64,000 nucleotides of DNA, from positions 744,001 through 808,000 of the forward strand of contig NZ_JALKAO010000002.1 of assembly GCF_023015985.1 (NCBI RefSeq), in the 5' to 3' direction. This document shows, one piece after another, positions 1-64,000 of this stretch; within the stretch, counting starts at the first letter, position 1, and every line of letters begins with the position of its first letter. The notes beneath the pieces were generated by a model. The model was not told the DNA's origin and did not search any database. It saw nothing but the letters and a program-made list of their open reading frames with translations. Origin of the DNA: Marivita sp. S6314. Lineage in GTDB: Bacteria > Pseudomonadota > Alphaproteobacteria > Rhodobacterales > Rhodobacteraceae. A program made the translations under genes and the position numbers.

Positions 1-1954
1 CGTCCGCATCGGCGTCTTCCGGCCCGAAGAATACCAGACCTTCGTGAAGGCTGAAAACTTCCTCTGGGCCGTCCGCTGTCACCTGCACCTGGCCGCGCGC
101 CGGGCCACCGAACAGCTGACCTTCGACATGCAGGTCGAGGTGGCAGCCCGCATGCACTACACCGACAAGGGCGGCCGCCGCGCGGTGGAATGGTTCATGC
201 AGGACTTTTTCCGCCACGCCACATCGGTCGGGGATCTCACCCGCATCTTCCTGACTTCACTGGAAGCCTCGCAGAAAAAAGAACCGCCGCTGCTGATGCG
301 GCTCTTCACACGCGCGCCGAAGGTCAAAAAGGGCTACGAGGTGGTCAACAACCGCCTCGCCATCGCGGACGAAACGGCATTCCTGTCGGACAAGATGAAC
401 ATGCTGCGCATCTTCGAGGAAGCCCTGCGCACCGGCCTGCTGATCCACGCCGACGCCATGCGCCTGATCAGCGCCAACCTCACCCTGATCGACACCGACA
501 TGCGCGCCAACAAGGAAGCCCAGCGCATCTTCCTCGATCTGCTGCTGAAACACGGCAATCCCGAACGTGCCCTGCGCCGGATGAACGAACTCGGCGTGCT
601 CTCCGCCTTCATCCCCGAATTCGAACCCATCGTCGCGATGATGCAGTTCAACATGTACCACCATTACACGGTGGACGAACACACCATCCAGTGCATCTGG
701 CACCTGAGCGAGATCGAACATGGCAACCTCGAAGAAGACCTGCCCGTCGCCAGCACGATCCTCAAGGACGGCGTGAACCGCAAGGTTCTGTACGTCGCCC
801 TGTTGCTGCACGACATCGGCAAGGGCCGGCAGGAAGATCACTCCATCCTGGGTGCCAAGATCGCGCGCAAGGTCGCCCCCCGGCTTGGCCTGAACAAGGC
901 CGAGGTCGCCACCGTCGAATGGCTGGTCCGCTACCACCTCCTGATGTCCGACATGGCGCAGAAACGCGACATCGCCGACCCGCGTACCGTGCGCGATTTC
1001 GCAAAGGCGGTGCAAACCAAGGAACGGCTCGATCTGCTCTGCGTGCTCACCGTGTGTGACATCCGGGGCGTCGGTCCAAACACCTGGAACAACTGGAAAG
1101 CGGTCCTGATCCGCGCGCTCTACCGCCAGACCCGCCGCGCGCTCGAAGACGGGATGGAGGCGCTCAACCGGGAAAACCGCGGAACCGAGGCCAAGAAAGC
1201 CCTGCGCGCCGAACTGGCCGACTGGGACGCGAAATCGCTGCGGATCGAAACCGGGCGGCATTATCCACCCTATTGGCAGGGCCTGCATGTCACCGCGCAC
1301 AAGGTTTTTGCCGAGCTTCTGCGCGACATCCAAGACGACGAGATCAAGATCGACATCCACCCCGATGAAGATCGTGACGCCACCCGCGTCTGCTTTGCCC
1401 TCGCCGATCACCCGGGCATCTTTTCGCGCCTCTCCGGAGCGCTGGCGCTGGCCGGGGCAAATGTCGTCGACGCACGCACCTTTACCTCCAAAGACGGCTA
1501 CGCCACCGCCGCCTTCTGGATCCAGGATGGCGACGGGTCACCCTACGAAGACAGCCGCATTCCCCGGTTGCGCCAGACCATCACCAAAACGCTCAGCGGC
1601 GAAGTCGTTGCGCGCGACGCGATCAAACCGCGCGACAAGCTCAAGAAACGCGAACGCGCCTTCAACGTTCCGACATCCATCACCTTCGACAATGACGGGT
1701 CCGAAATCTACACGATCATCGAAGTCGACACCCGCGACCGTCCCGGCCTGTTGTTCGATCTCACCCGCACGCTGGCCGACGCCAATGTCTATATCGCCTC
1801 CGCCGTCATCGCGACCTATGGCGAACAGGTGGTGGACACGTTCTATGTCAAAGACATGTTCGGCTTGAAGTTTCACGCCGAAAGCAAGCAAAGATCGCTC
1901 GAAGCCAAGCTGCGCAGCGCCATCAGCGAAGGTGCAGCCCGCGCCAAGGAATAA
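1..1954 (+). CDS. glnD: GlnD, bifunctional [protein-PII] uridylyltransferase / uridylyl-removing enzyme (5' truncated by window edge)
   Basis: GlnD is the cytosolic nitrogen sensor that uridylylates and de-uridylylates PII proteins in response to glutamine. The reading frame is open from base 2, so the nucleotidyltransferase N-terminus lies outside the window; about 650 residues of the usual 900 or so remain. An HD phosphohydrolase domain is visible (LLHDIGKG with the following HS, bases about 650-1000). Two C-terminal ACT domains follow, one around 1380-1530 (DHPGIFSRLSGALA) and one around 1710-1860 (RDRPGLLFDLTRTLAD). This order matches the family. In related genomes glnD is commonly close to murJ; here two accessory genes lie between them. 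Confidence 0.97.
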   Translation, partial: VRIGVFRPEEYQTFVKAENFLWAVRCHLHLAARRATEQLTFDMQVEVAARMHYTDKGGRRAVEWFMQDFFRHATSVGDLTRIFLTSLEASQKKEPPLLMRLFTRAPKVKKGYEVVNNRLAIADETAFLSDKMNMLRIFEEALRTGLLIHADAMRLISANLTLIDTDMRANKEAQRIFLDLLLKHGNPERALRRMNELGVLSAFIPEFEPIVAMMQFNMYHHYTVDEHTIQCIWHLSEIEHGNLEEDLPVASTILKDGVNRKVLYVALLLHDIGKGRQEDHSILGAKIARKVAPRLGLNKAEVATVEWLVRYHLLMSDMAQKRDIADPRTVRDFAKAVQTKERLDLLCVLTVCDIRGVGPNTWNNWKAVLIRALYRQTRRALEDGMEALNRENRGTEAKKALRAELADWDAKSLRIETGRHYPPYWQGLHVTAHKVFAELLRDIQDDEIKIDIHPDEDRDATRVCFALADHPGIFSRLSGALALAGANVVDARTFTSKDGYATAAFWIQDGDGSPYEDSRIPRLRQTITKTLSGEVVARDAIKPRDKLKKRERAFNVPTSITFDNDGSEIYTIIEVDTRDRPGLLFDLTRTLADANVYIASAVIATYGEQVVDTFYVKDMFGLKFHAESKQRSLEAKLRSAISEGAARAKE

Positions 1955-1981
1955 GCCTCGTCTCAGAGTTCGGAGTACATC

Positions 1982-3871
1982 ATGCAGTTCACCTACACAG
2001 GCACAAACCCCGCGTTTCTCGACCAGTCATTCTTTGACGGCACCGGCACGCTCAGCGTCGCATTGACCTCCTCAACGCCCACGGAGTTTGTCCTGACGCA
2101 CACCGTGTACGCCGAGGCCAATGTCTTTGTCACCTTCCGCGGGTTCGGGTTCGCGGCGGATGCTCAGGGTGTTTTCACATCAGGGATCATCACCTCCATT
2201 GAATTCAACGGGCTCGATATCCGGCAAGCCACCGTCAGCGACATCGGCTGGAGCGCCGTTGCGTTTCAGCAGGCCCTGTTCGACATCGCGAACGCGGCCG
2301 ATTTCACCGGCATCGCGGACTTGTTCAACGAATCCGGCCCCATCACCATCGACGCCAGCAGCGGGCTGAGCGGGTTCGATCAGGAACTTGCCTGGGAACC
2401 CTTCCTGCCGCTTCTCACCCAGCCGATCACCTTCATCGGGTCGCGCTTTGACGACGCGGTCGAAGGCACGTCCCGCGCCGACACGATCAACACTGGCACG
2501 AATACCGAAGATGGCGACCGGATCGTCGCCAGCCTGGGCAATGATACGTTCATCTTCAACCCAACCACGGGCACCGACGCGCCGGGGTTCATCCTCGATT
2601 ATGACCGGATCAACGCGCCCGTGACCTTCGATATCGACGGCGTCCTCAACACCGGGTCCGCCACAGGCGCCGGCTTCACCGACACCTATCAAGATGTCAC
2701 CAATGCGCTGTCGGCCTATCTCGGGCTGGAAGGCACCTCCGGCAATGACAGCTACACCGTTCGCCTTGCCCCGGGCCAGGTGGTGTCCCTGATCGGCGGG
2801 CCAGGGTCCGACAGCTACGATATCGACGCCGAAGGCGCGGTGCCGATCCTTGATTTCCTGTTCACCGATGCCAGCGCCGGGCTGGACCTCAATTTCGCCA
2901 CCGGCGTTGTCGCCAATGACGGGTTCGGCGGCATTGAATCGCTCGACATTACGGGCACGCCCTTGCGCACGATCCTGCTCGCCACAGACACTGACGACGT
3001 TGTGACAGACGGCATGGGCAACCAGCTCGTCCGCGGATTTGACGGGGACGACACGTTCTTTGCCAGCAACCTCGGCAATGACAGCGTTTCGGGGGGCAAT
3101 GGCACCGACACCGTCGTCTTCGCCGAGATCGACGAAGGTCAAAGCACGATCACCTTCTCCGGCGCGATCAGCACCCTGACCGACCGCGACACCCCCGATG
3201 GCAGCACCGCGATGCTGGGCGTCGAAATCATCGAAACCAGCGGCGGCGTTCAGTTCGCCCTCGACCGGCATGACGGGATCGGCCAGATCAGCGCGGCAGA
3301 CCTGACCACCCTCACCGAGCTGTATATCGCCTATTTCAACCGCGCCGCCGACGCGCTGGGTCTGTCGTTCTGGGCCACCGCGTTTCAGAAAAACGGCTTC
3401 TCCCTGCGCGAAATCGCAGAGCTCTTCTTCGATCAACCCGAAACACAATCGCTCTATGATGGCATGTCGAACACCGCTTTTGTAAATGCGGTCTATGGCA
3501 ATGTCTTCGGTCGCAATGCCGATGATGACGGGCGGACCTTCTGGACCTCGCAGCTTGACGCCGGAAACGTCACCCAGGCAGGCTTCATCGTCGATTTCCT
3601 CGCCGGGGCGCGGGCCGAAACCGGATCGCCCGAGGATGTCGCCTTTATCGAAACCAAAACCGATATCGGCCTCTATTTTGCGGTCATTCAGGGTCAAAGC
3701 GATGTTGCCGATGCGCGCGATGTGATGGATGCGTTTGATGGCAGCATTTCCAGCCTGTTCAATGCCATCGGCCTTGCCGACGACGCCCTCGCTGCCGCTG
3801 AACTTGGGTCCACAGACCTGCTCTTGCCGGTGGTGGGTGTCATTGATGATCCTTTCTCTGCAGCGGTCTGA
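1982..3871 (+). CDS. DUF4214-containing, RTX-like acidic protein, probably secreted
   Basis: A 629-residue, acidic, glycine/aspartate-rich protein starting 27 bases after glnD, with CGGAG upstream of its ATG. The middle carries degenerate RTX-type calcium-binding turns (GTSGNDSY near residue 257, GGPGSDSYD, GFDGDDTF, GGNGTDTV). Residues about 440-590 form a DUF4214 region with the typical LYIAYFNRAAD and YGNVFGRNADDDG repeats, found in S-layer-like and type I-secreted proteins. There is no Sec signal peptide, which fits type I secretion by a C-terminal signal, but no ABC exporter genes are nearby. Function is unknown. Its place between glnD and murJ suggests an accessory insertion (inference). 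Confidence 0.8.
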   Translation: MQFTYTGTNPAFLDQSFFDGTGTLSVALTSSTPTEFVLTHTVYAEANVFVTFRGFGFAADAQGVFTSGIITSIEFNGLDIRQATVSDIGWSAVAFQQALFDIANAADFTGIADLFNESGPITIDASSGLSGFDQELAWEPFLPLLTQPITFIGSRFDDAVEGTSRADTINTGTNTEDGDRIVASLGNDTFIFNPTTGTDAPGFILDYDRINAPVTFDIDGVLNTGSATGAGFTDTYQDVTNALSAYLGLEGTSGNDSYTVRLAPGQVVSLIGGPGSDSYDIDAEGAVPILDFLFTDASAGLDLNFATGVVANDGFGGIESLDITGTPLRTILLATDTDDVVTDGMGNQLVRGFDGDDTFFASNLGNDSVSGGNGTDTVVFAEIDEGQSTITFSGAISTLTDRDTPDGSTAMLGVEIIETSGGVQFALDRHDGIGQISAADLTTLTELYIAYFNRAADALGLSFWATAFQKNGFSLREIAELFFDQPETQSLYDGMSNTAFVNAVYGNVFGRNADDDGRTFWTSQLDAGNVTQAGFIVDFLAGARAETGSPEDVAFIETKTDIGLYFAVIQGQSDVADARDVMDAFDGSISSLFNAIGLADDALAAAELGSTDLLLPVVGVIDDPFSAAV

Positions 3872-3880
3872 CCGCCGCGC

Positions 3881-4198
3881 CTAATACCCGCTCAAGTCCG
3901 GCCCCTTCGGCGCGTCATCGTCACCGAAGGGGTCACGCCCCGAGATCGCGCGGCGCAATCGCTCCTGATCCCGCGCCTGTTGTTGCAAGTGAACATCCCG
4001 GTACCGCCGGTCCCGGCGCGTCGCCTCGAACAGCGCGCGCGCTTCGGTGATCGGAACCAAACCCGCCACGGGCCGCCCCCGCCTGAGGATCGCGTAGCGC
4101 GTGTCGTGAAAATTCACATCATCCAGAACGCGCCGCAGATTGCTGCGCAGGGTCTCGGTGCTGATGTCCTCCAGCGGAGACGAATTATAGATAAACAT
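3881..4198 (-). CDS. Orphan Phd/YefM-type antitoxin-like protein
   Basis: A 105-residue protein starting MFIYNSSPLEDIS, with GAAAGGG just upstream of the ATG. Its N-terminal half fits the Phd/YefM fold (residues about 12-55: STETLRSNLRRVLDDVN, then RYAILRRGRPVAGLVPI), which in antitoxins forms the DNA-binding dimer. The second half is charged and arginine-rich and does not resemble a recognised toxin-binding tail. No RelE, YoeB or Doc-like gene lies on either side, so it is an orphan or a stand-alone regulator. Four TTGTACG repeats sit 110-225 bases upstream, resembling the TGTACA core of YefM operators. Family is likely; role is inferred. Confidence 0.7.
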   Translation of the reverse strand: MFIYNSSPLEDISTETLRSNLRRVLDDVNFHDTRYAILRRGRPVAGLVPITEARALFEATRRDRRYRDVHLQQQARDQERLRRAISGRDPFGDDDAPKGPDLSGY

Positions 4199-4312
4199 GG
4201 GTGCCCTTTCACAGACGCGGGCCCCCACCCTGTCGGCAAAAGGTTGAAAAATCGTTTGCGGACCGACCGCAATTTGCGCGCGGCAACACCACATCGAACC
4301 GGACGGTCCAGC

Positions 4313-4422
4313 CGTACAATTCGTACAACAACCGTTCCAACACCGACAACTCCCCCAAAACCCCCGAAAATCCGCTGTTTTTCCCGCGTGAGCCGTACAA
4401 ACCGTCCGCTCCAAGCGTACAA
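4313..4422. promoter_or_regulatory. Four CGTACAA (TTGTACG) repeats between the antitoxin gene and murJ
   Basis: The heptamer CGTACAA occurs on the plus strand at 4313, 4322, 4394 and 4416, all in the same orientation, inside the divergent spacer between the Phd/YefM-like gene and murJ. GTAC centres are spaced 9, 72 and 22 bases. YefM-family operators are built around TGTACA, so these may be autoregulatory sites of the adjacent antitoxin-like protein, possibly also affecting murJ. Binding is inferred. Confidence 0.45.
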
Positions 4423-4481
4423 CAGCCCCTTTTCGCGGCCGGATTTCTGCTCTAGGCCAGTCCTCACGCACAAGGAGCCTT

Positions 4482-6029
4482 ATGAAACCCATCCGCCTCA
4501 TATCCGGTGTTCTCACCGTCGGCTTCTGGACCCTCATGAGCCGCGTTCTGGGCGTCCTGCGCGAAGTGATGATCCTCGCCCTCATCGGCCCAGGCCCGGT
4601 GATGGACGCCTTCGTCGCAGCCTTCCGCCTGCCCAACATGTTCCGCCGCTTCTTCGCCGAAGGCGCGTTCAACGCGTCCTTTGTTCCCATGTTTTCCAAG
4701 CGGTTAGAGTCCGGCGACGACCCGGAAGGTTTTGCCACGCAGGCGCTGAGCGGATTGGCCTTTGTCCTGCTGATCCTCAGCGCACTCGCGATGATCTTCA
4801 TGCCCGCATTGGTCTGGGCCACCGCCGGAGGCTTCGTCGGAGACGCCCGCTTTGACCTTACCGTCGATTATGGGCGCATCGTTTTTCCCTACATCTTCCT
4901 GATTTCGTTAACAGCCCTGTTTTCCGGCGTCCTGAACGCCGCAGGTCGCTTTGCGGCAGCGGCGGCGGCACCGGTTTTCCTCAATATTTTCGTATGCTTA
5001 TCCATGGCGACCGGGGCGTATCTCGGGGGCGAAACTATTCGCTGGCTGATCTGGTCGGTGCCCGTGGCGGGCCTTGCCCAGCTGGCTCTTGTCTGGGTTA
5101 CTGCAGATCGCGCTGGCGTCCGGTTGCGCCCGGCGCGTCCGCGCTGGTCGCCCGAGATGAAACGCCTTGTTGTCGTGGCCGTGCCTGCAGCGCTCGCGGG
5201 GGGCGTGATGCAGATCAATCTGCTTGTTGGTCAACAGGTTGCGTCACATTTCGACAAGGCCGTCGGGTGGCTTTATGCGGCCGACCGGCTCTACCAGCTC
5301 CCATTGGGCGTGGTCGGGATTGCGGTGGGCATTGTGCTCTTGCCAGACCTCTCCCGCCGCCTGAGCGCGCAGGATGATGCAGGCGCCAAACACGCCTTTT
5401 CGCGCGCCGGGGAATTGTCCCTCGCGTTAACCATTCCTGCTGCTGTGGCGCTTGTGGTGATTCCCCTGCCTCTTGTGTCGGTTCTCTTCCAGCGCGGGGC
5501 AACCGGGGCCGATGACAGCGCGGCCATCGCCGCCGCCGTTGCGATCTACGGTCTGGGCCTGCCGGCCTTTGTCCTTCAGAAGGTTCTGCAGCCACTGTTC
5601 TTTGCCCGCGAAGACACGAAATCCCCCTTTAAATTCGCGGTTTGGGCGATGATCGTGAATGCCGTGATTGCCATCGGCCTGGCCCCTGTCATCGGCTGGA
5701 TCGCTCCGGCAATTGCCACCACCGTGGCCGGTTGGGTCATGGTCGCCCTGCTGGGGATCGGTGGCCGCAAACTGGGCGATGTCGCGCGCTTCGACAGCCA
5801 GTTCCGCCGCCGCATCTGGCGGGTCTGCCTGGCCTCAATCGTGATGGGTGCGGTCTTGTGGTTTACCACGCTCCTGTTGGGCCCGTTCCTGGCTCTTGCA
5901 GGGATTCGCTTCATCGCGCTCGCGGCGCTGATCGCCATCGGCATGGTCAGCTACGCGCTTGCCGGACAACTTCTCGGCGCGTTTTCCCTGCGCGAACTCA
6001 AAGGCGCGTTCCGGCGAGGCAGCGCCTAG
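4482..6029 (+). CDS. murJ: MurJ, lipid II flippase
   Basis: A 515-residue polytopic inner-membrane protein of the MurJ/MviN family (MOP superfamily), which moves lipid-linked peptidoglycan precursors across the cytoplasmic membrane. Family features include the N-terminal SRVLGVLREVMI segment, the FRLPNMFRRFFAEGAFNASFVPMFSKRL block (residues about 47-75), the ADRLYQLPLGVVGIAVGIVLLPDLSR stretch and roughly 14 hydrophobic segments. Length is normal. AAGGAG lies 5-8 bases before the ATG. The stop overlaps by 4 bases with the convergent rhomboid-like gene. Confidence 0.97.
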   Translation: MKPIRLISGVLTVGFWTLMSRVLGVLREVMILALIGPGPVMDAFVAAFRLPNMFRRFFAEGAFNASFVPMFSKRLESGDDPEGFATQALSGLAFVLLILSALAMIFMPALVWATAGGFVGDARFDLTVDYGRIVFPYIFLISLTALFSGVLNAAGRFAAAAAAPVFLNIFVCLSMATGAYLGGETIRWLIWSVPVAGLAQLALVWVTADRAGVRLRPARPRWSPEMKRLVVVAVPAALAGGVMQINLLVGQQVASHFDKAVGWLYAADRLYQLPLGVVGIAVGIVLLPDLSRRLSAQDDAGAKHAFSRAGELSLALTIPAAVALVVIPLPLVSVLFQRGATGADDSAAIAAAVAIYGLGLPAFVLQKVLQPLFFAREDTKSPFKFAVWAMIVNAVIAIGLAPVIGWIAPAIATTVAGWVMVALLGIGGRKLGDVARFDSQFRRRIWRVCLASIVMGAVLWFTTLLLGPFLALAGIRFIALAALIAIGMVSYALAGQLLGAFSLRELKGAFRRGSA

Positions 6030-6751
6030 TCCCGCTGCCGCAACCGGTCCAGCAGTTTCGCAAACCCGCCGGGCACTAGGATCATCGACAGCAGGAACCC
6101 GATGGCAAAGCCTGACAGGTCCGCCACCCATTCCGCGTTGGATCCGAACAGCAGGCCAAACAGCAACTGAATTCCCAAAAGAAACCCGATCAGCGAAAAC
6201 GCCCGGACCTGATTTTCGCCCAACTGCCCCAGCCGCAACCACAGCATGTAGGTGAACCCACCGATCAACCCGTAAACCGCTGGAAACGCGCCAATTAACG
6301 GTTGCGACCCACCGATGGTGACGGCGTAGAACACGGCTCCTCCGGCAGCGGACACAAAGAAAATCGCAAGCACGGCAAAGCTGCCCATGGCCTCTCCGAC
6401 CATCTTGCCCAGCGCCAGCAGCATCACACCGGCAAACAGTGCGTGGGTAAAGCTGGCATGGACAAACGGGTAGGTGAACATGCGGAACACATGCTCCATC
6501 GGCCAGCGCCCGGTTTCGCGCATCCAGGCGAAAATCTCGGACGAAAAAGCGAACCGCTCCAGCAGCACAATCCGCCATCCCACCGCAGTCGGACCACCCA
6601 CGATCCCCCGCGCGCCAAGGTTCACCGCCACCTCTATTCCGACGATCACCAGGAACAAGGCAATCACCACGGGCGGCAATGGGTTGAGAGGGGGTTCGTT
6701 ATGTGGATGGGTCACGGCGCGGGGCCCTTGCTTGACGGCACTGGGGGTCAT
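6026..6751 (-). CDS. Rhomboid-fold membrane protein lacking the catalytic Ser and His
   Basis: About 241 residues with six or seven hydrophobic segments and the rhomboid layout: an FTYPFVHASFTHALFAGVMLLALG block and a late GFAIGF glycine-zipper helix. In active rhomboid proteases the serine sits in G-x-S-G and the histidine starts an AHxxG helix. Here the positions read GAFPAVYG and WVADLSG, so serine is replaced by phenylalanine and histidine by aspartate. It is therefore expected to be a pseudoprotease that binds membrane proteins rather than cleaves them. The start is uncertain: ATG at 6751 has a weak Shine-Dalgarno, and a GTG about 35 bases further in is also possible. Divergent from trpS with a very short spacer. 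Confidence 0.82.
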   Translation of the reverse strand: MTPSAVKQGPRAVTHPHNEPPLNPLPPVVIALFLVIVGIEVAVNLGARGIVGGPTAVGWRIVLLERFAFSSEIFAWMRETGRWPMEHVFRMFTYPFVHASFTHALFAGVMLLALGKMVGEAMGSFAVLAIFFVSAAGGAVFYAVTIGGSQPLIGAFPAVYGLIGGFTYMLWLRLGQLGENQVRAFSLIGFLLGIQLLFGLLFGSNAEWVADLSGFAIGFLLSMILVPGGFAKLLDRLRQRD

Positions 6752-6793
6752 GGGTAAGGCACCGGAACCACATTTGCCAGATGGAGAATTGCC

Positions 6794-7825
6794 ATGTCCG
6801 AGGGGGTCCAAACCTCTCCCGCTTTCACGCCCCGGGTTTTCTCGGGGATTCAGCCCTCAGGCGGGCTGACACTCGGCAACTACCTGGGGGCCATGAAGCG
6901 TTTCGTCGAAATGCAGGGCGTCGGGTACGAAACGATTTACTGCATGGTCGACATGCACGCGATCACCGTCTGGCAAGACCCGGACGCGTTGCGGCGCCAG
7001 ACCCGCGAATTGGCCGCGGGCTACATCGCCAGTGGCATCGACCCGGATAAATCCATTCTTTTCAATCAGTCACAAGTGGCCGAACACGCGCAGCTTGCGT
7101 GGATCTTCAACTGCGTCGCCCGCATGGGTTGGATGAAGCGCATGACGCAATGGAAAGACAAGGCCGGCAAGAACCAGGAAAACGCGTCTCTTGGCCTGTT
7201 TGCGTACCCGGCCCTGATGGCGGCAGACATCCTTGTCTATCACGCCACACATGTGCCCGTCGGCGAAGACCAGAAGCAGCATCTTGAACTGACGCGCGAT
7301 ATTGCGACCAAGTTCAATCACGACTTCAAGACCGACTTCTTCCCGATCACCGAACCGGTGATCGAAGGCGCCGCCACGCGGGTCATGTCCCTGCGCGACG
7401 GGTCCAAGAAGATGTCCAAGTCTGATCCGTCGGATGCCAGCCGCATCAACATGACCGATGACGCCGACGCGATTGCGCAAAAGATCCGCAAGGCCAAGAC
7501 CGACCCGGACGGATTGCCCTCAGAGGCCAAGGGCTTGGAAGACCGGCCCGAGGCGCGCAACCTGGTGAACATCTATGCCGCTTTGGCCGATCAGTCGGTG
7601 GAGTCCGTGCTGTCGGAAATGGGTGGCAAGCAGTTCTCGGAATTCAAGCCGCTGTTGTCGGAATTGGCCGTGGAAAAGCTGTCCCCGATTTCGTCGGAAA
7701 TGGCCCGCCTGATGCAAAGCCCAGACGAAATCGACGCGATCCTCGCCAAGGGGGCCGGCCGCGCCAGAGAGATCGCCGCGCCGATCCTCAAAAAGACCTA
7801 CGAGATCGTCGGCATGGTCGGATGA
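6794..7825 (+). CDS. trpS: TrpS, tryptophanyl-tRNA synthetase
   Basis: A class I aminoacyl-tRNA synthetase of 343 residues that charges tRNA-Trp in the cytosol. The ATP-binding HIGH-equivalent lies in [20 protein letters not shown] (about residues 16-34), and the KMSKS signature is intact in [15 protein letters not shown] (about 200-213). Also present is the typical [16 protein letters not shown] motif. Length is normal for bacterial TrpS. GGAG precedes the ATG. A GC-rich hairpin follows the stop codon. Confidence 0.98.
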
Positions 7826-7831
7826 CAAAAA

Positions 7832-7854
7832 GGGGCGCTCTGATCGAGCGCCCC
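7832..7854 (+). terminator. Hairpin terminator after trpS
   Basis: A perfect 9-bp stem, GGGGCGCTC (7832-7840) and GAGCGCCCC (7846-7854), with loop TGATC starts 7 bases after the trpS stop. It is flanked by an A-run on the left but has no strong T-run on the right, so it is a plausible but not canonical intrinsic terminator. Confidence 0.6.
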
Positions 7855-8128
7855 AAGTCATTTGGTCGTTTCTTTTCAGGATCGGGCTGGTGTTCAGGCC
7901 ACGCTTTGTGCTGGTCCGGCGCTCGACGGGGCCGCGCAAAGGGTGATGATTGCGTTGCGTACCAGTTGGTTGCGCCGTCTGCATGGGGAGTGCAGAGGGT
8001 TTATGGGTGTAAACACATATTGTGTGGCCTGCATGAGAGGCCAGAGTCCTTGTGGTTGGTACAACACCCGCACCTTGGCCTCGACGATGCCCCAATAGGC
8101 GTTTCGCCAGGCCGAGATATTAAGGGCC

Positions 8129-8758
8129 GTGCGCAAACGCATGTGCCTGTCGGACCCAACGCGGCCGCTCATGCTCAAGGAAACGGAACTGGCCGAAGAA
8201 TTCGGTGTGTCGCGCACACCCATCCGCCAGATCCTGCAATTGCTGGCCCATGCCCAGCTGGTGGAAACCCATATAGGCGTCGGCACATCCAGCGTGGTGA
8301 TGAACGAAGCGGACAAGGTTTCGCATTTCCGTGTTTACATGGACATCACCCGTATCGCTGCCCACATCGCCGGGGACACGCCTGCACCGCGTCATACAAC
8401 ACTTGAATTGATGGCGGTGCAGAACATGCTCAAGGTGGATGATGATCGCTCTGCAGATGCGTTTGTTGCGCTCTACGGGCGGGTGATTGACGCGATGGCG
8501 CTGACGGTGATGGACCCGATCCTGTGCTTTGCCATTCAGGCGGCCCATTGGCGCGCGCTAAGGTGGCGGGCGCAGGACATTCAGACCGGCGGTACCGAAA
8601 TCTGGAAATCGGTGGAAGCGAACCTGCAAAACGCCGTGGACGGTGCGTTGTCGGGCAAAAGCCGCATCCTGCTATTGGCGGCATCCCATAATGGTCAACG
8701 GTATATTCAGGAGATGGCCCAGCATACCACTGCCCCCACCCCGTCCCCGGGGGATTGA
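8129..8758 (+). CDS. GntR-family (FCD-like) transcriptional regulator with disrupted 5' end
   Basis: The wHTH of the GntR family is clear (ETELAEEFGVSRTPIRQILQLLAHAQLVE), followed by a short FCD-type ligand domain; about 209 residues from a GTG at 8129. The first wHTH helix is encoded upstream of any normal start: the frame reads AFRQAEILRAVRKRM right after an in-frame TAG at 8096-8098, which itself sits three codons after an ATG at 8087. This suggests a nonsense change at codon 4 of an original gene starting at 8087. Translation could re-initiate at GTG 8129 or ATG 8141 with a shortened helix. It precedes an aminotransferase gene and may have regulated it. Confidence 0.65.
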   Translation: MRKRMCLSDPTRPLMLKETELAEEFGVSRTPIRQILQLLAHAQLVETHIGVGTSSVVMNEADKVSHFRVYMDITRIAAHIAGDTPAPRHTTLELMAVQNMLKVDDDRSADAFVALYGRVIDAMALTVMDPILCFAIQAAHWRALRWRAQDIQTGGTEIWKSVEANLQNAVDGALSGKSRILLLAASHNGQRYIQEMAQHTTAPTPSPGD

Positions 8759-8819
8759 CTTTCGCCGCGCGCGCCACCTTTGTGGACGTGAAACGGCATC
8801 GCAATCGGGGGGCATCGCC

Positions 8820-9680
8820 ATGGCAACCGGCACAAACATCCGCACCTATTTCAACGGCACATGGCACGACGGTGACGTCGCCATCATGCGCGCCGCAGAT
8901 CATGGTGCCTGGCTGGGCAGCGGGGTCTTTGACGGGGCGCGCTACGCGCATGATGTGGCGCCCGATCTCCTGGCACATTGCGAACGGGTGAACCGCTCGG
9001 CCAAGGCGCTGATGGTCACCCCGACAATGCGCGCCGAAGAGATGGTGCAGATCGTCTGGGACGGCTTGCAAGCGTACCCAAAGGACGCCGCGGTCTATAT
9101 CCGCCCGATGTACTGGGCGATTGACGGTGACCAGACCGCGATTGTGCCCAAGGCAGACAAGACAGGGTTTGCCATCAGCCTCGAAGAAATCCCGCTTGCA
9201 CCGGACACCGCCAGCGTGACGCTGGGCAAAACCCGCTTCCGGCGTCCGGTCCTGGAGGACGCGGTCGTGAATGCCAAGGCCGGGTGCCTCTATCCCAACA
9301 ATGCGCGGATGCTGGCCGAAGTCCGCGCCCGGGGGTTCCAGAATGCCCTTGTCACCGACGCGATGGGCAACGTGGCAGAAAGCGCCACGTCGAACGTGTT
9401 CATGGTCAAGGACGGCGAAGTGTTCACCCCCATTCCCAATGGCACGTTCCTCGCCGGGATCACCCGGTCGCGCCACATGACCAACCTGCGCGCCGATGGC
9501 ACCAAGGTGCATGAAACCGTCCTCACCTTTGCCGATTTCAAGGATGCGGACGAGGTGTTCCTGTCCGGCAACATGCAAAAGGTCACCGCCGTCACCGGGT
9601 TCGAGGACATCTCCTATCAGGTCGGCCCGGTCACCCGCCGCGTGCGGGATCTCTACTGGGATTGGGCCCGGTCTGCGTGA
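8820..9680 (+). CDS. Fold-type IV PLP aminotransferase (branched-chain / D-amino acid aminotransferase family)
   Basis: A 286-residue cytosolic enzyme of the IlvE/Dat/PabC family that transfers amino groups using pyridoxal phosphate. The Schiff-base lysine is Lys153 in VNAKAGCLYPNNARM, and the PLP-phosphate region AESATSNVFMV is present. The ATG at 8820 has GGGGGGC upstream and gives the family's usual N-terminus; a longer in-frame opening to 8643 is unlikely to be translated. Branched-chain amino acids are the likeliest substrate (annotation by family; substrate not proven). The stop overlaps the GNAT start as GTGA, showing translational coupling. Confidence 0.88.
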   Translation: MATGTNIRTYFNGTWHDGDVAIMRAADHGAWLGSGVFDGARYAHDVAPDLLAHCERVNRSAKALMVTPTMRAEEMVQIVWDGLQAYPKDAAVYIRPMYWAIDGDQTAIVPKADKTGFAISLEEIPLAPDTASVTLGKTRFRRPVLEDAVVNAKAGCLYPNNARMLAEVRARGFQNALVTDAMGNVAESATSNVFMVKDGEVFTPIPNGTFLAGITRSRHMTNLRADGTKVHETVLTFADFKDADEVFLSGNMQKVTAVTGFEDISYQVGPVTRRVRDLYWDWARSA

Positions 9681-10141
9681 CCCCGGAACGCCTGACACAG
9701 GCGGATGACGCGACGCTTGCGGCCTTGTCCGACCTCTGCCTGCGCTCCAAGGCGCATTGGGGATATGACGCGCAGTTTATCGCATCCTGCCGGGACGTGT
9801 TGCGCATCACGCCTGGGCACCTGTCACAGCCTCTGGCCATCGTGCGCAAAGACAATGCGGTTGCGGGTCTCATCGCGTTGGAGCTTGGCGGGGACGCCCC
9901 CGAGATATCAAAACTGTTCGTTGATCCCGCCTATATGCGCCAAGGTGTTGGCACCGTGCTGATCACCTGGGCGATGGAGCAAGCGGCCCGCGCAGGGCAC
10001 GCCAGTGTGCGCATCGAGGCCGATCCCGGGGCCGTTCCCTTCTACGCCGCACATGGCGCGGTGCAGGTCGGTGAAACTCCGTCAGAGGTCATTCCAAACC
10101 GCCTCTTGCCGGTGTTGACGCTGCCGACCACCCGCCCCTGA
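9677..10141 (+). CDS. GNAT-family N-acetyltransferase
   Basis: A 154-residue acetyltransferase with the GNAT acetyl-CoA loop YMRQGVGTVLITWAME (R-x-x-G-x-G/A form) around residues 95-110, preceded by the ISKLFVDPAY strand and followed by PGAVPFYAAHGA. The GTG start at 9677 overlaps the aminotransferase stop by 4 bases (GTGA), which is why it is preferred over an upstream TTG. The acceptor substrate cannot be told from sequence; co-translation with the aminotransferase hints at a small amine or amino acid. Confidence 0.82.
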   Translation: MTPERLTQADDATLAALSDLCLRSKAHWGYDAQFIASCRDVLRITPGHLSQPLAIVRKDNAVAGLIALELGGDAPEISKLFVDPAYMRQGVGTVLITWAMEQAARAGHASVRIEADPGAVPFYAAHGAVQVGETPSEVIPNRLLPVLTLPTTRP

Positions 10142-10207
10142 ACCACATCGCAAGGTCTATTGCGCGGGCTGTGTTCCTGCGTCATGATCCTGAAAGGGAG
10201 ACGATTT

Positions 10208-10663
10208 ATGCGCAAGTTTCTAGTCGTACTGGACGACAGCCGGGAATGCCTGAACGCCATGCGGTTCGCCGCGATGCGGGCGTCTCGTACAGGGGGCGGT
10301 GTCGAGGTGCTGTCGATCATTCCCGCAGATGAATTCAACCATTGGATTGGTGTCGGCGAAGTCATGCGCGAAGAAGCCCGCGAACGCATCCATGCGCATT
10401 TCGAGGTCTTCGCCAAGTGGATGCGCGACAAACAAAACGTCGATCCGGAACTGGTGATCCGCGAAGGGGAAGCCGTCACCGAGATCATCGCGCAGGTTCA
10501 GGACGATCCCGATATCGGGGTGCTCGTGCTTGGTGCAAACACCGGCAACAAGGGACCCGGTCCGTTGGTCACGCAACTGACCAAAAGCTCGGGAACGCTG
10601 CCCATCCCGATTACCATCGTTCCGGGCGAATTGTCGAAAGAACGGCTCGAAGCCATCACCTGA
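10208..10663 (+). CDS. Universal stress protein (UspA family)
   Basis: A single-domain USP of 151 residues beginning MRKFLVVLDDSRECLNAMRFA. The C-terminal nucleotide-binding loop, normally G-2x-G-9x-G(S/T), appears as GANTGNKGPGPLVTQLTKSSG, so ATP binding is plausible. AAAGGGAG is 10-15 bases before the ATG, and this start matches the family N-terminus. USPs are small cytosolic dimers induced by stress or growth arrest; the exact role here is unknown. Confidence 0.88.
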   Translation: MRKFLVVLDDSRECLNAMRFAAMRASRTGGGVEVLSIIPADEFNHWIGVGEVMREEARERIHAHFEVFAKWMRDKQNVDPELVIREGEAVTEIIAQVQDDPDIGVLVLGANTGNKGPGPLVTQLTKSSGTLPIPITIVPGELSKERLEAIT

Positions 10664-10730
10664 GACATCACTGTTTCGTTTACAGGGGCAAATGGGGGCC
10701 GAGTCAGACGCCGCAGAAAAGGAGGGTTTG

Positions 10731-11261
10731 GTGAACGCCGATTTGGCTCAAAGTCCGCCGAGCGCATTGCGGGCGCTGTGTCTTTGCGCCGCTGTGACTT
10801 TGGCGTCATGCGCCAACGCTCAGGAAACCGGGTTTATCACGCTTACCTTGGCCGACGAGCAATTCGAAATGCCCCTGAGCGCAGGTCACAGCGATTGGAC
10901 CGGATCGCGTGGGTTTGCCGAGGTCAGCATTATGGCGCGGCCAAGCCAGGTTGAAACATGGCAGCGGTTCCAGTCCCTGCGGCTGACATTCGATCTGTTG
11001 CGCAGCGGTGCCCAAAGCCCGGAAATGTCCCTCTTGCGCCGCACCAAAGATGCTGGGTTCGAGAGATGGTATGGACAATCGGATCGTGGCGGTCTCGCGG
11101 TTCTCATCACGGACAGATCGCTGGCTGACAGCCTGTTGCAGGTCAGCGGAACCTTCACCGGAACTCTGGGTCAAAGCACGAATTTCGGTCAGACAATTGA
11201 TTTTGGAACGCCGATGCCCGTATCGGGCACATTCGCCGTTACGCTGCTGCCAGTCCGTTAA
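10731..11261 (+). CDS. Hypothetical lipoprotein
   Basis: A 176-residue protein with an N-terminal hydrophobic stretch ending in the lipobox LASC (Cys27), so it is probably exported and lipidated; cleavage by signal peptidase I after ANA is the alternative. The GTG start at 10731 is chosen because AAAAGGAGG lies five bases upstream; an earlier in-frame ATG at 10692 lacks such a site. The mature part is predicted beta-rich (ITLTLADEQFEMPLSAG, then repeated VSGTF segments). No recognised domain. Confidence 0.72.
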   Translation: MNADLAQSPPSALRALCLCAAVTLASCANAQETGFITLTLADEQFEMPLSAGHSDWTGSRGFAEVSIMARPSQVETWQRFQSLRLTFDLLRSGAQSPEMSLLRRTKDAGFERWYGQSDRGGLAVLITDRSLADSLLQVSGTFTGTLGQSTNFGQTIDFGTPMPVSGTFAVTLLPVR

Positions 11262-11360
11262 AGACATGCGCAGCAGCGGGCGTCAGACTTAGAACTGTTC
11301 TAATCCTTGACGCCCGCCAGACCCGTGCGCATATAGAGAGCAACCGCAGGAGGTGCCGCC

Positions 11361-11924
11361 ATGTTTATCCAAACTGAATCCACGCCGAACCCGGCAACGC
11401 TCAAGTTTTTGCCCGGCCAGACCGTGCTCGACATGGGGACGGCGGACTTCCCGAATTCCGACGGCGCATCTGCGTCGCCTTTGGCCGGACGTTTGTTCGC
11501 CATTGACGGCGTCAAAGGGGTGTTCTTTGGCCATGACTTCGTGACCGTTACCAAGGAAGACGCGAACGACTGGGACCACCTCAAACCGTCCATCCTTGGC
11601 GCGATCATGGAGCATTTCCAATCCGGTGATCCGGTGATGTCCGGCGATGCGCAAGCACCGTCCGGGCATGCGGAACATACCGGCGAAGATGGCGAAATCG
11701 TTGGCCAGATCAAAGAGCTGCTGGACAGCCGCGTGCGCCCTGCCGTGGCACAGGATGGCGGCGACATCACCTTCCACGGCTTCGACCGCGGCGTGGTTTA
11801 CCTGCACATGCAGGGCGCTTGCGCGGGCTGCCCGTCCTCGACGCTGACTCTCAAGATGGGCATCGAGAACCTGCTGCGCCACTACATCCCTGAAGTGACC
11901 GAGGTGCGCCCGGTTGCCGTCTGA
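11361..11924 (+). CDS. nfuA: NfuA/Nfu1-type iron-sulfur cluster scaffold protein
   Basis: A 187-residue two-domain Fe-S carrier. Residues 1-90 are the Nfu N-terminal domain (MFIQTESTPNPATLKFLPG), and residues 112-187 are the NifU-like C-terminal domain with the cluster-binding C154-x-x-C157 in GACAGCPSS. It assembles or delivers 4Fe-4S clusters to apoproteins in the cytosol. AGGAGG precedes the ATG. It is followed, with an 11-base overlap, by tsaB and rimI. Confidence 0.95.
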   Translation: MFIQTESTPNPATLKFLPGQTVLDMGTADFPNSDGASASPLAGRLFAIDGVKGVFFGHDFVTVTKEDANDWDHLKPSILGAIMEHFQSGDPVMSGDAQAPSGHAEHTGEDGEIVGQIKELLDSRVRPAVAQDGGDITFHGFDRGVVYLHMQGACAGCPSSTLTLKMGIENLLRHYIPEVTEVRPVAV

Positions 11925-12489
11925 CGACCTGATCCTCGCATTTGACACATCGGCTGCGCATTGCGCAGCCGCTTTGCTTTGTGGCTCCGTCATCCTGCAA
12001 ACCCGCGTGGAACCGCTGGCCAAGGGGCAGGCCGAACGTTTGATGCCGATGCTGGAGGAGATGCTGTCGGAGCATGGAAAGACATGGTCGGATCTCACGC
12101 GGATCGGCGTTGGGGTTGGGCCGGGGAACTTTACCGGCATCCGCATTTCTGTGTCCGCCGCGCGGGGGCTGGCGCTTGGATTGGGCATTCCGGCGATCGG
12201 GGTCTCGTCGCTTGAGGCGATCCACCAGGATCACCCAACCGCCATCGCGGCTGTCCCGGCGCCGCGCGACATGCTTTACGTGCAAAGCCCCGGCACCGCG
12301 CCGCGCCTGACCGACGCATCCGAGGTCACGCAACCCGTCTTTGCGCAGGATGCCGGCGCGCTGGTCCGCGCGATGGCATATCGTGCTGCGCTAGCCGACC
12401 CTGCGTCAACGGATCGTCCCAAACCGCTCTATATCAAACCGGCAGACGCCGCGCCATCGCGTTACACCGCCCCGGTGATCCTGCCATGA
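11914..12489 (+). CDS. tsaB: TsaB, tRNA N6-threonylcarbamoyladenosine biosynthesis protein
   Basis: A 191-residue ASKHA-fold protein that partners TsaD and TsaE in t6A37 formation on ANN-decoding tRNAs. Diagnostic parts are the N-terminal ILAFDTSAAHCAAAL strand and the GVGVGPGNFTGIRISVSAARGLALGL block. The only start fitting the frame is TTG at 11914, inside the nfuA 3' end, with GAGG nine bases upstream. The end overlaps rimI as ATGA, an arrangement (tsaB-rimI) common in bacteria. Confidence 0.92.
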   Translation: MPSDDLILAFDTSAAHCAAALLCGSVILQTRVEPLAKGQAERLMPMLEEMLSEHGKTWSDLTRIGVGVGPGNFTGIRISVSAARGLALGLGIPAIGVSSLEAIHQDHPTAIAAVPAPRDMLYVQSPGTAPRLTDASEVTQPVFAQDAGALVRAMAYRAALADPASTDRPKPLYIKPADAAPSRYTAPVILP

Positions 12490-12929
12490 CACCTGCCGCA
12501 TTCGCGCAGGTTATGGACCGCGCCTATGTGGACATGCGGCCGTGGTCGGAAGCCGAAATCGCACGCACCCTCGACACCCCGCATGTGATCCTGCTGGCGC
12601 ACCCGCAGGGCGGTCTTTTGCTGCAAACCATCGCGGGCGAGGCAGAAATCCTGGCCTTCGCCGTTGACCCCGCAGCACAGCGCACCGGCATTGCCACCAC
12701 GCTTCTGACCCGCGCAATTGCGCAGGCCCGTCAGGAAGGCGCGGATCGGCTCTTCCTCGAAGTTGCCGCCGCCAACGTACCCGCCCGCGCATTTTACGCC
12801 GCCAGAGGATTCGCACAGATCGGCAAACGCCGCGCCTATTACACGCTGCGCGACGGGCGCAAGGACGATGCCTTGGTGCTTTCCCGGCCCATCCCGCTTG
12901 ATCCGGGGCCGGATACGCCAACGTCATAA
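12486..12929 (+). CDS. rimI: RimI-like ribosomal protein bS18-alanine N-acetyltransferase
   Basis: A 147-residue GNAT protein with the RimI pattern: AFAVDPAAQRTGIATTLLTRAI (acetyl-CoA loop RTGIAT) and EVAAANVPARAFYAARGFAQIGKRRAYY near the C-terminus, matching the conserved N-x-x-A-x-x-F-Y-x-x-x-G-F segment. RimI acetylates the N-terminus of ribosomal protein S18. It overlaps tsaB by four bases and is probably translated from the same message. Confidence 0.88.
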   Translation: MTPAAFAQVMDRAYVDMRPWSEAEIARTLDTPHVILLAHPQGGLLLQTIAGEAEILAFAVDPAAQRTGIATTLLTRAIAQARQEGADRLFLEVAAANVPARAFYAARGFAQIGKRRAYYTLRDGRKDDALVLSRPIPLDPGPDTPTS

Positions 12930-13050
12930 GCCAACAGGGCAAAAAGCGGTTGACCCTCTGCGACGGGTACGGCCTTAATTGCAGCTGATCATACGATCTC
13001 TTCAAGCGACGCAATCAAGCCGTCGCAGTCCAACACCTGGGAGCTGCAAA

Positions 13051-14046
13051 ATGACCCTTATGACGAAACTGTACGGAGCCGCCGCTGCGCTGGCGCTCAC
13101 CGCCGGCGCGGCGGCTGCAGAGCCTGCCCTGATCTTTGATCTTGGCGGCAAGTTCGACAAATCCTTCAACGAAGCGGCCTTTGGCGGCGCGCAGCGTTGG
13201 GCCGAAGAAACCGGCGAATCGTTCCGGGAGATCGAGCTTCAGTCCGAAGCCCAGCGCGAACAGGCGCTGCGCCGTTTCGCCGAAAACGGCAACAACCCCA
13301 TCGTGATGACCGGCTTTGCCTTTGGCAACGTGCTGTCCGAAGTGGCCCCGGATTACCCGGATACCAAGTTTGCAATCATCGACATGGTTGTCGATCAGCC
13401 GAACGTGCGCTCCGTGGTCTTCAACGAACACGAAGGGTCGTACCTCGTTGGCATGATGGCGGCACAAGCCTCTGAATCCGGCACCGTCGGCTTCATCGGT
13501 GGCATGGACATCCCGCTGATCCGCAAGTTCGCCTGTGGCTACGCACAAGGCGTGCTGGCCGTGAACCCGGACGCAACCGTGGTTGCCAACATGACCGGCA
13601 CAACGCCTGCGGCATGGAACGACCCCGTGAAAGGGTCCGAACTGACCAAAGCCCAGATCAGCCAGGGCGCTGACGTGGTTTACGCCGCTGCGGGTGGCAC
13701 CGGGGTTGGTGTTCTGCAAACCGCCGCGGACGAAGGCATCCTGTCCATCGGTGTCGACAGCAACCAGAACTACCTGCACCCGGGCAAGGTTCTGACCTCC
13801 ATGATGAAGCGCGTCGACAACGCTGTGTATGACGCGATGACCATGGGCACAGACCTTGAAACCGGCATCAACGTCATGGGCATCGCCAATGGCGGTATCG
13901 GCTACGCCATGGATGAACACAACGCATCCCTAATCAGCGCCGAAATGCAGGCCACCGTCGATGCCGCATCGGCCAAGATCGCCAGCGGTGAGCTGACCGT
14001 GCATGACTACATGTCCGACGACAGCTGCCCCGCGATCAGCTTTTGA
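13051..14046 (+). CDS. BMP-family ABC transporter substrate-binding protein (purine nucleoside type)
   Basis: A 331-residue periplasmic binding protein of the basic membrane protein / PnrA family. The signal peptide ends around GAAAAEPALIF. The BMP core starts FDLGGKFDKSFNEAAFGGAQRW and continues with NEHEGSYLVGMMAA, GFIGGMDIPLIRKFACGYAQG and the ligand-contact GVDSNQNYLHPGKVLTSMMKR. Members bind purine nucleosides such as guanosine or inosine; the substrate here is inferred. It heads an operon with a double ATPase, two permeases and a LysE-type exporter. Confidence 0.92.
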   Translation: MTLMTKLYGAAAALALTAGAAAAEPALIFDLGGKFDKSFNEAAFGGAQRWAEETGESFREIELQSEAQREQALRRFAENGNNPIVMTGFAFGNVLSEVAPDYPDTKFAIIDMVVDQPNVRSVVFNEHEGSYLVGMMAAQASESGTVGFIGGMDIPLIRKFACGYAQGVLAVNPDATVVANMTGTTPAAWNDPVKGSELTKAQISQGADVVYAAAGGTGVGVLQTAADEGILSIGVDSNQNYLHPGKVLTSMMKRVDNAVYDAMTMGTDLETGINVMGIANGGIGYAMDEHNASLISAEMQATVDAASAKIASGELTVHDYMSDDSCPAISF

Positions 14047-14140
14047 TCTGACGCCGGAACACACACATGCGAAGCGGCTGGCAACGGCCGCTTCGACGTC
14101 TATCGGGCAAAAGACCCGACGCCGAACACAGGGATAGTCC

Positions 14141-16114
14141 ATGACCACCGCCGTTGCCGACGCGCCAGAGGTTGACCTGAAACCGGTCGTGCCTGCAATT
14201 GAACTCAAAGGCATCTCCAAAGCCTTCGGTCCCGTTCAAGCCAACAAGAACATCTCGATCAGTGTCAAACCGGGCACGATCCACGGGATCATCGGCGAAA
14301 ACGGCGCTGGAAAATCGACCCTGATGTCGATCCTCTACGGCTTTTACAAGGCTGACAGCGGCAAGATTTTCATCAATGGCCGCGAAACCGAAATCCCTGA
14401 CAGCCAGGCCGCCATCAAGGCCGGCATCGGCATGGTTTTTCAGCATTTCAAGCTGGTGCAGAACTTCACCGTTCTGGAAAACGTGATCCTTGGTGCCGAA
14501 GACGGCCCCCTGCTCCGCCCCTCGCTGAACAAGGCGCGCGGTGTGTTGAAGCAGCTGGCCGAGGAATACGAGCTTAACGTCGATCCCGACGCGCTAATCG
14601 AAAACCTGAGCGTCGGCCACCAGCAGCGCGTCGAAATCCTCAAGGCGCTCTACCGTCAGGCGGATATCCTGATCCTGGATGAACCGACGGGCGTTCTGAC
14701 CCCGGCTGAGGCAGATCACCTGTTCCGCATCCTCGACAACCTGCGCTCCGAGGGAAAAACAATCATCCTGATCACCCACAAGCTGCGCGAAATCATGGAT
14801 GCGACCGACACCGTATCGGTCATGCGTCGTGGCGAAATGACCGCGACCGTCCAGACATCCGAAACCAGCCCCGAACGGCTGGCCGAGATGATGGTGGGCC
14901 GCAAGGTTCTGCTTCAGGTGAGCAAGGACGAGGCCACCCCCGGCGCGCCGGTGCTTGAGGTCGAAAACCTGCAGCTCACCGACGATAAAGGGGTCGTGCG
15001 GCTCAAAGGCATCTCTCTGGAGGTCCGTGCAGGCGAAATCCTTGGCATTGCGGGCGTCGCTGGTAACGGACAGTCCGAGTTGCTCGAAGTGCTCGGCGGG
15101 TACGCAGATGCCACCGGCATCGTCCGTGTGAACGGTCAGCAAATCGACCTGACCGGCGCCCATTCTGACGGCCAGTCCCGGCGCGCGCGCGGCATTGCCC
15201 ATGTGCCCGAGGACCGCCACCGCGAAGGTCTGATCATGTCGTTCTCGGCATGGGAAAACACTGTGTTCGGCTATCACCGGGACGCGGCCATTGGCACCGG
15301 ACCGTTGATGAACAACGCCGCGATCAAGGCCGAGGCGGCCGCCAAGATGGAGCGGTTCGACGTGCGTCCGCCCAACCCGAAACTGGCGGCCCGCAACTTT
15401 TCCGGCGGCAACCAGCAGAAAATCGTGCTGGCCCGTGAAATCGAACGCAATCCCGATATCCTTCTGATCGGCCAGCCCACCCGAGGCGTCGATATCGGCG
15501 CGATTGAATTCATCCACCAGCAGATCATCCGCCTGCGCGACGAAGGCAAGGCGATCCTGCTGGTGTCGGTCGAGCTTGATGAGATCTTCTCGCTTTCGGA
15601 TCGCATCGCCGTCATGTTCGACGGCCAGATCATGGGCGAACGCGACCCGTCCGAGACCAACGAGAAAGAGCTGGGCCTTCTCATGGCCGGGATCACCGAC
15701 ACGGCGGCAGCCGTCGCGCCGACGGACGCGGCACCGCTTGAGGCGCCGGTTGAAGACACACCTGACGCCGCCAGTGAAGAAGAAACCGAAACGGCCTCCG
15801 CATCGGATGACGTCTCTCTGGACACCCCGCAAGACACCGCCGCCACAGAAACAGCGGAGCGTGACACAAACATCCCGGATACAACGGTTGCCCCGGATGA
15901 CGCCCCGATCGAGGTCGTCACCACGACCTCTGACGACTCCGCGCCGGAAACGGTCAACATCGACACCTCCTCCGGCCCGATCGACCTTGATCCCAAACCG
16001 GGCGACAGCATGAGCATCGGCGGCTTCAGCGCGACGATCCAGCAGTCGACGCCGCAGGCCGCCGTGTCAAAACCGGTCAAGAAAGACCCCCAGGAGACCG
16101 ACAAAGATGGATAA
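14141..16114 (+). CDS. ABC transporter ATP-binding protein, two ATPase domains plus 140-residue acidic tail
   Basis: A 657-residue sugar/nucleoside-type ATPase. Domain 1 has Walker A GENGAGKST, a signature region LSVGHQQRVEIL and Walker B ILILDEPTG. Domain 2 has GVAGNGQSELLE in place of a full Walker A, an intact signature FSGGNQQKI and LLIGQPTRG where the catalytic Glu is Gln, as is usual for the degenerate second site in this family. Family members end soon after KELGLLMAG (residue 517). Here about 140 extra residues follow (518-657), rich in Ala, Thr, Asp and Pro and probably disordered, ending in a lysine-rich stretch. The stop overlaps the permease start by 8 bases. Confidence 0.93.
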   Translation: MTTAVADAPEVDLKPVVPAIELKGISKAFGPVQANKNISISVKPGTIHGIIGENGAGKSTLMSILYGFYKADSGKIFINGRETEIPDSQAAIKAGIGMVFQHFKLVQNFTVLENVILGAEDGPLLRPSLNKARGVLKQLAEEYELNVDPDALIENLSVGHQQRVEILKALYRQADILILDEPTGVLTPAEADHLFRILDNLRSEGKTIILITHKLREIMDATDTVSVMRRGEMTATVQTSETSPERLAEMMVGRKVLLQVSKDEATPGAPVLEVENLQLTDDKGVVRLKGISLEVRAGEILGIAGVAGNGQSELLEVLGGYADATGIVRVNGQQIDLTGAHSDGQSRRARGIAHVPEDRHREGLIMSFSAWENTVFGYHRDAAIGTGPLMNNAAIKAEAAAKMERFDVRPPNPKLAARNFSGGNQQKIVLAREIERNPDILLIGQPTRGVDIGAIEFIHQQIIRLRDEGKAILLVSVELDEIFSLSDRIAVMFDGQIMGERDPSETNEKELGLLMAGITDTAAAVAPTDAAPLEAPVEDTPDAASEEETETASASDDVSLDTPQDTAATETAERDTNIPDTTVAPDDAPIEVVTTTSDDSAPETVNIDTSSGPIDLDPKPGDSMSIGGFSATIQQSTPQAAVSKPVKKDPQETDKDG

Positions 16115-17213
16115 GATGCCCGGATGGGCCGACGCGGTCCTCGTTCCCCTGATTTCCCTGATCCTTGCCGCCATTCTGTCTGCGCTGGTGATCATCGGCA
16201 TCGGCGAAGATCCCGTCGCCGCCTTCAAGCTGATGGTAGACGGCGCGCTGATGCGGTCGTCGGGATGGGGCTACACGCTCTATTACGCCACCAACTTCAT
16301 CTTCACCGGCCTTGCCGTATCGGTCGCCTTCCACGCCCGCCTGTTCAACATCGGCGGCGAAGGCCAGGCGATGATCGGCGGTCTGGGCGTGGCGCTGGCC
16401 TGTCTCTACATCCCGTGGCCCAACTGGTATGTCGCCCTGATCGGGGCCACTGCCTCTGCGGCGCTGTTTGGCGCAATGTGGGCCTTTATCCCGGCCTATC
16501 TGCAAGCCAAGCGCGGCAGCCATATCGTGATCACGACGATCATGTTCAACTTCATCGCGGCCGCGGTCCTGAACTACGTGCTGGTCAACATCCTGCGCCC
16601 GCAAGGGGCCATGGACCCGTCCACCGCCAAGTTCCCCGAACCGACACATCTGCCCACGTTCCAGGACATGTTCTCAACCGCCGAAACCGCCATGTTCCGG
16701 GGCGCTCCGGCCAACGTAACGTTCTTCCTGGCGCTGGTGATGTGCCTTGTGGTCTGGGCCCTGATCTGGCGCACCCGCCTCGGCTACGAGATCCGGGCGT
16801 TCGGTGAAAGCGAATCCGCCGCCAAGTATGCAGGTATCAGCCCGGTCAAGATCACCGTTGTGGCGATGCTGATCTCTGGTGGCCTTGCGGGCATGATGGC
16901 CCTGAACACCACGATGGGCGAGGCCGAACGTCTGGTGATGAACGCGACCGAAGGCGCGGGCTTTATCGGCATCGCCGTAGCGCTCATGGGACGGTCGCAT
17001 CCGTTTGGCGTTTTGCTGGCCGCGTTGCTCTTTGGCTTTCTTTATCAGGGTGGGGCCGAACTGGCCCTGTGGACGAATATCCCGCGCGAACTGATCGTGG
17101 TGATCCAGGCATTGGTGATCCTCTTCACCGGCGCGCTTGACAACATGGTGCGGATGCCGCTGGAAAAGATCTTCCTCGCACGCCGCCGCGCCCAGTCCGG
17201 ATCGGCGAGGTAG
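16107..17213 (+). CDS. ABC transporter permease (BMP nucleoside importer, subunit 1)
   Basis: A 368-residue inner-membrane permease of the BPD_transp_2 family with about ten hydrophobic helices. Diagnostic parts are the FTGLAVSVAFHARLFNIGGEGQAMIGGLG block and GYEIRAFGESESAAKYAGISPVKITV, the coupling segment, followed by EGAGFIGIAVALMGRSHPFGVLLAALLFG. It pairs with the permease at 17861 to form the heterodimeric channel. It starts inside the ATPase gene (8-base overlap), implying coupled translation. Confidence 0.94.
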   Translation: MDKMPGWADAVLVPLISLILAAILSALVIIGIGEDPVAAFKLMVDGALMRSSGWGYTLYYATNFIFTGLAVSVAFHARLFNIGGEGQAMIGGLGVALACLYIPWPNWYVALIGATASAALFGAMWAFIPAYLQAKRGSHIVITTIMFNFIAAAVLNYVLVNILRPQGAMDPSTAKFPEPTHLPTFQDMFSTAETAMFRGAPANVTFFLALVMCLVVWALIWRTRLGYEIRAFGESESAAKYAGISPVKITVVAMLISGGLAGMMALNTTMGEAERLVMNATEGAGFIGIAVALMGRSHPFGVLLAALLFGFLYQGGAELALWTNIPRELIVVIQALVILFTGALDNMVRMPLEKIFLARRRAQSGSAR

Positions 17214-17218
17214 GTCCG

Positions 17219-17857
17219 ATGCTCGCCGAATGGCTTCCCAATCTCCTTGCCGGATGGGCCGTGCAACTGCTGGGCGTCGTGTCCCCCGGACCGGGTGTGG
17301 CGCTGATCCTGACCGTTGCCACCACGCAGGGCCGCGCCGCGGCAGTCACCACCTGCTTTGGCATCGGCGCAGGCGCGGTTTGCCTGTCCACGCTGGCGGT
17401 GATCGGGCTGGGTGCCGTGGTGGCGAATGTCGTCTGGGCCATGACCGCCGTCAAACTGGTGGGCGCGGCGTATCTTGGCTGGCTGGCCTGGAAAGCCTTT
17501 GGACGCGCAGTTTCACCGCCGCCGCCCCCGGTTGCCACGCCCACAGGTGTGCTGAACCGGCGTGCCGGCGCGGTCGCGCTGGCCGGGTTTGCCATGCAGA
17601 TCACCAACCCCAAGGCGATCATGTACTGGCTGGCGGCCGTGGCCGTTGCAAACTTCGCAGCCGCCCCCTGGCCAATCATCGCGCTGTTCGTTCTGGGCGC
17701 GTTTGTCAATTCGGTCATCGGGCACGGCGCATGGGCGATTGCCCTTTCCTCCCGTCCCTTCACAGCCCTCTACGCGCGCGGACGGACCTGGGTCGAAGCC
17801 ACCCTGGGCGTGTTCTTTGCCTTCACCGCCTTCAAACTCGCGACAACAAGGATCTGA
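17219..17857 (+). CDS. LysE/RhtB-family exporter
   Basis: A 212-residue, roughly six-helix membrane protein of the LysE translocator family, which exports amino acids or related metabolites. The N-terminal SPGPGVALILTVATTQGRAAAV segment and MQITNPKAIMYWLA are family hallmarks. GAGGTAGG precedes its ATG, which lies five bases after the first permease stop; the next permease begins three bases after its own stop. It therefore lies inside the importer operon, between the two permease genes. Its substrate is unknown; a role in clearing a product of the imported compound is possible. Confidence 0.9.
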   Translation: MLAEWLPNLLAGWAVQLLGVVSPGPGVALILTVATTQGRAAAVTTCFGIGAGAVCLSTLAVIGLGAVVANVVWAMTAVKLVGAAYLGWLAWKAFGRAVSPPPPPVATPTGVLNRRAGAVALAGFAMQITNPKAIMYWLAAVAVANFAAAPWPIIALFVLGAFVNSVIGHGAWAIALSSRPFTALYARGRTWVEATLGVFFAFTAFKLATTRI

Positions 17858-17860
17858 GCC

Positions 17861-18826
17861 ATGGACTTTCTGACGCTGCTTCAGGTTCTCGACAGCACCA
17901 TTCGCCTCGCCACGCCGCTTCTTCTGGCCTGTCTGGCCGGCCTCTTCTCTGAACGCGCCGGGATTTTCGACATCGGCCTCGAAGGCAAGATGCTCGCAGC
18001 CGCGTTCTTCTCGGCAGCGGTGGCAGCCCTGACCGGGGATGTCTGGATGGGTCTGGGCGCAGGCATCGCCGCATCGCTGGCGCTGTCGGTGATCCACGGG
18101 CTGGCGTCCATCACGTTCCGGGGCAACCAGCTGATTTCCGGCGTCGCGATAAATTTTCTGGCCGCCGGGCTGACCGTTCTGATTGCACAGGACTGGTTCC
18201 AGCAGGGCGGACGCACGCCCTCTTTGGTTGGCGAGGCAAGGTTTGAACCAATCACGCTGCCGGGTGCCGAGGCTGCGGCCAACATTCCCGTCATCGGTCA
18301 GATCTATTCCGAACTCATCTCGGGCCATTCCGAACTGGTCTACATCGCCTTCCTGATGGTGCCACTGACCTGGTGGTTGCTTTACCGCACCCGGTTCGGC
18401 CTGCGCCTGCGCGCGGTTGGCGAAGCGCCCGAAGCGGTCGACACCGCCGGGGTGTCCGTGGTTGGCCTGCGCTATGTCGCCGTGGGCATCTGCGGTGTGC
18501 TCTGCGGCATCGCCGGGGCGTATCTTGCCACCGCATTGCAAGCCGGGTTCGTCAAGGACATGACCGCCGGCCGCGGGTTTATCGCGCTTGCCGCGCTGAT
18601 CTTTGCGAAATGGCGTCCCTGGTACGCGCTCTATGCCTGCCTGCTCTTCGGTCTGTTGCAGGCGGTAGCGCTGCGCTACCAGAACATCGACCTGGGTGCA
18701 TTTGTGGTTCCGGTGCAGTTCATGGACGCGCTGCCCTATATCCTGACCGTGGTGATCCTTGCCGGTTTTGTTGGCAAGGCGATCCCGCCGCGCGCCGGGG
18801 GCGAACCCTACGTGAAAGAGCGCTGA
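17861..18826 (+). CDS. ABC transporter permease (BMP nucleoside importer, subunit 2)
   Basis: A 321-residue BPD_transp_2 permease with about nine helices. Family blocks are LLLACLAGLFSERAGIFDIGLEGKMLAAAF, the coupling segment FGLRLRAVGEAPEAVDTAGVSVVGLRYVAV and GRGFIALAALIFAKWRPW. This is the shorter of the two permeases expected in BMP-type importers. It is the last gene of the operon; a double-hairpin element follows the stop within 10 bases. Confidence 0.94.
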   Translation: MDFLTLLQVLDSTIRLATPLLLACLAGLFSERAGIFDIGLEGKMLAAAFFSAAVAALTGDVWMGLGAGIAASLALSVIHGLASITFRGNQLISGVAINFLAAGLTVLIAQDWFQQGGRTPSLVGEARFEPITLPGAEAAANIPVIGQIYSELISGHSELVYIAFLMVPLTWWLLYRTRFGLRLRAVGEAPEAVDTAGVSVVGLRYVAVGICGVLCGIAGAYLATALQAGFVKDMTAGRGFIALAALIFAKWRPWYALYACLLFGLLQAVALRYQNIDLGAFVVPVQFMDALPYILTVVILAGFVGKAIPPRAGGEPYVKER

Positions 18827-18830
18827 GATG

Positions 18831-18874
18831 GGTTTTCCGTCGCCGGAAAACCGAAGATGCGTCCTCGCATCTTC
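18831..18874. repeat. Double-hairpin element, copy 1
   Basis: Two adjacent perfect hairpins: GGTTTTCCG/CGGAAAACC (18831-18839 with 18844-18852, loop TCGC) and GAAGATGCG/CGCATCTTC (18853-18861 with 18866-18874, loop TCCT). It sits immediately after the last permease gene. A second element with the same two stems, compensatory changes and spacing occurs at 33723-33765 behind another gene, so this is a dispersed element rather than a one-off terminator. Confidence 0.75.
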
Positions 18875-18974
18875 CCCCCGTTGGCGACCTTGTGCATCCG
18901 ACGCCTGCAAAGCAAATTGACTCTGCGGCACCGCATCGCTTGAAACGCGGCAAGGGTTGGGTTTAAGGACACAC

Positions 18975-19889
18975 ATGCAAATCTACCTTCCCATTGCCGA
19001 GGTGTCCGTCAACGCGTTCCTGCTCCTGGGATTGGGGGGGATGGTAGGCGTGCTGTCCGGCATGTTCGGCGTTGGTGGCGGGTTCCTGATGACGCCGCTT
19101 TTGTTCTTTATCGGCATCCCCCCTGCAGTCGCCGTCGCAACAGAAGCCAACCAGATCGTGGCCTCGTCTTTTTCTGGTGTGCTGGCGCATCTCAGGCGCA
19201 AGACCGTTGATCTGAAAATGGGCACGGTGCTGCTCATCGGCGGCCTTGCCGGGGCCGCTTTGGGCGTTGCGGTTTTCAACTATCTCAAAAGCCTGGGTCA
19301 GGTCGATCTGCTGGTCAAACTGTGTTACGTCCTGTTCCTCGGGATCATTGGATCGCTGATGTTCGTCGAAAGCCTGAACGCGATCCGCAAAACCAAATCC
19401 GGCAAACCGCCCGCGCGCAAGAAACACAACTGGGTGCATGGTCTGCCGTTCAAGATGCGGTTCCGGACCTCGGGTCTGTATATCTCGGTGATCCCGCCGC
19501 TGATCGTTGGTGTGTTCGTGGGTGTTCTTGCCGCGATCATGGGGGTTGGTGGCGGCTTCATCATGGTGCCTGCCATGATCTACCTGCTGGGCATGCCCAC
19601 CAAGGTCGTTGTCGGCACATCTCTGTTCCAGATCATCTTTGTGACCGGTTTCACAACCCTGCTGCACGCAACCACAAACTACACCGTCGACATGGTTCTG
19701 GCGGTCCTGCTTCTGGTGGGCGGCGTTATCGGCGCGCAGTTCGGCACTGTCATCGGGGCCAAGCTCAAGGCAGAGCAGCTTCGCATCCTGCTGGCTCTCA
19801 TGGTGCTTGTGGTCTGTGGCAAGCTGGCGCTGGACCTGCTGATCCAGCCGTCCGAGCTCTTCTCTATCGGCGCAACGGGGGGGCACTGA
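18975..19889 (+). CDS. TauE/SafE-family sulfite/organosulfonate exporter
   Basis: A 304-residue permease with eight or so helices and the duplicated TauE motif: GMFGVGGGFLMTPLLFFIGIPPAVAVATEANQIV near the N-terminus and AAIMGVGGGFIMVPAMIYLLGMPTKVVVGTSLFQI in the second half. AAGGA precedes the ATG at 18975, preferred over an upstream in-frame ATG at 18957. Family members export sulfite, sulfonates or related anions. The stop overlaps the next start as TGATG; the next gene encodes the protein that commonly accompanies TauE in alphaproteobacteria. Confidence 0.9.
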   Translation: MQIYLPIAEVSVNAFLLLGLGGMVGVLSGMFGVGGGFLMTPLLFFIGIPPAVAVATEANQIVASSFSGVLAHLRRKTVDLKMGTVLLIGGLAGAALGVAVFNYLKSLGQVDLLVKLCYVLFLGIIGSLMFVESLNAIRKTKSGKPPARKKHNWVHGLPFKMRFRTSGLYISVIPPLIVGVFVGVLAAIMGVGGGFIMVPAMIYLLGMPTKVVVGTSLFQIIFVTGFTTLLHATTNYTVDMVLAVLLLVGGVIGAQFGTVIGAKLKAEQLRILLALMVLVVCGKLALDLLIQPSELFSIGATGGH

Positions 19890-20647
19890 TGCGCTGGCTG
19901 TGTGTTCTCCTTGCGCTGATCGCCGCGCCGCTGCAGGCCGAAGAAGTTGTGCTTGGCCTGAGCCAGGACGAAGTGGCGATCACAACCAATTTCGACGGAT
20001 CGGAAATCACCCTCTACGGTGCGATCAAACGGGAAAAGCCGATCCCGGACGACAATCCGTTGCAGATCATCGTAACCATCTCGGGCCCGCTGGAACCGGT
20101 CACCGTCCGCCGCAAGGACCAGAGGCTGGGCATCTGGGTCAACGTGGATTCGCTGTCGGTCAGCGCCGCCCCCAGTTTTTATGCGATTGGCACATCGGCC
20201 CCGTGGGACGAGGTGATCAACGAAGCCGACGATCTGCGTCACACGATCTCGATCCCGCGCGCGATCCGGTCTGTGGGCGCGTGGAGCCAGGTTGACGATC
20301 CGCAGGAATTCATCGACGCGCTGATCCGCATCCGCATGAACAACAACTCCTACGCGCTCAAGGAAAACGCGGTCGAGCTGCGCGACAGCACACTATTCAC
20401 CACCTCGATCCAGATGCCCGCCAACCTGACCGAAGGCGATTACGCCACGCGCATCTTCCTGACCCGTGGAGGCAAGGTGATTTCGACCTATGAAACCAGC
20501 ATTGACGTCCGCAAGGTCGGGCTGGAACGCTGGCTGTTCAACCTGTCGCGGCAACAACCGCTGCTGTATGGCCTGCTGTCGCTTGCCATCGCCATCGCGG
20601 CAGGATGGGGCGCGTCCGCCGCCTTCCGCGTGTTGCGGTCGGGCTGA
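19889..20647 (+). CDS. TIGR02186 / Alph_Pro_TM family protein
   Basis: A 252-residue protein with an N-terminal signal peptide (MRWLCVLLALIAAPLQAEE), a beta-rich periplasmic region (ITTNFDGSEITLYGAIKRE, then VTVRRKDQRLGIWVN) and one C-terminal membrane helix near residues 225-245. It fits the alphaproteobacterial Alph_Pro_TM family, which is repeatedly found beside TauE exporters, and it is TGATG-coupled to both neighbours. It may be an accessory subunit of the exporter (inference). Confidence 0.85.
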   Translation: MRWLCVLLALIAAPLQAEEVVLGLSQDEVAITTNFDGSEITLYGAIKREKPIPDDNPLQIIVTISGPLEPVTVRRKDQRLGIWVNVDSLSVSAAPSFYAIGTSAPWDEVINEADDLRHTISIPRAIRSVGAWSQVDDPQEFIDALIRIRMNNNSYALKENAVELRDSTLFTTSIQMPANLTEGDYATRIFLTRGGKVISTYETSIDVRKVGLERWLFNLSRQQPLLYGLLSLAIAIAAGWGASAAFRVLRSG

Positions 20648-21087
20648 TGGGGCGCACGCCTCCCGGAACCCGGGCCGCGTATCGCGCCTTTCGCACCCTG
20701 CCCACGCGCTGGCGCGACAATGATGAATACGGCCACCTGAACAACGCCACCTATTTCGAACTGTTCGACACCGCTGTCAGCCTTTGGCAACTCGAACACG
20801 GCATCGAAATCCGTGGCCCAAAGGCCACCCGGTTTCTTGTTGTGGAAAGCGGGTGCCGGTATCATTCCGAACTGCGCTTTCCCGATATCCTGACCGCCGG
20901 GCTTCGGATCGGACATATCGGCAGATCGTCGTTCCGCTATGACATCGCGCTCTTTGCCAATGACAGCGACACCGCCGCGGCCGAAGGGTTCTTCACACAG
21001 GTCCATGTGGATTCGTCTGGACGCCCCGCCCCGTTCGCGCCTAACGTGCAAGAGATCCTGACACGTATTGCCGTGGTCGCAGACTAA
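20647..21087 (+). CDS. Acyl-CoA thioesterase, 4HBT hot-dog family
   Basis: A 146-residue single hot-dog domain. The 4-hydroxybenzoyl-CoA thioesterase pattern is clear: TRWRDNDEYGHLNNATYFELFDTA, where the Asp after RW/R aligns with the catalytic aspartate. The ATG at 20647 overlaps the upstream stop as TGATG. Such enzymes hydrolyse acyl-CoA thioesters in the cytosol; chain-length preference cannot be read from sequence. Confidence 0.87.
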   Translation: MGRTPPGTRAAYRAFRTLPTRWRDNDEYGHLNNATYFELFDTAVSLWQLEHGIEIRGPKATRFLVVESGCRYHSELRFPDILTAGLRIGHIGRSSFRYDIALFANDSDTAAAEGFFTQVHVDSSGRPAPFAPNVQEILTRIAVVAD

Positions 21088-21133
21088 ACGCCACCTGCTT
21101 CAAGTCGACCCGACGCCCAACAAAGGTGATCCC

Positions 21134-21547
21134 ATGACGTCCAAACCCCTCGCCGCTCTCGCCGCCGTCGCGCTTTTCGCACTGACATCCCCGGTCGCGG
21201 CGCAATCCGTCGCTGACGTAAAATTCCAAGCCGGCAATTTCGGCACCATGGTGTCCGGCACCGTGGTCGGAGACACCTATATCGACTACAGGCTGGGCGC
21301 GAAGGCGGGTCAGCAGATGTTTGTGGAACTGAACGTCACCGACAGCAATGGCAACGGCACCGTCTATTTCAACATTCTGCCCCCGGACAGCGATGGCACC
21401 GCGATCTACAACAGTTCGATGAACGGGAATACGACAACCGTCGATCTGCCCGAGAGAGGCACCTACGCCATCCGCGTATATCAAATGGGCAATGACAGGG
21501 ATTCCGGCAAAACAAGCGGGTTCACGATTGATCTGTCGATCCAGTAA
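21134..21547 (+). CDS. PliG-like inhibitor of g-type lysozyme
   Basis: A 137-residue exported protein with signal peptide cut near SPVAAQS. The mature part matches the PliG pattern: a YIDYRLGAKAGQQMFVELN segment, YFNILPPDSDGTAIYNSSMNG and GTYAIRVYQMGNDRD, all close to the conserved Y-x-L-x-A-x-x-G-Q-x-M, FN-x-x-P-P and Y-x-I-R-V blocks. PliG proteins are periplasmic inhibitors of goose-type lysozyme; similar sequences are sometimes mislabelled DNA breaking-rejoining protein. Convergent with uvrC. Confidence 0.72.
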   Translation: MTSKPLAALAAVALFALTSPVAAQSVADVKFQAGNFGTMVSGTVVGDTYIDYRLGAKAGQQMFVELNVTDSNGNGTVYFNILPPDSDGTAIYNSSMNGNTTTVDLPERGTYAIRVYQMGNDRDSGKTSGFTIDLSIQ

Positions 21548-21589
21548 CAGACCTGCCTGAAGCAAGCCGCGATCTGTTTCGCCGGTGTC

Positions 21590-23473
21590 CTAACCGTTTT
21601 CGTGGAAAAAGCCGTAGATGCGTTCGGCCAGCGCTTCGCTGACCCCGTCAACCGCCTTGAGGTCGGCAAGGTTCGCGCGGCTGACCGCCTTGGCCGATCC
21701 GAAATGTGCCAACAGCGCACGTTTGCGGGCACCCCCGACACCGGCGATCTCATCCAGAGGATTGGCCATTTGCGATTTCGCGCGCTTGGCCCGGTGGGTG
21801 CCAATGGCGAACCGGTGTGCCTCGTCCCGCAACCGCTGAACGAAGTAGAGCACCGGATCATTGTGCCGCAACGCAAAGGGCCGTTTGCCGGTGCGGTGAA
21901 ATTCCTCTTTCCCCGCATCCCGGTCCAGCCCCTTGGCGACGCCCACCATCGGCACGTCCTCGACACCGTACTCTTCCATGATCTCTTGCACCGCAGACAC
22001 CTGCCCCGCGCCCCCGTCGATCAGCAACAGGTCCGGCCACAGCCCCTTGTCCCGATCCGGATCGTCCTTGAGCAACCGCTTGAAGCGCCGGGTCAGCACC
22101 TCTTTCATCATGCCGAAATCATCGCCGGGGGCCAGGTCGTCCCCCTTGATATTGAACTTGCGGTACTGGTTTTTGAGAAACCCGTCCGCACCGGCAACAA
22201 TCATCGCGCCAACCGCGTTTGTGCCCTGGATGTGCGAGTTGTCATACACCTCGATCCGCTGCGGTGGCCCGTCCAGATCAAACGCCTCGGCCAGACCGCG
22301 CAGAAGTTTCGCCTGCGTGGCCGTTTCCGCCATGCGCCGCGCAAGGCTTTCCCGCGCATTGCGCAACGCGCCATCCACCAGCTCTGATTTCTCGCCCCGG
22401 CGCGGCACCGAAATCTCAACCTTGCGGCCCAGCTTGTCGGACAGCGCCTCCATCATCAGATCGTCGTTTTCTATCGGGTGAGACAGCAGCAAAAGACGCG
22501 GTGGTTCCTTGGTGTCGTAGAACTGGCCGATAAACGCTTCGAGCACTTCGGCTTCCTCCACGTCCGCCCCCACGCGCGGATAGAAATCGCGGTTTCCCCA
22601 GTTCTGGTTGGCCCGGATAAAGAACACCTGCACGCAGGCCTGTCCCTTTTCCAGATGCAGCGCGATCACGTCTGCCTCGGACACGCCACGCGGGTTGATG
22701 CCCTGCGCGGTCTGAACCTGTGTCAGCGCGCGGATCCGGTCGCGCAAGGCAGCCGCGCGCTCGAACTCCATCGCATCCGACGCATCTGCCATTTCCTTGG
22801 CCAACGTCTCTTGCACATTGGTCGACTTGCCTGACAGGAACCGCTGCGCGTCGCGTACGCTGGCCGCATACTCTGCTTCACTGACCTTGCCGACACAGGG
22901 GCCGGAACAGCGTTTGATCTGGTATTGCAGGCAGGGCCGCGTGCGGCTGTCGAACATGGCGTCCGAACAATTGCGCAGCAGGAACGCACGCTGAAGCTGA
23001 TTAAGCGTCCGGTTCACGGCCCCGGCAGACGCGAAAGGTCCGTAATACGCGCCCTTTTCCTTCTTGGCCCCGCGATGTTTGCGGATCATCGGAAAGGCAT
23101 GATCCGTGACCTGAATATTGGGAAAGGATTTGTCATCCCGCAGCAGCACATTGTAACGCGGTTTCAGTTGCTTGATCAGGTTTTGCTCAAGCAGCAACGC
23201 CTCGGTTTCTGTCCGAGTGGTCAGAAACATCATCGACGCGGTTTCGGAAATCATCCGCGCGATCCGGCCCGAATGCCCCGACGGTCGCGCATAGTTCGAC
23301 ACCCGCGCCCTCAGGTTGCGCGCCTTGCCGACATAAAGCACCCGCGCCTGTGCATCCAGCATGCGATAGACCCCCGGACTGGCGTCGAGGGTCTTCAAAT
23401 AGCTTTGAATACACGCGTGCCCAGTGGGCGGTGTGGTGTCAGTTTCCTGGGTCATGTCAACCTGGCGAGACAT
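21590..23473 (-). CDS. uvrC: UvrC, excinuclease ABC subunit C
   Basis: A 627-residue nucleotide excision repair nuclease that makes both incisions around UvrAB-marked lesions. Domains in order: GIY-YIG nuclease ([26 protein letters not shown], residues about 34-60), a Cys-containing segment, the UVR motif ([20 protein letters not shown], about 225-245), the RNase H-like C-terminal nuclease ([11 protein letters not shown]) and a tandem HhH at the end ([18 protein letters not shown]). Two in-frame ATGs (23473, 23455) are possible; neither has a strong Shine-Dalgarno. Confidence 0.97.
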
Positions 23474-23553
23474 CTTCGGATTTCACCCCGATTCTCGGAC
23501 ATTTGCTGCAAGAATGGAACCGGTGATGCAAGGCTTAAGGCGTCCACGGTTTC

Positions 23554-23640
23554 TGTGGATAAGTCTGCGGAGAAGTTTCGGGAATAGCAGAATTTCCTAT
23601 GTTTTTGAGCCGGTTCTCAGGTTTGCCTATTTTTTAGGCA
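23554..23640. other. AT-rich uvrC upstream spacer with one DnaA box and a small hairpin
   Basis: The 294-base gap between uvrC and the SDR gene is markedly AT-rich from about 23585 to 23730 compared with its surroundings. It contains one perfect DnaA box on the minus strand (TTATCCACA, 23554-23562) and a 6-bp hairpin TGCCTA/TAGGCA with a T5 loop at 23624-23640. The uvrC promoter must lie here. No coding sequence is seen. Confidence 0.5.
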
Positions 23641-23767
23641 CATTCATAACTGTTTGATTTTATGGTATTTTTTATGGAACATTTTACAAGATGTTGAAAT
23701 CGTTAACACTTTTGTAACGCTTTCCTTACGTCACCGTGAGCGGTGCAAAACCTGTCAAAGCCATACA

Positions 23768-24547
23768 TCATTCCACCCCGATAATGTCCGGTGTCTGCCA
23801 CCCCAGATGCTGCCCGCCATCGGCGCACAAAAGCTGCCCCGTCACGGCGGGAGAGTCCAAGAAGTACCCCAGCGCGGCTGTGATATCGGAGGGATTTGCC
23901 CCCCGCTGAAGAAGCGTTCCGGCGCGCTGTTTGGCAAAGTGGCTTTCGCTTTGCCGACTGCCGCGCAGGGTCGGACCCGGGCCAATCGCATTGACCCGGC
24001 ACGACGGCGCAAGCGCCTGTGCAGCCGTTTGTGTGAACGCCCACAACCCCATCTTGGCGATGGTGTAGGTCATGAACTCGGGCGTCAGCTTTCGGACCCG
24101 CTGGTCAATCATATTGACCACCAAACCGGACGCAACGGTTTCATCGTTTTCGTCACACGCAGCCTCGGGCAATTGCGCAGCGAAATTTTGTGTCAGGACA
24201 AACGGCGCGCGCAGGTTGCTTTCCAGATGCCGGTCCCAGCTTTCCCGCGTGGCGGTGCTCAGAGTGTCATATTCAAAGATCGACGCATTGTTGATCAACA
24301 CGGTCAGCGGCCCGCCCAGCGCCTCTGTCGCGCGGGCCACCAGCGTCTGTGTTTCGTCTTCGTTCAAAAGATCCGCCTGCAGCGCAACCGCAGAGCGCCC
24401 TTTCGCCGCGATCTCCTGCACAACGCTGTCTGCCTCGGCGGCAGAGCTTGCGTAATGCACGGCCACGTCAAACCCGCGATCCGCCAGGTACAGCGCCATT
24501 GCGCGACCCAGACGTTTGCCTGCGCCCGTGATCAAAGCTTTCGTCAT
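23768..24547 (-). CDS. SDR-family oxidoreductase (FolM/pteridine reductase-like)
   Basis: A 259-residue short-chain dehydrogenase. NAD(P)-binding motif TGAGKRLGRAMALYLADRG is at the N-terminus, with NNAS around residue 86 and the catalytic Y-x-x-x-K in MTYTIAKMGLW. The usual catalytic serine position reads NMIDQRV instead of NxSS. That pattern is seen in the pteridine reductase / FolM-like subgroup that reduces dihydropteridines, so the enzyme may act in pterin or folate metabolism (inference). It starts 15 bases after the exchanger gene and probably belongs to the same transcript. Confidence 0.82.
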   Translation of the reverse strand: MTKALITGAGKRLGRAMALYLADRGFDVAVHYASSAAEADSVVQEIAAKGRSAVALQADLLNEDETQTLVARATEALGGPLTVLINNASIFEYDTLSTATRESWDRHLESNLRAPFVLTQNFAAQLPEAACDENDETVASGLVVNMIDQRVRKLTPEFMTYTIAKMGLWAFTQTAAQALAPSCRVNAIGPGPTLRGSRQSESHFAKQRAGTLLQRGANPSDITAALGYFLDSPAVTGQLLCADGGQHLGWQTPDIIGVE

Positions 24548-24562
24548 GCAACACCCCTGCCG

Positions 24563-25516
24563 TTAAATGAGGACAAGCGCTATGTAGCCCAGATACAGCG
24601 CCGACAAGGCAACCCCCCAAATCCGCGTGAGATCCTTGGCGAGAAACACCAGCGGAAAGATCAGCAGGGACGCGCCCAGCATGACCCACAGATCAAAGCG
24701 CAGGAACTCGGGGTCCACCGGAATGGGTGTGATCAGCGAGGCCACACCAATGATGGCCAGCAGGTTGTACATGTTGGACCCGATCACGTTGCCCAGCGCC
24801 ACGTCCGCCTGACGCCGCAGCGCCGCCATCACGGTGGTCGCAAGCTCGGGCAAGGACGTGCCCAGCGCAACAAGTGTCAGACCAATCACCGTGTCGCTGA
24901 CGCCAAAGATCTTGGCGATCTCGACCGAACTGTCGACAAGCAGGTCCGCCCCAAGGGGCAGGCCAATCAGGCCCAGAACGAGGAACAGGGCAATCTTCCA
25001 CCACGGCATGTCGGGGTCGGCACCCTCTGGCTCTTCCTCGACCTCCAGCGCCTGTCCGGCGCGCCGATGCGCCATGGCCTCGCGGATCGCGTCCACGAGG
25101 ATCACCGCCAGAACAGCCAGCAGGATCAGCCCCGCAATGGCGTCAAACACCCCGCGGAAGGCAAGCGCGATGAACAGCACCGAGGACACCAGCATGATGA
25201 CATAGCTTTTGCGTGTGTCGCATTGGCTGGTGTGCATCACCGCCAGCAGAGCCGGTATCCCAAGCACCAACAGAACGTTGGCCGTGTTTGAACCGACCAC
25301 GTTGCCCAAGGCGATCCCCGGCGCATCATCCAGTGCCGCGTTGATCGAGATGAGCAGTTCCGGTGCGGACGTGCCGAAGGCCACAATCGTCAGGCTGACG
25401 ATCAGCGCCGGAATCCCCATGCGCAGCGACAGGTTCACCGCCCCCTTGACCAGAGCGTCCCCTGCCAGAAGCAGGATCACCAGCCCGATGACCACACCGC
25501 CCCAGACCATCAACAT
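24563..25516 (-). CDS. Calcium/sodium antiporter (CaCA family, YrbG-like)
   Basis: A 317-residue inner-membrane exchanger with ten or so helices in two inverted repeats. Each repeat has the alpha motif: GTSAPELLISINAAL...GNVVGSNTANVL in the first half and GTSLPELATTVMAAL...GNVIGSNMYNLL in the second. A glutamate-rich cytoplasmic loop (EVEEEPEGADPD) separates them. The ATG at 25516 is two bases after the stop of the zinc-ribbon gene. It exchanges Ca2+ for Na+ (or K+) across the cytoplasmic membrane. Confidence 0.93.
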   Translation of the reverse strand: MLMVWGGVVIGLVILLLAGDALVKGAVNLSLRMGIPALIVSLTIVAFGTSAPELLISINAALDDAPGIALGNVVGSNTANVLLVLGIPALLAVMHTSQCDTRKSYVIMLVSSVLFIALAFRGVFDAIAGLILLAVLAVILVDAIREAMAHRRAGQALEVEEEPEGADPDMPWWKIALFLVLGLIGLPLGADLLVDSSVEIAKIFGVSDTVIGLTLVALGTSLPELATTVMAALRRQADVALGNVIGSNMYNLLAIIGVASLITPIPVDPEFLRFDLWVMLGASLLIFPLVFLAKDLTRIWGVALSALYLGYIALVLI

Positions 25517-25517
25517 G

Positions 25518-25685
25518 TCAACGACCCTTGCCAGAGCAGGGGCACGGACCCTTGCCGATCCGGTAGCGCCCGCATTTGCGACACTTGGCATTGGCCAGCC
25601 GCGTGCTGCCCGGGAACCGCAATTTGCCGAACATCGCCAGCACGGCGATGAAAATCAGAAAGAGGATGACAATTTTTGAAATCAC
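25518..25685 (-). CDS. Small membrane-anchored zinc-ribbon-like peptide
   Basis: A 55-residue product from a GTG start one base after the sppA-like stop and ending one base before the exchanger start, so it is tightly packed in the operon. It has one N-terminal hydrophobic helix (ISKIVILFLIFIAVLAMFGK) and a C-terminal four-cysteine motif CRKCGRYRIGKGPCPC that looks like a small zinc ribbon. The placement and the motif argue that it is real. Function unknown. Confidence 0.75.
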   Translation of the reverse strand: MISKIVILFLIFIAVLAMFGKLRFPGSTRLANAKCRKCGRYRIGKGPCPCSGKGR

Positions 25686-25686
25686 G

Positions 25687-26484
25687 TCAGAGTCCGTAAC
25701 GCGCAAATTCGGCGCGCTCTTCGAGTGCGCCCAGCGCATCGGATGTCAGTTTCGCGCCGAAACGGCTCAGCAGCGGACGGCGTTGTTCGTAGCGGCGAAA
25801 CTGGACCTTGTCGCCGAACCTGTCTTTCATCGCCGGCACAAGATGCCCCACGTGGTCGGCCAGCCCGACATCCACCGCGTTCTGTCCAACCCAGATTTCC
25901 CCGGTGAACAGGTCCGGTTCATCGGCGAGCTTTGCACCGCGCGAGGTTTTGACTTGGGTGATGAATGTGTCATGCAGCTGCCCCAGCAGCCGGTTCAGAC
26001 GCAAAACGTCTTCGTCGTTTTCCGGGCGGAACGGGTCCAGCATGGATTTCGACTTGCCCGCTGTGTGCACGCGCCGTTCGATCCCCTGACGCTGCAGGAA
26101 CACATGCGCCCCAAAGCCTGCCGAAATCACACCGATAGAGCCAAGGATCGAACTGGCGTCGGCATAAATCTCGTCTGCCGCGCTGGCGATCCAATAGCCG
26201 CCGGACGCGGCCACGTCTTCGACAAAGGCAAAGACCGGGGTTTCGGTTTCCTCGGCCAGCCTGCGGATGCGCGCGCCGATCAAAGAGCTTTGCACCGGCG
26301 ACCCGCCGGGGGAATTGATCTCAAGCGCAACCGCCGCCGGTTTGCCCTTGCGAAACGCTTTTTCCAAAAGACTGCGCAAGCCAACATCGTTCAACGTGCC
26401 GCGGTTGCCTGCCGCAATCGTTCCCTGAAGCCGCACAACCGACACGACAGGGTCCGATTTGATGAAGGGGATAAAGCGTTTCAT
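25687..26484 (-). CDS. S49-family peptidase (SppA/SohB-like)
   Basis: A 265-residue serine protease of the signal peptide peptidase A type. The nucleophile region is VAASGGYWIASAADEIYA (Ser in ASGG), preceded by the oxyanion-type GSPVQSSLIGARIR and NSPGG. The catalytic lysine is expected in the AGKSKSMLDPFRP segment. It is the short, single-domain form. ATG at 26484 is chosen because MKRFIPFIKSDPVV matches family N-termini; upstream in-frame codons look untranslated. It likely degrades signal peptides or membrane protein fragments. Confidence 0.9.
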   Translation of the reverse strand: MKRFIPFIKSDPVVSVVRLQGTIAAGNRGTLNDVGLRSLLEKAFRKGKPAAVALEINSPGGSPVQSSLIGARIRRLAEETETPVFAFVEDVAASGGYWIASAADEIYADASSILGSIGVISAGFGAHVFLQRQGIERRVHTAGKSKSMLDPFRPENDEDVLRLNRLLGQLHDTFITQVKTSRGAKLADEPDLFTGEIWVGQNAVDVGLADHVGHLVPAMKDRFGDKVQFRRYEQRRPLLSRFGAKLTSDALGALEERAEFARYGL

Positions 26485-26637
26485 GAAGGCCCATGTAGAT
26501 TGGCGGTCTGGGGCATACAAGGTATTGGCACAAATATGGGTCCGGTGTGGGATGCCTGCCTCGGAAATGGGCACGCAATCTGACCTATTGTTTCGCGCGC
26601 GAAACATTGGGGCCGGACCGGACCTATTAACCAGTTG

Positions 26638-27846
26638 TTAAGAGGCTTTCGGGATCACAAGGCCTGGCGCGAAAGGTTCGTCTGTCGCGGCCTGCCCTGC
26701 CCCGGTGCAATCATCCCGCCCGACACATGCAAAACGGGATTTGAGCAGCGCCTCGGCATATTCCTCTGACGCCACGCTGTCATGGACCACACCGCCCCCC
26801 ACGCTAAGCCGGGCTTGCCCGTCCGCGTCGCACACGACCGTGCGGATCGCGACGTTGAACTGCATCGCCCCGTTCGGCGCAATCCAGCCAATCGCGCCGC
26901 AATAGGGTCCGCGTTCCTCGGGTTCCAAGTCGCGCAGGATCTGCATCGCGCGGATCTTTGGCGCCCCGGTGATCGAACCGCAGGGGAACAGCCCTTCGAA
27001 GATGTCGAACAAGGTCACATCGGGCAGCAACCGCGCGACGATGCGGGATATCATCTGGTGCAGGGTCACATAGGTTTCGATCTTGAACAGATCGGGGACT
27101 TTGACGCTTCCGACCTCGGCCAGCTTGCTCAGGTCGTTGCGCATCAGATCGACGATCATCAGGTTTTCCGCGCGGTTCTTTTCAGAATTGCGCAGCCACG
27201 CGATCTGGGCGGCGTCCTCGTCCGGCGTGGCCCCGCGCGCGGCGGTGCCTTTCATCGGATGGGTTTCGATATGGCCCTGCGCATCCACCGCAAAGAACAG
27301 TTCGGGGGAACGCGACAACAAGGTCGGCCCGCCCAAATCCACAAACGCGCCGTATGGAACGGGCTGCCGGGCCAGCAGCGTGCGGTAAAGGTCCAGCGGC
27401 GTGCCGAAATAGCGGGCGGTCAGGGGAAAGGTCAGGTTCGCCTGATAGATGTCGCCTGCCGCGATGTAGTCCTGAACCTGCTGAAACGCGCGACTGTAGC
27501 GGGTTTCGTCCCAAACGGGCTGCAAATCGCCAAGCGCGGCAGGCTGGGCGGGCGGCGCGGCGCGGTTCGGTTCCGGCGCGCGGAAGACGCCGAACTGCAC
27601 AAGCGGCAGGGTCCGTTTGCCCGGAATGCGGTCGCGCAGTTTGTGCGAAAACACGTAACCCAGTTCATAGCTGGCATAGCCTGTCAGCCAATAGCCCCGC
27701 GCTTTGGCTTCTTCCATCGCGGCGAAGGCGGCCTCGACCTCTTGGGGGGTGTCGGCGCGGATCGTGTCGATGGGATCGGTGAACGAAGTACCGCCGGGGA
27801 TCGGCCCGGTATCAAAGATGACCTGACGGCCAGCAGCCCTGTCCAT
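26638..27846 (-). CDS. pabB: PabB, aminodeoxychorismate synthase component I
   Basis: A 402-residue chorismate-utilising enzyme that makes 4-amino-4-deoxychorismate for folate. The C-terminal two-thirds carry the signature blocks: AGDIYQANLTFPL, AENLMIVDLMRNDLSKLAEVGSV, IETYVTLHQMISRI and FPCGSITGAPKIRAM. Length and the missing Trp-feedback features favour PabB over TrpE. The start is the ATG at 27846 (a GTG at 27849 directly precedes it), five bases after the Dabb gene stop. No pabC follows immediately. Confidence 0.93.
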   Translation of the reverse strand: MDRAAGRQVIFDTGPIPGGTSFTDPIDTIRADTPQEVEAAFAAMEEAKARGYWLTGYASYELGYVFSHKLRDRIPGKRTLPLVQFGVFRAPEPNRAAPPAQPAALGDLQPVWDETRYSRAFQQVQDYIAAGDIYQANLTFPLTARYFGTPLDLYRTLLARQPVPYGAFVDLGGPTLLSRSPELFFAVDAQGHIETHPMKGTAARGATPDEDAAQIAWLRNSEKNRAENLMIVDLMRNDLSKLAEVGSVKVPDLFKIETYVTLHQMISRIVARLLPDVTLFDIFEGLFPCGSITGAPKIRAMQILRDLEPEERGPYCGAIGWIAPNGAMQFNVAIRTVVCDADGQARLSVGGGVVHDSVASEEYAEALLKSRFACVGRDDCTGAGQAATDEPFAPGLVIPKAS

Positions 27847-27851
27847 CACCG

Positions 27852-28145
27852 TCAGAAGTCCGCAGCGATGCGCATGTCCCGCAAGGGGCGTACGATGTCG
27901 ATGGCTTCGTGATAGATCGGATGCGATTTATAGGCCGTCAGGGCGGCATCGCTTGAAAACTCGGCATAAACGACGATGTCCACCTCGCCCGACAGTGGAT
28001 CGTTTCTGTTGTTCTTGCGCACCTCGAAATGATCCGAATGCGGGATGTTTCCGAGACGCTGCAACCCCTCCATGATGCGGGGCAGATCCGCCTTGTCCTT
28101 GGCACTGAAGAAAACGACATGTCGAATGTTCGGGCGGTCAGACAT
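27852..28145 (-). CDS. Dabb-family (stress-responsive alpha/beta-barrel) protein
   Basis: A 97-residue ferredoxin-like barrel protein: IRHVVFFSAKDKADLPRIMEGLQRLGNIP, a central VDIVVYAEFSSDAALTAYKSHPIYHEAIDIVRPL block that matches the Dabb family. Proteins of this type form dimers and range from plant stress proteins to small cyclases. Its role here is unknown; adjacency to pabB (5-base gap) implies co-transcription. Confidence 0.85.
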   Translation of the reverse strand: MSDRPNIRHVVFFSAKDKADLPRIMEGLQRLGNIPHSDHFEVRKNNRNDPLSGEVDIVVYAEFSSDAALTAYKSHPIYHEAIDIVRPLRDMRIAADF

Positions 28146-28166
28146 GGGGCATTCCTTTGCGATACG

Positions 28167-28213
28167 TGACGCTGCGTTCGGATCGCGGAGCCTTTAGCTG
28201 CAACGCAGCGTCA
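28167..28213. other. 12-bp perfect inverted repeat between priA and the Dabb gene
   Basis: TGACGCTGCGTT (28167-28178) and AACGCAGCGTCA (28202-28213) form a perfect 12-bp stem with a 23-base loop. It lies after the priA stop and before the Dabb start on the minus strand. There is no T-run, so it may be an operator or a structured leader rather than an intrinsic terminator. Confidence 0.5.
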
Positions 28214-28300
28214 GTTCCAGAGCAAACATGCGCCGCTGCACCGGGTGGGGGGTGCCAATCTGATCCTGCGCGGAATGGTGCCGGTGATCGGCCAGTAGTT

Positions 28301-30499
28301 TCAGTAAAAACTCTGCGGGTCGATATCGATGGCCATGCGCAATTCGCCCTTGAGCCTGAACGGCGCGACCCACGCGGCAAGCGCGGGTTGCAGCGGGGTG
28401 CCTTTGGGCGCTTTGACCAGCAGGCGCACGCGGTGGCGGCCCCGCACGCGGGCGATGGGTGCAGGCGCCGGGCCAAAGACCTGTGCCCCTGCGTGGCGCA
28501 ATGGCCCGTCATTGCGGGCCAGCGCGTTGCCAAGGTCGAACACCTCTTGCACATCCGTCGAGGACAGGATGATCCCGGCAAGACGACCATAGGGCGGCAC
28601 GCCTGCATGGCGGCGCTCATCCGCTTCGGCCGCCCAGAAACTATGTTCATCACCGGATAGGATCGACCGGATCACCGGGTGCTCGGGCTGAAAGGTTTGC
28701 AGCAGTGCTTGACCGGGTTTGTCGGCGCGACCGGCCCGGCCTGCGACCTGACGCATCAGTTGGAACGTGCGTTCGGCGGCGCGCAGGTCTGATCCTTGCA
28801 GGCCAAGGTCTGCGTCGATGACTCCGACCAGCGTCAGGAGCGGAAAGTTGTGCCCCTTGGCGACCAGTTGCGTACCGATGATCAGGTCCGCGCCACCGGA
28901 CGCGATGGTCTCGATCTCGGCCTTCAGCGCGCGGGCAGAGCCAAACATGTCCGACGACAGCACCGCTAGGCGGGCATCGGGGAACAGCGTCTGTGCCTCT
29001 TCGGCAAGGCGTTCGACACCGGGGCCAACGGCGGCAAGGCGGTCTTCGGCGTCGCAGCTTGGACAGACCGATGGCAGCGGTTTGGTTTCGCCGCATTGGT
29101 GGCAGACGAGGCGTTTCAGGAACCGATGTTCGACCATGCGCGCATCGCAGTGGTCGCAGCCGATCTGGTACCCGCAGGCGCGGCAGATGGTGACCGGGGC
29201 GTATCCACGGCGGTTGATGAACAGAAGCGACTGTTCCTTTTGGTCAAGGCGCTGCTGGACCGCGCGTTGCAGCGTCGGGCTGATCCAGCTTGATCCGGGA
29301 AGCTGCTCGGTCCGCATGTCGATGGCGCGCATGTCCGGCAGGATCGCGTCGCCGAAGCGGGAGGTGAGTTCGAGCCTGGCATATTTGCCGGACTCCGCGT
29401 TGGCCCATGTCTCCAGGCACGGCGTGGCCGAGGCGAGGATCACCTGCGCGTCGCAGATCGAGGCGCGCAGAACCGCCATGTCGCGGGCGTTGTAGAGCAC
29501 GCCGTCCTCTTGCTTGTAGGACGTGTCGTGTTCCTCATCGACGACAATGAGGCCAAGATCGCGGAAGGGCAGGAATAGCGAAGAGCGCGCGCCGACGACC
29601 AATTGCGCGTTGCCCTGCCCCACCATCTTCCACACGCGGCGGCGTTCGGTGACAGTCACGCCCGAGTGCCATTCAGCGGGTTGCGCGCCGAACCGGGCTT
29701 CGACGCGGGTGAGGAATTCGGCGGTCAGCGCAATTTCGGGAAGAAGCACCAGCGCCTGTCGGCCTTGGGACAGACATTCTGCAACCGCTTCGAGATACAC
29801 CTCGGTCTTGCCCGACCCGGTGACGCCTTTGAGAAGCGTCGTGCCATAGCGGCGCGAAGCGATGGCGGCGCGGAGTTGGGTGGAGGCGGTGGCCTGATCG
29901 TTGGTCAGGTCCTTGCTGGGATAGCTCGGATCGAGCACCGGAAAGGCCGTGTCGCGGGGGCTGTCCTCCTCGCGCACCGCGCCAAGTTTGGCGAGGCCTT
30001 TGACAACCGAGGTGGTGACACCTGCGGCTTCGGCCAGTTCCCTGAGCGTGAGGGACAACCCACCCATGTCGCGCAGCGCGTCCAGAACGCGGGTGCGGGC
30101 GTCGGTCATGCGGTCGGGCGTTGTGTCCCCCAGACGGTAGATCTTGCGCATCGACGGCGGATCACCCAGCCCCGGCGCGCGGGTGGCCAGCCGCAGCATG
30201 GCGGTCAGGGGGGTCAGCGTGTACGCGCCGGCCTTTTCAAGGAACGTCCGCAGTTCGTCCCGCATGGGTGCCGCGTCGAGCACGCGAATGACAGAGCGCA
30301 CCTTGGAGATATCATAGTCGCCCTGCCCGGTGCCCCAGACAACACCCAGAACTTTGCGTGGCCCAAGCGGCACTTCGACAAAGGCACCCAGATGGCACCC
30401 GCCCTCGGGCGCGCGGTAATCCAGCACGCGATCCAGCGGTTGCGTGGTGAGCACGCCAATCAGCGCGCCTTCGTCGAAATAGCTGGGTGTTAGCGCCAT
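28301..30499 (-). CDS. priA: PriA, primosomal replication restart helicase
   Basis: A 732-residue 3'-5' DNA helicase that restarts collapsed replication forks. Walker A GVTGSGKTEVYLEA is near residue 235 and the DEEH box VVDEEHDTSYKQ near 330. An eight-cysteine zinc-binding insertion follows (CRACGYQIGCDHCD ... CHQCG ... CPSC). RFQLMRQVAGRAGRADKPGQ-type motif VI (TFQLMRQVAGRAGRA) closes the helicase core. The ATG at 30499 begins MALTPSYF; the longer upstream frame would run into the divergent fsa promoter. Confidence 0.97.
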   Translation of the reverse strand: MALTPSYFDEGALIGVLTTQPLDRVLDYRAPEGGCHLGAFVEVPLGPRKVLGVVWGTGQGDYDISKVRSVIRVLDAAPMRDELRTFLEKAGAYTLTPLTAMLRLATRAPGLGDPPSMRKIYRLGDTTPDRMTDARTRVLDALRDMGGLSLTLRELAEAAGVTTSVVKGLAKLGAVREEDSPRDTAFPVLDPSYPSKDLTNDQATASTQLRAAIASRRYGTTLLKGVTGSGKTEVYLEAVAECLSQGRQALVLLPEIALTAEFLTRVEARFGAQPAEWHSGVTVTERRRVWKMVGQGNAQLVVGARSSLFLPFRDLGLIVVDEEHDTSYKQEDGVLYNARDMAVLRASICDAQVILASATPCLETWANAESGKYARLELTSRFGDAILPDMRAIDMRTEQLPGSSWISPTLQRAVQQRLDQKEQSLLFINRRGYAPVTICRACGYQIGCDHCDARMVEHRFLKRLVCHQCGETKPLPSVCPSCDAEDRLAAVGPGVERLAEEAQTLFPDARLAVLSSDMFGSARALKAEIETIASGGADLIIGTQLVAKGHNFPLLTLVGVIDADLGLQGSDLRAAERTFQLMRQVAGRAGRADKPGQALLQTFQPEHPVIRSILSGDEHSFWAAEADERRHAGVPPYGRLAGIILSSTDVQEVFDLGNALARNDGPLRHAGAQVFGPAPAPIARVRGRHRVRLLVKAPKGTPLQPALAAWVAPFRLKGELRMAIDIDPQSFY

Positions 30500-30577
30500 C
30501 GGTTCAGGGTTTCCGTCCTCGTTGCACTGGGGTAAAGCCCACGATAGGAAAGGCCAACCCATCGGAGGACCGCGCCC

Positions 30578-31231
30578 ATGAAATTCTTTGTCGATACCGC
30601 AGAAATTGATGCCATCGCTGAGCTGAACGACCTTGGCATGGTCGACGGCGTCACAACAAACCCCTCTCTGATCAAGAAATCGGGGCGCGACATTCTGGAA
30701 GTCACAAAGGAGATCTGTGACTTGGTGGACGGCCCGGTATCCGCAGAAGTGGTGGCGCTCAAGTCAGACGACATGATCGCCGAAGGCCGCAAACTGGCCG
30801 AGATTGCCGAGAACATCGCGGTGAAGGTGCCGCTGACCTGGGACGGCCTGAAAGCGTGCAAGACGCTGACAGACGAGGGTAAGATGGTGAACGTGACGCT
30901 GTGCTTCTCGGCCAACCAGGCACTTCTGGCGGCCAAGGCGGGGGCGACGTTTATTTCCCCGTTCATCGGGCGGTTGGACGATCTGAACATGGATGGCCTC
31001 GACCTGATCGCGGATATTCGTGAAATTTACGACAACTACGGGTTTGAGACGAACATCCTTGCCGCGTCGATCCGCACCGCCAACCATATGAGCGAATGTG
31101 CGAAGATCGGCGCGGATGTGGCAACGGCGCCGCCTGCGGTGATCAAGGCGATGGCAAGCCACGTGCTGACCGACAAGGGTCTGGACCAGTTCGTGAAAGA
31201 CGCTGAAGCGGCGAACATCAAGATCGTCTGA
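30578..31231 (+). CDS. fsa: Fructose-6-phosphate aldolase / small transaldolase (TalC/Fsa type)
   Basis: A 217-residue beta/alpha-barrel of the short transaldolase class. N-terminal [36 protein letters not shown] is diagnostic, and the Schiff-base lysine lies in [12 protein letters not shown] (Lys about residue 86). [27 protein letters not shown] completes the site. Enzymes of this subfamily act as transaldolase or cleave fructose 6-phosphate. Divergent from priA, with GGAGG before the ATG; two TTCGAA palindromes follow the stop. Confidence 0.93.
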
Positions 31232-31244
31232 TCCCGGGTGCACA

Positions 31245-31264
31245 AAGCGATTTCGAAATCGCTT
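31245..31264. repeat. TTCGAA-centred palindrome, copy 1
   Basis: A perfect 20-bp palindrome, AAGCGATTTCGAAATCGCTT, 14 bases after the fsa stop. One of six such TTCGAA-centred palindromes in the window. No T-run follows, so it is not a classical terminator. Confidence 0.75.
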
Positions 31265-31265
31265 G

Positions 31266-31289
31266 GGACCGCTTTTCGAAAAGCGGTCC
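31266..31289. repeat. TTCGAA-centred palindrome, copy 2
   Basis: A perfect 24-bp palindrome with core CGCTTTTCGAAAAGCG flanked by GGAC and GTCC, one base after copy 1. The pair forms two back-to-back hairpins between fsa and the DUF484 gene. Confidence 0.75.
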
Positions 31290-31386
31290 TGCGCTTCTGC
31301 CACAGTTTTGACCGGGTCCGAAAAAACGACGCGCATTTCCGGCAAAGCGCTGGTAGTGTGCCGAAAAATAATGTGACGAGGATGGC

Positions 31387-32091
31387 ATGAGCAGCCCCCG
31401 TATCGATGACGAGTTGCGCGAATCAATCATGACGCGCCCCGATGTGATTCTTGAGGATCAGGACCTGATGCGCGCCCTGATCGCCGCCAATGAGCGTGCG
31501 ATGGGCGGCAATATCGTGGACCTGCGCGGCATTGCGATGGACCGGCTGGAAGCCCGGCTGGACCGGTTGGAAGACACCCATCGGTCGGTGATCGCGGCGG
31601 CCTATGAAAACCTTGCCGGCACCAACCAGGTGCATCGCGCGATCCTGCGCCTGATGGATCCGGTCGAGTTTGAACCGTTCCTGAAGGATCTTGGTGGCGA
31701 CGTCGCCGATATCCTGCGGGTGGATGTGATCAAGCTGGTGCTGGAATCGGTGCAGAATGACGAAGACCCCGCGATCAAACGCTTGGGGTCGGTCCTGTCT
31801 GTGGCGGCACCGGGGTTCATTGATGACTACCTCATTGGCGGACGGGACGCGCCGGTGCGGCAGGTCACATTGCGCCAGATCGACACCGGTTCGCGCGATA
31901 TCTATGGCGAAAAAGCTGACTGGATCCGGTCAGAGGCCTGTCTGAAGCTGGATTTCGGCCCCGGGCGTTTGCCGGGGCTGCTGGTGATGGGGGCAGAAGA
32001 CCCGCATCAGTTCACGCCGCAGCAGGGGACGGATTTGCTGACCTTCTTCACCGGGGTGTTCGAGCGTCAGATGCGGCGCTGGTTGTCGTGA
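31387..32091 (+). CDS. DUF484-family protein (YigA-like)
   Basis: A 234-residue GAF-like protein of the DUF484 family (DVILEDQDLMRALIAANERAMGGNIVDLRGIAMDRLEARLDRLE at the N-terminus). In many proteobacteria this gene directly precedes xerC, as here, where it overlaps xerC by four bases (GTGA). Its biochemical role is unknown; the conserved link suggests involvement with chromosome dimer resolution. Confidence 0.9.
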   Translation: MSSPRIDDELRESIMTRPDVILEDQDLMRALIAANERAMGGNIVDLRGIAMDRLEARLDRLEDTHRSVIAAAYENLAGTNQVHRAILRLMDPVEFEPFLKDLGGDVADILRVDVIKLVLESVQNDEDPAIKRLGSVLSVAAPGFIDDYLIGGRDAPVRQVTLRQIDTGSRDIYGEKADWIRSEACLKLDFGPGRLPGLLVMGAEDPHQFTPQQGTDLLTFFTGVFERQMRRWLS

Positions 32092-33014
32092 GCCTGACCC
32101 TGTCTCCTGCCGCGCGCGACGCGCTGGAGGCATGGCTCGCATCCAGTCGGGCCCTGAATGGCACCGCAGAAAACACGCTGACCGCCTACCGCACGGACGT
32201 GGTCGATTTCATTGCCTTCATGACCGAATACAAGGCCGAACCGCAGGGTTTGGCCCCGCTGGCGCGCATCACGGTGCCGGACATGCGCGCCTGGATGGCG
32301 CAAACCCGGACGGGTGGGGCTGGCGCACGATCGCTGGCGCGCAAACTCTCTGCAGTGAAATCCTTTTACCGCTGGCTGTCCGAGCGCGAGGGGTTTGAAC
32401 CCACCGCCGTTCTGTCGACCCGCGCGCCGAAATTCGAAAAGAAGCTGCCGCGCCCGCTGAACGAAGACGCCGCGCGCGCGATGATCGAGACCGTGGGAAC
32501 GCAATCCCAGAAGGGATGGGTCGGCGCCCGCGATATGGCGGTTGTCACGCTGCTTTACGGTTGCGGCTTGCGGATCTCCGAAGCGCTCGGTCTGCTCGGG
32601 CGCGACCTGCCGTTGGGCGAGGCGATGCGCATCATTGGCAAGGGCGGAAAGGAACGGGTTGTGCCGGTCCTGCCGGTCGCACGCGAGGCGGTTCAGCGCT
32701 ATGTCGCGCTCTGCCCGTTCGACATGGAGCCCGACGCGTCGGTCTTTCGTGGCGTGCGCGGTGGGGCCTTGAATGCGCGGCTGGTGCAGAAGGTGACGGA
32801 ACAGGCGCGGCTGCAGCTGGGTCTGCCCGCAACGGCAACACCGCATGCCATGCGGCACAGCTTTGCCACCCATTTGTTGTCGGCGGGCGGCGATTTGCGG
32901 GCCATTCAGGAATTGCTGGGCCATGCCTCCCTGTCGACCACGCAGGCCTATACCTCGGTTGATACGGTCCACCTGATGAAGGTCTACGAGGCGTCGCATC
33001 CCAAGGCGGGATGA
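32088..33014 (+). CDS. xerC: XerC, tyrosine recombinase for chromosome dimer resolution
   Basis: A 308-residue tyrosine recombinase with an N-terminal SAM-like core-binding domain (ENTLTAYRTDVVDFIAFM) and a C-terminal catalytic domain. The catalytic set is visible: Arg in GCGLRISEALGL, Lys in GKGGKERVVPV, HAMRHSF (His and Arg), LLGHASLSTTQ (His) and the nucleophile Tyr in AYTSVD. XerC acts with XerD at dif near division. The GTG start overlaps DUF484. Confidence 0.96.
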   Translation: MSLTLSPAARDALEAWLASSRALNGTAENTLTAYRTDVVDFIAFMTEYKAEPQGLAPLARITVPDMRAWMAQTRTGGAGARSLARKLSAVKSFYRWLSEREGFEPTAVLSTRAPKFEKKLPRPLNEDAARAMIETVGTQSQKGWVGARDMAVVTLLYGCGLRISEALGLLGRDLPLGEAMRIIGKGGKERVVPVLPVAREAVQRYVALCPFDMEPDASVFRGVRGGALNARLVQKVTEQARLQLGLPATATPHAMRHSFATHLLSAGGDLRAIQELLGHASLSTTQAYTSVDTVHLMKVYEASHPKAG

Positions 33015-33097
33015 ATGTTCGGGTACAATAAAGCGCGGGACAATTGCGCCGCGTCATGCATCTTGGCCCGGACCATGCCCAGGACACGAGCCCGCAT

Positions 33098-33718
33098 ATG
33101 CACCCGAACCCGAGTTTTCACAGCACGGACCACGCCAAGGACATCGCCTTCGTGCGCGATCGCGCCTTTGGCACATTGGTGATCAATGCCGACCCGGTGC
33201 CGCATGTCGCACATGTGCCGGTGCTCTTGTCCGAAGACGGGGCAGAAGTGCTGATCCATCTTGTCCGGTCGAACCCGATTGCGCGGGCTCTGACAACGCC
33301 CTGCCCGGCGCGGATCGCCGTGATGGGACCGGATGGGTATATCTCTCCGGACTGGTACGGCGTTGCGGATCAGGTGCCGACCTGGAACTACGTTGCGGTA
33401 CAACTGACCGGAACGCTGGAGCGCTTGCCACAGGACGAGATGCGGCATGTGCTGGACACGCAATCGGCGTTTTACGAGACGCGACTGGCCCCCAAGACGC
33501 CATGGAGTCCGGACAAGATGACGCCCGAGGTGCTGGACCGGATGATGCGGATGATCGTGCCCTGCCGGATGCAGGTGCACGACATCGCCGCGACGTGGAA
33601 ACTGGGGCAGAACAAGGATGAGGCCGCGCGGTTGGGGGCAGCCGACGCGCTGACGACCGGGATTGGCACCGGGCTGCAGGCGCTCTCTGCACTGATGACA
33701 GACCCTCCCCGTTTGTAG
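33098..33718 (+). CDS. PaiB-like FMN-binding protein
   Basis: A 206-residue flavin-binding split-barrel protein of the PaiB family. Start MHPNPSFHSTDHAKDIAFVRDRAFGTLV and the PDWYGVADQVPTWNYVAVQLTG block match the family; VPCRMQVHDIAATWKLGQNK is the typical C-terminal segment. The ATG at 33098 is chosen by alignment with the family N-terminus, although in-frame starts at 33044 and 33056 exist. Some members are described as negative regulators of protease or sporulation genes; the function here is uncertain. Confidence 0.86.
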   Translation: MHPNPSFHSTDHAKDIAFVRDRAFGTLVINADPVPHVAHVPVLLSEDGAEVLIHLVRSNPIARALTTPCPARIAVMGPDGYISPDWYGVADQVPTWNYVAVQLTGTLERLPQDEMRHVLDTQSAFYETRLAPKTPWSPDKMTPEVLDRMMRMIVPCRMQVHDIAATWKLGQNKDEAARLGAADALTTGIGTGLQALSALMTDPPRL

Positions 33719-33722
33719 GCGG

Positions 33723-33765
33723 GTCTTTCCGGCGACGGAAAGACAAGGATGCGTCGACGCATCCT
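33723..33765. repeat. Double-hairpin element, copy 2
   Basis: Stems GTCTTTCCG/CGGAAAGAC (33723-33731 with 33736-33744, loop GCGA) and AGGATGCG/CGCATCCT (33746-33753 with 33758-33765, loop TCGA), starting 4 bases after the PaiB-like stop. It has the same two-stem plan as 18831-18874, with stem bases changed in compensating pairs. Confidence 0.75.
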
Positions 33766-33828
33766 GCGCTTTGCAATCCGCGTGTCGCGGGCTTAGCTAT
33801 ACATTGTGCCATATCGAAAGGTCTCATC

Positions 33829-34446
33829 ATGCAATTGTTGCGCGCCGGTCCGTCGCCCTTTGTTCGCAAGGTGCTGGTCACCCTGCACGAAACCAACCAG
33901 TTCGACGATGTGGAGCAAGTGGATGTCACGGCGTCTCCGCTTGAGCCGGATTCAAAGCTGATTGCGGCCAACCCGATGGGCAAGATCCCGGCGCTGATCC
34001 GGCCGGACGGGCCGACCTTGTATGACAGCCGGGTCATTTGCCGGTTTCTGGACGACCGGGCGGATGCCGGCCTCTATCCGGAACGGCGGCGCTGGGACAC
34101 GCTGACGCTGGAGGCCACCGCCGACGGGATCATGGAAGCCGCCGTTCTGGTGATCTACGAGATGCGCTTCCGCCCCGAAGAGTTCGTCTACGAGCCATGG
34201 ATGGAAGGCCAGTGGGGCAAGGTGTCCCGCGCGCTGGATGCGTTGAACACGCGCTGGATGAGCCATCTGAACGGCAAGATGGATATGGGCCATATCGCGA
34301 TTGGCTGCGCCTTGGGGTATCTTGATTTCCGGCATGATGCGCGGTCCTGGCGCACCGGGCGCGATGCCCTGGCGGCATGGTATGACGGGTTTTCAAAGCG
34401 CGACAGCATGGTCGCAACGGTGCCCGCCGATCCCGCACCCGCCTAA
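33829..34446 (+). CDS. Glutathione S-transferase family protein
   Basis: A 205-residue GST with a thioredoxin-like N-terminal domain (MQLLRAGPSPFVRKVLVTLHE, then NPMGKIPALIRPDGPTLYDSRVICRFLD, where the SR pair contacts the glutathione gamma-glutamyl group) and an all-helical C-terminal domain. The SPF motif near residue 9 is typical of bacterial GSTs that use Ser or nearby residues. AAAGG precedes the ATG. Substrate unknown. Confidence 0.92.
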   Translation: MQLLRAGPSPFVRKVLVTLHETNQFDDVEQVDVTASPLEPDSKLIAANPMGKIPALIRPDGPTLYDSRVICRFLDDRADAGLYPERRRWDTLTLEATADGIMEAAVLVIYEMRFRPEEFVYEPWMEGQWGKVSRALDALNTRWMSHLNGKMDMGHIAIGCALGYLDFRHDARSWRTGRDALAAWYDGFSKRDSMVATVPADPAPA

Positions 34447-34539
34447 GCGCGGGACGGTGCGTCGCAAGGGCGGCCTCTACTTGCGCCCCCGCGTGCATCG
34501 GTTTACCGACACGCAACTTTGTCAAAGGATGAGACCGCA

Positions 34540-35202
34540 ATGCGGATGACCGACACGTTTATCAAACCGATGCATCCCGAGGGCCGCAAGTTCGTCGCGA
34601 TCTTCGCCGCCATCACGCTTGTGCTGTTTGCCATCGAAGATGTTCTGGGCTGGATCGGTGTCGGCCTGACAGTGTGGTGCTACTACTTCTTTCGTGATCC
34701 CGAACGGGTCACACCGGATGCACCGGGCTTGGTAATCAGCCCGGCTGACGGGATTGTGTCGCTGATCGAACCTGCGGTTCCGCCGCGCGAGCTTGGCTTG
34801 CCAGAGGCGCCCTTGACCCGTGTGAGCGTGTTCATGTCGGTGTTCAACTGTCACGTGAACCGCGCGCCGGTGGCCGGGAAGATCGAGAAGATTGCCTATA
34901 AACCCGGAAAGTTCCTAAACGCCTCGCTGGACAAGGCAAGCGAGGACAACGAGCGCAATTCGCTGGTGATCCGGATGGAGGATGACCGCATTCTCACCGT
35001 GACGCAGATCGCGGGCCTTGTGGCGCGGCGCATCGTCAGTTTCACACAGGAAGGCGCCGTTCTCGACCGGGGTGAGCGGTTTGGCCTGATCCGGTTCGGA
35101 TCGCGGCTGGATATCTATCTGCCCGACGGTGTCGCGCCGTCGGTGAAGATCGGCCAGACAATGATCGCCGGGGAAACGATCATCGCGGATCTGACCAAAT
35201 GA
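34540..35202 (+). CDS. psd: Psd, phosphatidylserine decarboxylase proenzyme (short form)
   Basis: A 220-residue membrane-associated enzyme converting phosphatidylserine to phosphatidylethanolamine. It is the short archaeal/alphaproteobacterial form. Self-cleavage occurs between Gly187 and Ser188 in RFGSRLD, generating the pyruvoyl group. [15 protein letters not shown] (His105) and the N-terminal hydrophobic segments are typical. The ATG at 34540 has AAAGGATGAG upstream. It overlaps pssA (ATGA); the pair makes PE from CDP-diacylglycerol and serine. Confidence 0.96.
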
Positions 35203-35948
35203 GCAAGGAAAGCGGCGATAAGCTGACGCTGGTCCAGCTGTTGCCCAACATGCTGACCATCACGGCGATTGTGGCCGGGTTGACGGCGATCCGGTTCGGG
35301 TTGCAGGGCAATTATGAACTGGCGGTGCAGCTGATCCTGCTGGCCGCCATTCTGGATGGGCTGGACGGGCGGTTGGCCCGTGCGCTGGGCAGTGACAGCA
35401 AGATGGGCGCAGAGCTTGATTCGCTGGCCGATTTTCTGAATTTCGGCGTGGCCCCGGGTATGCTGCTTTATGTCTGGGCGCTGGATGACACGCGGCAGTT
35501 GGGGTGGCTGGCGGTGCTGGTCTATGCCGTTTGCGCCGTGACACGTCTGGCCCGGTTCAACGTGGCCCGAAAGGCCGAAAATGGCTCGGCCGAAAACGCG
35601 TATTTCATGGGCATCCCGTCCCCCGCAGGGGCGATTCTGGTCATGTTGCCGATGTACGCGTCCTTTGCCTTTGACAGCGAACAGATCCTGCCGGACGTGC
35701 TTCTGTCGATCTATATCGCGGTGATCGGGTTCCTGATGATCGGACGCTTCCCGGTGTGGTCCTTCAAAACCACGCGCATCAGCCAGCGGCGGGTCAAGGT
35801 GTTCCTTGTCGCCTTTGCCGCCGTGGGGGCCGCGATTGCGATTTATACCTGGGTGGCGCTGGTGGTGCTGAGCCTGATCTACATCTCGGCCGTGATCTGG
35901 ATGTTGCCCAGCTCGCGCCGGGCATTGGCCAAGGACCGGGAAACCTAA
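35199..35948 (+). CDS. pssA: PssA, CDP-diacylglycerol-serine O-phosphatidyltransferase
   Basis: A 249-residue polytopic membrane enzyme. The CDP-alcohol phosphatidyltransferase motif D-G-x2-A-R-x8-G-x3-D-x3-D is present in the form [23 protein letters not shown]. It produces the substrate of Psd and overlaps the psd stop by four bases. The stop codon overlaps the convergent LpxQ-like gene by three bases. Confidence 0.96.
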
Positions 35949-36607
35949 AATTTCAGCGTCAAACCGACGTTCAGCGCGTTGGTCTTGATGTCGGTCTCAA
36001 GTGAGCCGCCATCCGGCAGATCGACGCTGTTGCTGGAATAGGTGAACTGGTATTCGCCGAACACCGCAAACCGGTCGTTCAGGTCATAGGACACACCCGC
36101 CGTCAGACGGGCCGCCGGGCCGGTGAGTTGAAACTCATAGGTTTCCGTGCCGGTTGTCGTGTCGACATCCACATGCGGGATCGCCACGCCCAGACCGCCG
36201 CCGACATAGGGCGTCATCGCGCCCTGCGCCCACAGGCCGGGCCAGCGTTGATAGGCATTCACGGTCAGGATGTTCAGCCCATCGGTAAATTCCAGGTCGG
36301 AAAACCCGATCGCTTCTTTTTCGCTATCCGGCGCGTAGACTTTGGCATGGGTGAATTCGAGCCCGAAGCCCAGGCGTTCGTTTTTCCACCAAGTCCCACG
36401 CACACCGTAATAGGGCGGCATTTCGAACGACCGGCCTTCCCAGCCGATCAGCGCGTCGATATCCGCGCCGGTGCCCGGGTAATCGCCATAGACACGGCTG
36501 TGCGGCGACGTCTGCCAACCAGAATAAATCGACAGCTCCATCTCGGCGAAAGCGGGTGTGGCCACACCGCCAAGTGCCAGAATACCTGAGAGAATCGTTT
36601 TCTTCAT
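35945..36607 (-). CDS. Outer-membrane beta-barrel protein, LpxQ (lipid A oxidase)-like
   Basis: A 220-residue protein with signal peptide [21 protein letters not shown] and a C-terminal beta-signal ending in Phe (NVGLTLKF). Repeated amphipathic strands and [19 protein letters not shown] indicate a small barrel. [29 protein letters not shown] and [18 protein letters not shown] resemble the rhizobial LpxQ lipid A oxidase family, which oxidises the proximal glucosamine. Family membership is likely; the activity is inferred. Either of two adjacent ATG codons (36610, 36607) could start. Confidence 0.75.
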
Positions 36608-36827
36608 CATTTTGTCGTCCAGTCGACCGTGCAGATGCAGCATAACCGCGTTGTTAGCGCTGTGTCTTCCATTTTGCCGCGACACTTCGGCGCTTATTCC
36701 TAACGTAGTCCGTCCAAAGGTGGACGGCTAGGGGGTAGCCCGCTAAATAGCGCCTCGGAGCGCTGCGACTTGCTGCAGCCTAACCCAGAATTGTGGTCTT
36801 ATTTGGCCGATGAACGGAGATAACCTC

Positions 36828-37391
36828 GTGTCCAACGCAGAACATCACGAAGGCACTCGAAGAGACTTCCTCTACTACGCAACCGCCGGTGCAGGAACCG
36901 TTGCAACTGGTGCCGCTGTTTGGCCTCTGGTCAACCAGATGAACCCGTCTGCTGACGTTCTGGCGTTGTCCTCAATCCGAGTGGACGTGTCAGGCGTGTC
37001 AGAAGGCACTCAAATTACCGTGAAGTGGCTCGGCAAGCCGGTCTTTATCCGCCGCCGAACCCAGGAAGAGATCGACGATGCGCGGTCAGTTGAACTGTCT
37101 GACCTGATCGATCCGATTGCACAGAACGAAAACATCGACGGGTCTGCAGACGCGACCGACGAAAACCGTACGCTGGACGAAGCTGGCGAATGGCTGGTGA
37201 TGATGGGTGTCTGCACCCACCTTGGCTGTGTGCCACTGGGCGACGGCGCAGGCGACTACAATGGTTGGTTCTGCCCATGCCACGGGTCGCACTATGACAC
37301 CTCTGGCCGTATCCGCCGGGGCCCGGCACCGACGAACCTCCCGGTCCCGCCCGCCGAATTTGTCGACGAAACAACGATCCTGCTGGGATAA
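36828..37391 (+). CDS. petA: PetA, Rieske iron-sulfur subunit of cytochrome bc1
   Basis: A 187-residue subunit of ubiquinol-cytochrome c reductase. The N-terminus carries a twin-arginine-type signal anchor ([26 protein letters not shown]). The 2Fe-2S ligands are in [10 protein letters not shown] and [12 protein letters not shown] at 36828, with GGAG eight bases upstream, gives the N-terminus known from Rhodobacter PetA; an ATG at 36810 is in frame but less likely. It is the first gene of petABC. Confidence 0.96.
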
Positions 37392-37403
37392 GGAGACTTT
37401 TGA

Positions 37404-38750
37404 ATGTCTGGAATTCCACACGACCATTATGAGCCACAGTCGAAAGGCGAGCGTTGGATTCACTCCCGCCTTCCGATTGTCGGCTTGATGTACGACACCA
37501 TCATGATCCCCACACCCAAGAACCTGAACTGGATGTGGATCTGGGGCATCGTGCTGACTTTCTGTCTTGCCCTGCAAATCATCACCGGCATCGTTCTGGC
37601 GATGCATTACACGCCGCATATTGATCTGGCCTTTGCCAGCATCGAACACATCATGCGCAACGTGAACGGTGGTGCGATGCTGCGCTATCTGCACATGAAC
37701 GGCGCGTCGCTGTTCTTTGTGGCTGTGTACCTGCACATCTTCCGCGGTCTCTACTACGGGTCCTACAAGGCCCCGCGCGAGATCACGTGGATCATCGGTA
37801 TGCTGATCTACCTGCTGATGATGGGCACCGCGTTCATGGGCTACGTTCTGCCATGGGGACAGATGTCCTTCTGGGGCGCGACCGTGATCACCGGCCTGTT
37901 TGGCGCGATCCCGTTCATCGGTGAAAGCATCCAGACATGGCTGCTGGGCGGACCTGCCGTGGACAACGCCACGCTGAACCGCTTCTTCTCGCTGCACTAC
38001 CTGCTGCCATTTGTAATTGCCGGTCTGGTGATCGTGCACATCTGGGCCTTCCACACCACGGGCAACAACAACCCGACCGGTGTTGAAGTGCGCCGCACCT
38101 CGAAAGCAGATGCCGAGAAAGACACCCTGCCGTTCTGGCCCTACTTCGTGATCAAGGATCTGTTCGCCCTGGCGGTGATCCTCGCGGTGTTCTTTGCGGT
38201 TGTCGGCTTCATGCCGAACTACCTCGGCCACCCGGATAACTACATCGAAGCCAACCCGCTGGTGACACCTGCACATATCGTGCCGGAATGGTACTTCCTG
38301 CCATTCTACGCGATCCTGCGTGCGTTCGACACCGAAGTGTGGCTGGTGATCGCGGTCAACTTCCTGACCGGCGGCATCATCGACGCGAAGTTCTTCGGCG
38401 TGATCGCGATGTTTGGTGCGATCGTTGTGATGGCACTGGCACCGTGGCTGGACACCTCGTCCGTGCGCTCCGGCCGCTACCGTCCGATGTTCAAGATGTG
38501 GTTCTGGGTCTTTGTGGTGAACTTCGTGGTTCTCACATGGGTCGGCGCGATGCCAGCTGAAGGCATCTACCCCTACATCGCCCTGATCGGGTCCACCTAC
38601 TGGTTCGCCTACTTCCTCGTGATCCTGCCGCTGCTGGGTGTGCTTGAAAAGCCGCTGCCGCAGCCCGAGACCATCGAAGAAGACTTCAAGGCGCACTATG
38701 GCAAGTCCTCGTCCACAGATGGCGCTCCTGCAGCGACCCCGGCCGAGTAA
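37404..38750 (+). CDS. petB: PetB, cytochrome b subunit of cytochrome bc1
   Basis: A 448-residue membrane subunit holding hemes bL and bH. The full-length (unsplit) form is shown by [20 protein letters not shown], paired histidines in the second and fourth helices ([25 protein letters not shown] and [20 protein letters not shown]) and the Qo-site PEWY motif in [17 protein letters not shown]. It begins 12 bases after petA. Confidence 0.98.
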
Positions 38751-38767
38751 GAAAGGACAAGCGACCA

Positions 38768-39556
38768 ATGCTTAAGAAACTTGCCCTCGCGGCCACACTG
38801 GCCCTGACCCCCATCTCCGGTGCGTTTGCCGCCGGAGCTGCCGGAGAGGTCACAAACTTCGAATTCTCGTTCGAAGGCCCCTTCGGCACCTATGATCAGG
38901 CGCAGTTGCAACGTGGCCTTCAGATCTACACGCAGGTCTGTTCCGCGTGTCACGGTCTGAAATACGTGCCCCTGCGCACCCTGCATGATGAAGGTGGCGT
39001 TGGGATGCCGGAAGATCAGGTTCGTGCCTATGCCGCACAGACCTTCGAAGTCTTCGATCCCGAGCTGGATGATTTCCGTCCGGCGCGTCCGTCGGATCAC
39101 TTCCCGGCCAATGATGCGGTTGGCGCCCCTGACCTGAGCATGATGGCCAAAGCCCGTGCGGGCTTCCACGGACCATACGGTCTGGGCATCAACCAGTTCT
39201 TCAAAGGCATGGGTGGACCCGAGTACATCGCTTCGCTTCTGGCGGGATACACTGGCGAAGAGAAAGAAGAAGCCGGTGCGATCCTCTACGAGAACAAGGC
39301 GTTCCCGGGTGGATGGATCTCGATGGCCCCGGTGTTCTACGGCGATGACGTTGAATTCGCTGACGGCACAGAAGCCACAATCGAGCAACAGTCCAAGGAC
39401 GTGGCCGCGTTCCTGATGTGGGCGGCAGAACCCAAGATGATGGCGCGCAAACAGGCCGGTTTTGCCGGTGTGTTGTTCCTGACCGTCTTGTCGGTACTGC
39501 TGTATCTGACCAACAAGCGCATCTGGGCGCCGGTCAAGGCCCGCGCCAAAGAGTAA
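38768..39556 (+). CDS. petC: PetC, cytochrome c1 subunit of cytochrome bc1
   Basis: A 262-residue cytochrome c1 with signal peptide ([23 protein letters not shown]), the heme-attachment C58-SA-C61-H62, and a C-terminal membrane anchor ([22 protein letters not shown]) ending in a basic tail. It passes electrons from the Rieske protein to soluble or membrane cytochrome c. A strong intrinsic terminator follows. Confidence 0.97.
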
Positions 39557-39581
39557 CGTGGGTCCGCACCCGACCAAACAC

Positions 39582-39611
39582 AAAGCCCCGCTGTCCGCAG
39601 CGGGGCTTTTT
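39582..39611 (+). terminator. Rho-independent terminator of petABC
   Basis: A 12-bp stem AAAGCCCCGCTG (39582-39593) / CAGCGGGGCTTT (39598-39609) with loop TCCG runs into a T-run at 39607-39611, 26 bases after the petC stop. Confidence 0.93.
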
Positions 39612-39625
39612 CGTTGCCACACTCG

Positions 39626-39645
39626 AAGCCCTTTCGAAAGGGCTT
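39626..39645. repeat. TTCGAA-centred palindrome, copy 3
   Basis: A perfect 20-bp palindrome, AAGCCCTTTCGAAAGGGCTT, 15 bases beyond the petC terminator, so termination does not explain it. The rest of the 300-base gap to thiQ (39646-39922) holds no gene that I can support, only a small CAGGGG/CCCCTG hairpin at 39809-39824. Confidence 0.75.
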
Positions 39646-39922
39646 GCCCACGCAACGCACGCCGCATTTGCCAAGGCTTTACAGGTGCGCGGGCACTGTC
39701 GCCGCACAAAAGCTTTTGAGCGGGAAGGGTCACTCCCATGCCGCGATCTGACATCACTTTGCCCGTGGCGCACATGCGCTGACTGACAAAGGCCGACGTT
39801 GAAAGTCGCAGGGGGCAGCCCCTGTCACAATTGCAAAGCATGTCCACCCTCGGGGCGGCGCCGCTTCACCAATGACCAGACATCACACCCTGCCGGGACA
39901 CACCCCGCGCGGGGCGTTGGTG

Positions 39923-40624
39923 CTAGGACCCCAGATAGGCGCGTAGCCCCGTTGGCGGGTTGTCCAGCAACGGACCAGTCTCGGTTGGAGGCCACGCCTT
40001 GCCCTGCTCGACCACGACAATCTGGGGCGCAAACCGCCGCGCCTCGGCCGGATCGTGGGTGACCAGCAGCACCGTCATGCCTGATGCGTTTGCGATCTCC
40101 ATGACCAGGTCCAGCATTTCGGTCTTGAGCGCCGGCCCCAGGGCCGAAAACGGCTCATCCAGCAAAAGCACGGGCCGGTCCTGCACCAGCACCCGCGCCA
40201 GAGCCGCGCGGCTTTGCTGCCCCCCCGACATGTCCGACATCCGGCGCGGGGCAAATCCTGCAAGGCCCACCCGCGCAAGCACATCGTCAATCCGCGCGCG
40301 CTCCTCTGCCGACACCCGCCCCGTGCGCGGGTTCAGAGCAAGGGCGAGGTTTTCCCCAATCGTCAGATGCGGGAAGAGGTTCGTATCCTGAAACAGGATG
40401 CTGATGGGCCGTTTGGCCGGTGGCTGTGCCGTCAGGTCGTGGTCATGCCACCTCACCCGCCCCTGGGTTGGCGCGCGAAATCCGGCAATCACATCCAGCA
40501 GCGTCGATTTACCCGATCCGGACGCCCCGATGATCGCCGTCCGGCTGCCGGCGTGCAGACGTAGGTCAGCAGCAAGCGTAAAGTCACCCGCCTGCACATG
40601 GATATGATCAAGATGCAGAGCCAA
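39923..40624 (-). CDS. thiQ: ThiQ, thiamine ABC transporter ATP-binding protein
   Basis: A 233-residue ABC ATPase with Walker A GASGSGKST, Q-loop FQDTNLFPHLT, signature MSGGQQSRAALAR, Walker B VLLLDEPFSALGPAL and switch His in LLVTHDPAEA. A TTG start at 40624 is proposed because a GGGGAGGG Shine-Dalgarno lies about five bases upstream and the N-terminus LHLDHIHVQAGDF fits; this overlaps thiP by 17 bases. It energises thiamine or TPP uptake with ThiB and ThiP. Confidence 0.93.
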   Translation of the reverse strand: MALHLDHIHVQAGDFTLAADLRLHAGSRTAIIGASGSGKSTLLDVIAGFRAPTQGRVRWHDHDLTAQPPAKRPISILFQDTNLFPHLTIGENLALALNPRTGRVSAEERARIDDVLARVGLAGFAPRRMSDMSGGQQSRAALARVLVQDRPVLLLDEPFSALGPALKTEMLDLVMEIANASGMTVLLVTHDPAEARRFAPQIVVVEQGKAWPPTETGPLLDNPPTGLRAYLGS

Positions 40625-42125
40625 CGCGCCCTCCCCTGTCAAGCGCCCAGAAGAGGCCAAGGCTGAGGATCAGCAAAAGCAATGCCGCCCCTGCCGCCTG
40701 CTCCATCCGGTACGCACCCATCAATTGAAACACTTTCAGCGGCAAGGTGGCGCGGTCCGGATCCGCAAAGAGCGCGATCACCCCCAGATCACCCATCGAC
40801 AACGCCGCCGTCAGCCCGGCGGCAAACCCAAGCGGGCGCTTGAGACGCGGCAGAAACACCCAGCGCAGCCACGCCCAGCCCGACAGACCCAGCGCGGCCC
40901 GCAAGCGGGTGTAATCGGCGCGGATCGCCTCAGCCTCGGGGCGCAGGATCCGCAGAACGAACGGCAGGCTGACAAAGGCATTGACCGTCGCGGTGACGTA
41001 GAGCGCCAAGTCAAACGGATTGGCAAAGGGCCGCACAATCAGGAACAACCCGATGCCCAGCACCAGTGGTGACAGCGCGATCCCCGCAAGCCCCAGCCAT
41101 TCGCCCCAACGCGTCGCCAGCGGCAGCGCCCAAAGCAGGCACAGGAGCGTTGATCCCAGCGCCACGGTGATCGAATGGCCCGCCGCCTGCCAGACAGACG
41201 CGCCCAGCGTCGGGATGCCTGCCAGCCCGCTCAGCGCCACCATCGCAAGCGGTGTCAGCAGAAATGCAGCGGCAAGGCTGATCCACATCGTATCGAGCCC
41301 CTTCGACAACGCGCCCTGCCCGTCCCAGCGCGGCACCACGCGGTCCAATCCGCGGGCAGCAACGGGCACCGATGTGATCTTCAGCGCGATCAGACCAGCG
41401 GTCAGCGCAAGGCCAAGCTGCACCAGCCCAAGCGCCGCCGCGCGGGCGAGGTCAAAATCGAACCGCATGGATTGGTAAATCGCCAGTTCCAGCGTCGTCG
41501 CGCGCGGGCCACCCCCCAGCGTCAGAGCCACGGCAAAGGACGACAGGCAGATCACAAAGATCACCGCAAACGCACCGGGCACGATCCGCATCAGCATCGG
41601 CGCTTCGATGCTTGACCAGACCGCGCGCGGCCCAAGACCGAGCGTGGCGGCCAGCCGAAACTGCTCGGCCGGAACCGCCAGCCAGCCTTGCAGGATGAGC
41701 CGCGTTGCCAGCGGCAGGTTGAAAAACACATGGGCAATCAGAACGCCGTGCAACCCGTAGATCTGCATCTCGGGCAGCCCGAGCGGCGCAAGGGCGCGGT
41801 TCAGCAGCCCGGTCTGGCCGAAGACAGCAATCAACCCCAGCACCGCGACGATCACCGGCAGGATAAAGGGTGCGCCGAGAAGCGCCACCAACACCCCCCG
41901 ACCGGGAAATTGCCGGCGCGCCAGGGCGCGGGCCAGCGGAATGGCAAACAGCACGCTAAGCGCAGCCGACAGGGTCGCCTGCACCAAGGTGAACCGCAAC
42001 GCCTGCCCATCGGCCGGGGTGAACCCGGAAAACGCCTCCGCGCGCAGGATCACCGCCGTGACCGGGCCGATCACCAGACCGGCCACGGTCAGTGCCGCGA
42101 TTATTGCGAAAGCGCGCGTCGCCAT
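40608..42125 (-). CDS. thiP: ThiP, thiamine ABC transporter permease
   Basis: A 505-residue fused permease with about twelve helices in two homologous halves, as in E. coli ThiP. The halves carry ABC permease coupling segments (LAATLGLGPRAVWSSIEAPML and LRAALGLSGWAWLRWVFLPRL). It starts inside the 3' end of thiB (25-base overlap) and overlaps thiQ, so the three genes are translationally linked. Confidence 0.95.
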   Translation of the reverse strand: MATRAFAIIAALTVAGLVIGPVTAVILRAEAFSGFTPADGQALRFTLVQATLSAALSVLFAIPLARALARRQFPGRGVLVALLGAPFILPVIVAVLGLIAVFGQTGLLNRALAPLGLPEMQIYGLHGVLIAHVFFNLPLATRLILQGWLAVPAEQFRLAATLGLGPRAVWSSIEAPMLMRIVPGAFAVIFVICLSSFAVALTLGGGPRATTLELAIYQSMRFDFDLARAAALGLVQLGLALTAGLIALKITSVPVAARGLDRVVPRWDGQGALSKGLDTMWISLAAAFLLTPLAMVALSGLAGIPTLGASVWQAAGHSITVALGSTLLCLLWALPLATRWGEWLGLAGIALSPLVLGIGLFLIVRPFANPFDLALYVTATVNAFVSLPFVLRILRPEAEAIRADYTRLRAALGLSGWAWLRWVFLPRLKRPLGFAAGLTAALSMGDLGVIALFADPDRATLPLKVFQLMGAYRMEQAAGAALLLLILSLGLFWALDRGGRVGSAS

Positions 42126-43090
42126 TCCTCAACCGTTTCATCGCGCAGGGCCGCGGCGTCATCTTCAGAGTAGAACAGGACCTTTTCCGGCAGGTTCAGT
42201 TCCTTGAACCCATCCGGCCATTTGTCGGCCTCCAGCTTGGCCGGGAACGACCAGTTGCCGGTTGCGATCATTGCTTGAAACTCCTCCGAAAGTTGAAACT
42301 CCAGAAACTGATCCGCCAGTTCCGGCACGTCGGTGCCCGCGACCTTGGCCGACAGTTCCACCATGAAGTAATGCCCTTCCGGGAAGATCGCCGCCTTCTT
42401 GGTGCGGTCCTCCTCGGCGATGATGTGATAGGCGGGGGATGTCGTGTAGCTCAGCACCATGTCCGCTTCCCCATCGGTGAAGAGACCATAGCTTTCCGAC
42501 CAGCCCTTGGTCACGGTCAGTATCTTGGGGGCCAGCTTTTCCCACGCCGCCTCGGCCTCGTCGCCATAGACCGCCTTGACCCAGAGCACCAAGGCCAAGC
42601 CAGAGATCGACGAGCGCGGGTCCTGAATGACCACCTTTAGATCATCGGATGCATTCAGCAGCGCGTCAAAGCTGTCCGGTACATCCGAAATCCGCTCTTC
42701 GTTATAGATGAACGCGGTGTGGCCATAGTTGAACGGCAGGAACACCTCGTCTGTCCACTCAACGGGCAGCGTCAGCGACGACGTGTCCTGCCCATGCGGC
42801 GCAAACAGCCCGCTTTCGCGTGCCTTCTTGGTCACATCCGTGTTCAGGCCAAAGACGATATCCGCATCGGTCCGGTCGCCTTCCAGCAGGATACGCGGCA
42901 ACAGATCGCCCGGCTTGAACTGCAAATCGCAATCGCACTGCGCCTCGAACATCTCTTCGATCCTGGGGCCAGGACCCCATTCGGACACGATGTAATCGCC
43001 CGCATAGACGGTCAGAACGGGCTTGTCGTCCGCCACCACCATGGTGGTCGACGCAAGAAGTCCCGCAGCAAATGAAAGGGCCTTTTTCAT
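42101..43090 (-). CDS. thiB: ThiB, thiamine-binding periplasmic protein
   Basis: A 329-residue periplasmic binding protein with a signal peptide ([22 protein letters not shown]). [33 protein letters not shown] and the [29 protein letters not shown] region match the ThiB/TbpA family, which binds thiamine and its phosphates. AGGAG precedes the ATG. A TPP riboswitch lies in its leader, so uptake should be shut off when TPP is abundant. Confidence 0.95.
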
Positions 43091-43098
43091 GGCTCACT

Positions 43099-43127
43099 CC
43101 TGTTTTGCGACGAGAGGGCAAGACAGG
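43099..43127 (-). promoter_or_regulatory. Leader hairpin overlapping the thiB ribosome binding site
   Basis: Between riboswitch and thiB start, CCTGTCTTGC and GCAAAACAGG (minus strand) can form a 10-bp stem with one mismatch and a nine-base loop. The 3' arm includes part of the AGGAG Shine-Dalgarno (complement of 43097-43101). It is a candidate expression platform for translational control by the TPP riboswitch (inference). Confidence 0.55.
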
Positions 43128-43139
43128 AACGCATCCATG

Positions 43140-43219
43140 ACCTTCCCTCCGCCAGTGTTAACTGGTTCAGGTTCAACGGGTTCGCAAATGCATCTCAGCC
43201 AGTGATGGCACCCCGAGGT
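43140..43219 (-). ncRNA. TPP riboswitch (THI element)
   Basis: On the minus strand the conserved THI-box order is present: CTCGGGGTGCC, then GGCTGAGA, then ACCCGTTGAACCTGA and finally GGCGGAGGGAAGG. Short ACCT/AGGT ends pair as P1. It lies 50 bases upstream of thiB, the expected target. Binding of thiamine pyrophosphate would repress thiBPQ. Confidence 0.95.
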
Positions 43220-43301
43220 ACGTTTGGACGTAGCGTCTTGCGCGCTGTCCTTCAACCCCAAACGCATCGTCCTTCCTCTTGCCGGAAATACCTCAGGGGG
43301 T

Positions 43302-43321
43302 TTGGGGGACGGGTCCCCCAA
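43302..43321. repeat. G-rich hairpin in the thiB/aroC divergent spacer
   Basis: TTGGGGGA/TCCCCCAA with loop CGGG, preceded by a GGAAATACCTCAGGGGG string. It sits upstream of both the thiB riboswitch and aroC. The shape is like a terminator or a dispersed repeat, but only one copy is seen here. Confidence 0.5.
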
Positions 43322-43408
43322 CCTGTCGGATTGGCGCAGCCAATTCGAAACATCTTGAGGCCAAACGCCCGCTGGCCTAGGACACGTCAGAGCCAAGGAG
43401 CCTGTGTT

Positions 43409-44509
43409 ATGAGCCTCAACAGTTTCGGACATCTTTTCCGCGTCACGACCTGGGGCGAAAGCCACGGGCCCGCCCTGGGTGCGACGGTGGACGGGTGCCC
43501 TCCGGGTGTGCCGATTGATGAGGCCATGATCCAGCACTGGCTGGACCGGCGCAAACCGGGGCAAAACAAATACACCACGCAGCGGCGCGAACCGGACGCC
43601 GTGAAGATCCTGTCAGGCGTGTTTGAAGGTCAGACAACCGGAACGCCGGTGCAGCTGATGATCGAAAACACTGACCAGCGGTCGAAAGACTATTCCGACA
43701 TCATGGAAAAGTTCCGCCCCGGTCATGCCGACATCACCTACTGGCAAAAATACGGCATCCGCGACTATCGCGGCGGGGGTCGGTCCTCGGCGCGCGAAAC
43801 GGCGGCGCGGGTGGCGGCGGGCGGTTTGGCGCGCGCGGCAATCACAAAGATGGTGCCGGGGGTCCAGATCACCGGCTACATGGTGCAGATGGGTCCGCAT
43901 GGGATCGACCGCGACCGGTTTGACTGGGACGAGATCGAAAACAACCCGTTCTGGGTGCCGGATGCGCAGGCGGCACGCGACTGGGCCGACTATCTCGACG
44001 GGCTGCGCAAATCCGGCGAAAGCGTTGGCGCGATCATCGAAGTGGTGGCGCGGGGGGTGCCCGCAGGGCTGGGCGCGCCGGTCTATGGCAAGATCGACAC
44101 CGATCTCGCGGCGGCGATGATGAGCATCAATGCGGTCAAAGGTGTCGAGATCGGCGAAGGCATGGCGTCGGCGGAATTGACCGGCACGGCAAATGCTGAC
44201 GAAATCTTCATGGGGCCGAACGGGCCGGACTACAGTTCCAACCACGCGGGCGGCGTTCTGGGCGGTATTTCGACCGGTCAGGACATCGTCGTGCGCTTTG
44301 CGGTCAAACCCACATCGTCGATCCTGTCGACGCGTCGGACAATCACCAAGTCGGGGGAGGAAACCGAGATCATCACCAAGGGCCGCCATGATCCCTGCGT
44401 GGGCATTCGCGCGGTGCCGGTGGGCGAAGCGATGATGGCCTGCGTAATCCTGGATCACCTGCTGCTGCACCGCGGTCAGGTCGGTGAGAACCGGGGCAGG
44501 ATCGGGTAG
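43409..44509 (+). CDS. aroC: AroC, chorismate synthase
   Basis: A 366-residue FMN-dependent enzyme catalysing the last shikimate step, EPSP to chorismate. Signatures: [40 protein letters not shown] and [24 protein letters not shown], with the R-H-D-P-C region near the end ([18 protein letters not shown]). ATG at 43409 has CAAGGAG eight bases upstream; the longer open frame to 43202 runs through the leader region and is not expected to be coding. Confidence 0.97.
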
Positions 44510-44530
44510 AAGGCTCTTCGAAGAGCCTTC
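44509..44530. repeat. TTCGAA-centred palindrome, copy 4
   Basis: A 22-bp perfect palindrome with core GGCTCTTCGAAGAGCC that begins at the last base of aroC. First of three in tandem that fill the convergent gap to the thioredoxin gene. Confidence 0.75.
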
Positions 44531-44533
44531 AAA

Positions 44534-44553
44534 ACGCTCTTTCGAAAGAGCGT
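44534..44553. repeat. TTCGAA-centred palindrome, copy 5
   Basis: A perfect 20-bp palindrome, ACGCTCTTTCGAAAGAGCGT, three bases after copy 4. Confidence 0.75.
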
Positions 44554-44556
44554 AAA

Positions 44557-44576
44557 AAGCGTTTTCGAAAACGCTT
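44557..44576. repeat. TTCGAA-centred palindrome, copy 6
   Basis: A perfect 20-bp palindrome, AAGCGTTTTCGAAAACGCTT, three bases after copy 5; its last two bases lie in the stop codon of the thioredoxin-like gene. Confidence 0.75.
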
Positions 44577-44985
44577 ACGACGTGGCCGCCGACAGCGCCG
44601 TGTCCATCAGGGCCTTGATCTGATCCTGACCGGTCTGCGCCACGATGCGACCAAGCTCCCGGTCGCCTTTCAACACCACCAGTGTGGACCGGCGCGGGAT
44701 CTGCAGAGACTTGGCCAGATCAGATTTGCCGTAACTGTCCCAATCCACATCGATAAACGTCACCTGTTGGGCATAGGCCGGATTGGCGTCTTTCAGCGCG
44801 CGGATCGTGCGGCCCTGTGACCGGCAGGTTGAACACCAGCTTGCGGTGAAATCCAGAAACACGGTTTCACCTTTGGCCAAACGCTCTTTCACAAGACCGG
44901 GCGTGTAGTCGAGAATATCGGCAGAGGCCGCCAGCGGCAAGGTCGCGGCAGCAGCAGTCAGGGTGAGGAAGGTACGACGGTCCAT
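44575..44985 (-). CDS. Periplasmic thioredoxin-family protein
   Basis: A 136-residue exported thioredoxin-fold protein. The N-terminus MDRRTFLTLTAAAATLPLAASA is a signal peptide, possibly Tat-type given the RR. The redox motif is W-C51-S-T-C54 in DFTASWCSTCRSQG. It follows the CcdA-type gene by 19 bases, so the membrane protein probably keeps this periplasmic partner reduced; the pair resembles the gamma and beta parts of DsbD split into two genes. Confidence 0.88.
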   Translation of the reverse strand: MDRRTFLTLTAAAATLPLAASADILDYTPGLVKERLAKGETVFLDFTASWCSTCRSQGRTIRALKDANPAYAQQVTFIDVDWDSYGKSDLAKSLQIPRRSTLVVLKGDRELGRIVAQTGQDQIKALMDTALSAATS

Positions 44986-45004
44986 GGGTGTGGGTCCTTT
45001 CAGA

Positions 45005-45718
45005 TCAGAAGCGTACGGAGAGGTCGATCAGCCAAAGCGGCATGATGTCGAGAAGCCAGATTTCGATCGCGTGGTTCCAGCGCAACAGCAGCCCAAGCCC
45101 CACCAGAAGGAACGCCACACCAAGCACCGGACGGCTGGCCTGTGCGATCTGGCGCAGGCGGGCGGTGTTGCGGCCCATCGCGCCGCGCGCGCCATAGGCC
45201 AGACCGAGGATGATGCTGGAGACGCCCAGCGCGAACGCCGTCATGATCAGTGTGACCTGCCCCAGGTTCTGTCCCTGGCTGGCCAGGGCAATCGCGCCGC
45301 CCAGCGTTGGGCCGATGCACGGGCTCCAGACAGCGCCCAAGAGCGCGCCGCCGGCGAATTGGCCACGCAGGCTATGCTGGTCGAGGTCATCAATCCCGGC
45401 GTCGGCACGGGCCGACAGCCCGGATGTGGCGGCTGTCATCAAGGCGGCACCTCTGGGCACCAGCAGCAACAGGCCGAACGCGATCATCATCCACGCGCCG
45501 ATCATGGCGAGCGTATCGACCGTGAGTCCGATCAGATGGCCAAACGCGGTCACCCCGACGCCCAGCACAACAAAGGACAGGCTCATCCCGGCGGCGAGCG
45601 CCAGAGGCCCACGCCGATCCGCCTGCACGGCCGAGGCCAGAACAATCGGCAGAACCGGGATCACGCACGGGTTGATCAGGGTCAGAAGGCCCGCGAGATA
45701 GGCAAACACAAATTCCAT
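45005..45718 (-). CDS. CcdA/DsbD-type transmembrane thiol-redox carrier
   Basis: A 237-residue membrane protein with about six helices. The two reactive cysteines lie in the expected places, LINPCVIPVLPIVL (residues about 14-27) and WSPCIGPTLGG in the second half. Proteins of this family carry reducing equivalents from cytosolic thioredoxin to periplasmic partners for cytochrome c maturation or other disulfide reduction. The first 10 residues of the longer frame are dropped in favour of ATG 45718. Confidence 0.9.
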   Translation of the reverse strand: MEFVFAYLAGLLTLINPCVIPVLPIVLASAVQADRRGPLALAAGMSLSFVVLGVGVTAFGHLIGLTVDTLAMIGAWMMIAFGLLLLVPRGAALMTAATSGLSARADAGIDDLDQHSLRGQFAGGALLGAVWSPCIGPTLGGAIALASQGQNLGQVTLIMTAFALGVSSIILGLAYGARGAMGRNTARLRQIAQASRPVLGVAFLLVGLGLLLRWNHAIEIWLLDIMPLWLIDLSVRF

Positions 45719-45766
45719 GATCCGAGGCGTAGACCAAGGCAGGTCCACCTGTCACCTGACGCGCGC

Positions 45767-46660
45767 TCACTTCCCCGTGGCGTTTGTTTCAGTTTGCGCC
45801 TCTTGCCGGGACACTTGCACCGCAAGAATGCCCGCCGCGATGATCAACACCCCGATGATATCTGTCAGACCAAGGCTTTCCGACAGGATCAGCGCGGCGA
45901 TCGCGACACCCAGAAACGGGTTGAGGAAATGGAAAGTCGCGGCTTTGACCGCGCCGATGCGGTTGACCAGCCAGAACCAGACCAGCGTTGCAGCAAGGCC
46001 CGGCACAAGCGTTGTGTAGGCAAAGGCCGCGACCAGTTTGACCGACAGTGTCACCTCAGGCACGTCCAGCAACAGCCCCGCAGGCCAGAGCGCCGCGCTG
46101 CCGATCAGCATTTGCAGCCCGACCACCATCATGAAATTGCCGCCCGAACTGGCATTCTTGAGCGCCAGCGTCGCAATCGTCAGCGACACAACCCCCATCA
46201 CACACAGCCCGACCCCAAACAGATCCGCCCCGCTGCCAAGACGCGCGCCCATGATGAGCACCACGCCAAGGAAGCCCGCGATCAACCCAAGCACGCCAAG
46301 CGGCGAAATCCGTTGACCGGCAAAGGCCCATCCCGCCACGGCCACCAGAAGGGGCATTGTCGAGGCAATGATCGCGGCCAATGACGCTTCGATGCTTTGC
46401 ATGCCAACGAAATTCAGCCCCAGATACAGCGCGTTCTGGCACACGCCGAACAGGATCGTGGCCCGCCATTGCGCCGGTGTCAGCCGCCATGATTGCCCCA
46501 TCCAACGGGCAATCAGCACCGCCAGCGCCCCCGAGATCAGAAACCGAAGCGCAAGCGCCATCAGCGGCGGCGCGTCCGCCACGATGATGCGGGCAGAGGT
46601 GAACGCGGATGACCACATGACGGCAAAAACCAGCCCGGCAAGGATTGCGCGTATGTCCAC
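45767..46660 (-). CDS. EamA-family (DMT superfamily) transporter
   Basis: A 297-residue drug/metabolite transporter with ten helices in two EamA repeats. A GTG start at 46660 has GGAGG seven bases upstream. The segment ALRFLISGALAVLIARW ends the first repeat's second helix and TTLVPGLAATLVWFWLVNRIGAVKAATFHFLNPFLGV is the characteristic second-repeat block. Substrate unknown. Divergent from the TssB-TssC fusion gene. Confidence 0.92.
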   Translation of the reverse strand: MDIRAILAGLVFAVMWSSAFTSARIIVADAPPLMALALRFLISGALAVLIARWMGQSWRLTPAQWRATILFGVCQNALYLGLNFVGMQSIEASLAAIIASTMPLLVAVAGWAFAGQRISPLGVLGLIAGFLGVVLIMGARLGSGADLFGVGLCVMGVVSLTIATLALKNASSGGNFMMVVGLQMLIGSAALWPAGLLLDVPEVTLSVKLVAAFAYTTLVPGLAATLVWFWLVNRIGAVKAATFHFLNPFLGVAIAALILSESLGLTDIIGVLIIAAGILAVQVSRQEAQTETNATGK

Positions 46661-46802
46661 TTGTGGTCCTCCGGGTGGTTACCGGACGGTGATATCCACA
46701 GATATCGCAGGGGGAAAGCCAAGATCGTCGCCGCGATTTCTCTGGATCGGTTGGTCACAACGGGTACTATTCGGGATCATTTTAGAATTGCGGAGAATTT
46801 CA

Positions 46803-48284
46803 ATGACCAACCCGCTTCAGTTTTCAGTTGAGTATGGCAAGGCAAATCCCAAGGCGCGCCCCTCTGCCGGACAGCCTTTGCGCATCCTGTTGATCAGCGA
46901 TCTTGGCGACAGCTCTGCGTCGCGATCCACCCATAGCCTTGAGACCCGCCCGATCCGAAATGTCGATATCGACAGTTTTGACAGCTATCTGGGCTCTGAA
47001 GCCCCGTCGATAGATCTGGATGCCGGAACGCTGCAGATGCGCGACATCGAGGAATTTCACCCCGATCAGATCTGCCAGTCCCTGCCGGTCTTTCAAACGC
47101 TCAGGGATCTGAAATACCGCTTGCGCGACCCGTCCAGTTTTGACGCCGCGACACAAGACGTGCAGGCCATGCTGCACGCGACAGACACATCCGACGAGAC
47201 ACCAAGCGCACCGGAAGCAGACACGGACACGTTTTCTCGCCTGCTGGGCACATCGACCGGATCCCCGGCAGAGCAACCGTCAAGCCCGTCGCGTTCCGGG
47301 TTTCTGAACAGCCTGCTGCACGACGCCGTGGCCGCCCATATCACCGCCGACACCGACCCGAAGGCAGAACAATATGTTGACGCCGTCGATGCCGCGGCCG
47401 CCGCACATCTGCGTGCCGTGCTGCATGACCCGGGGTTTCAAGCGCTTGAAGCGGCATGGCGCGGACTGCACCTGTTGGTGTCCAACATGGACTCGGACGA
47501 AGACGTCGCTCTGCATGTGTTGAACGCGTCTCAGGCAGAGCTGCTGGATGCCCTGGGATCCTCGGACGACCCGGTTGAAACGTCGGTCTTGCACAAACGA
47601 CTGGTGGCAGAGCGCGCCGACGCCCCGTTCACCTTGATCGTTCTGGACAGCCTGTTTACCCCTAGCGCAGAGGACGTCCGTCTGCTTGCCAGCCTTGGTG
47701 CGTTTGCCGGGCGCACCGGCGGCGCGGTGTTGTCGTCTGTGGCACCGGACATGCTTGGCGCCGCGTCCTGGGGGTCGATTGCAACCGCGTCTGACACCGC
47801 GATCCAGCCGAATGACGGCTGGGAGGTCCTGCGCCAAACCCCGATGGCGGGCCATATCGTGGCAACGGCACCGCGGTTCATGATGCGCACACCGTACGGA
47901 CGCAAGCTTGACCCGATTGACGCCTTCCCGTTCGAGGAGATCACCGATCCGGCCAGCGATCAGGCCCCGTTTCTTTGGGGCGGCGCATCGTTGCTGACAT
48001 GCTGTCTGATCGCGCAATCCTTCCAACAAGAAGGCTGGTCCGCGCGATTGAACGCCAACCTGACCTTTGACGACCTGCCCTTCGTGCCGTTTGACGCGGG
48101 CGGCGAACAACAGATGAAACCCGGCGCCGAGACGACACTGCCGGACCGGGCGGCCACCGTGGTTCAGGCCCAAGGCATTGTTCCGCTGCTGGCCAGTCGC
48201 AACCAGAACGCCGTGCGCCTTCCCTGGCTGCAAACCATCGCAACCACCAACGCCGGTGCTCAGATCGGCCCGTTCAGCACGTAA
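46803..48284 (+). CDS. TssB-TssC fusion, type VI secretion contractile sheath-like protein (orphan)
   Basis: A 493-residue protein that joins both T6SS sheath subunits. Residues about 25-125 match TssB (LRILLISDLGD, RNVDIDSFDSYLGS, FHPDQICQSLPVFQTLRDLKYRLRDP). A Ser/Pro/acidic linker spans about 126-165. Residues about 185-480 match TssC (YVDAVDAAAAAHLRAVLHDPGFQALEAAWRGLHLLV, YGRKLDPIDAFPFEE, FLWGGASLLTCCLIAQSF). The TssC end is modified: instead of the usual PLTRRKGSD-type tail it reads IVPLLASRNQNAVRLPWLQTIA. GGAG precedes ATG 46803. No other secretion gene is nearby, so it is stand-alone here; function unknown. Confidence 0.88.
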   Translation: MTNPLQFSVEYGKANPKARPSAGQPLRILLISDLGDSSASRSTHSLETRPIRNVDIDSFDSYLGSEAPSIDLDAGTLQMRDIEEFHPDQICQSLPVFQTLRDLKYRLRDPSSFDAATQDVQAMLHATDTSDETPSAPEADTDTFSRLLGTSTGSPAEQPSSPSRSGFLNSLLHDAVAAHITADTDPKAEQYVDAVDAAAAAHLRAVLHDPGFQALEAAWRGLHLLVSNMDSDEDVALHVLNASQAELLDALGSSDDPVETSVLHKRLVAERADAPFTLIVLDSLFTPSAEDVRLLASLGAFAGRTGGAVLSSVAPDMLGAASWGSIATASDTAIQPNDGWEVLRQTPMAGHIVATAPRFMMRTPYGRKLDPIDAFPFEEITDPASDQAPFLWGGASLLTCCLIAQSFQQEGWSARLNANLTFDDLPFVPFDAGGEQQMKPGAETTLPDRAATVVQAQGIVPLLASRNQNAVRLPWLQTIATTNAGAQIGPFST

Positions 48285-48321
48285 CGCGCCGTCATAACAT
48301 AGCCTGTGCCGCACGAAAAAA

Positions 48322-48342
48322 CCCCGCCGAAGAACGGCGGGG
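48322..48342 (-). terminator. Rho-independent terminator after ccrM
   Basis: On the minus strand, CCCCGCCG/CGGCGGGG (loop TTCTT) is followed by a six-base T-run (complement of 48316-48321). It lies about 55 bases after the ccrM stop and also in the 3' gap of the sheath gene. Confidence 0.85.
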
Positions 48343-48396
48343 CAAGTCGTGTGCCGCGGATTAGCCGCAGGCACCGGCGGTGTTCGAATAAGTCTG

Positions 48397-49592
<1,196 letters not shown>

Positions 49593-49614
49593 AATCGCTT
49601 ACGATTTTTTCTTG

Positions 49615-50220
49615 TCACAACATCTTGTGGACGGGCTTGAACGAACGTCTATGGTGTGGGGTCACCCCGAGATTTTGAAGGGCTTCTTTGTGACACTTGG
49701 TCGGGTAGCCCTGATTGGTTTCCCAGCCATAGCCGGGGCACTGTTGCGCCAAATCCCACATGATCGCATCACGCCTTGTTTTGGCCACAATTGAGGCCGC
49801 CGCAATACTCAGCGACAGCGTGTCTCCCTTGATGATCGGCGTCGCCGGAAGCGTCAGGTCACGCGGGATCATGTTGCCATCAATCAGCACATGATCGGGT
49901 GCGTGCGGCAGCGCCGCGATCGCACGGCACATGGCCAGGTGGCTGGCCCGCAGGATATTGATGGCGTCAATCTCGGCGACGCTGGCCTCGCCCACGCCAA
50001 TCTCCGCCTGCTGCACGATCAGCTTGAGCAACGCATCGCGCTTCTTGCGGCTCAATTGCTTGGAATCCTGGATGCCCTCGGGAACCAGCTCTGGCGTCAG
50101 GACAACCGCCGCCGCCACCACCGGCCCCGCCAAAGGCCCCCGCCCCGCTTCGTCAACCCCTGCAATCCGCGCCGCACCACGGGCCCACAACGCATCTTCA
50201 AAACGGAAATCCGGCATCAT
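49615..50220 (-). CDS. rnhB: RnhB, ribonuclease HII
   Basis: A 201-residue nuclease that cuts RNA-DNA hybrids and removes single ribonucleotides. The active-site block IAGVDEAGRGPLAGPVVAAAVVL (Asp and Glu of DEAGRG), SKQLSRKKRDAL and HVLIDGN are conserved, with SIVAKTRRD later. Start at 50220 or the adjacent ATG 50217. Upstream of ccrM on the same strand. Confidence 0.96.
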   Translation of the reverse strand: MMPDFRFEDALWARGAARIAGVDEAGRGPLAGPVVAAAVVLTPELVPEGIQDSKQLSRKKRDALLKLIVQQAEIGVGEASVAEIDAINILRASHLAMCRAIAALPHAPDHVLIDGNMIPRDLTLPATPIIKGDTLSLSIAAASIVAKTRRDAIMWDLAQQCPGYGWETNQGYPTKCHKEALQNLGVTPHHRRSFKPVHKML

Positions 50221-50394
50221 GATCCGCAGATTGCCGATCCCGCCCGGATTGACAAGCGCGACGTCCCACCGCCCCACGCCCGAGGCGGCCTCACGGCACC
50301 TGATGCATTTCTGCGATTTCCCGCAAAATCGCTCTGGACACGCCCCAAACCCTCACATAGAACGCCGCCACCCGAACCCGCGTGGTTCACCCGT

Positions 50395-50469
50395 GCCCGG
50401 GTAGCTCAGGGGTAGAGCAGTGGATTGAAAATCCTCGTGTCGGTGGTTCGATTCCGCCCCCGGGCACCA
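50395..50469 (+). tRNA. tRNA-Phe (anticodon GAA)
   Basis: The cloverleaf is complete: acceptor GCCCGGG/CCCGGGC, D-arm GCTC/GAGC, anticodon loop TTGAAAA with anticodon GAA, and T-arm GGTGG/CCGCC with TTCGATT loop. CCA is encoded at 50467-50469. The anticodon stem GTGGA/TCCTC has one T-T mismatch at the second pair. Confidence 0.95.
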
Positions 50470-50842
50470 TTTTTACCGAATCAGATCAGCGAGTTACCCG
50501 CATTTCCAGTTGCAAGACTGACACCCGTGTTTGTTGTGGGTGCATATAGGGTTCCAATTTATGCGGTAAAGAGTTGGTTTCTGGTCGGGGTTCGAGGCAG
50601 AAACGGCTCAAATCGGACACTGATCACGAGAACTGAATGCCGCGTCTGCAGCCCATTTAGCGGACATTAACGACTACCGTTGTCCGCAATCGCACGCTGA
50701 CGCTTCATTGCATTGAAGCTGGACCGCGAATTTTGAACAGCTACAACGGATTTCCGCGACCACCTCTACTCTCGCAATGGCAGAGGGAGCCCCGGGGCTG
50801 GTCAGAGGTATTGTGCATATCGGCATCAAAGTCGATGCTGCA
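50470..50842. other. Non-coding gap after tRNA-Phe
   Basis: A 373-base stretch between tRNA-Phe and the MFS gene. No convincing coding region, integrase, or copy of the tRNA 3' end was found. Confidence 0.5.
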
Positions 50843-52135
50843 ATGATGGCCACCGACATCGAGTTCTCATACGGCACCCTGACCGCCGCAGCGCGACGGC
50901 ATATTCGGGTGTTTCAGATACATCAGTTCCTTGACCGTTTTGCGATGGGTCTGACCGTCGCTGTTGTTGCCTTGGCCTTGACGGACCGGGGCATGGACCT
51001 TTTCCAGATCTCGCTTCTCTTCGGGGTCTATTCACTTACCACGATGGCGATGGAGCTACCGTTTGGGGGTCTTGCCGACAGCATTGGCCGCAAGCCGGTG
51101 TTCTTGACGGCGGTGGTCGCCAGCGTGATCTCTCTCGTGCTTTTCCTGTCGACCAGCGATTTCAATGTTCTGGCGTTGTCCTTTGCCTTCATCGGCTTTG
51201 GACGCGCGCTTCGGTCCGGGACGCTGGATGCGTGGTTTGTCGAGACGTTCAAGGCCGCGGCACCCGATGTGGATGTACAGCCCGCGCTGGCCAAGGCGCA
51301 ATGGGCCAATGCTGTCGGGTTGGCCTTGGGTGCGGTCTTGGGGGGCCTTTTGCCTGATGTTCTGGGCGGGGTCGCGACACGCCTCGGGTTCAGCATCTAT
51401 GACGTGTCCTACGTGGCAAGCTTTGGCGTGATGCTGGGCGTGTTTGTGTTCACGATGGTGGCCATTTTTGAAAAACCGCGCCCGATGAACGTCCCTGCTC
51501 TGAGGCACGGCTTTGCGCGTGTTCCAACGGTGATCAAGGACGCGAGCCTTTTGGCCCTGCGACATCCCACCCTGTCGATCCTTCTGGCGGCGTTGGCGTT
51601 CTTTCTGATGGCAACCAACCCGGTCGAGGTGATCTGGCCCACTCACGCGAAACCCATGCTGGACGACGGCTATGCAAACACCGTCATCGGTATCGTCACT
51701 GCGACCTATTTCTTCTCCATCGCGTTTGGCGCATTTCTGTCGCCGCATATCAGCCGGGTTTTCAAGCGGCGGCACGCCCTGACGCTGGCGGCGGCGTTTG
51801 CGTGCCTGGCCGGTGTTCAGATCGCATTGGCGTGGCAAACCGAGATCATCGGCTTTGTGACGGTCTTCATTGTGTATTCCGTGATCCTCGGCGTCTCGGA
51901 AACACCTGCCAGCAGCATTCTGCACCGCTGTGTCGACGACCGTCAGCGGTCGACCATGCTCTCGCTCAGGTCGCTGATACAGCAATTGGGCGGCGCATTG
52001 GGTCTGGTGTTGGTCGGAGCCGTCGCTGAGGTCTATTCCACCCCAGTCGCATGGAGCGTCGGCGCCGTGTTTCTGGTCGTTGCAGCGATACTGATCTTGG
52101 TGTTGGTCAAACGACTGGCGGTAGACGCCGAATAG
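50843..52135 (+). CDS. MFS transporter
   Basis: A major facilitator of about 430 residues with twelve hydrophobic helices. The loop 2-3 signature is seen as GGLADSIGRKPVFLTAV and a DRGMDLFQISLLFGVYSLTTMAMELPFG lead-in. Two adjacent ATGs (50843, 50846) start the conserved part; an upstream ATG at 50777 would add 22 residues without a clear Shine-Dalgarno. Substrate unknown. The 270 bases after it contain no supported gene. Confidence 0.88.
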   Translation: MMATDIEFSYGTLTAAARRHIRVFQIHQFLDRFAMGLTVAVVALALTDRGMDLFQISLLFGVYSLTTMAMELPFGGLADSIGRKPVFLTAVVASVISLVLFLSTSDFNVLALSFAFIGFGRALRSGTLDAWFVETFKAAAPDVDVQPALAKAQWANAVGLALGAVLGGLLPDVLGGVATRLGFSIYDVSYVASFGVMLGVFVFTMVAIFEKPRPMNVPALRHGFARVPTVIKDASLLALRHPTLSILLAALAFFLMATNPVEVIWPTHAKPMLDDGYANTVIGIVTATYFFSIAFGAFLSPHISRVFKRRHALTLAAAFACLAGVQIALAWQTEIIGFVTVFIVYSVILGVSETPASSILHRCVDDRQRSTMLSLRSLIQQLGGALGLVLVGAVAEVYSTPVAWSVGAVFLVVAAILILVLVKRLAVDAE

Positions 52136-52405
52136 TTGGCATTCACGCGCGGTGCGGCATCGATCATCTCGGGCGCTCTGGTGACATCGGGGGCGGCGCA
52201 TCATCGTCAGTTAAGATGGACGCGTCACCTTCTGACTGTCGAAGTGAGAGGGCGTGGTGGATCGAAGGATCAAGCATGGAAACACCAAGGGTGGCCCATT
52301 CAGATCACTGCCCCACTCGCTTCCATGCCGTTGCGCCGCTCAGGGCACGAGCATTTCAAGATACGCAATGGAGCGAAACTACCTTAGAGCGTGCGCAGAA
52401 AAGCA

Positions 52406-53137
52406 TCACACTTCAATAGTTTGCAAATTTTCCAATGCGGCCTTCAACGCGGTGCTCCACTGTGAAGTTGTTTGCGTGTAAGCCTCGTCAGTTTCTTCGA
52501 TCCGACGTTGACGATCGGCGTGGAGGGAATCGTTTTCGTAGATGTGAAGGTCCAGAGGCAGCCCCACGGAGAGGTTGGACTTGATCGTTGAATCGAATGA
52601 GACGAACAGCAATCGCACAGCATTGGCGAAACTCATCGCGGGATCATAGGCGCGCACGAGGATCGGTTTGCCGTATTTCGCTTCGCCGATCTGAAAGAAC
52701 GGCGAGTCTTCTGTGATCTCGATGAAATTCCCTTCCGGATAGACCAGAAAGATGGTCGACCGGCCGCCCTTGATCTGGCCGCCGACGATGACCGAAGCGC
52801 TGAACGGATCGTTGGCGCTTGGCCCGGTGGGGCTGGAATAGGCGATGACCTCTTTCAGGGTCGCTCCGACGAGACGCGCGATCTGGAACATGCTGGTCTG
52901 GCTCAGAATGCTGGGATCCCGATCTTCGACAGCCTTGGAGCGCTCGTCCAGAAGGGCCACAACCGCTTGGGTGGTGGCAAGGTTGCCTGCGGTCATCAAC
53001 GTGATCGACCGTTCCCCCGGCACGGCCCAAGTGAACATCTTGCGCGCGGACGAAAAGTTATCGACGCCCGCATTGGTGCGGGTGTCCGACATGAACACCA
53101 ACCCGTCATTCAGGCGCATCGCGACGCAATATGTCAT
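52406..53137 (-). CDS. Anbu, proteasome-related Ntn-hydrolase-fold protein
   Basis: A 243-residue member of the Anbu (ancestral beta subunit) family, related to HslV and the 20S proteasome beta subunit. After removal of Met the N-terminal residue is Thr (TYCVAMRLNDGLVFMSDTRT), with Asp at mature residue 17 and Lys at 32, as in active proteasome-like sites. GQIKGGRSTIFLVYPEGNFIE is a further family block. AAAGG lies eight bases before the ATG. It is last in an operon with ATP-grasp, alpha-E and transglutaminase genes. Whether it is a protease is unresolved. Confidence 0.93.
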   Translation of the reverse strand: MTYCVAMRLNDGLVFMSDTRTNAGVDNFSSARKMFTWAVPGERSITLMTAGNLATTQAVVALLDERSKAVEDRDPSILSQTSMFQIARLVGATLKEVIAYSSPTGPSANDPFSASVIVGGQIKGGRSTIFLVYPEGNFIEITEDSPFFQIGEAKYGKPILVRAYDPAMSFANAVRLLFVSFDSTIKSNLSVGLPLDLHIYENDSLHADRQRRIEETDEAYTQTTSQWSTALKAALENLQTIEV

Positions 53138-53170
53138 GGGGTACCTTTGAAGCTTTCCGATTGGCCGGAT

Positions 53171-53968
53171 TTACTGCTGCACCTGCAAAGATACAATCAT
53201 TGCTTCGCGACTGGAGCCCATTCTTAACCCGGAGATTGGCGCGGCATCCTGTGCGTCGCGGCCAACGGCGATGCGCAGGTATTTCTCATCAGGCGACACC
53301 CCGTTCGAAACGTCGAATCCAACCCATCCAAGATCGTCCAAATGCGCTTCGGCCCATGCGTGGCTGGCGTCCTGATCAACGCGGTCGGGCATATAAAGAT
53401 ACCCCGAAACATATCGCGCAGGCAGCCCGGCCTTGCGGGCGGCGGCGATGAAGATATTTGCGTGATCCTGACAAACGCCCTGGCCGATGGCGATGGCTTC
53501 TTCCGCCGTCGTTGCCGTGTCCGTTTTCCCCGTTTGGTAGGGCACACGGTCCAGAATAGCCGCCGACAGGGCATGCAACCCGTCCAGAGGTTGATCAGAC
53601 TTGGCAACAACTGTCGCCAGCTCTGAAATGCCGTCTTCGGGGCGCGTCGTGTCTGTCGGTTGCTGGAACAGCCAAAGCGGCGCATGTCCGTAAACCTTGC
53701 CCAGAATGCCTGCGGCATCATGGGTCGTCGCGGTGCCTTCTGCGGTCAGTGTCATCCTCTGCGTGCCGGGCTCGGCACTGACCAGATCGACCCGATTGCC
53801 GAAATGGTCGGTATAGCTGGCTTCGATCTTGCCGCCCTCGACACGCAATGCCCAATTTCCCACGCTCTGCAACGGACTGTCCAACGGACAGAGTCGCACC
53901 TTTTGCAGCGCATAATCGACCGGGGCATCGTAGTCGTATCGGGTGGTATGCGCGATGTTTAACAGCAT
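53171..53968 (-). CDS. Transglutaminase-like cysteine peptidase/transferase of the Anbu locus
   Basis: A 265-residue protein with an N-terminal beta-rich region (LNIAHTTRYDYDAPVDYALQKVRLCPLDS) and a transglutaminase core. The catalytic triad is complete: Cys166 in GQGVCQDHANIFI, His203 in DASHAWAEAHL and Asp219 in GFDVSNG. No signal peptide, so it is cytosolic. Its ATG directly follows the alpha-E stop. Reaction (peptidase, amidase or crosslinker) is not known. Confidence 0.92.
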   Translation of the reverse strand: MLLNIAHTTRYDYDAPVDYALQKVRLCPLDSPLQSVGNWALRVEGGKIEASYTDHFGNRVDLVSAEPGTQRMTLTAEGTATTHDAAGILGKVYGHAPLWLFQQPTDTTRPEDGISELATVVAKSDQPLDGLHALSAAILDRVPYQTGKTDTATTAEEAIAIGQGVCQDHANIFIAAARKAGLPARYVSGYLYMPDRVDQDASHAWAEAHLDDLGWVGFDVSNGVSPDEKYLRIAVGRDAQDAAPISGLRMGSSREAMIVSLQVQQ

Positions 53969-54910
53969 CTAGGAAATAAACCTGTAATCTTGTTCGATCT
54001 GCGTTCCAATCCGCGCTGTGTCGTCCAGAATCGATCTAAGGAATTCGTGCAGCCCCTCGTCGAAGATCGAGCCGATGTCGCGCCCCTTCAGGCGCTTCTG
54101 CAAGGTTTCGGCCAGTTGCAGACTTTCCGTCTGCATGTCGTAATCCTCGGCCAGATACGTCAGGTTCTCGACCAGTGTCGCGGCGCAAAAGGCCAGTGAT
54201 CGCGGCATGCGACGGTCAAGGATGAGAAAACGGGCGATATTGGGGGCGTTGTACTCATCATCACTGGCCCAGCGAAACGACCGATGTGCCGAAACCGAAC
54301 GCAAGATCGTTTCCCATTGTACGTTGTCCATGCGGCTGCCCACGAAGGATGGCGAGGGAAGCAATGCAAAGTACTTCACGTCGATGATCCTTGCGGTGCT
54401 GTCCATACGTTCGATGAAGGTCCCAAGGCGGCAGAAGTCATAGATGTCGTTTCTCAGCATCGTGCCGTGCAAGGCGCCGCGCACCAGAGCCGACTGTTGG
54501 CGGATCGCGGCCAAAACTTCGGGCAGATGGGTCTCGGGGATCGGATGCTTCAACCGCTCCGCCAGAAGCATCCAGGTTTCGTTCACCGCCGACCAGACTT
54601 CGGTCGTCAGGGCCGTGCGCACCAGTCTGGCATTATCACGCGCCGCCTTGATGACCGAATAGACCGAACCCGGGTTCTCGGTGTCCCGCAGCAGAAAATC
54701 TGTCACCCGCGCGCTGTCATAGCCGTCGTATTTAGCCTCGTAAGCCTGCTGGGTCGCCGAAGTCACGATCACCGATTTCCATTCAGACGCCGGATCGCTG
54801 GATCGGGTCAGGGCAATGCGAAACCCGGCCTCGATCAGGCGCGCTGTATTCTCGGCCCGCTCCAAGTAGCGGAACATCCAGTACAGACCACCTGCGGTTT
54901 TTCCCAACAT
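53969..54910 (-). CDS. Alpha-E domain protein (DUF403) of the Anbu locus
   Basis: A 313-residue all-helical protein: MLGKTAGGLYWMFRYLERAENTARLIEAGFRIAL at the N-terminus, the RGALHGTMLRNDIYDFCRLGTFIERMDSTARIIDVKY block in the middle, and LVENLTYLAEDYDMQTESLQLAETLQKRLKG near the end, all typical of alpha-E. The family always travels with circularly permuted ATP-grasp enzymes. It starts two bases after the ATP-grasp stop. Biochemical role unknown. Confidence 0.93.
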   Translation of the reverse strand: MLGKTAGGLYWMFRYLERAENTARLIEAGFRIALTRSSDPASEWKSVIVTSATQQAYEAKYDGYDSARVTDFLLRDTENPGSVYSVIKAARDNARLVRTALTTEVWSAVNETWMLLAERLKHPIPETHLPEVLAAIRQQSALVRGALHGTMLRNDIYDFCRLGTFIERMDSTARIIDVKYFALLPSPSFVGSRMDNVQWETILRSVSAHRSFRWASDDEYNAPNIARFLILDRRMPRSLAFCAATLVENLTYLAEDYDMQTESLQLAETLQKRLKGRDIGSIFDEGLHEFLRSILDDTARIGTQIEQDYRFIS

Positions 54911-54911
54911 G

Positions 54912-56330
54912 TCAGTCTTCCAATACCCAGGTGTCTTTGGTGCCGCCGCCTTGAGACGAATTCACCACCAGGCTACCTTCGCTAAGCGCGACCCGTGTCA
55001 GACCTCCCGGCACGATGTTGACCTCGCCCGGAGCAACAAGCGCGAACGGACGCAAGTCGACGTGCCGAGGGGCCAACCCTGCCTCGGTGAAAATTGGCAC
55101 CGTCGACAGGGAAAGCGTTGGCTGAGCGATATAATTGGCGGGATTGGCCTTCAGCTTCTTGGCAAATTCCGCGCATTCCTCCTTTGACGCGGCGGGTCCC
55201 ACCAACATGCCGTAACCACCCGAACCATGCACTTCCTTGACGACCAGATCTGACAGGTTGTCGAGCACATATTGAAGGGTGTCCGCTTCGGCACAGCGAA
55301 ACGTTTCGACGTTCTTCAGAATCGCTTTCTCACCTGTGTAGAACTCGACGATATCGGGCATGTAACTGTAAATCGCCTTGTCATCGGCAACCCCGGTCCC
55401 CGGCGCGTTGGTGATCGTGATATTGCCCGCGCGATAGACGTCCATGATCCCGGGCACACCCAACATGGAGTTCGGGTTGAAGGTCAGCGGATCAAGGAAG
55501 TCGTCATCAACCCGACGATAGAGCACGTCGATGACCTTGTACCCCTTCGTCGTGCGCATCGCGATATGACCGTCGACAACACGCAGGTCATGCCCCTCGA
55601 CCAGTTCGACGCCCATCTGGTCGGCAAGATAGCTATGTTCGTAATAGGCCGAGTTATGGATGCCGGGGGTCAGCACCGCCACGCAGGGCCGCCCGTTGCA
55701 ACCCGCAGGCGCGGTGGCTTCCAGCGAAAGACGCAGGTTCTTGGGATAGTCGCTGACCCGCTGAACCCTGATTTTGCTGAACAACTCAGGAAACATCTGC
55801 AGCATGGTCTCGCGGTTTTCCAGCATGTAGCTGACGCCAGAAGGTGTCCGTGCGTTGTCTTCCAGAACATAGAAGTCATTTTCGCCAGTGCGCACGATGT
55901 CCGTGCCCACGATATGGGTATAGACGCCGCCCGGCGGCGTGAAGCCAATCATCTGAGGCAGAAAGGCATCGTTTTCGGCCACCAGCTTTACAGGTACAAC
56001 GCCCGCACGGAGGATTTCCTGCCGGTTGTAGATGTCATGCAGGAACGCGTTGATGGCGCGGACGCGCTGTTCGATCCCTCGCGCCAGCTTGGTCCATTCC
56101 GCATTTGACAGAATGCGCGGCACGAGATCGAAGGGGATCAATCGTTCTTCGGCATCCGCCTGGCCATAGACATTGAAGGTGATGCCGGAGCGCCGAAAGA
56201 AGGCCTCGGCCTCGTCCGCCTTTTTGCTAAGCCGTGCATTCTCCTGCCCAGCAAACCATTTTTCATAGGCTTGGTATGGTGCGCGAAGGCTACCGTTCCC
56301 CAGCATTTCATCGAAATGCGATCCACTCAT
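54912..56330 (-). CDS. Circularly permuted type 2 ATP-grasp enzyme (DUF404/DUF407) of the Anbu locus
   Basis: About 472 residues from ATG 56330, the start that fits the family length; an in-frame ATG at 56465 would give 517. Family blocks: DFYVLEDNARTPSGVSYMLENRE, PGIHNSAYYEHSYLADQMGVELVEG, KVIDVLYRRVDDDFLDP, TITNAPGTGVADDKAIYSYMPDIVEFY and VVKEVHGSGGYGMLVGP. ATP-grasp enzymes join an acid to an amine via an acyl phosphate, so a peptide-like product is expected. First gene of the Anbu operon. Confidence 0.93.
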   Translation of the reverse strand: MSGSHFDEMLGNGSLRAPYQAYEKWFAGQENARLSKKADEAEAFFRRSGITFNVYGQADAEERLIPFDLVPRILSNAEWTKLARGIEQRVRAINAFLHDIYNRQEILRAGVVPVKLVAENDAFLPQMIGFTPPGGVYTHIVGTDIVRTGENDFYVLEDNARTPSGVSYMLENRETMLQMFPELFSKIRVQRVSDYPKNLRLSLEATAPAGCNGRPCVAVLTPGIHNSAYYEHSYLADQMGVELVEGHDLRVVDGHIAMRTTKGYKVIDVLYRRVDDDFLDPLTFNPNSMLGVPGIMDVYRAGNITITNAPGTGVADDKAIYSYMPDIVEFYTGEKAILKNVETFRCAEADTLQYVLDNLSDLVVKEVHGSGGYGMLVGPAASKEECAEFAKKLKANPANYIAQPTLSLSTVPIFTEAGLAPRHVDLRPFALVAPGEVNIVPGGLTRVALSEGSLVVNSSQGGGTKDTWVLED

Positions 56331-56508
56331 AGGGCCACGATAGCTGCGTGCGATGGAATTGCAAACACAAGCCTCAAACGGCGCGGGCCGCATATCGAGG
56401 TTATCAAGGATTGACGGCAGAACAGCCGGTTTTTTGTGCACCAAGGTACGGACCTGCGCCGCCATTGCTCACCGCATCAGCAGTTGCGGAAACAGACGCG
56501 CCCGCAGC

Positions 56509-59500
56509 TTACGTGTGACGCGCGGCCAGACGTCGTTCATTGGCCAGGGAACTGAGGCCCAGATCATCGAGAATGGCGTAGATTGCGGGAAGTACGAAGA
56601 GCACGATCACGCTGGCGGTGACGAGACCGAACACGAGGCTGGCAACAAGCGGAATGAGGATTTGCGCCTGAAGGCTGGTTTCCGTCAGGATCGGCAAAAG
56701 CCCTGCAGCGGTTGTTGTGGTGGTCAGGAAGATCGCCCGGAAACGCGCGCGGGCGGCGCGTGCTGCTGCCACGGCAACGCTCGTCGCATCACCGTGTTCG
56801 CGTTTGACGAAATCCACCAACAGGATCGAGTTGTTCACCACCACACCGGCCAGCGCGACAAATCCCAGCATACTGGGCATCGAGAAATCCAGCCCCATGA
56901 GCATGTGTCCGAAGATCGCTCCGGAGAGCGACAGGGGGATGACCAGCATCACCACGATGGGTTCAACATAGGAGCGGAACAGAAAGCTGAGCAGAAGGAA
57001 GACACCGATCAGACCGACGAGAAACCCCTTCAGCATGGATTGCTGGGTCTTTCCGGCCTCGGCGTTCTGGCCTTCGACATCCAGCGTGACGCCGGGATAC
57101 CGGGTCAGGAGATCGGGGGCAAAGTTTGCAAGAACGTCGCCGACAATCGCATTGGCATTGGCAACGCGGGTGTCGATGGTGCCTTGAACCGTGATCGTGC
57201 GGATGCCGTTTTCACGGTTGATGCGGTTGTATCCCTGCCCGGTTTCGATATCGGCCACCACGCCAAGCGGCACGGTCGTGCCGTCCGCTCTGGCCACGTG
57301 GAAATCATCGAATGACCTGCGGGTGCCCTGAAACTCGGGCGCGAACTGGGCGGTGACGTCCAGCACACTGCCCTTGACCTGCATCTCGCTGACGGTGGTG
57401 CCAAAATAGGCGGCACGCAGTTGGTCTGCGATCATTGCCGCTGTGATCCCCATGGGACCAGCGGCCTCGTTCAGAGTGATCCGCAGCTCCCGTTTACCGG
57501 GGCGCAGATCGTCAAGCACGGATGTTACGCCGTCATATTGCCAGATCCAATCCTGCAACGCGACCGAGGCGGACTTCAGAGCGTCCAGATCGTCGCCCCG
57601 CAACCGCATGTCGATGGCGATACCAGCCGGACCTATGGTCGATTCCGCGTATTTCAGGCTGATCACATCGGGCACCGGCCCGACGATGTCGCGCCACAAT
57701 TCCATGATCGCGTCGGGGCGGTGAACGCGTTCGGCCGAGGGCAAGAGATCAACGCTGACCGTCGCCACATGTGGGCCAGTTTCAAAGGCATCGCGGTTTT
57801 CACCGTAGTAGACCGACACGTGACGGATCAGGGCAGCGCCGTCCGGTTGCTCGGGCGAAAGCTGCGTGTTGACCTCGTCCAACCCGTCTTCAAGCTGCGC
57901 AACAATCGCCTGCGTGCGGTCCAGGGGGGTGCCTTGGGGCAGCAGAACCCGCGCGACGATGGTGTCGCCGTCCAGCTCGGGGAAGGCGGTGAATTTCAGA
58001 TAACCGCCTGCCAACATGCTGACCGACACAAGAAGAACCGCAAAGCTGAGGCCTGCCGTCGCATAGCGCCAGCGAATGGCCAGATCGACCAGCGGGCCGA
58101 CCAGCCGCTCGCGCGCCCAGACCACGCCCGCTTCAACGCGCACGGTCACACCCTTTTGCTTAGGTGGCGCTTCAAGACTGTGGATGAGGTGGTGTGGCAG
58201 GATCAGGAAGGCCTCGACCAGCGACACCATCAGGACGAACAGCATCACGACAGGCACAACTTTCAGAACCGCGCCGATATCGCCCTCCAGAAAAGCCAGC
58301 GATCCAAAGATCATCGCGGTGGTGCCAAAGGAGGCCAGCACGTTCGGGAACACTTGCGTCGCGCCCGTTACGGCAGCGTCCATCGCGCTTAGCCCTTTTT
58401 CACGTTGCCGGGCGATGTTTTCGGCGATGACGATGGCGTCGTCCATCAACAGCCCAATGACGATCAACAGGCCCAGCGTGGTCATCAGGTTCAGAGAATA
58501 GCCAACCATCCCCATCAATGCGACGCCCCCCATGAAGGACACCGGCAGGCCCATGGCGACCCAGAACGAGAAGCGGAACCCGAAAAACAGCCAGAGCACC
58601 AGAAAGACCAGCGCCAGCCCCTGCAGGCCGTTGACCACCACCAGCGTCAGCCGGTCGCGCACAACGGAGGCCGCGTCGGTTGTGATTTCCATCACCACGG
58701 AGGGCGGGCCTTGCTGGCGTTCCGCCTCGATAAAGGCTTTGAGCTCATCGATGATGGTCAGGGCGTCCTCGGCCCGGGTCTTGCTTATGTCCAGAACGGC
58801 GGCGGGCCGTCCGTCGAAGGTGATCACGTTGTCATCGCTTGCGAATTGCTCGGTGATCGTGGCGATATCGCCCAGGTGAACCTGCCCTCCCGTGGTCGAG
58901 GACCTGATCACCAGCGTGGCAAGATCATCGACCGTGCGCCGTTCCTCGGCCACGCGGATCAACAGAGTTTCGGTTGACGTGTCGATGTCGCCTGCGGGCA
59001 GATCGACGCTTCCGGACTGCACCAATCGGGCCACGTCTGCGACAGAGATGCCGAATTGGCGCAACGCCTCGGGCTTCAAACCGATGTGCAATTCGCGCGC
59101 CGAAAAGCCGCGAATGTCGACCTTCGGAATGCCGCCCCATTGCAACATCCGGGTTCGCGTCGCTTCGGCCAGGTCTTTCAGATCGGTCCGGCGGTTCGGG
59201 CCAGTGACCGCAACAGAGGCGACAAAGTCGGTCTGCCCCAGGGCGCGAACGCGGGCTGTCTCGGCGCGTGCGGGCAGATCGGTGATCGCATCAATCTCGG
59301 ATTTCACATCCGCAACAAACGCCTGATATGCCTCGCCTTCGCGCATGCGCACAACCGACCGCGCAAGGCCCTCGCGGGCTTCGCAGGATTGATGATCAAT
59401 ACCGGTCACCGCATCCAGCGCGTTTTCGATCCGCTCACAAATCGCCGTCTCGACATCCTCGGGTCGGGCACCGGGATAAGGCACCGTCACTTCGACCTCG

Positions 59501-59622
59501 TTTTGGGCAGCGCGTGGAAACGTCTCGCGCAGAAGCGTCGGGGCAACGAGAAGACCCGCAAGCAGAAAGCCGATCATCAGAAGGTTTGCGATGGTCGGAT
59601 GCCCGGCGAAGAACCTTATCAT
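56509..59622 (-). CDS. RND-family efflux permease (inner-membrane pump)
   Basis: A 1037-residue proton-driven RND permease with twelve helices and two large periplasmic loops. MIRFFAGHPTIANLLMIGFLLAGLLVAPTLLRETFP is a typical N-terminus. The fourth-helix region GLLIVIGLLMDDAIVIAENIARQREKG carries the DD proton-relay aspartates. GFVALAGVVVNNSILLVDFVKR is the matching segment of the second half. ATG 59622 overlaps the adaptor stop by four bases. The outer-membrane channel is not encoded here. Substrate unknown. Confidence 0.95.
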   Translation of the reverse strand: MIRFFAGHPTIANLLMIGFLLAGLLVAPTLLRETFPRAAQNEVEVTVPYPGARPEDVETAICERIENALDAVTGIDHQSCEAREGLARSVVRMREGEAYQAFVADVKSEIDAITDLPARAETARVRALGQTDFVASVAVTGPNRRTDLKDLAEATRTRMLQWGGIPKVDIRGFSARELHIGLKPEALRQFGISVADVARLVQSGSVDLPAGDIDTSTETLLIRVAEERRTVDDLATLVIRSSTTGGQVHLGDIATITEQFASDDNVITFDGRPAAVLDISKTRAEDALTIIDELKAFIEAERQQGPPSVVMEITTDAASVVRDRLTLVVVNGLQGLALVFLVLWLFFGFRFSFWVAMGLPVSFMGGVALMGMVGYSLNLMTTLGLLIVIGLLMDDAIVIAENIARQREKGLSAMDAAVTGATQVFPNVLASFGTTAMIFGSLAFLEGDIGAVLKVVPVVMLFVLMVSLVEAFLILPHHLIHSLEAPPKQKGVTVRVEAGVVWARERLVGPLVDLAIRWRYATAGLSFAVLLVSVSMLAGGYLKFTAFPELDGDTIVARVLLPQGTPLDRTQAIVAQLEDGLDEVNTQLSPEQPDGAALIRHVSVYYGENRDAFETGPHVATVSVDLLPSAERVHRPDAIMELWRDIVGPVPDVISLKYAESTIGPAGIAIDMRLRGDDLDALKSASVALQDWIWQYDGVTSVLDDLRPGKRELRITLNEAAGPMGITAAMIADQLRAAYFGTTVSEMQVKGSVLDVTAQFAPEFQGTRRSFDDFHVARADGTTVPLGVVADIETGQGYNRINRENGIRTITVQGTIDTRVANANAIVGDVLANFAPDLLTRYPGVTLDVEGQNAEAGKTQQSMLKGFLVGLIGVFLLLSFLFRSYVEPIVVMLVIPLSLSGAIFGHMLMGLDFSMPSMLGFVALAGVVVNNSILLVDFVKREHGDATSVAVAAARAARARFRAIFLTTTTTAAGLLPILTETSLQAQILIPLVASLVFGLVTASVIVLFVLPAIYAILDDLGLSSLANERRLAARHT

Positions 59623-60977
59623 TCCGCACGTCCTTCTGCCGCCAGCCAATCCATCAACGCGGTGTCTTCGGTCACCGTCAACAACATGCCATCCACAACG
59701 TTGCCCGGTTGGCTGACCAGTATGCGTGCACCGGGTGAGATGTCGCCCGAGATCATCGCAATCCCGTCTTGCACCATGCGGTTTGTCACCTCGACCGACC
59801 GCAGCCGATCCTCTGTGTCAGCCACCAAGACCCGATCATCGCGCAAGGCGCTGCGCGGCACCCAGATGCCGGATTGCGGCTGGCCCTGCAGCGACACTTC
59901 GACAAACATCCCCTTGGTCAACGGAGGACGCTCGCCCGGTGCCACCCCGCTATAGGCCGCATCGACCCTGACGATGACGCCCAAAGTGCCGGATCTTTGG
60001 TCGATGCTGTCGCTTATCCGGTCAACCTTGGCCGGCCAGCTGACGGTGTCGTCCTCGAGCCGCAAATGTACCGTTGCGGTCAGACCCAAGCGGCGCAGCA
60101 CATCGGTCATGGCCGCAGGATCGAGGGAAATCGCGTCCGGGTTGCTGAGTGCCGAACGCAGCAACGTCCGAAGCGACGCAATCGGAACCTGCGCCTCAAC
60201 CTCGCCCGCCTGGATCCCGTCCAACACGGCAGCGGTTGTTCCCGAGCGAAGGAACTGCCCGGTTTCAACCGAAACCGAGGCGACGCGCGCTGCAAACGGC
60301 AGGGTCAATTCGGTGCGTGCAAGGTTCAGCTTGGCGGTTTCCAAACTGGCGCGATAGACCGCGATCTGTTCGGTCTGGACCGTGCGTTGCGTTGGCAAGA
60401 GCGCCAGTGCGCTTTCCAGCGATTGCACCTTCTGGCGCTGCGCCAGGTGCGCGGTGCGCGCGGTGTCCACCGAAGCCTGCGAAATCGTGCCCTTCTCAAA
60501 AAGCGTTTCGGTCCGCAAGAGCTCAGCTGCCCGCAGGGCCAATGCTTCTTTTTCGATGTCCAGTGCGGCGATCTGGTTCGTTTCGGACACCGCGATTTCC
60601 GACAGCCGCGCCTCGGCGGCCCGAATGTTTGCGTCGGCTTGCGCGATGGCCAATGCGAAGTCAGCGGGTGATATGCGCAGCAAAACCGCACCGTCAGGCA
60701 GGATCGCGCCTTTCTGCAGACCCGGATTGACGTATTCAACCGTGCCGCCGACCTGGGCAATGGCCTCGTAGGTCCGTGCCGGGCGCACCAGCCCGTACCC
60801 ACTGATGCGAGGTGCGACGGATTGTGTCCGGGCGGTGATCACCCGCACCGGTGTTGCACGTTCGGCCAAGGGGGCCCGTTCGGGCGGTGCGCCGGTTGCG
60901 ATGACAAACGCCAGGATACCAACACCGACAGCAATGATCGGCATCGTGATCAGAAGGAGTTTCAAACCCGGTCGCAT
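59619..60977 (-). CDS. RND efflux periplasmic adaptor (membrane fusion protein)
   Basis: A 452-residue adaptor with one N-terminal membrane helix (LKLLLITMPIIAVGVGILAFVIATG), a lipoyl half-motif (YEAIAQVGGTVEYVNPGLQKGAILPDGAVLLRI), a long alpha-hairpin (about residues 125-210) and a second lipoyl part (FAARVASVSVETGQFLRSG), followed by barrel domains. The ATG at 60977 follows GGAG and lies inside the TetR gene end (16-base overlap). It joins the pump to an outer-membrane channel. Confidence 0.93.
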   Translation of the reverse strand: MRPGLKLLLITMPIIAVGVGILAFVIATGAPPERAPLAERATPVRVITARTQSVAPRISGYGLVRPARTYEAIAQVGGTVEYVNPGLQKGAILPDGAVLLRISPADFALAIAQADANIRAAEARLSEIAVSETNQIAALDIEKEALALRAAELLRTETLFEKGTISQASVDTARTAHLAQRQKVQSLESALALLPTQRTVQTEQIAVYRASLETAKLNLARTELTLPFAARVASVSVETGQFLRSGTTAAVLDGIQAGEVEAQVPIASLRTLLRSALSNPDAISLDPAAMTDVLRRLGLTATVHLRLEDDTVSWPAKVDRISDSIDQRSGTLGVIVRVDAAYSGVAPGERPPLTKGMFVEVSLQGQPQSGIWVPRSALRDDRVLVADTEDRLRSVEVTNRMVQDGIAMISGDISPGARILVSQPGNVVDGMLLTVTEDTALMDWLAAEGRAE

Positions 60978-61579
60978 GTGAAGTCTCCTTGTTCCGTCAA
61001 AAGCATCAGTTGCACACCAAGCAGACGTTCGCCCGCGCTCAGCAGCCCGTCGGGATCGCGAAACCGCAACAGCCTTAGAGCCAATCCCTGGACAACGCCG
61101 ATCACCAAATTCGTGCAATCATCCGCATCAAGATCCATTCGGATCAGACCCTTGGCCTGACCGTCGCGCGTGGCGTGGTGAATGGCGTCGCGCAAGCCGC
61201 CGACGCTGGTCAAAACCCGGGACCGCAGCTCCGTCGTGCCCGCGTTCGGATCGCGCATCACCATAATCTCGGGCAAGGCTGGATAGTCGTGCAAAAGCTG
61301 AAGCTGCCCCATCACCAACGCGCGCAACCGATCAATCGGATCGGTGTGTTCTTGCGCCGCGCAGATGTTATCCTCGATCCGGTGGCACAGTTCGTCGGTC
61401 GCGGTGTGCCAGATGTCTTCCTTGTTGGGAAAATGCTTGTAAATCGCCGGTTGCGTCAGGCGCAACCGATCCGCGATCATCGCGGTTGTCACGCGATCCG
61501 GCCCGAATTCGAACGCCAGTGACAGGGCCATTTGCGTGATTTCGGCCTTTCGCACGGCTGCGGGTTTTCGCGTCCTCAC
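60962..61579 (-). CDS. TetR-family transcriptional regulator of the RND operon
   Basis: A 205-residue repressor with N-terminal HTH: ALSLAFEFGPDRVTTAMIADRLRLTQPAIYKHFPNKEDIW. The GTG start at 61579 overlaps the upstream membrane-protein stop as GTGA, and this fits better than the farther GTG at 61624. Its C-terminal ligand domain is of the short type. As it is inside the efflux operon, it probably controls it, likely via the palindrome at 62025-62046. Confidence 0.92.
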   Translation of the reverse strand: MRTRKPAAVRKAEITQMALSLAFEFGPDRVTTAMIADRLRLTQPAIYKHFPNKEDIWHTATDELCHRIEDNICAAQEHTDPIDRLRALVMGQLQLLHDYPALPEIMVMRDPNAGTTELRSRVLTSVGGLRDAIHHATRDGQAKGLIRMDLDADDCTNLVIGVVQGLALRLLRFRDPDGLLSAGERLLGVQLMLLTEQGDFTCDRV

Positions 61580-61986
61580 GGGTGCAGCCTTGCACGAAAC
61601 ACGGCCCAGGAGAACGCCACCCACACCGCAAACCGAAGCGCCAGCGCGCCCACGGTCCGCATCTCAAAGTCCCCGCCCTGTATCACCCAGACGCCAAACC
61701 CCACCGCAACCAGCAAGGTCGCCACGGCAATGGTCACCGACAGCGCCAAAGCCAATCGATGCCCCCGCAAGATGGCCAGACCGGCCGCAATGTAAAAGAA
61801 CCCCGCAACGACGTTGAACCAGACCACAAAGGGCACAAAACGTCCCGCCATGTCCTGCACGACCTGCGGCCCGAACAGAACATTCCCACCGGATATGACC
61901 GTGGCCACACCGAACACAATCGCCAGTACAGCAAGACCCTTGAGGAAGGCCTGCGGCTTGAACGCCAGATCCCTCGACACCGTCAT
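61576..61986 (-). CDS. Four-helix membrane protein, first gene of the RND operon
   Basis: A 136-residue protein with four hydrophobic helices (FLKGLAVLAIVFGVATVISGG, VPFVVWFNVVAGFFYIAAGLAIL, LALALSVTIAVATLLVAVGFGVWV and ALALRFAVWVAFSWAVFRA). ATG 61986 is preferred over ATG 62019 because GAGG lies eight bases upstream. It overlaps the TetR gene by four bases, so the whole operon is translationally linked. No known family assigned. Confidence 0.82.
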   Translation of the reverse strand: MTVSRDLAFKPQAFLKGLAVLAIVFGVATVISGGNVLFGPQVVQDMAGRFVPFVVWFNVVAGFFYIAAGLAILRGHRLALALSVTIAVATLLVAVGFGVWVIQGGDFEMRTVGALALRFAVWVAFSWAVFRARLHP

Positions 61987-62024
61987 AGTCACATCCTCAC
62001 TGGCCGTTTGATTGGCCAAGAACT

Positions 62025-62046
62025 TTGGTTATTGAATTATAACTAA
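62025..62046 (-). promoter_or_regulatory. Palindromic operator with internal -10 box upstream of the efflux operon
   Basis: GTTAT (62028-62032) and ATAAC (62039-62043) flank a TGAATT spacer, and outer TT/AA pairs extend the inverted repeat to 22 bases with one mismatch. Read on the minus strand it contains TATAAT, a perfect -10 hexamer, about 40 bases before the first gene. A TetR-type repressor bound here would block the promoter (inference). Confidence 0.65.
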
Positions 62047-62276
62047 TGACGCCAATCTGTTTGTTCAACGCCTTGAAGCGAAAACCAACTGGTGCACTTG
62101 GTCGCGCCAAATCGGCCATTGGTGAACAGGCGGCTTCAGGTGTCAAAGACATGGGACGTGGTGGCCATGCCGCCATCACTCCAATCAAACGCCGTGCTGC
62201 GTCACGGGCTGACCCGGAAAAAATCAGGTGTATGCGCACAACTCGTTCGGCGTAGCCGAAAGACGATCGTGTCTCT

Positions 62277-62912
62277 TCATCGTCTCGCCAGTTCGCGCGA
62301 TATCCAGTTGGCGAAATCGGACAGGAGGGTGTCGGATGCCGTGTCGAAGGCGGTGATCAGGTCTTGGGTTTCGAGCGTTGCCGACGGGCTTTGTGCGTCG
62401 AAGCGACGGCTTGTCACGATGGCGGCATCGCGTTCCCTGACGAGGCGCACCACGAGGCTTTGTCGGATGAGAGCCGTGTCGTTCGCTGTGTTTGCTTCGG
62501 CGTGGAAATCGACCAGTTCGGTGACGATTGCGTAGTCCCCGCCGGGACCAATCGGTGTCCGGCCGGCATAGCGGGCCACGCCGGTGGCCTCCACAGCGCG
62601 CAGAAGCAGGTTTTGCACCATGACGGGTGTCGGATCGCTCCAGCGAACTTCCGGCAGGTATTGCGCCTGCAACGGGTTGGGGCGGATCATGATGCGATCT
62701 GTTGCAAGGGAACCCGTGCTGGTCGGCAGTTCGACGATCACGTCCAGCGGTCTTGGCCGCCCGGGATAGACCGGGATATCGGATGGGCTGCGCAGTTCGT
62801 AGGCCTCCAACGGGGTGGCCGCATCGCTGAGTGCGGACAGCGTGGCACAGCCGGACACGCTGAATGTCAAAAGGACCGCAGCAGCGATCGTGGCCGGGCG
62901 ATGTCTTTTCAC
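62277..62912 (-). CDS. ABC-type transport auxiliary lipoprotein (PqiC-like)
   Basis: A 211-residue lipoprotein with lipobox VSGC in LLTFSVSGCATLSAL. The mature part follows the auxiliary lipoprotein (PqiC/YmbA) pattern: YELRSPSD, VIVELPTSTGSLATDRIMIRPNPLQAQYLPEVRWSDPTPVMVQNLLLRA and ADFTAFD-like helical end. A GTG at 62912 is chosen since it follows the MlaD stop by seven bases; a GTG at 62945 would overlap. It is the usual partner of MCE proteins, probably linking to the outer membrane. Confidence 0.85.
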   Translation of the reverse strand: MKRHRPATIAAAVLLTFSVSGCATLSALSDAATPLEAYELRSPSDIPVYPGRPRPLDVIVELPTSTGSLATDRIMIRPNPLQAQYLPEVRWSDPTPVMVQNLLLRAVEATGVARYAGRTPIGPGGDYAIVTELVDFHAEANTANDTALIRQSLVVRLVRERDAAIVTSRRFDAQSPSATLETQDLITAFDTASDTLLSDFANWISRELARR

Positions 62913-62919
62913 AGCAGTC

Positions 62920-64000
62920 TCATCTTCTGAATTCCGGGGTTTCACGATCCAGGAGGAAGCGTGCGGGATCGCGTTGGATTTGGGTTGTCAACCGGTCCAG
63001 ATTTGCAATGAGGGTCCGGGTCTCTTGCGCCAGACGCGTATATAGGGGCAAGCCGGAAGACGCAAAATCCGTTATGGCGGGCGCGGACGAAGCGGTCAGT
63101 CTTCGGATCTCGCCGAAGGCGTCAGACGCAGACTGGCTTGCCGCGCGCAAATCCGACGTGATTTCGGGCAGGTCTCCGGACACCGTGGCGATTGCGCCGT
63201 TCAGATTGTCCAGCGTGGCCTCTAACCCGTCGATGATCGCGCCCATATCCTCGTTGATCACGGTCTCTGCACCGGTGAATGCGCCTTCTGCGGCAGCCAG
63301 GGCGCGGTCGCCGGTTTCCAGGGCGGCATTGATGGCGGACAAGGTGTCATTGGCGTTGGAAAACGCGACGCTGGCGTTTTCGAGTGTGGTCCGTGCCTCC
63401 GCAAGAACCCCGTCAACATTGCCGCTGGCGGATTTCAGGCTCTCGCCGACATCGGCAATAACCGTCGCAGAGCTTTCGGTTGCCGCGCGGATCTCGGCGA
63501 CGATGGCAGGCAGATCCGTGTTGGTGGCGTTGGTGATCGCGACCATCGCGGTTTTGGCCTGTGCCACCACGTCCCGCGTTTCGGACAAGAGCGGCGCGCC
63601 GTCACTGTCGATCAGGCTGGTGATGCGGTCCGCCGCTGCCGTGACAGACAGGGCAGAGGCATCAAGCCGCGTGATCAGGTCATTTGCAGCCGCCAGCGTG
63701 GTTTCCGACTGGTCCAGACGGGCCGTGGCCGTTGACCCGGTGGTGTTCAACGTATCCAGCACCTGTTGCGCACTGTCCCCAAGGCTGGACACCTGGCTGC
63801 GCACCTCGGCCAGGGTGTCGCGGAGATCCTCTGTCATCGCCGTCAGATCCTGGGCAACATAGCGTTCGGACGCGGCAATCACCGTCTGTGCATTGTCCAA
63901 AGCGGCCTGGCCGCTGGCCAGTACGGATGTGGCCTGTGTGGACAGGTCTCCGATCGAGACAAGCGTGTCATCTGCGCTTTGCAGAACGCCGGTCAGATCC
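62920..64000 (-). CDS. MlaD/MCE-family protein, C-terminal part (5' end beyond window)
   Basis: The visible 360 or so residues are the long helical C-terminal part of an MCE-type substrate-binding protein: heptad-like Ala/Leu repeats (LDTLNTTGSTATARLDQSETTLAAAND, LEATLDNLNGAIATVSGDLPEI), ending LTTQIQRDPARFLLDRETPEFRR, typical of MlaD proteins with lipoprotein partners. The frame remains open to base 64000, so the membrane anchor and MCE domain lie outside. Such proteins form hexameric tunnels for lipid transport with an ABC permease and ATPase, which are expected upstream. Confidence 0.88.
   Translation of the reverse strand, partial: DLTGVLQSADDTLVSIGDLSTQATSVLASGQAALDNAQTVIAASERYVAQDLTAMTEDLRDTLAEVRSQVSSLGDSAQQVLDTLNTTGSTATARLDQSETTLAAANDLITRLDASALSVTAAADRITSLIDSDGAPLLSETRDVVAQAKTAMVAITNATNTDLPAIVAEIRAATESSATVIADVGESLKSASGNVDGVLAEARTTLENASVAFSNANDTLSAINAALETGDRALAAAEGAFTGAETVINEDMGAIIDGLEATLDNLNGAIATVSGDLPEITSDLRAASQSASDAFGEIRRLTASSAPAITDFASSGLPLYTRLAQETRTLIANLDRLTTQIQRDPARFLLDRETPEFRR

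Follow-up and report, generated by a model that had tools for sequence, protein, structure and literature searches.

The 64,000-nucleotide stretch of Marivita sp. S6314 DNA analysed here (the window) carries a complete Anbu operon, in which genes for an ATP-grasp ligase, an alpha-E protein, a transglutaminase-like cysteine enzyme (TG) and the proteasome relative Anbu lie adjacent and in that order on the minus strand. An earlier note made from the letters of this DNA had listed the same four genes, and the Pfam families and coordinates given below bear out their order and shared strand. Both the gene set and the "peptide-tag" idea attached to it have been published before, and this locus adds one more copy; it hints at the position of the operon start and at dependences among its genes, narrowing the problem to ATP-grasp and alpha-E as a pair and to Anbu as a candidate enzyme on that pair's product. 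On the Anbu operon the available text of Fuchs 2017 and Piasecka 2018 cites Valas & Bourne 2008 and Iyer 2009, and the Pseudomonas aeruginosa and Yersinia bercovieri operons described there share their four families and gene order with this locus. The peptide-tag hypothesis is that of Iyer 2009, as cited in the accessible parts of PMC5666114 and PMC6376114; in the literature, as far as it was available, the operon has been without proven function since 2008.

The first gene encodes a circularly permuted ATP-grasp ligase of 472 amino acids (54912–56330, minus strand), which matched PF14403 with 543 bits over profile positions 1–374 of 374 and PF04174 with 485 bits. Its start had been placed at 56465, which is wrong and is corrected here to 56330. 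The longer ORF is judged over-long because an in-frame stop falls inside the 45 codons 5' of the position of Met46 of the window's ORF in 46 of the 55 loci with a placeable start, because the solved relative 3n6x (E = 1.9e-188; the sole PDB sequence relative at E ≤ 1) shows no alignment before residue 50 of the long ORF, and because a promoter-like motif common to relatives falls within the supposed first 45 codons. The available text of PMC6376114 reports that the Y. bercovieri relative releases phosphate from ATP, and ATP-driven amide ligation is predicted for the enzyme encoded here.

The motif (56331–56364, minus strand) consists of TTGCAA (56359–56364), 16 nucleotides, TATCGT (56337–56342) and 6 nucleotides leading to the ATP-grasp ATG. 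Its pattern precedes 29 of the 55 placeable ATP-grasp starts compared with 37 of 28,142 other ATGs in the same DNA, a background comparison that is optimistic because the motif came from comparing the relatives and was defined after inspecting them. Yoonia vestfoldensis SKA53 (locus L019) is a cultured relative that has it. It looks like the sigma-70 rather than the sigma-54 type, and its position 6 nucleotides before the ATG suggests an operon mRNA that is probably leaderless, in contrast to the NtrC/sigma-54 control given for a Burkholderia core cluster in the available text of PMC5491218. A generic scan returned one promoter-like and two terminator-like sites, all on the plus strand and fewer than shuffled sequence gave. 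Both the corrected start and the motif are relevant to cloning and expressing the ATP-grasp gene. Judging from this motif and from gaps of 1, 0 and 33 bases between ATP-grasp and alpha-E, alpha-E and TG, and TG and Anbu, the four genes would be co-transcribed. Median gaps across the relatives' loci were 4, 5.5 and 34 bp; 8 of 54 ATP-grasp-to-alpha-E gaps (1439–1473 bp) were artefacts of start choice, and two others were outlying (601 bp in L048 and 158 bp in L045). The operon genes are under purifying selection, with dN/dS of 0.03–0.22 over 15 gene-relative pairs whose synonymous sites are near or past saturation.

Alpha-E (53969–54910, minus strand; 313 amino acids; PF04168, 303 bits) is all-helical and, on profile comparison of its halves, an internal duplication: hhalign matched half to half at 96.8% and E = 2e-10, with controls below 1%, and placed the repeats at residues 15–97 (54620–54868, minus strand) and 165–253 (54152–54418, minus strand). 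Each half contains an ER motif (E17-R18 and E167-R168), and all four residues are invariant in 89 aligned rows. The AlphaFold2 model has a mean pLDDT of 89. Kinship with a known helical enzyme was rejected because none of 213 Foldseek matches reached E ≤ 0.001, and against the PDB the top query TM-score was 0.32 among the best 50 of these 213. In a check for a viral or mobile origin, six alpha-E peptide patterns scanned against virus-derived contigs led to no confirmed relative.

As the earlier note had claimed, the catalytic residues of the two remaining enzymes are intact. TG (53171–53968, minus strand; 265 amino acids; PF08379, 68 bits; PF01841, 83 bits) contains Cys166, His203 and Asp219, which are present in 85, 90 and 90 of 90 aligned rows, respectively. 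In three genomes the TG adjoining alpha-E has Tyr, Ser or Gly in place of Cys; the TG N-domain is matched 5, 3 and 2 times in these genomes, and one of them keeps Anbu. Anbu (52406–53137, minus strand; 243 amino acids; PF00227, 35 bits) matched five solved Anbu sequences (5loy, 5nyj, 5nyf, 5lox and 5nyw) at E = 6.6e-62 to 1.2e-78, the best being 5loy over residues 2–238 (E = 1.2e-78). It begins Met-Thr-Tyr-Cys and has Thr1, Asp17 and Lys32, counted without the Met, upon whose removal the Thr would be exposed. Absence of an N-terminal Thr had been named as a finding that would speak against the proposal; however, Met-Thr opens Anbu in 89 of 89 loci (91 minus 2 in which the match did not reach the N terminus), and the Asp and Lys are present in 82 of 82 aligned rows.

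This Anbu and the published ones are thus alike in the N-terminal Thr, Asp17 and Lys32/33 and in the nearly full-length match to the crystallised proteins. They differ at S1-pocket position 30 (without Met), which is Ala here but Phe in 48 of 82 rows and, in the available text, in the P. aeruginosa protein. Known Anbu forms open-ring or helical assemblies via a C-terminal helix, a region compared here by sequence only. According to the available parts of PMC6376114 and PMC5666114, Thr1 of published relatives binds epoxomicin and MG132; those of PMC6376114 report no Anbu activity on standard substrates, no stimulation of the ATP-grasp protein by Anbu and no specific interaction among operon proteins. 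Anbu relatives were found in 27 of 72,556 plasmid records, all below 60% identity.

On the scale of 142 alphaproteobacterial genomes, the families proved to be nested. The same 48 genomes (core genomes) contain both ATP-grasp and alpha-E; the TG N-domain is present in 49, these 48 included; and the 35 genomes with Anbu all belong to the 48, also where Anbu is unlinked. Independent distribution of the genes, also named in advance as a counter-finding, was therefore not observed, although the nesting represents fewer independent events than these counts because the surveyed genomes are related. Gene order is conserved: all four genes stand in this order on one strand in 61 of the 67 named loci, and four of the six exceptions are contig ends. 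A one-sequence search detected no Anbu in 13 of the 48 core genomes. Because of these 13 genomes and the three with a Cys-less TG, the Anbu set is not one fixed machine. Further, 15 of 37 Anbu places have no stand-alone alpha-E within 6 kb but are still in core genomes; linkage cannot be judged in two of the 15 (G025 and G112) because alpha-E sits at a contig edge, and two others (G082 and G128) are second Anbu copies. Among 22 linked cases, five (G057, G082, G091, G095 and G128) lack a TG between alpha-E and Anbu, and one (G041) has Anbu on the opposite strand. A paralogous core locus, found in 21 of the 48 core genomes, has the same core families but with ATP-grasp and alpha-E fused in one open frame; the Marivita sp. 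S6314 genome has the stand-alone type only, with one match per core family. The genomes without detected Anbu and those with unlinked Anbu offer natural comparisons.

We posit, with confidence no better than evenly balanced, that ATP-grasp and alpha-E would jointly form one ATP-dependent amide ligase, that TG would be a cysteine transferase or protease of the cytosol with the same amide or isopeptide bond as its target, and that Anbu would be an N-terminal-Thr hydrolase trimming or removing the ligase product. Any order of action among these enzymes is putative. Anbu would be optional and useful only where the ligase exists, a dependence seen in the distribution above. In favour of this model count the shared gene order, the nested occurrence, the single open frame for ATP-grasp and alpha-E in 21 core genomes, and the phosphate release and inhibitor binding reported for published relatives. 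The setting is likely to be nitrogen limitation or economy, as suggested by other systems: in the available text of the respective sources, the core genes belong to those regulated by NtrC and sigma-54 in Burkholderia cenocepacia (PMC5491218), P. putida has more Anbu when nitrogen is limiting (cited in PMC5666114, which also places the operon in P. putida KT2440), and the occurrence of core domains in marine metagenomes follows that of urea domains (PMC3597751). Against a nitrogen role here count the origin of this evidence in other genera and the sigma-70-like, not sigma-54-like, motif; against the model as a whole count the Cys-less TG, the variable TG placement and Anbu strand, the fact that no gene inside the operon fits a substrate, the lack of activity and interaction in published relatives, and operon expression that was unchanged under several other conditions in the available text of PMC5666114.

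It is possible, at a distinctly lower probability, that the product of ATP-grasp and alpha-E is a free, peptide-like metabolite, either resembling glutathione or glutathionylspermidine or serving as a storage peptide, which TG and Anbu recycle, no protein being tagged. Consistent with this, 3n6x is named a putative glutathionylspermidine synthase, although that name is annotation only, and the published nitrogen links, as far as the sources were available, suit a nitrogen store or scavenging equally with a tag; in our opinion, however, a proteasome-type fold would be odd for a small metabolite. The neighbours neither help nor exclude this pathway because the most frequent family outside the TG group (11 of the 67 named loci), an ABC transporter ATPase, is scattered in position. 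Among the 22 clusters listed of 237 flanking-ORF clusters, the largest (12 loci) comprised TG proteins, two were ATP-grasp ORFs or their shadows, and no family outside TG exceeded these 11 loci. Ten other cluster representatives were this ATPase, a PfkB kinase, a D-Tyr-tRNA deacylase, a histidine kinase, a DeoR regulator, an isocitrate dehydrogenase, a DctM transporter and three proteins without a match. Transcription shared with the upstream RND pump was rejected, as the pump does not recur beside the loci searched: when six window neighbours were searched in the 67 loci (E = 1e-20), it alone matched, partially and weakly (32%), in L031.

Unlikely, by our estimate, is a role for Anbu as a protease that works without ATP on damaged or surplus proteins during nitrogen starvation, the other three genes being no more than neighbours of related demand. 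The open ring, the absence of a known partner unfoldase and the nitrogen response, all from the available text of PMC5666114, would suit such a protease, but no core-less Anbu was found in the 142 genomes, unlinked cases included, and the published tests available in PMC6376114 gave no peptidase activity.

The search for a substitute peptidase at Anbu's place covered ten ORFs next to core loci, taken from three genomes with unlinked Anbu and from 7 of the 13 in which no Anbu was detected; the idea was rejected for want of a common replacement. The ten included two arginyl/leucyl-tRNA-protein transferases (ATE/Bpt; G015 and G040), a glutaminase, an LpxR, a DNA methylase and an AAA protein (the last two facing the operon) and four without a Pfam match; the L101 ORF was in the wrong frame, ATE being at that place. 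The gene immediately 3' of alpha-E, in the same orientation, is ATE in 7 of the 142 genomes; these come from seven different families, and the Anbu of each is divergent and unlinked. The same arrangement occurs in six further genomes, all of a single family, within the taxonomic order to which G015 belongs. ATE is present in 46 of 48 core genomes compared with 39 of 94 others. Neighbours of divergent unlinked Anbu (ten proteins, five loci) gave no pattern: four were Anbu themselves, one a D-Ala-D-Ala carboxypeptidase, one TG (L011) and four had no match. The ATE neighbour points to protein N termini as a candidate substrate class. We consider it very doubtful that this extends to an N-end tag/untag cycle tied to nitrogen, in which ATE would add an amino acid, the ligase would extend or cap it and Anbu would trim it.

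Chance adjacency of unrelated genes or miscalled ORFs, for which only the ATP-grasp start speaks, is refuted to near certainty by the family scores, the shared order and the dN/dS values.

Anbu here has PF00227 and the Thr nucleophile in common with HslV and 20S proteasome beta subunits, but it scored 28 bits against the archaeal beta-subunit model, whose cut-off is 224, no other NCBIfam model matched at E ≤ 0.001, and the four genes include no unfoldase. A separate, stronger PF00227 gene on contig C35 of the same genome probably encodes HslV. The host group is mostly marine, and the four-gene set around its small proteasome relative is well formed here.

In the Marivita sp. S6314 genome (3.77 Mb, 99.99% complete, with the window on contig C22), four genes follow one another on the minus strand with intergenic gaps of 1, 0 and 33 bases: a circularly permuted (CP) ATP-grasp protein (Pfam PF14403, 543 bits), an alpha-E protein (PF04168, 303 bits), a transglutaminase-like protein (TG; PF08379, 68 bits, and PF01841, 83 bits) and the proteasome-like Anbu (PF00227, 35 bits). 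The Anbu protein matched five Anbu sequences of known structure (E 6.6e-62 to 1.2e-78) and, together with the Pfam scores, this agrees with the earlier note, which had correctly identified all four genes in calling a complete Anbu locus at 52406-56465. Each core family (ATP-grasp, alpha-E and TG) has a single match in the genome; one PF00227 gene besides Anbu probably encodes HslV. The nearest of the 67 named loci compared, from a metagenome-assembled Silicimonas sp. (L002), encodes proteins 90, 90, 82 and 92% identical to the four. The locus is a well-formed example of an operon that is known but functionally unproven, to which we add the ATP-grasp start, a promoter-like motif, a duplication within alpha-E, the nesting of Anbu within the distribution of the ATP-grasp/alpha-E pair even where it is unlinked to them, and a lead concerning arginyl/leucyl-tRNA-protein transferase (ATE).

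The operon is described in passages of PMC5666114 and PMC6376114, which attribute the identification of Anbu to Valas and Bourne 2008 and the peptide-tag hypothesis to Iyer 2009. They report that inhibitors bind Anbu Thr1 and that the ATP-grasp protein releases phosphate, and that neither peptidase activity nor a specific interaction was found. The peptide-tag or isopeptide reading offered by the earlier note coincides with this published idea, and the function of the operon is unproven: Anbu was without known function as of 2021 in the text seen of PMC8665760, and the titles and abstract openings of the listed papers on Anbu and the proteasome from 2019 on give none. Elsewhere, a cluster of ATP-grasp, DUF403 and TG is placed in an NtrC/sigma-54 regulon (passage of PMC5491218), and core domains are linked to urea metabolism domains in metagenomes (passage of PMC3597751).

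The ATP-grasp reading frame, called mechanically from 56465 and so delimited in the earlier note, is corrected here to start at 56330, because an in-frame stop lies within 45 codons before the equivalent start in 46 of the 55 loci that allowed the start to be placed (out of 68 tried, counting the window), because the alignment with 3n6x, a solved ATP-grasp relative, begins at residue 50, and because a promoter-like motif precedes this start. The motif (TTG, 18-21 bases, TAnnnT, 4-9 bases, ATG; TTGCAA-16-TATCGT-6-ATG in the window) precedes 29 of the 55 ATP-grasp starts and is absent from 26; of 28142 other ATGs in that DNA, 37 have it (66 of 28197 once the ATP-grasp starts are counted in), a contrast that is optimistic because the motif was defined after inspection of the sequences and the loci are related. 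Its length is 34 bases in 26 of the 29 motif-bearing loci. With this spacing, transcription would begin at or beside the ATG, so that the operon mRNA is probably leaderless. The RND pump gene, which ends 178 bases upstream, is no conserved neighbour among the compared loci. It stands where nine named loci (L012-L016, L020-L022 and L066) carry a second, divergent TG gene on the same strand before ATP-grasp, 31-40% identical to the window TG and with its Cys motif intact.

All four genes share order and strand in 61 of the 67 named loci. Four exceptions lie at a contig edge (L017, L040, L044 and L049); in L011 TG precedes Anbu and alpha-E is not beside Anbu, and the 16.4 kb stretch of Litoreibacter halocynthiae (L068) holds an Anbu fragment without its three partners. 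Across 142 alphaproteobacterial genomes, alpha-E and CP ATP-grasp share one set of 48, the TG N-domain occurs in these and one more (G066; 49 in all), and Anbu in 35, every one within the 48; the chance of the Anbu nesting is ~1e-22 if genomes were independent, which they are not, so the figure gives scale only. Anbu went undetected in 13 core genomes with a single Anbu query, which a very divergent Anbu could escape. The 35 genomes hold 37 Anbu places, of which 22 have a stand-alone alpha-E no more than 6 kb away (in 21 of them on the same strand) and 15 do not; among these 15, alpha-E lies at a contig edge in G025 and G112, second copies account for G082 and G128, and the G075 match is partial. 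A single open frame of 757-1030 amino acids joins ATP-grasp and alpha-E, additionally or exclusively, in 21 of the 48 genomes, and these fusions suggest that the two proteins act together. One genome without detected Anbu (G124) has a glutaminase gene (PF04960) after alpha-E (L097, 4671-5588).

Anbu begins Met-Thr in all 89 loci where the match extends to the N-terminus (out of 91 with a match, some sharing a genome). Across 82 aligned rows, no substitution occurs at Asp18 or Lys33 (numbering includes Met), and Thr2 is missing only from the truncated L040. At the position that we mapped by offset to F30 of the P. aeruginosa S1 pocket (passage of PMC5666114), the window Anbu has Ala whereas P. 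aeruginosa has Phe; the 82 rows have Phe (48), Thr (14), Ser (9), Ala (8), Tyr (2) and Val (1). In TG, His203 and Asp219 are present in 90 of 90 rows and Cys166 in 85, being replaced by Tyr in G039 (L075/L088), Ser in G043 (L072/L093) and Gly in G012 (L091). The Cys-less copies are those beside alpha-E in these three genomes, all of which have additional TG N-domain matches; Anbu is present in G039 and was not detected in the other two. Comparison with up to four close relatives gave dN/dS of 0.03-0.22 in 15 pairs (one skipped), with dS above 1, near saturation, in every pair.

The AlphaFold2 model of alpha-E (58 sequences) is all-helical (mean pLDDT 89, pTM 0.88). A PDB sequence search returned no convincing relative (best E 0.38), and Foldseek with the model no PDB match at E<=0.001. 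The profile of residues 1-150 aligned to that of residues 151-313 at 96.8% probability (E 2.1e-10), with E17-R18 opposite E167-R168 and W44 opposite W199, and every control (reversed C-terminal half, eight column shuffles, the other three proteins split into halves) remained below 1%. Because the halves match and the controls do not, alpha-E very probably arose by tandem duplication; the Pfam entry text mentions the ER motif and not a duplication.

In seven genomes of seven different families (G015, G028, G040, G051, G079, G105 and G135), an ATE_C match begins 345-525 bases beyond the downstream end of alpha-E and on its strand; in the four of these examined, ATE starts 32-60 bases past alpha-E, taking the first start codon. 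The gene directly follows alpha-E at the core loci L099-L102 (of G015, G040, G051 and G028, respectively). Both alpha-E-adjacent ATE proteins scanned have ATE_N and ATE_C. Anbu of the seven genomes is divergent (32-37% identical) and is either separated from alpha-E by a long distance or on a different contig. Within the order of G015, ATE adjoins alpha-E in 7 of 15 alpha-E genomes, G015 counted. ATE is present in 85 of the 142 genomes, 46 of the 48 with the core versus 39 of the 94 others, an association confounded by ancestry and genome size. The titles, abstract openings and passages found describe no link of ATE with ATP-grasp, alpha-E or transglutaminase; a passage of PMC3597751 names ATE and alpha-E separately. 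In the window's genome, ATE lies on a separate contig, C11.

Three plasmid-collection records of Acinetobacter baumannii with an Anbu relative (H2-H4) are 3.7-4.1 Mb long and therefore probably chromosomes filed as plasmids.
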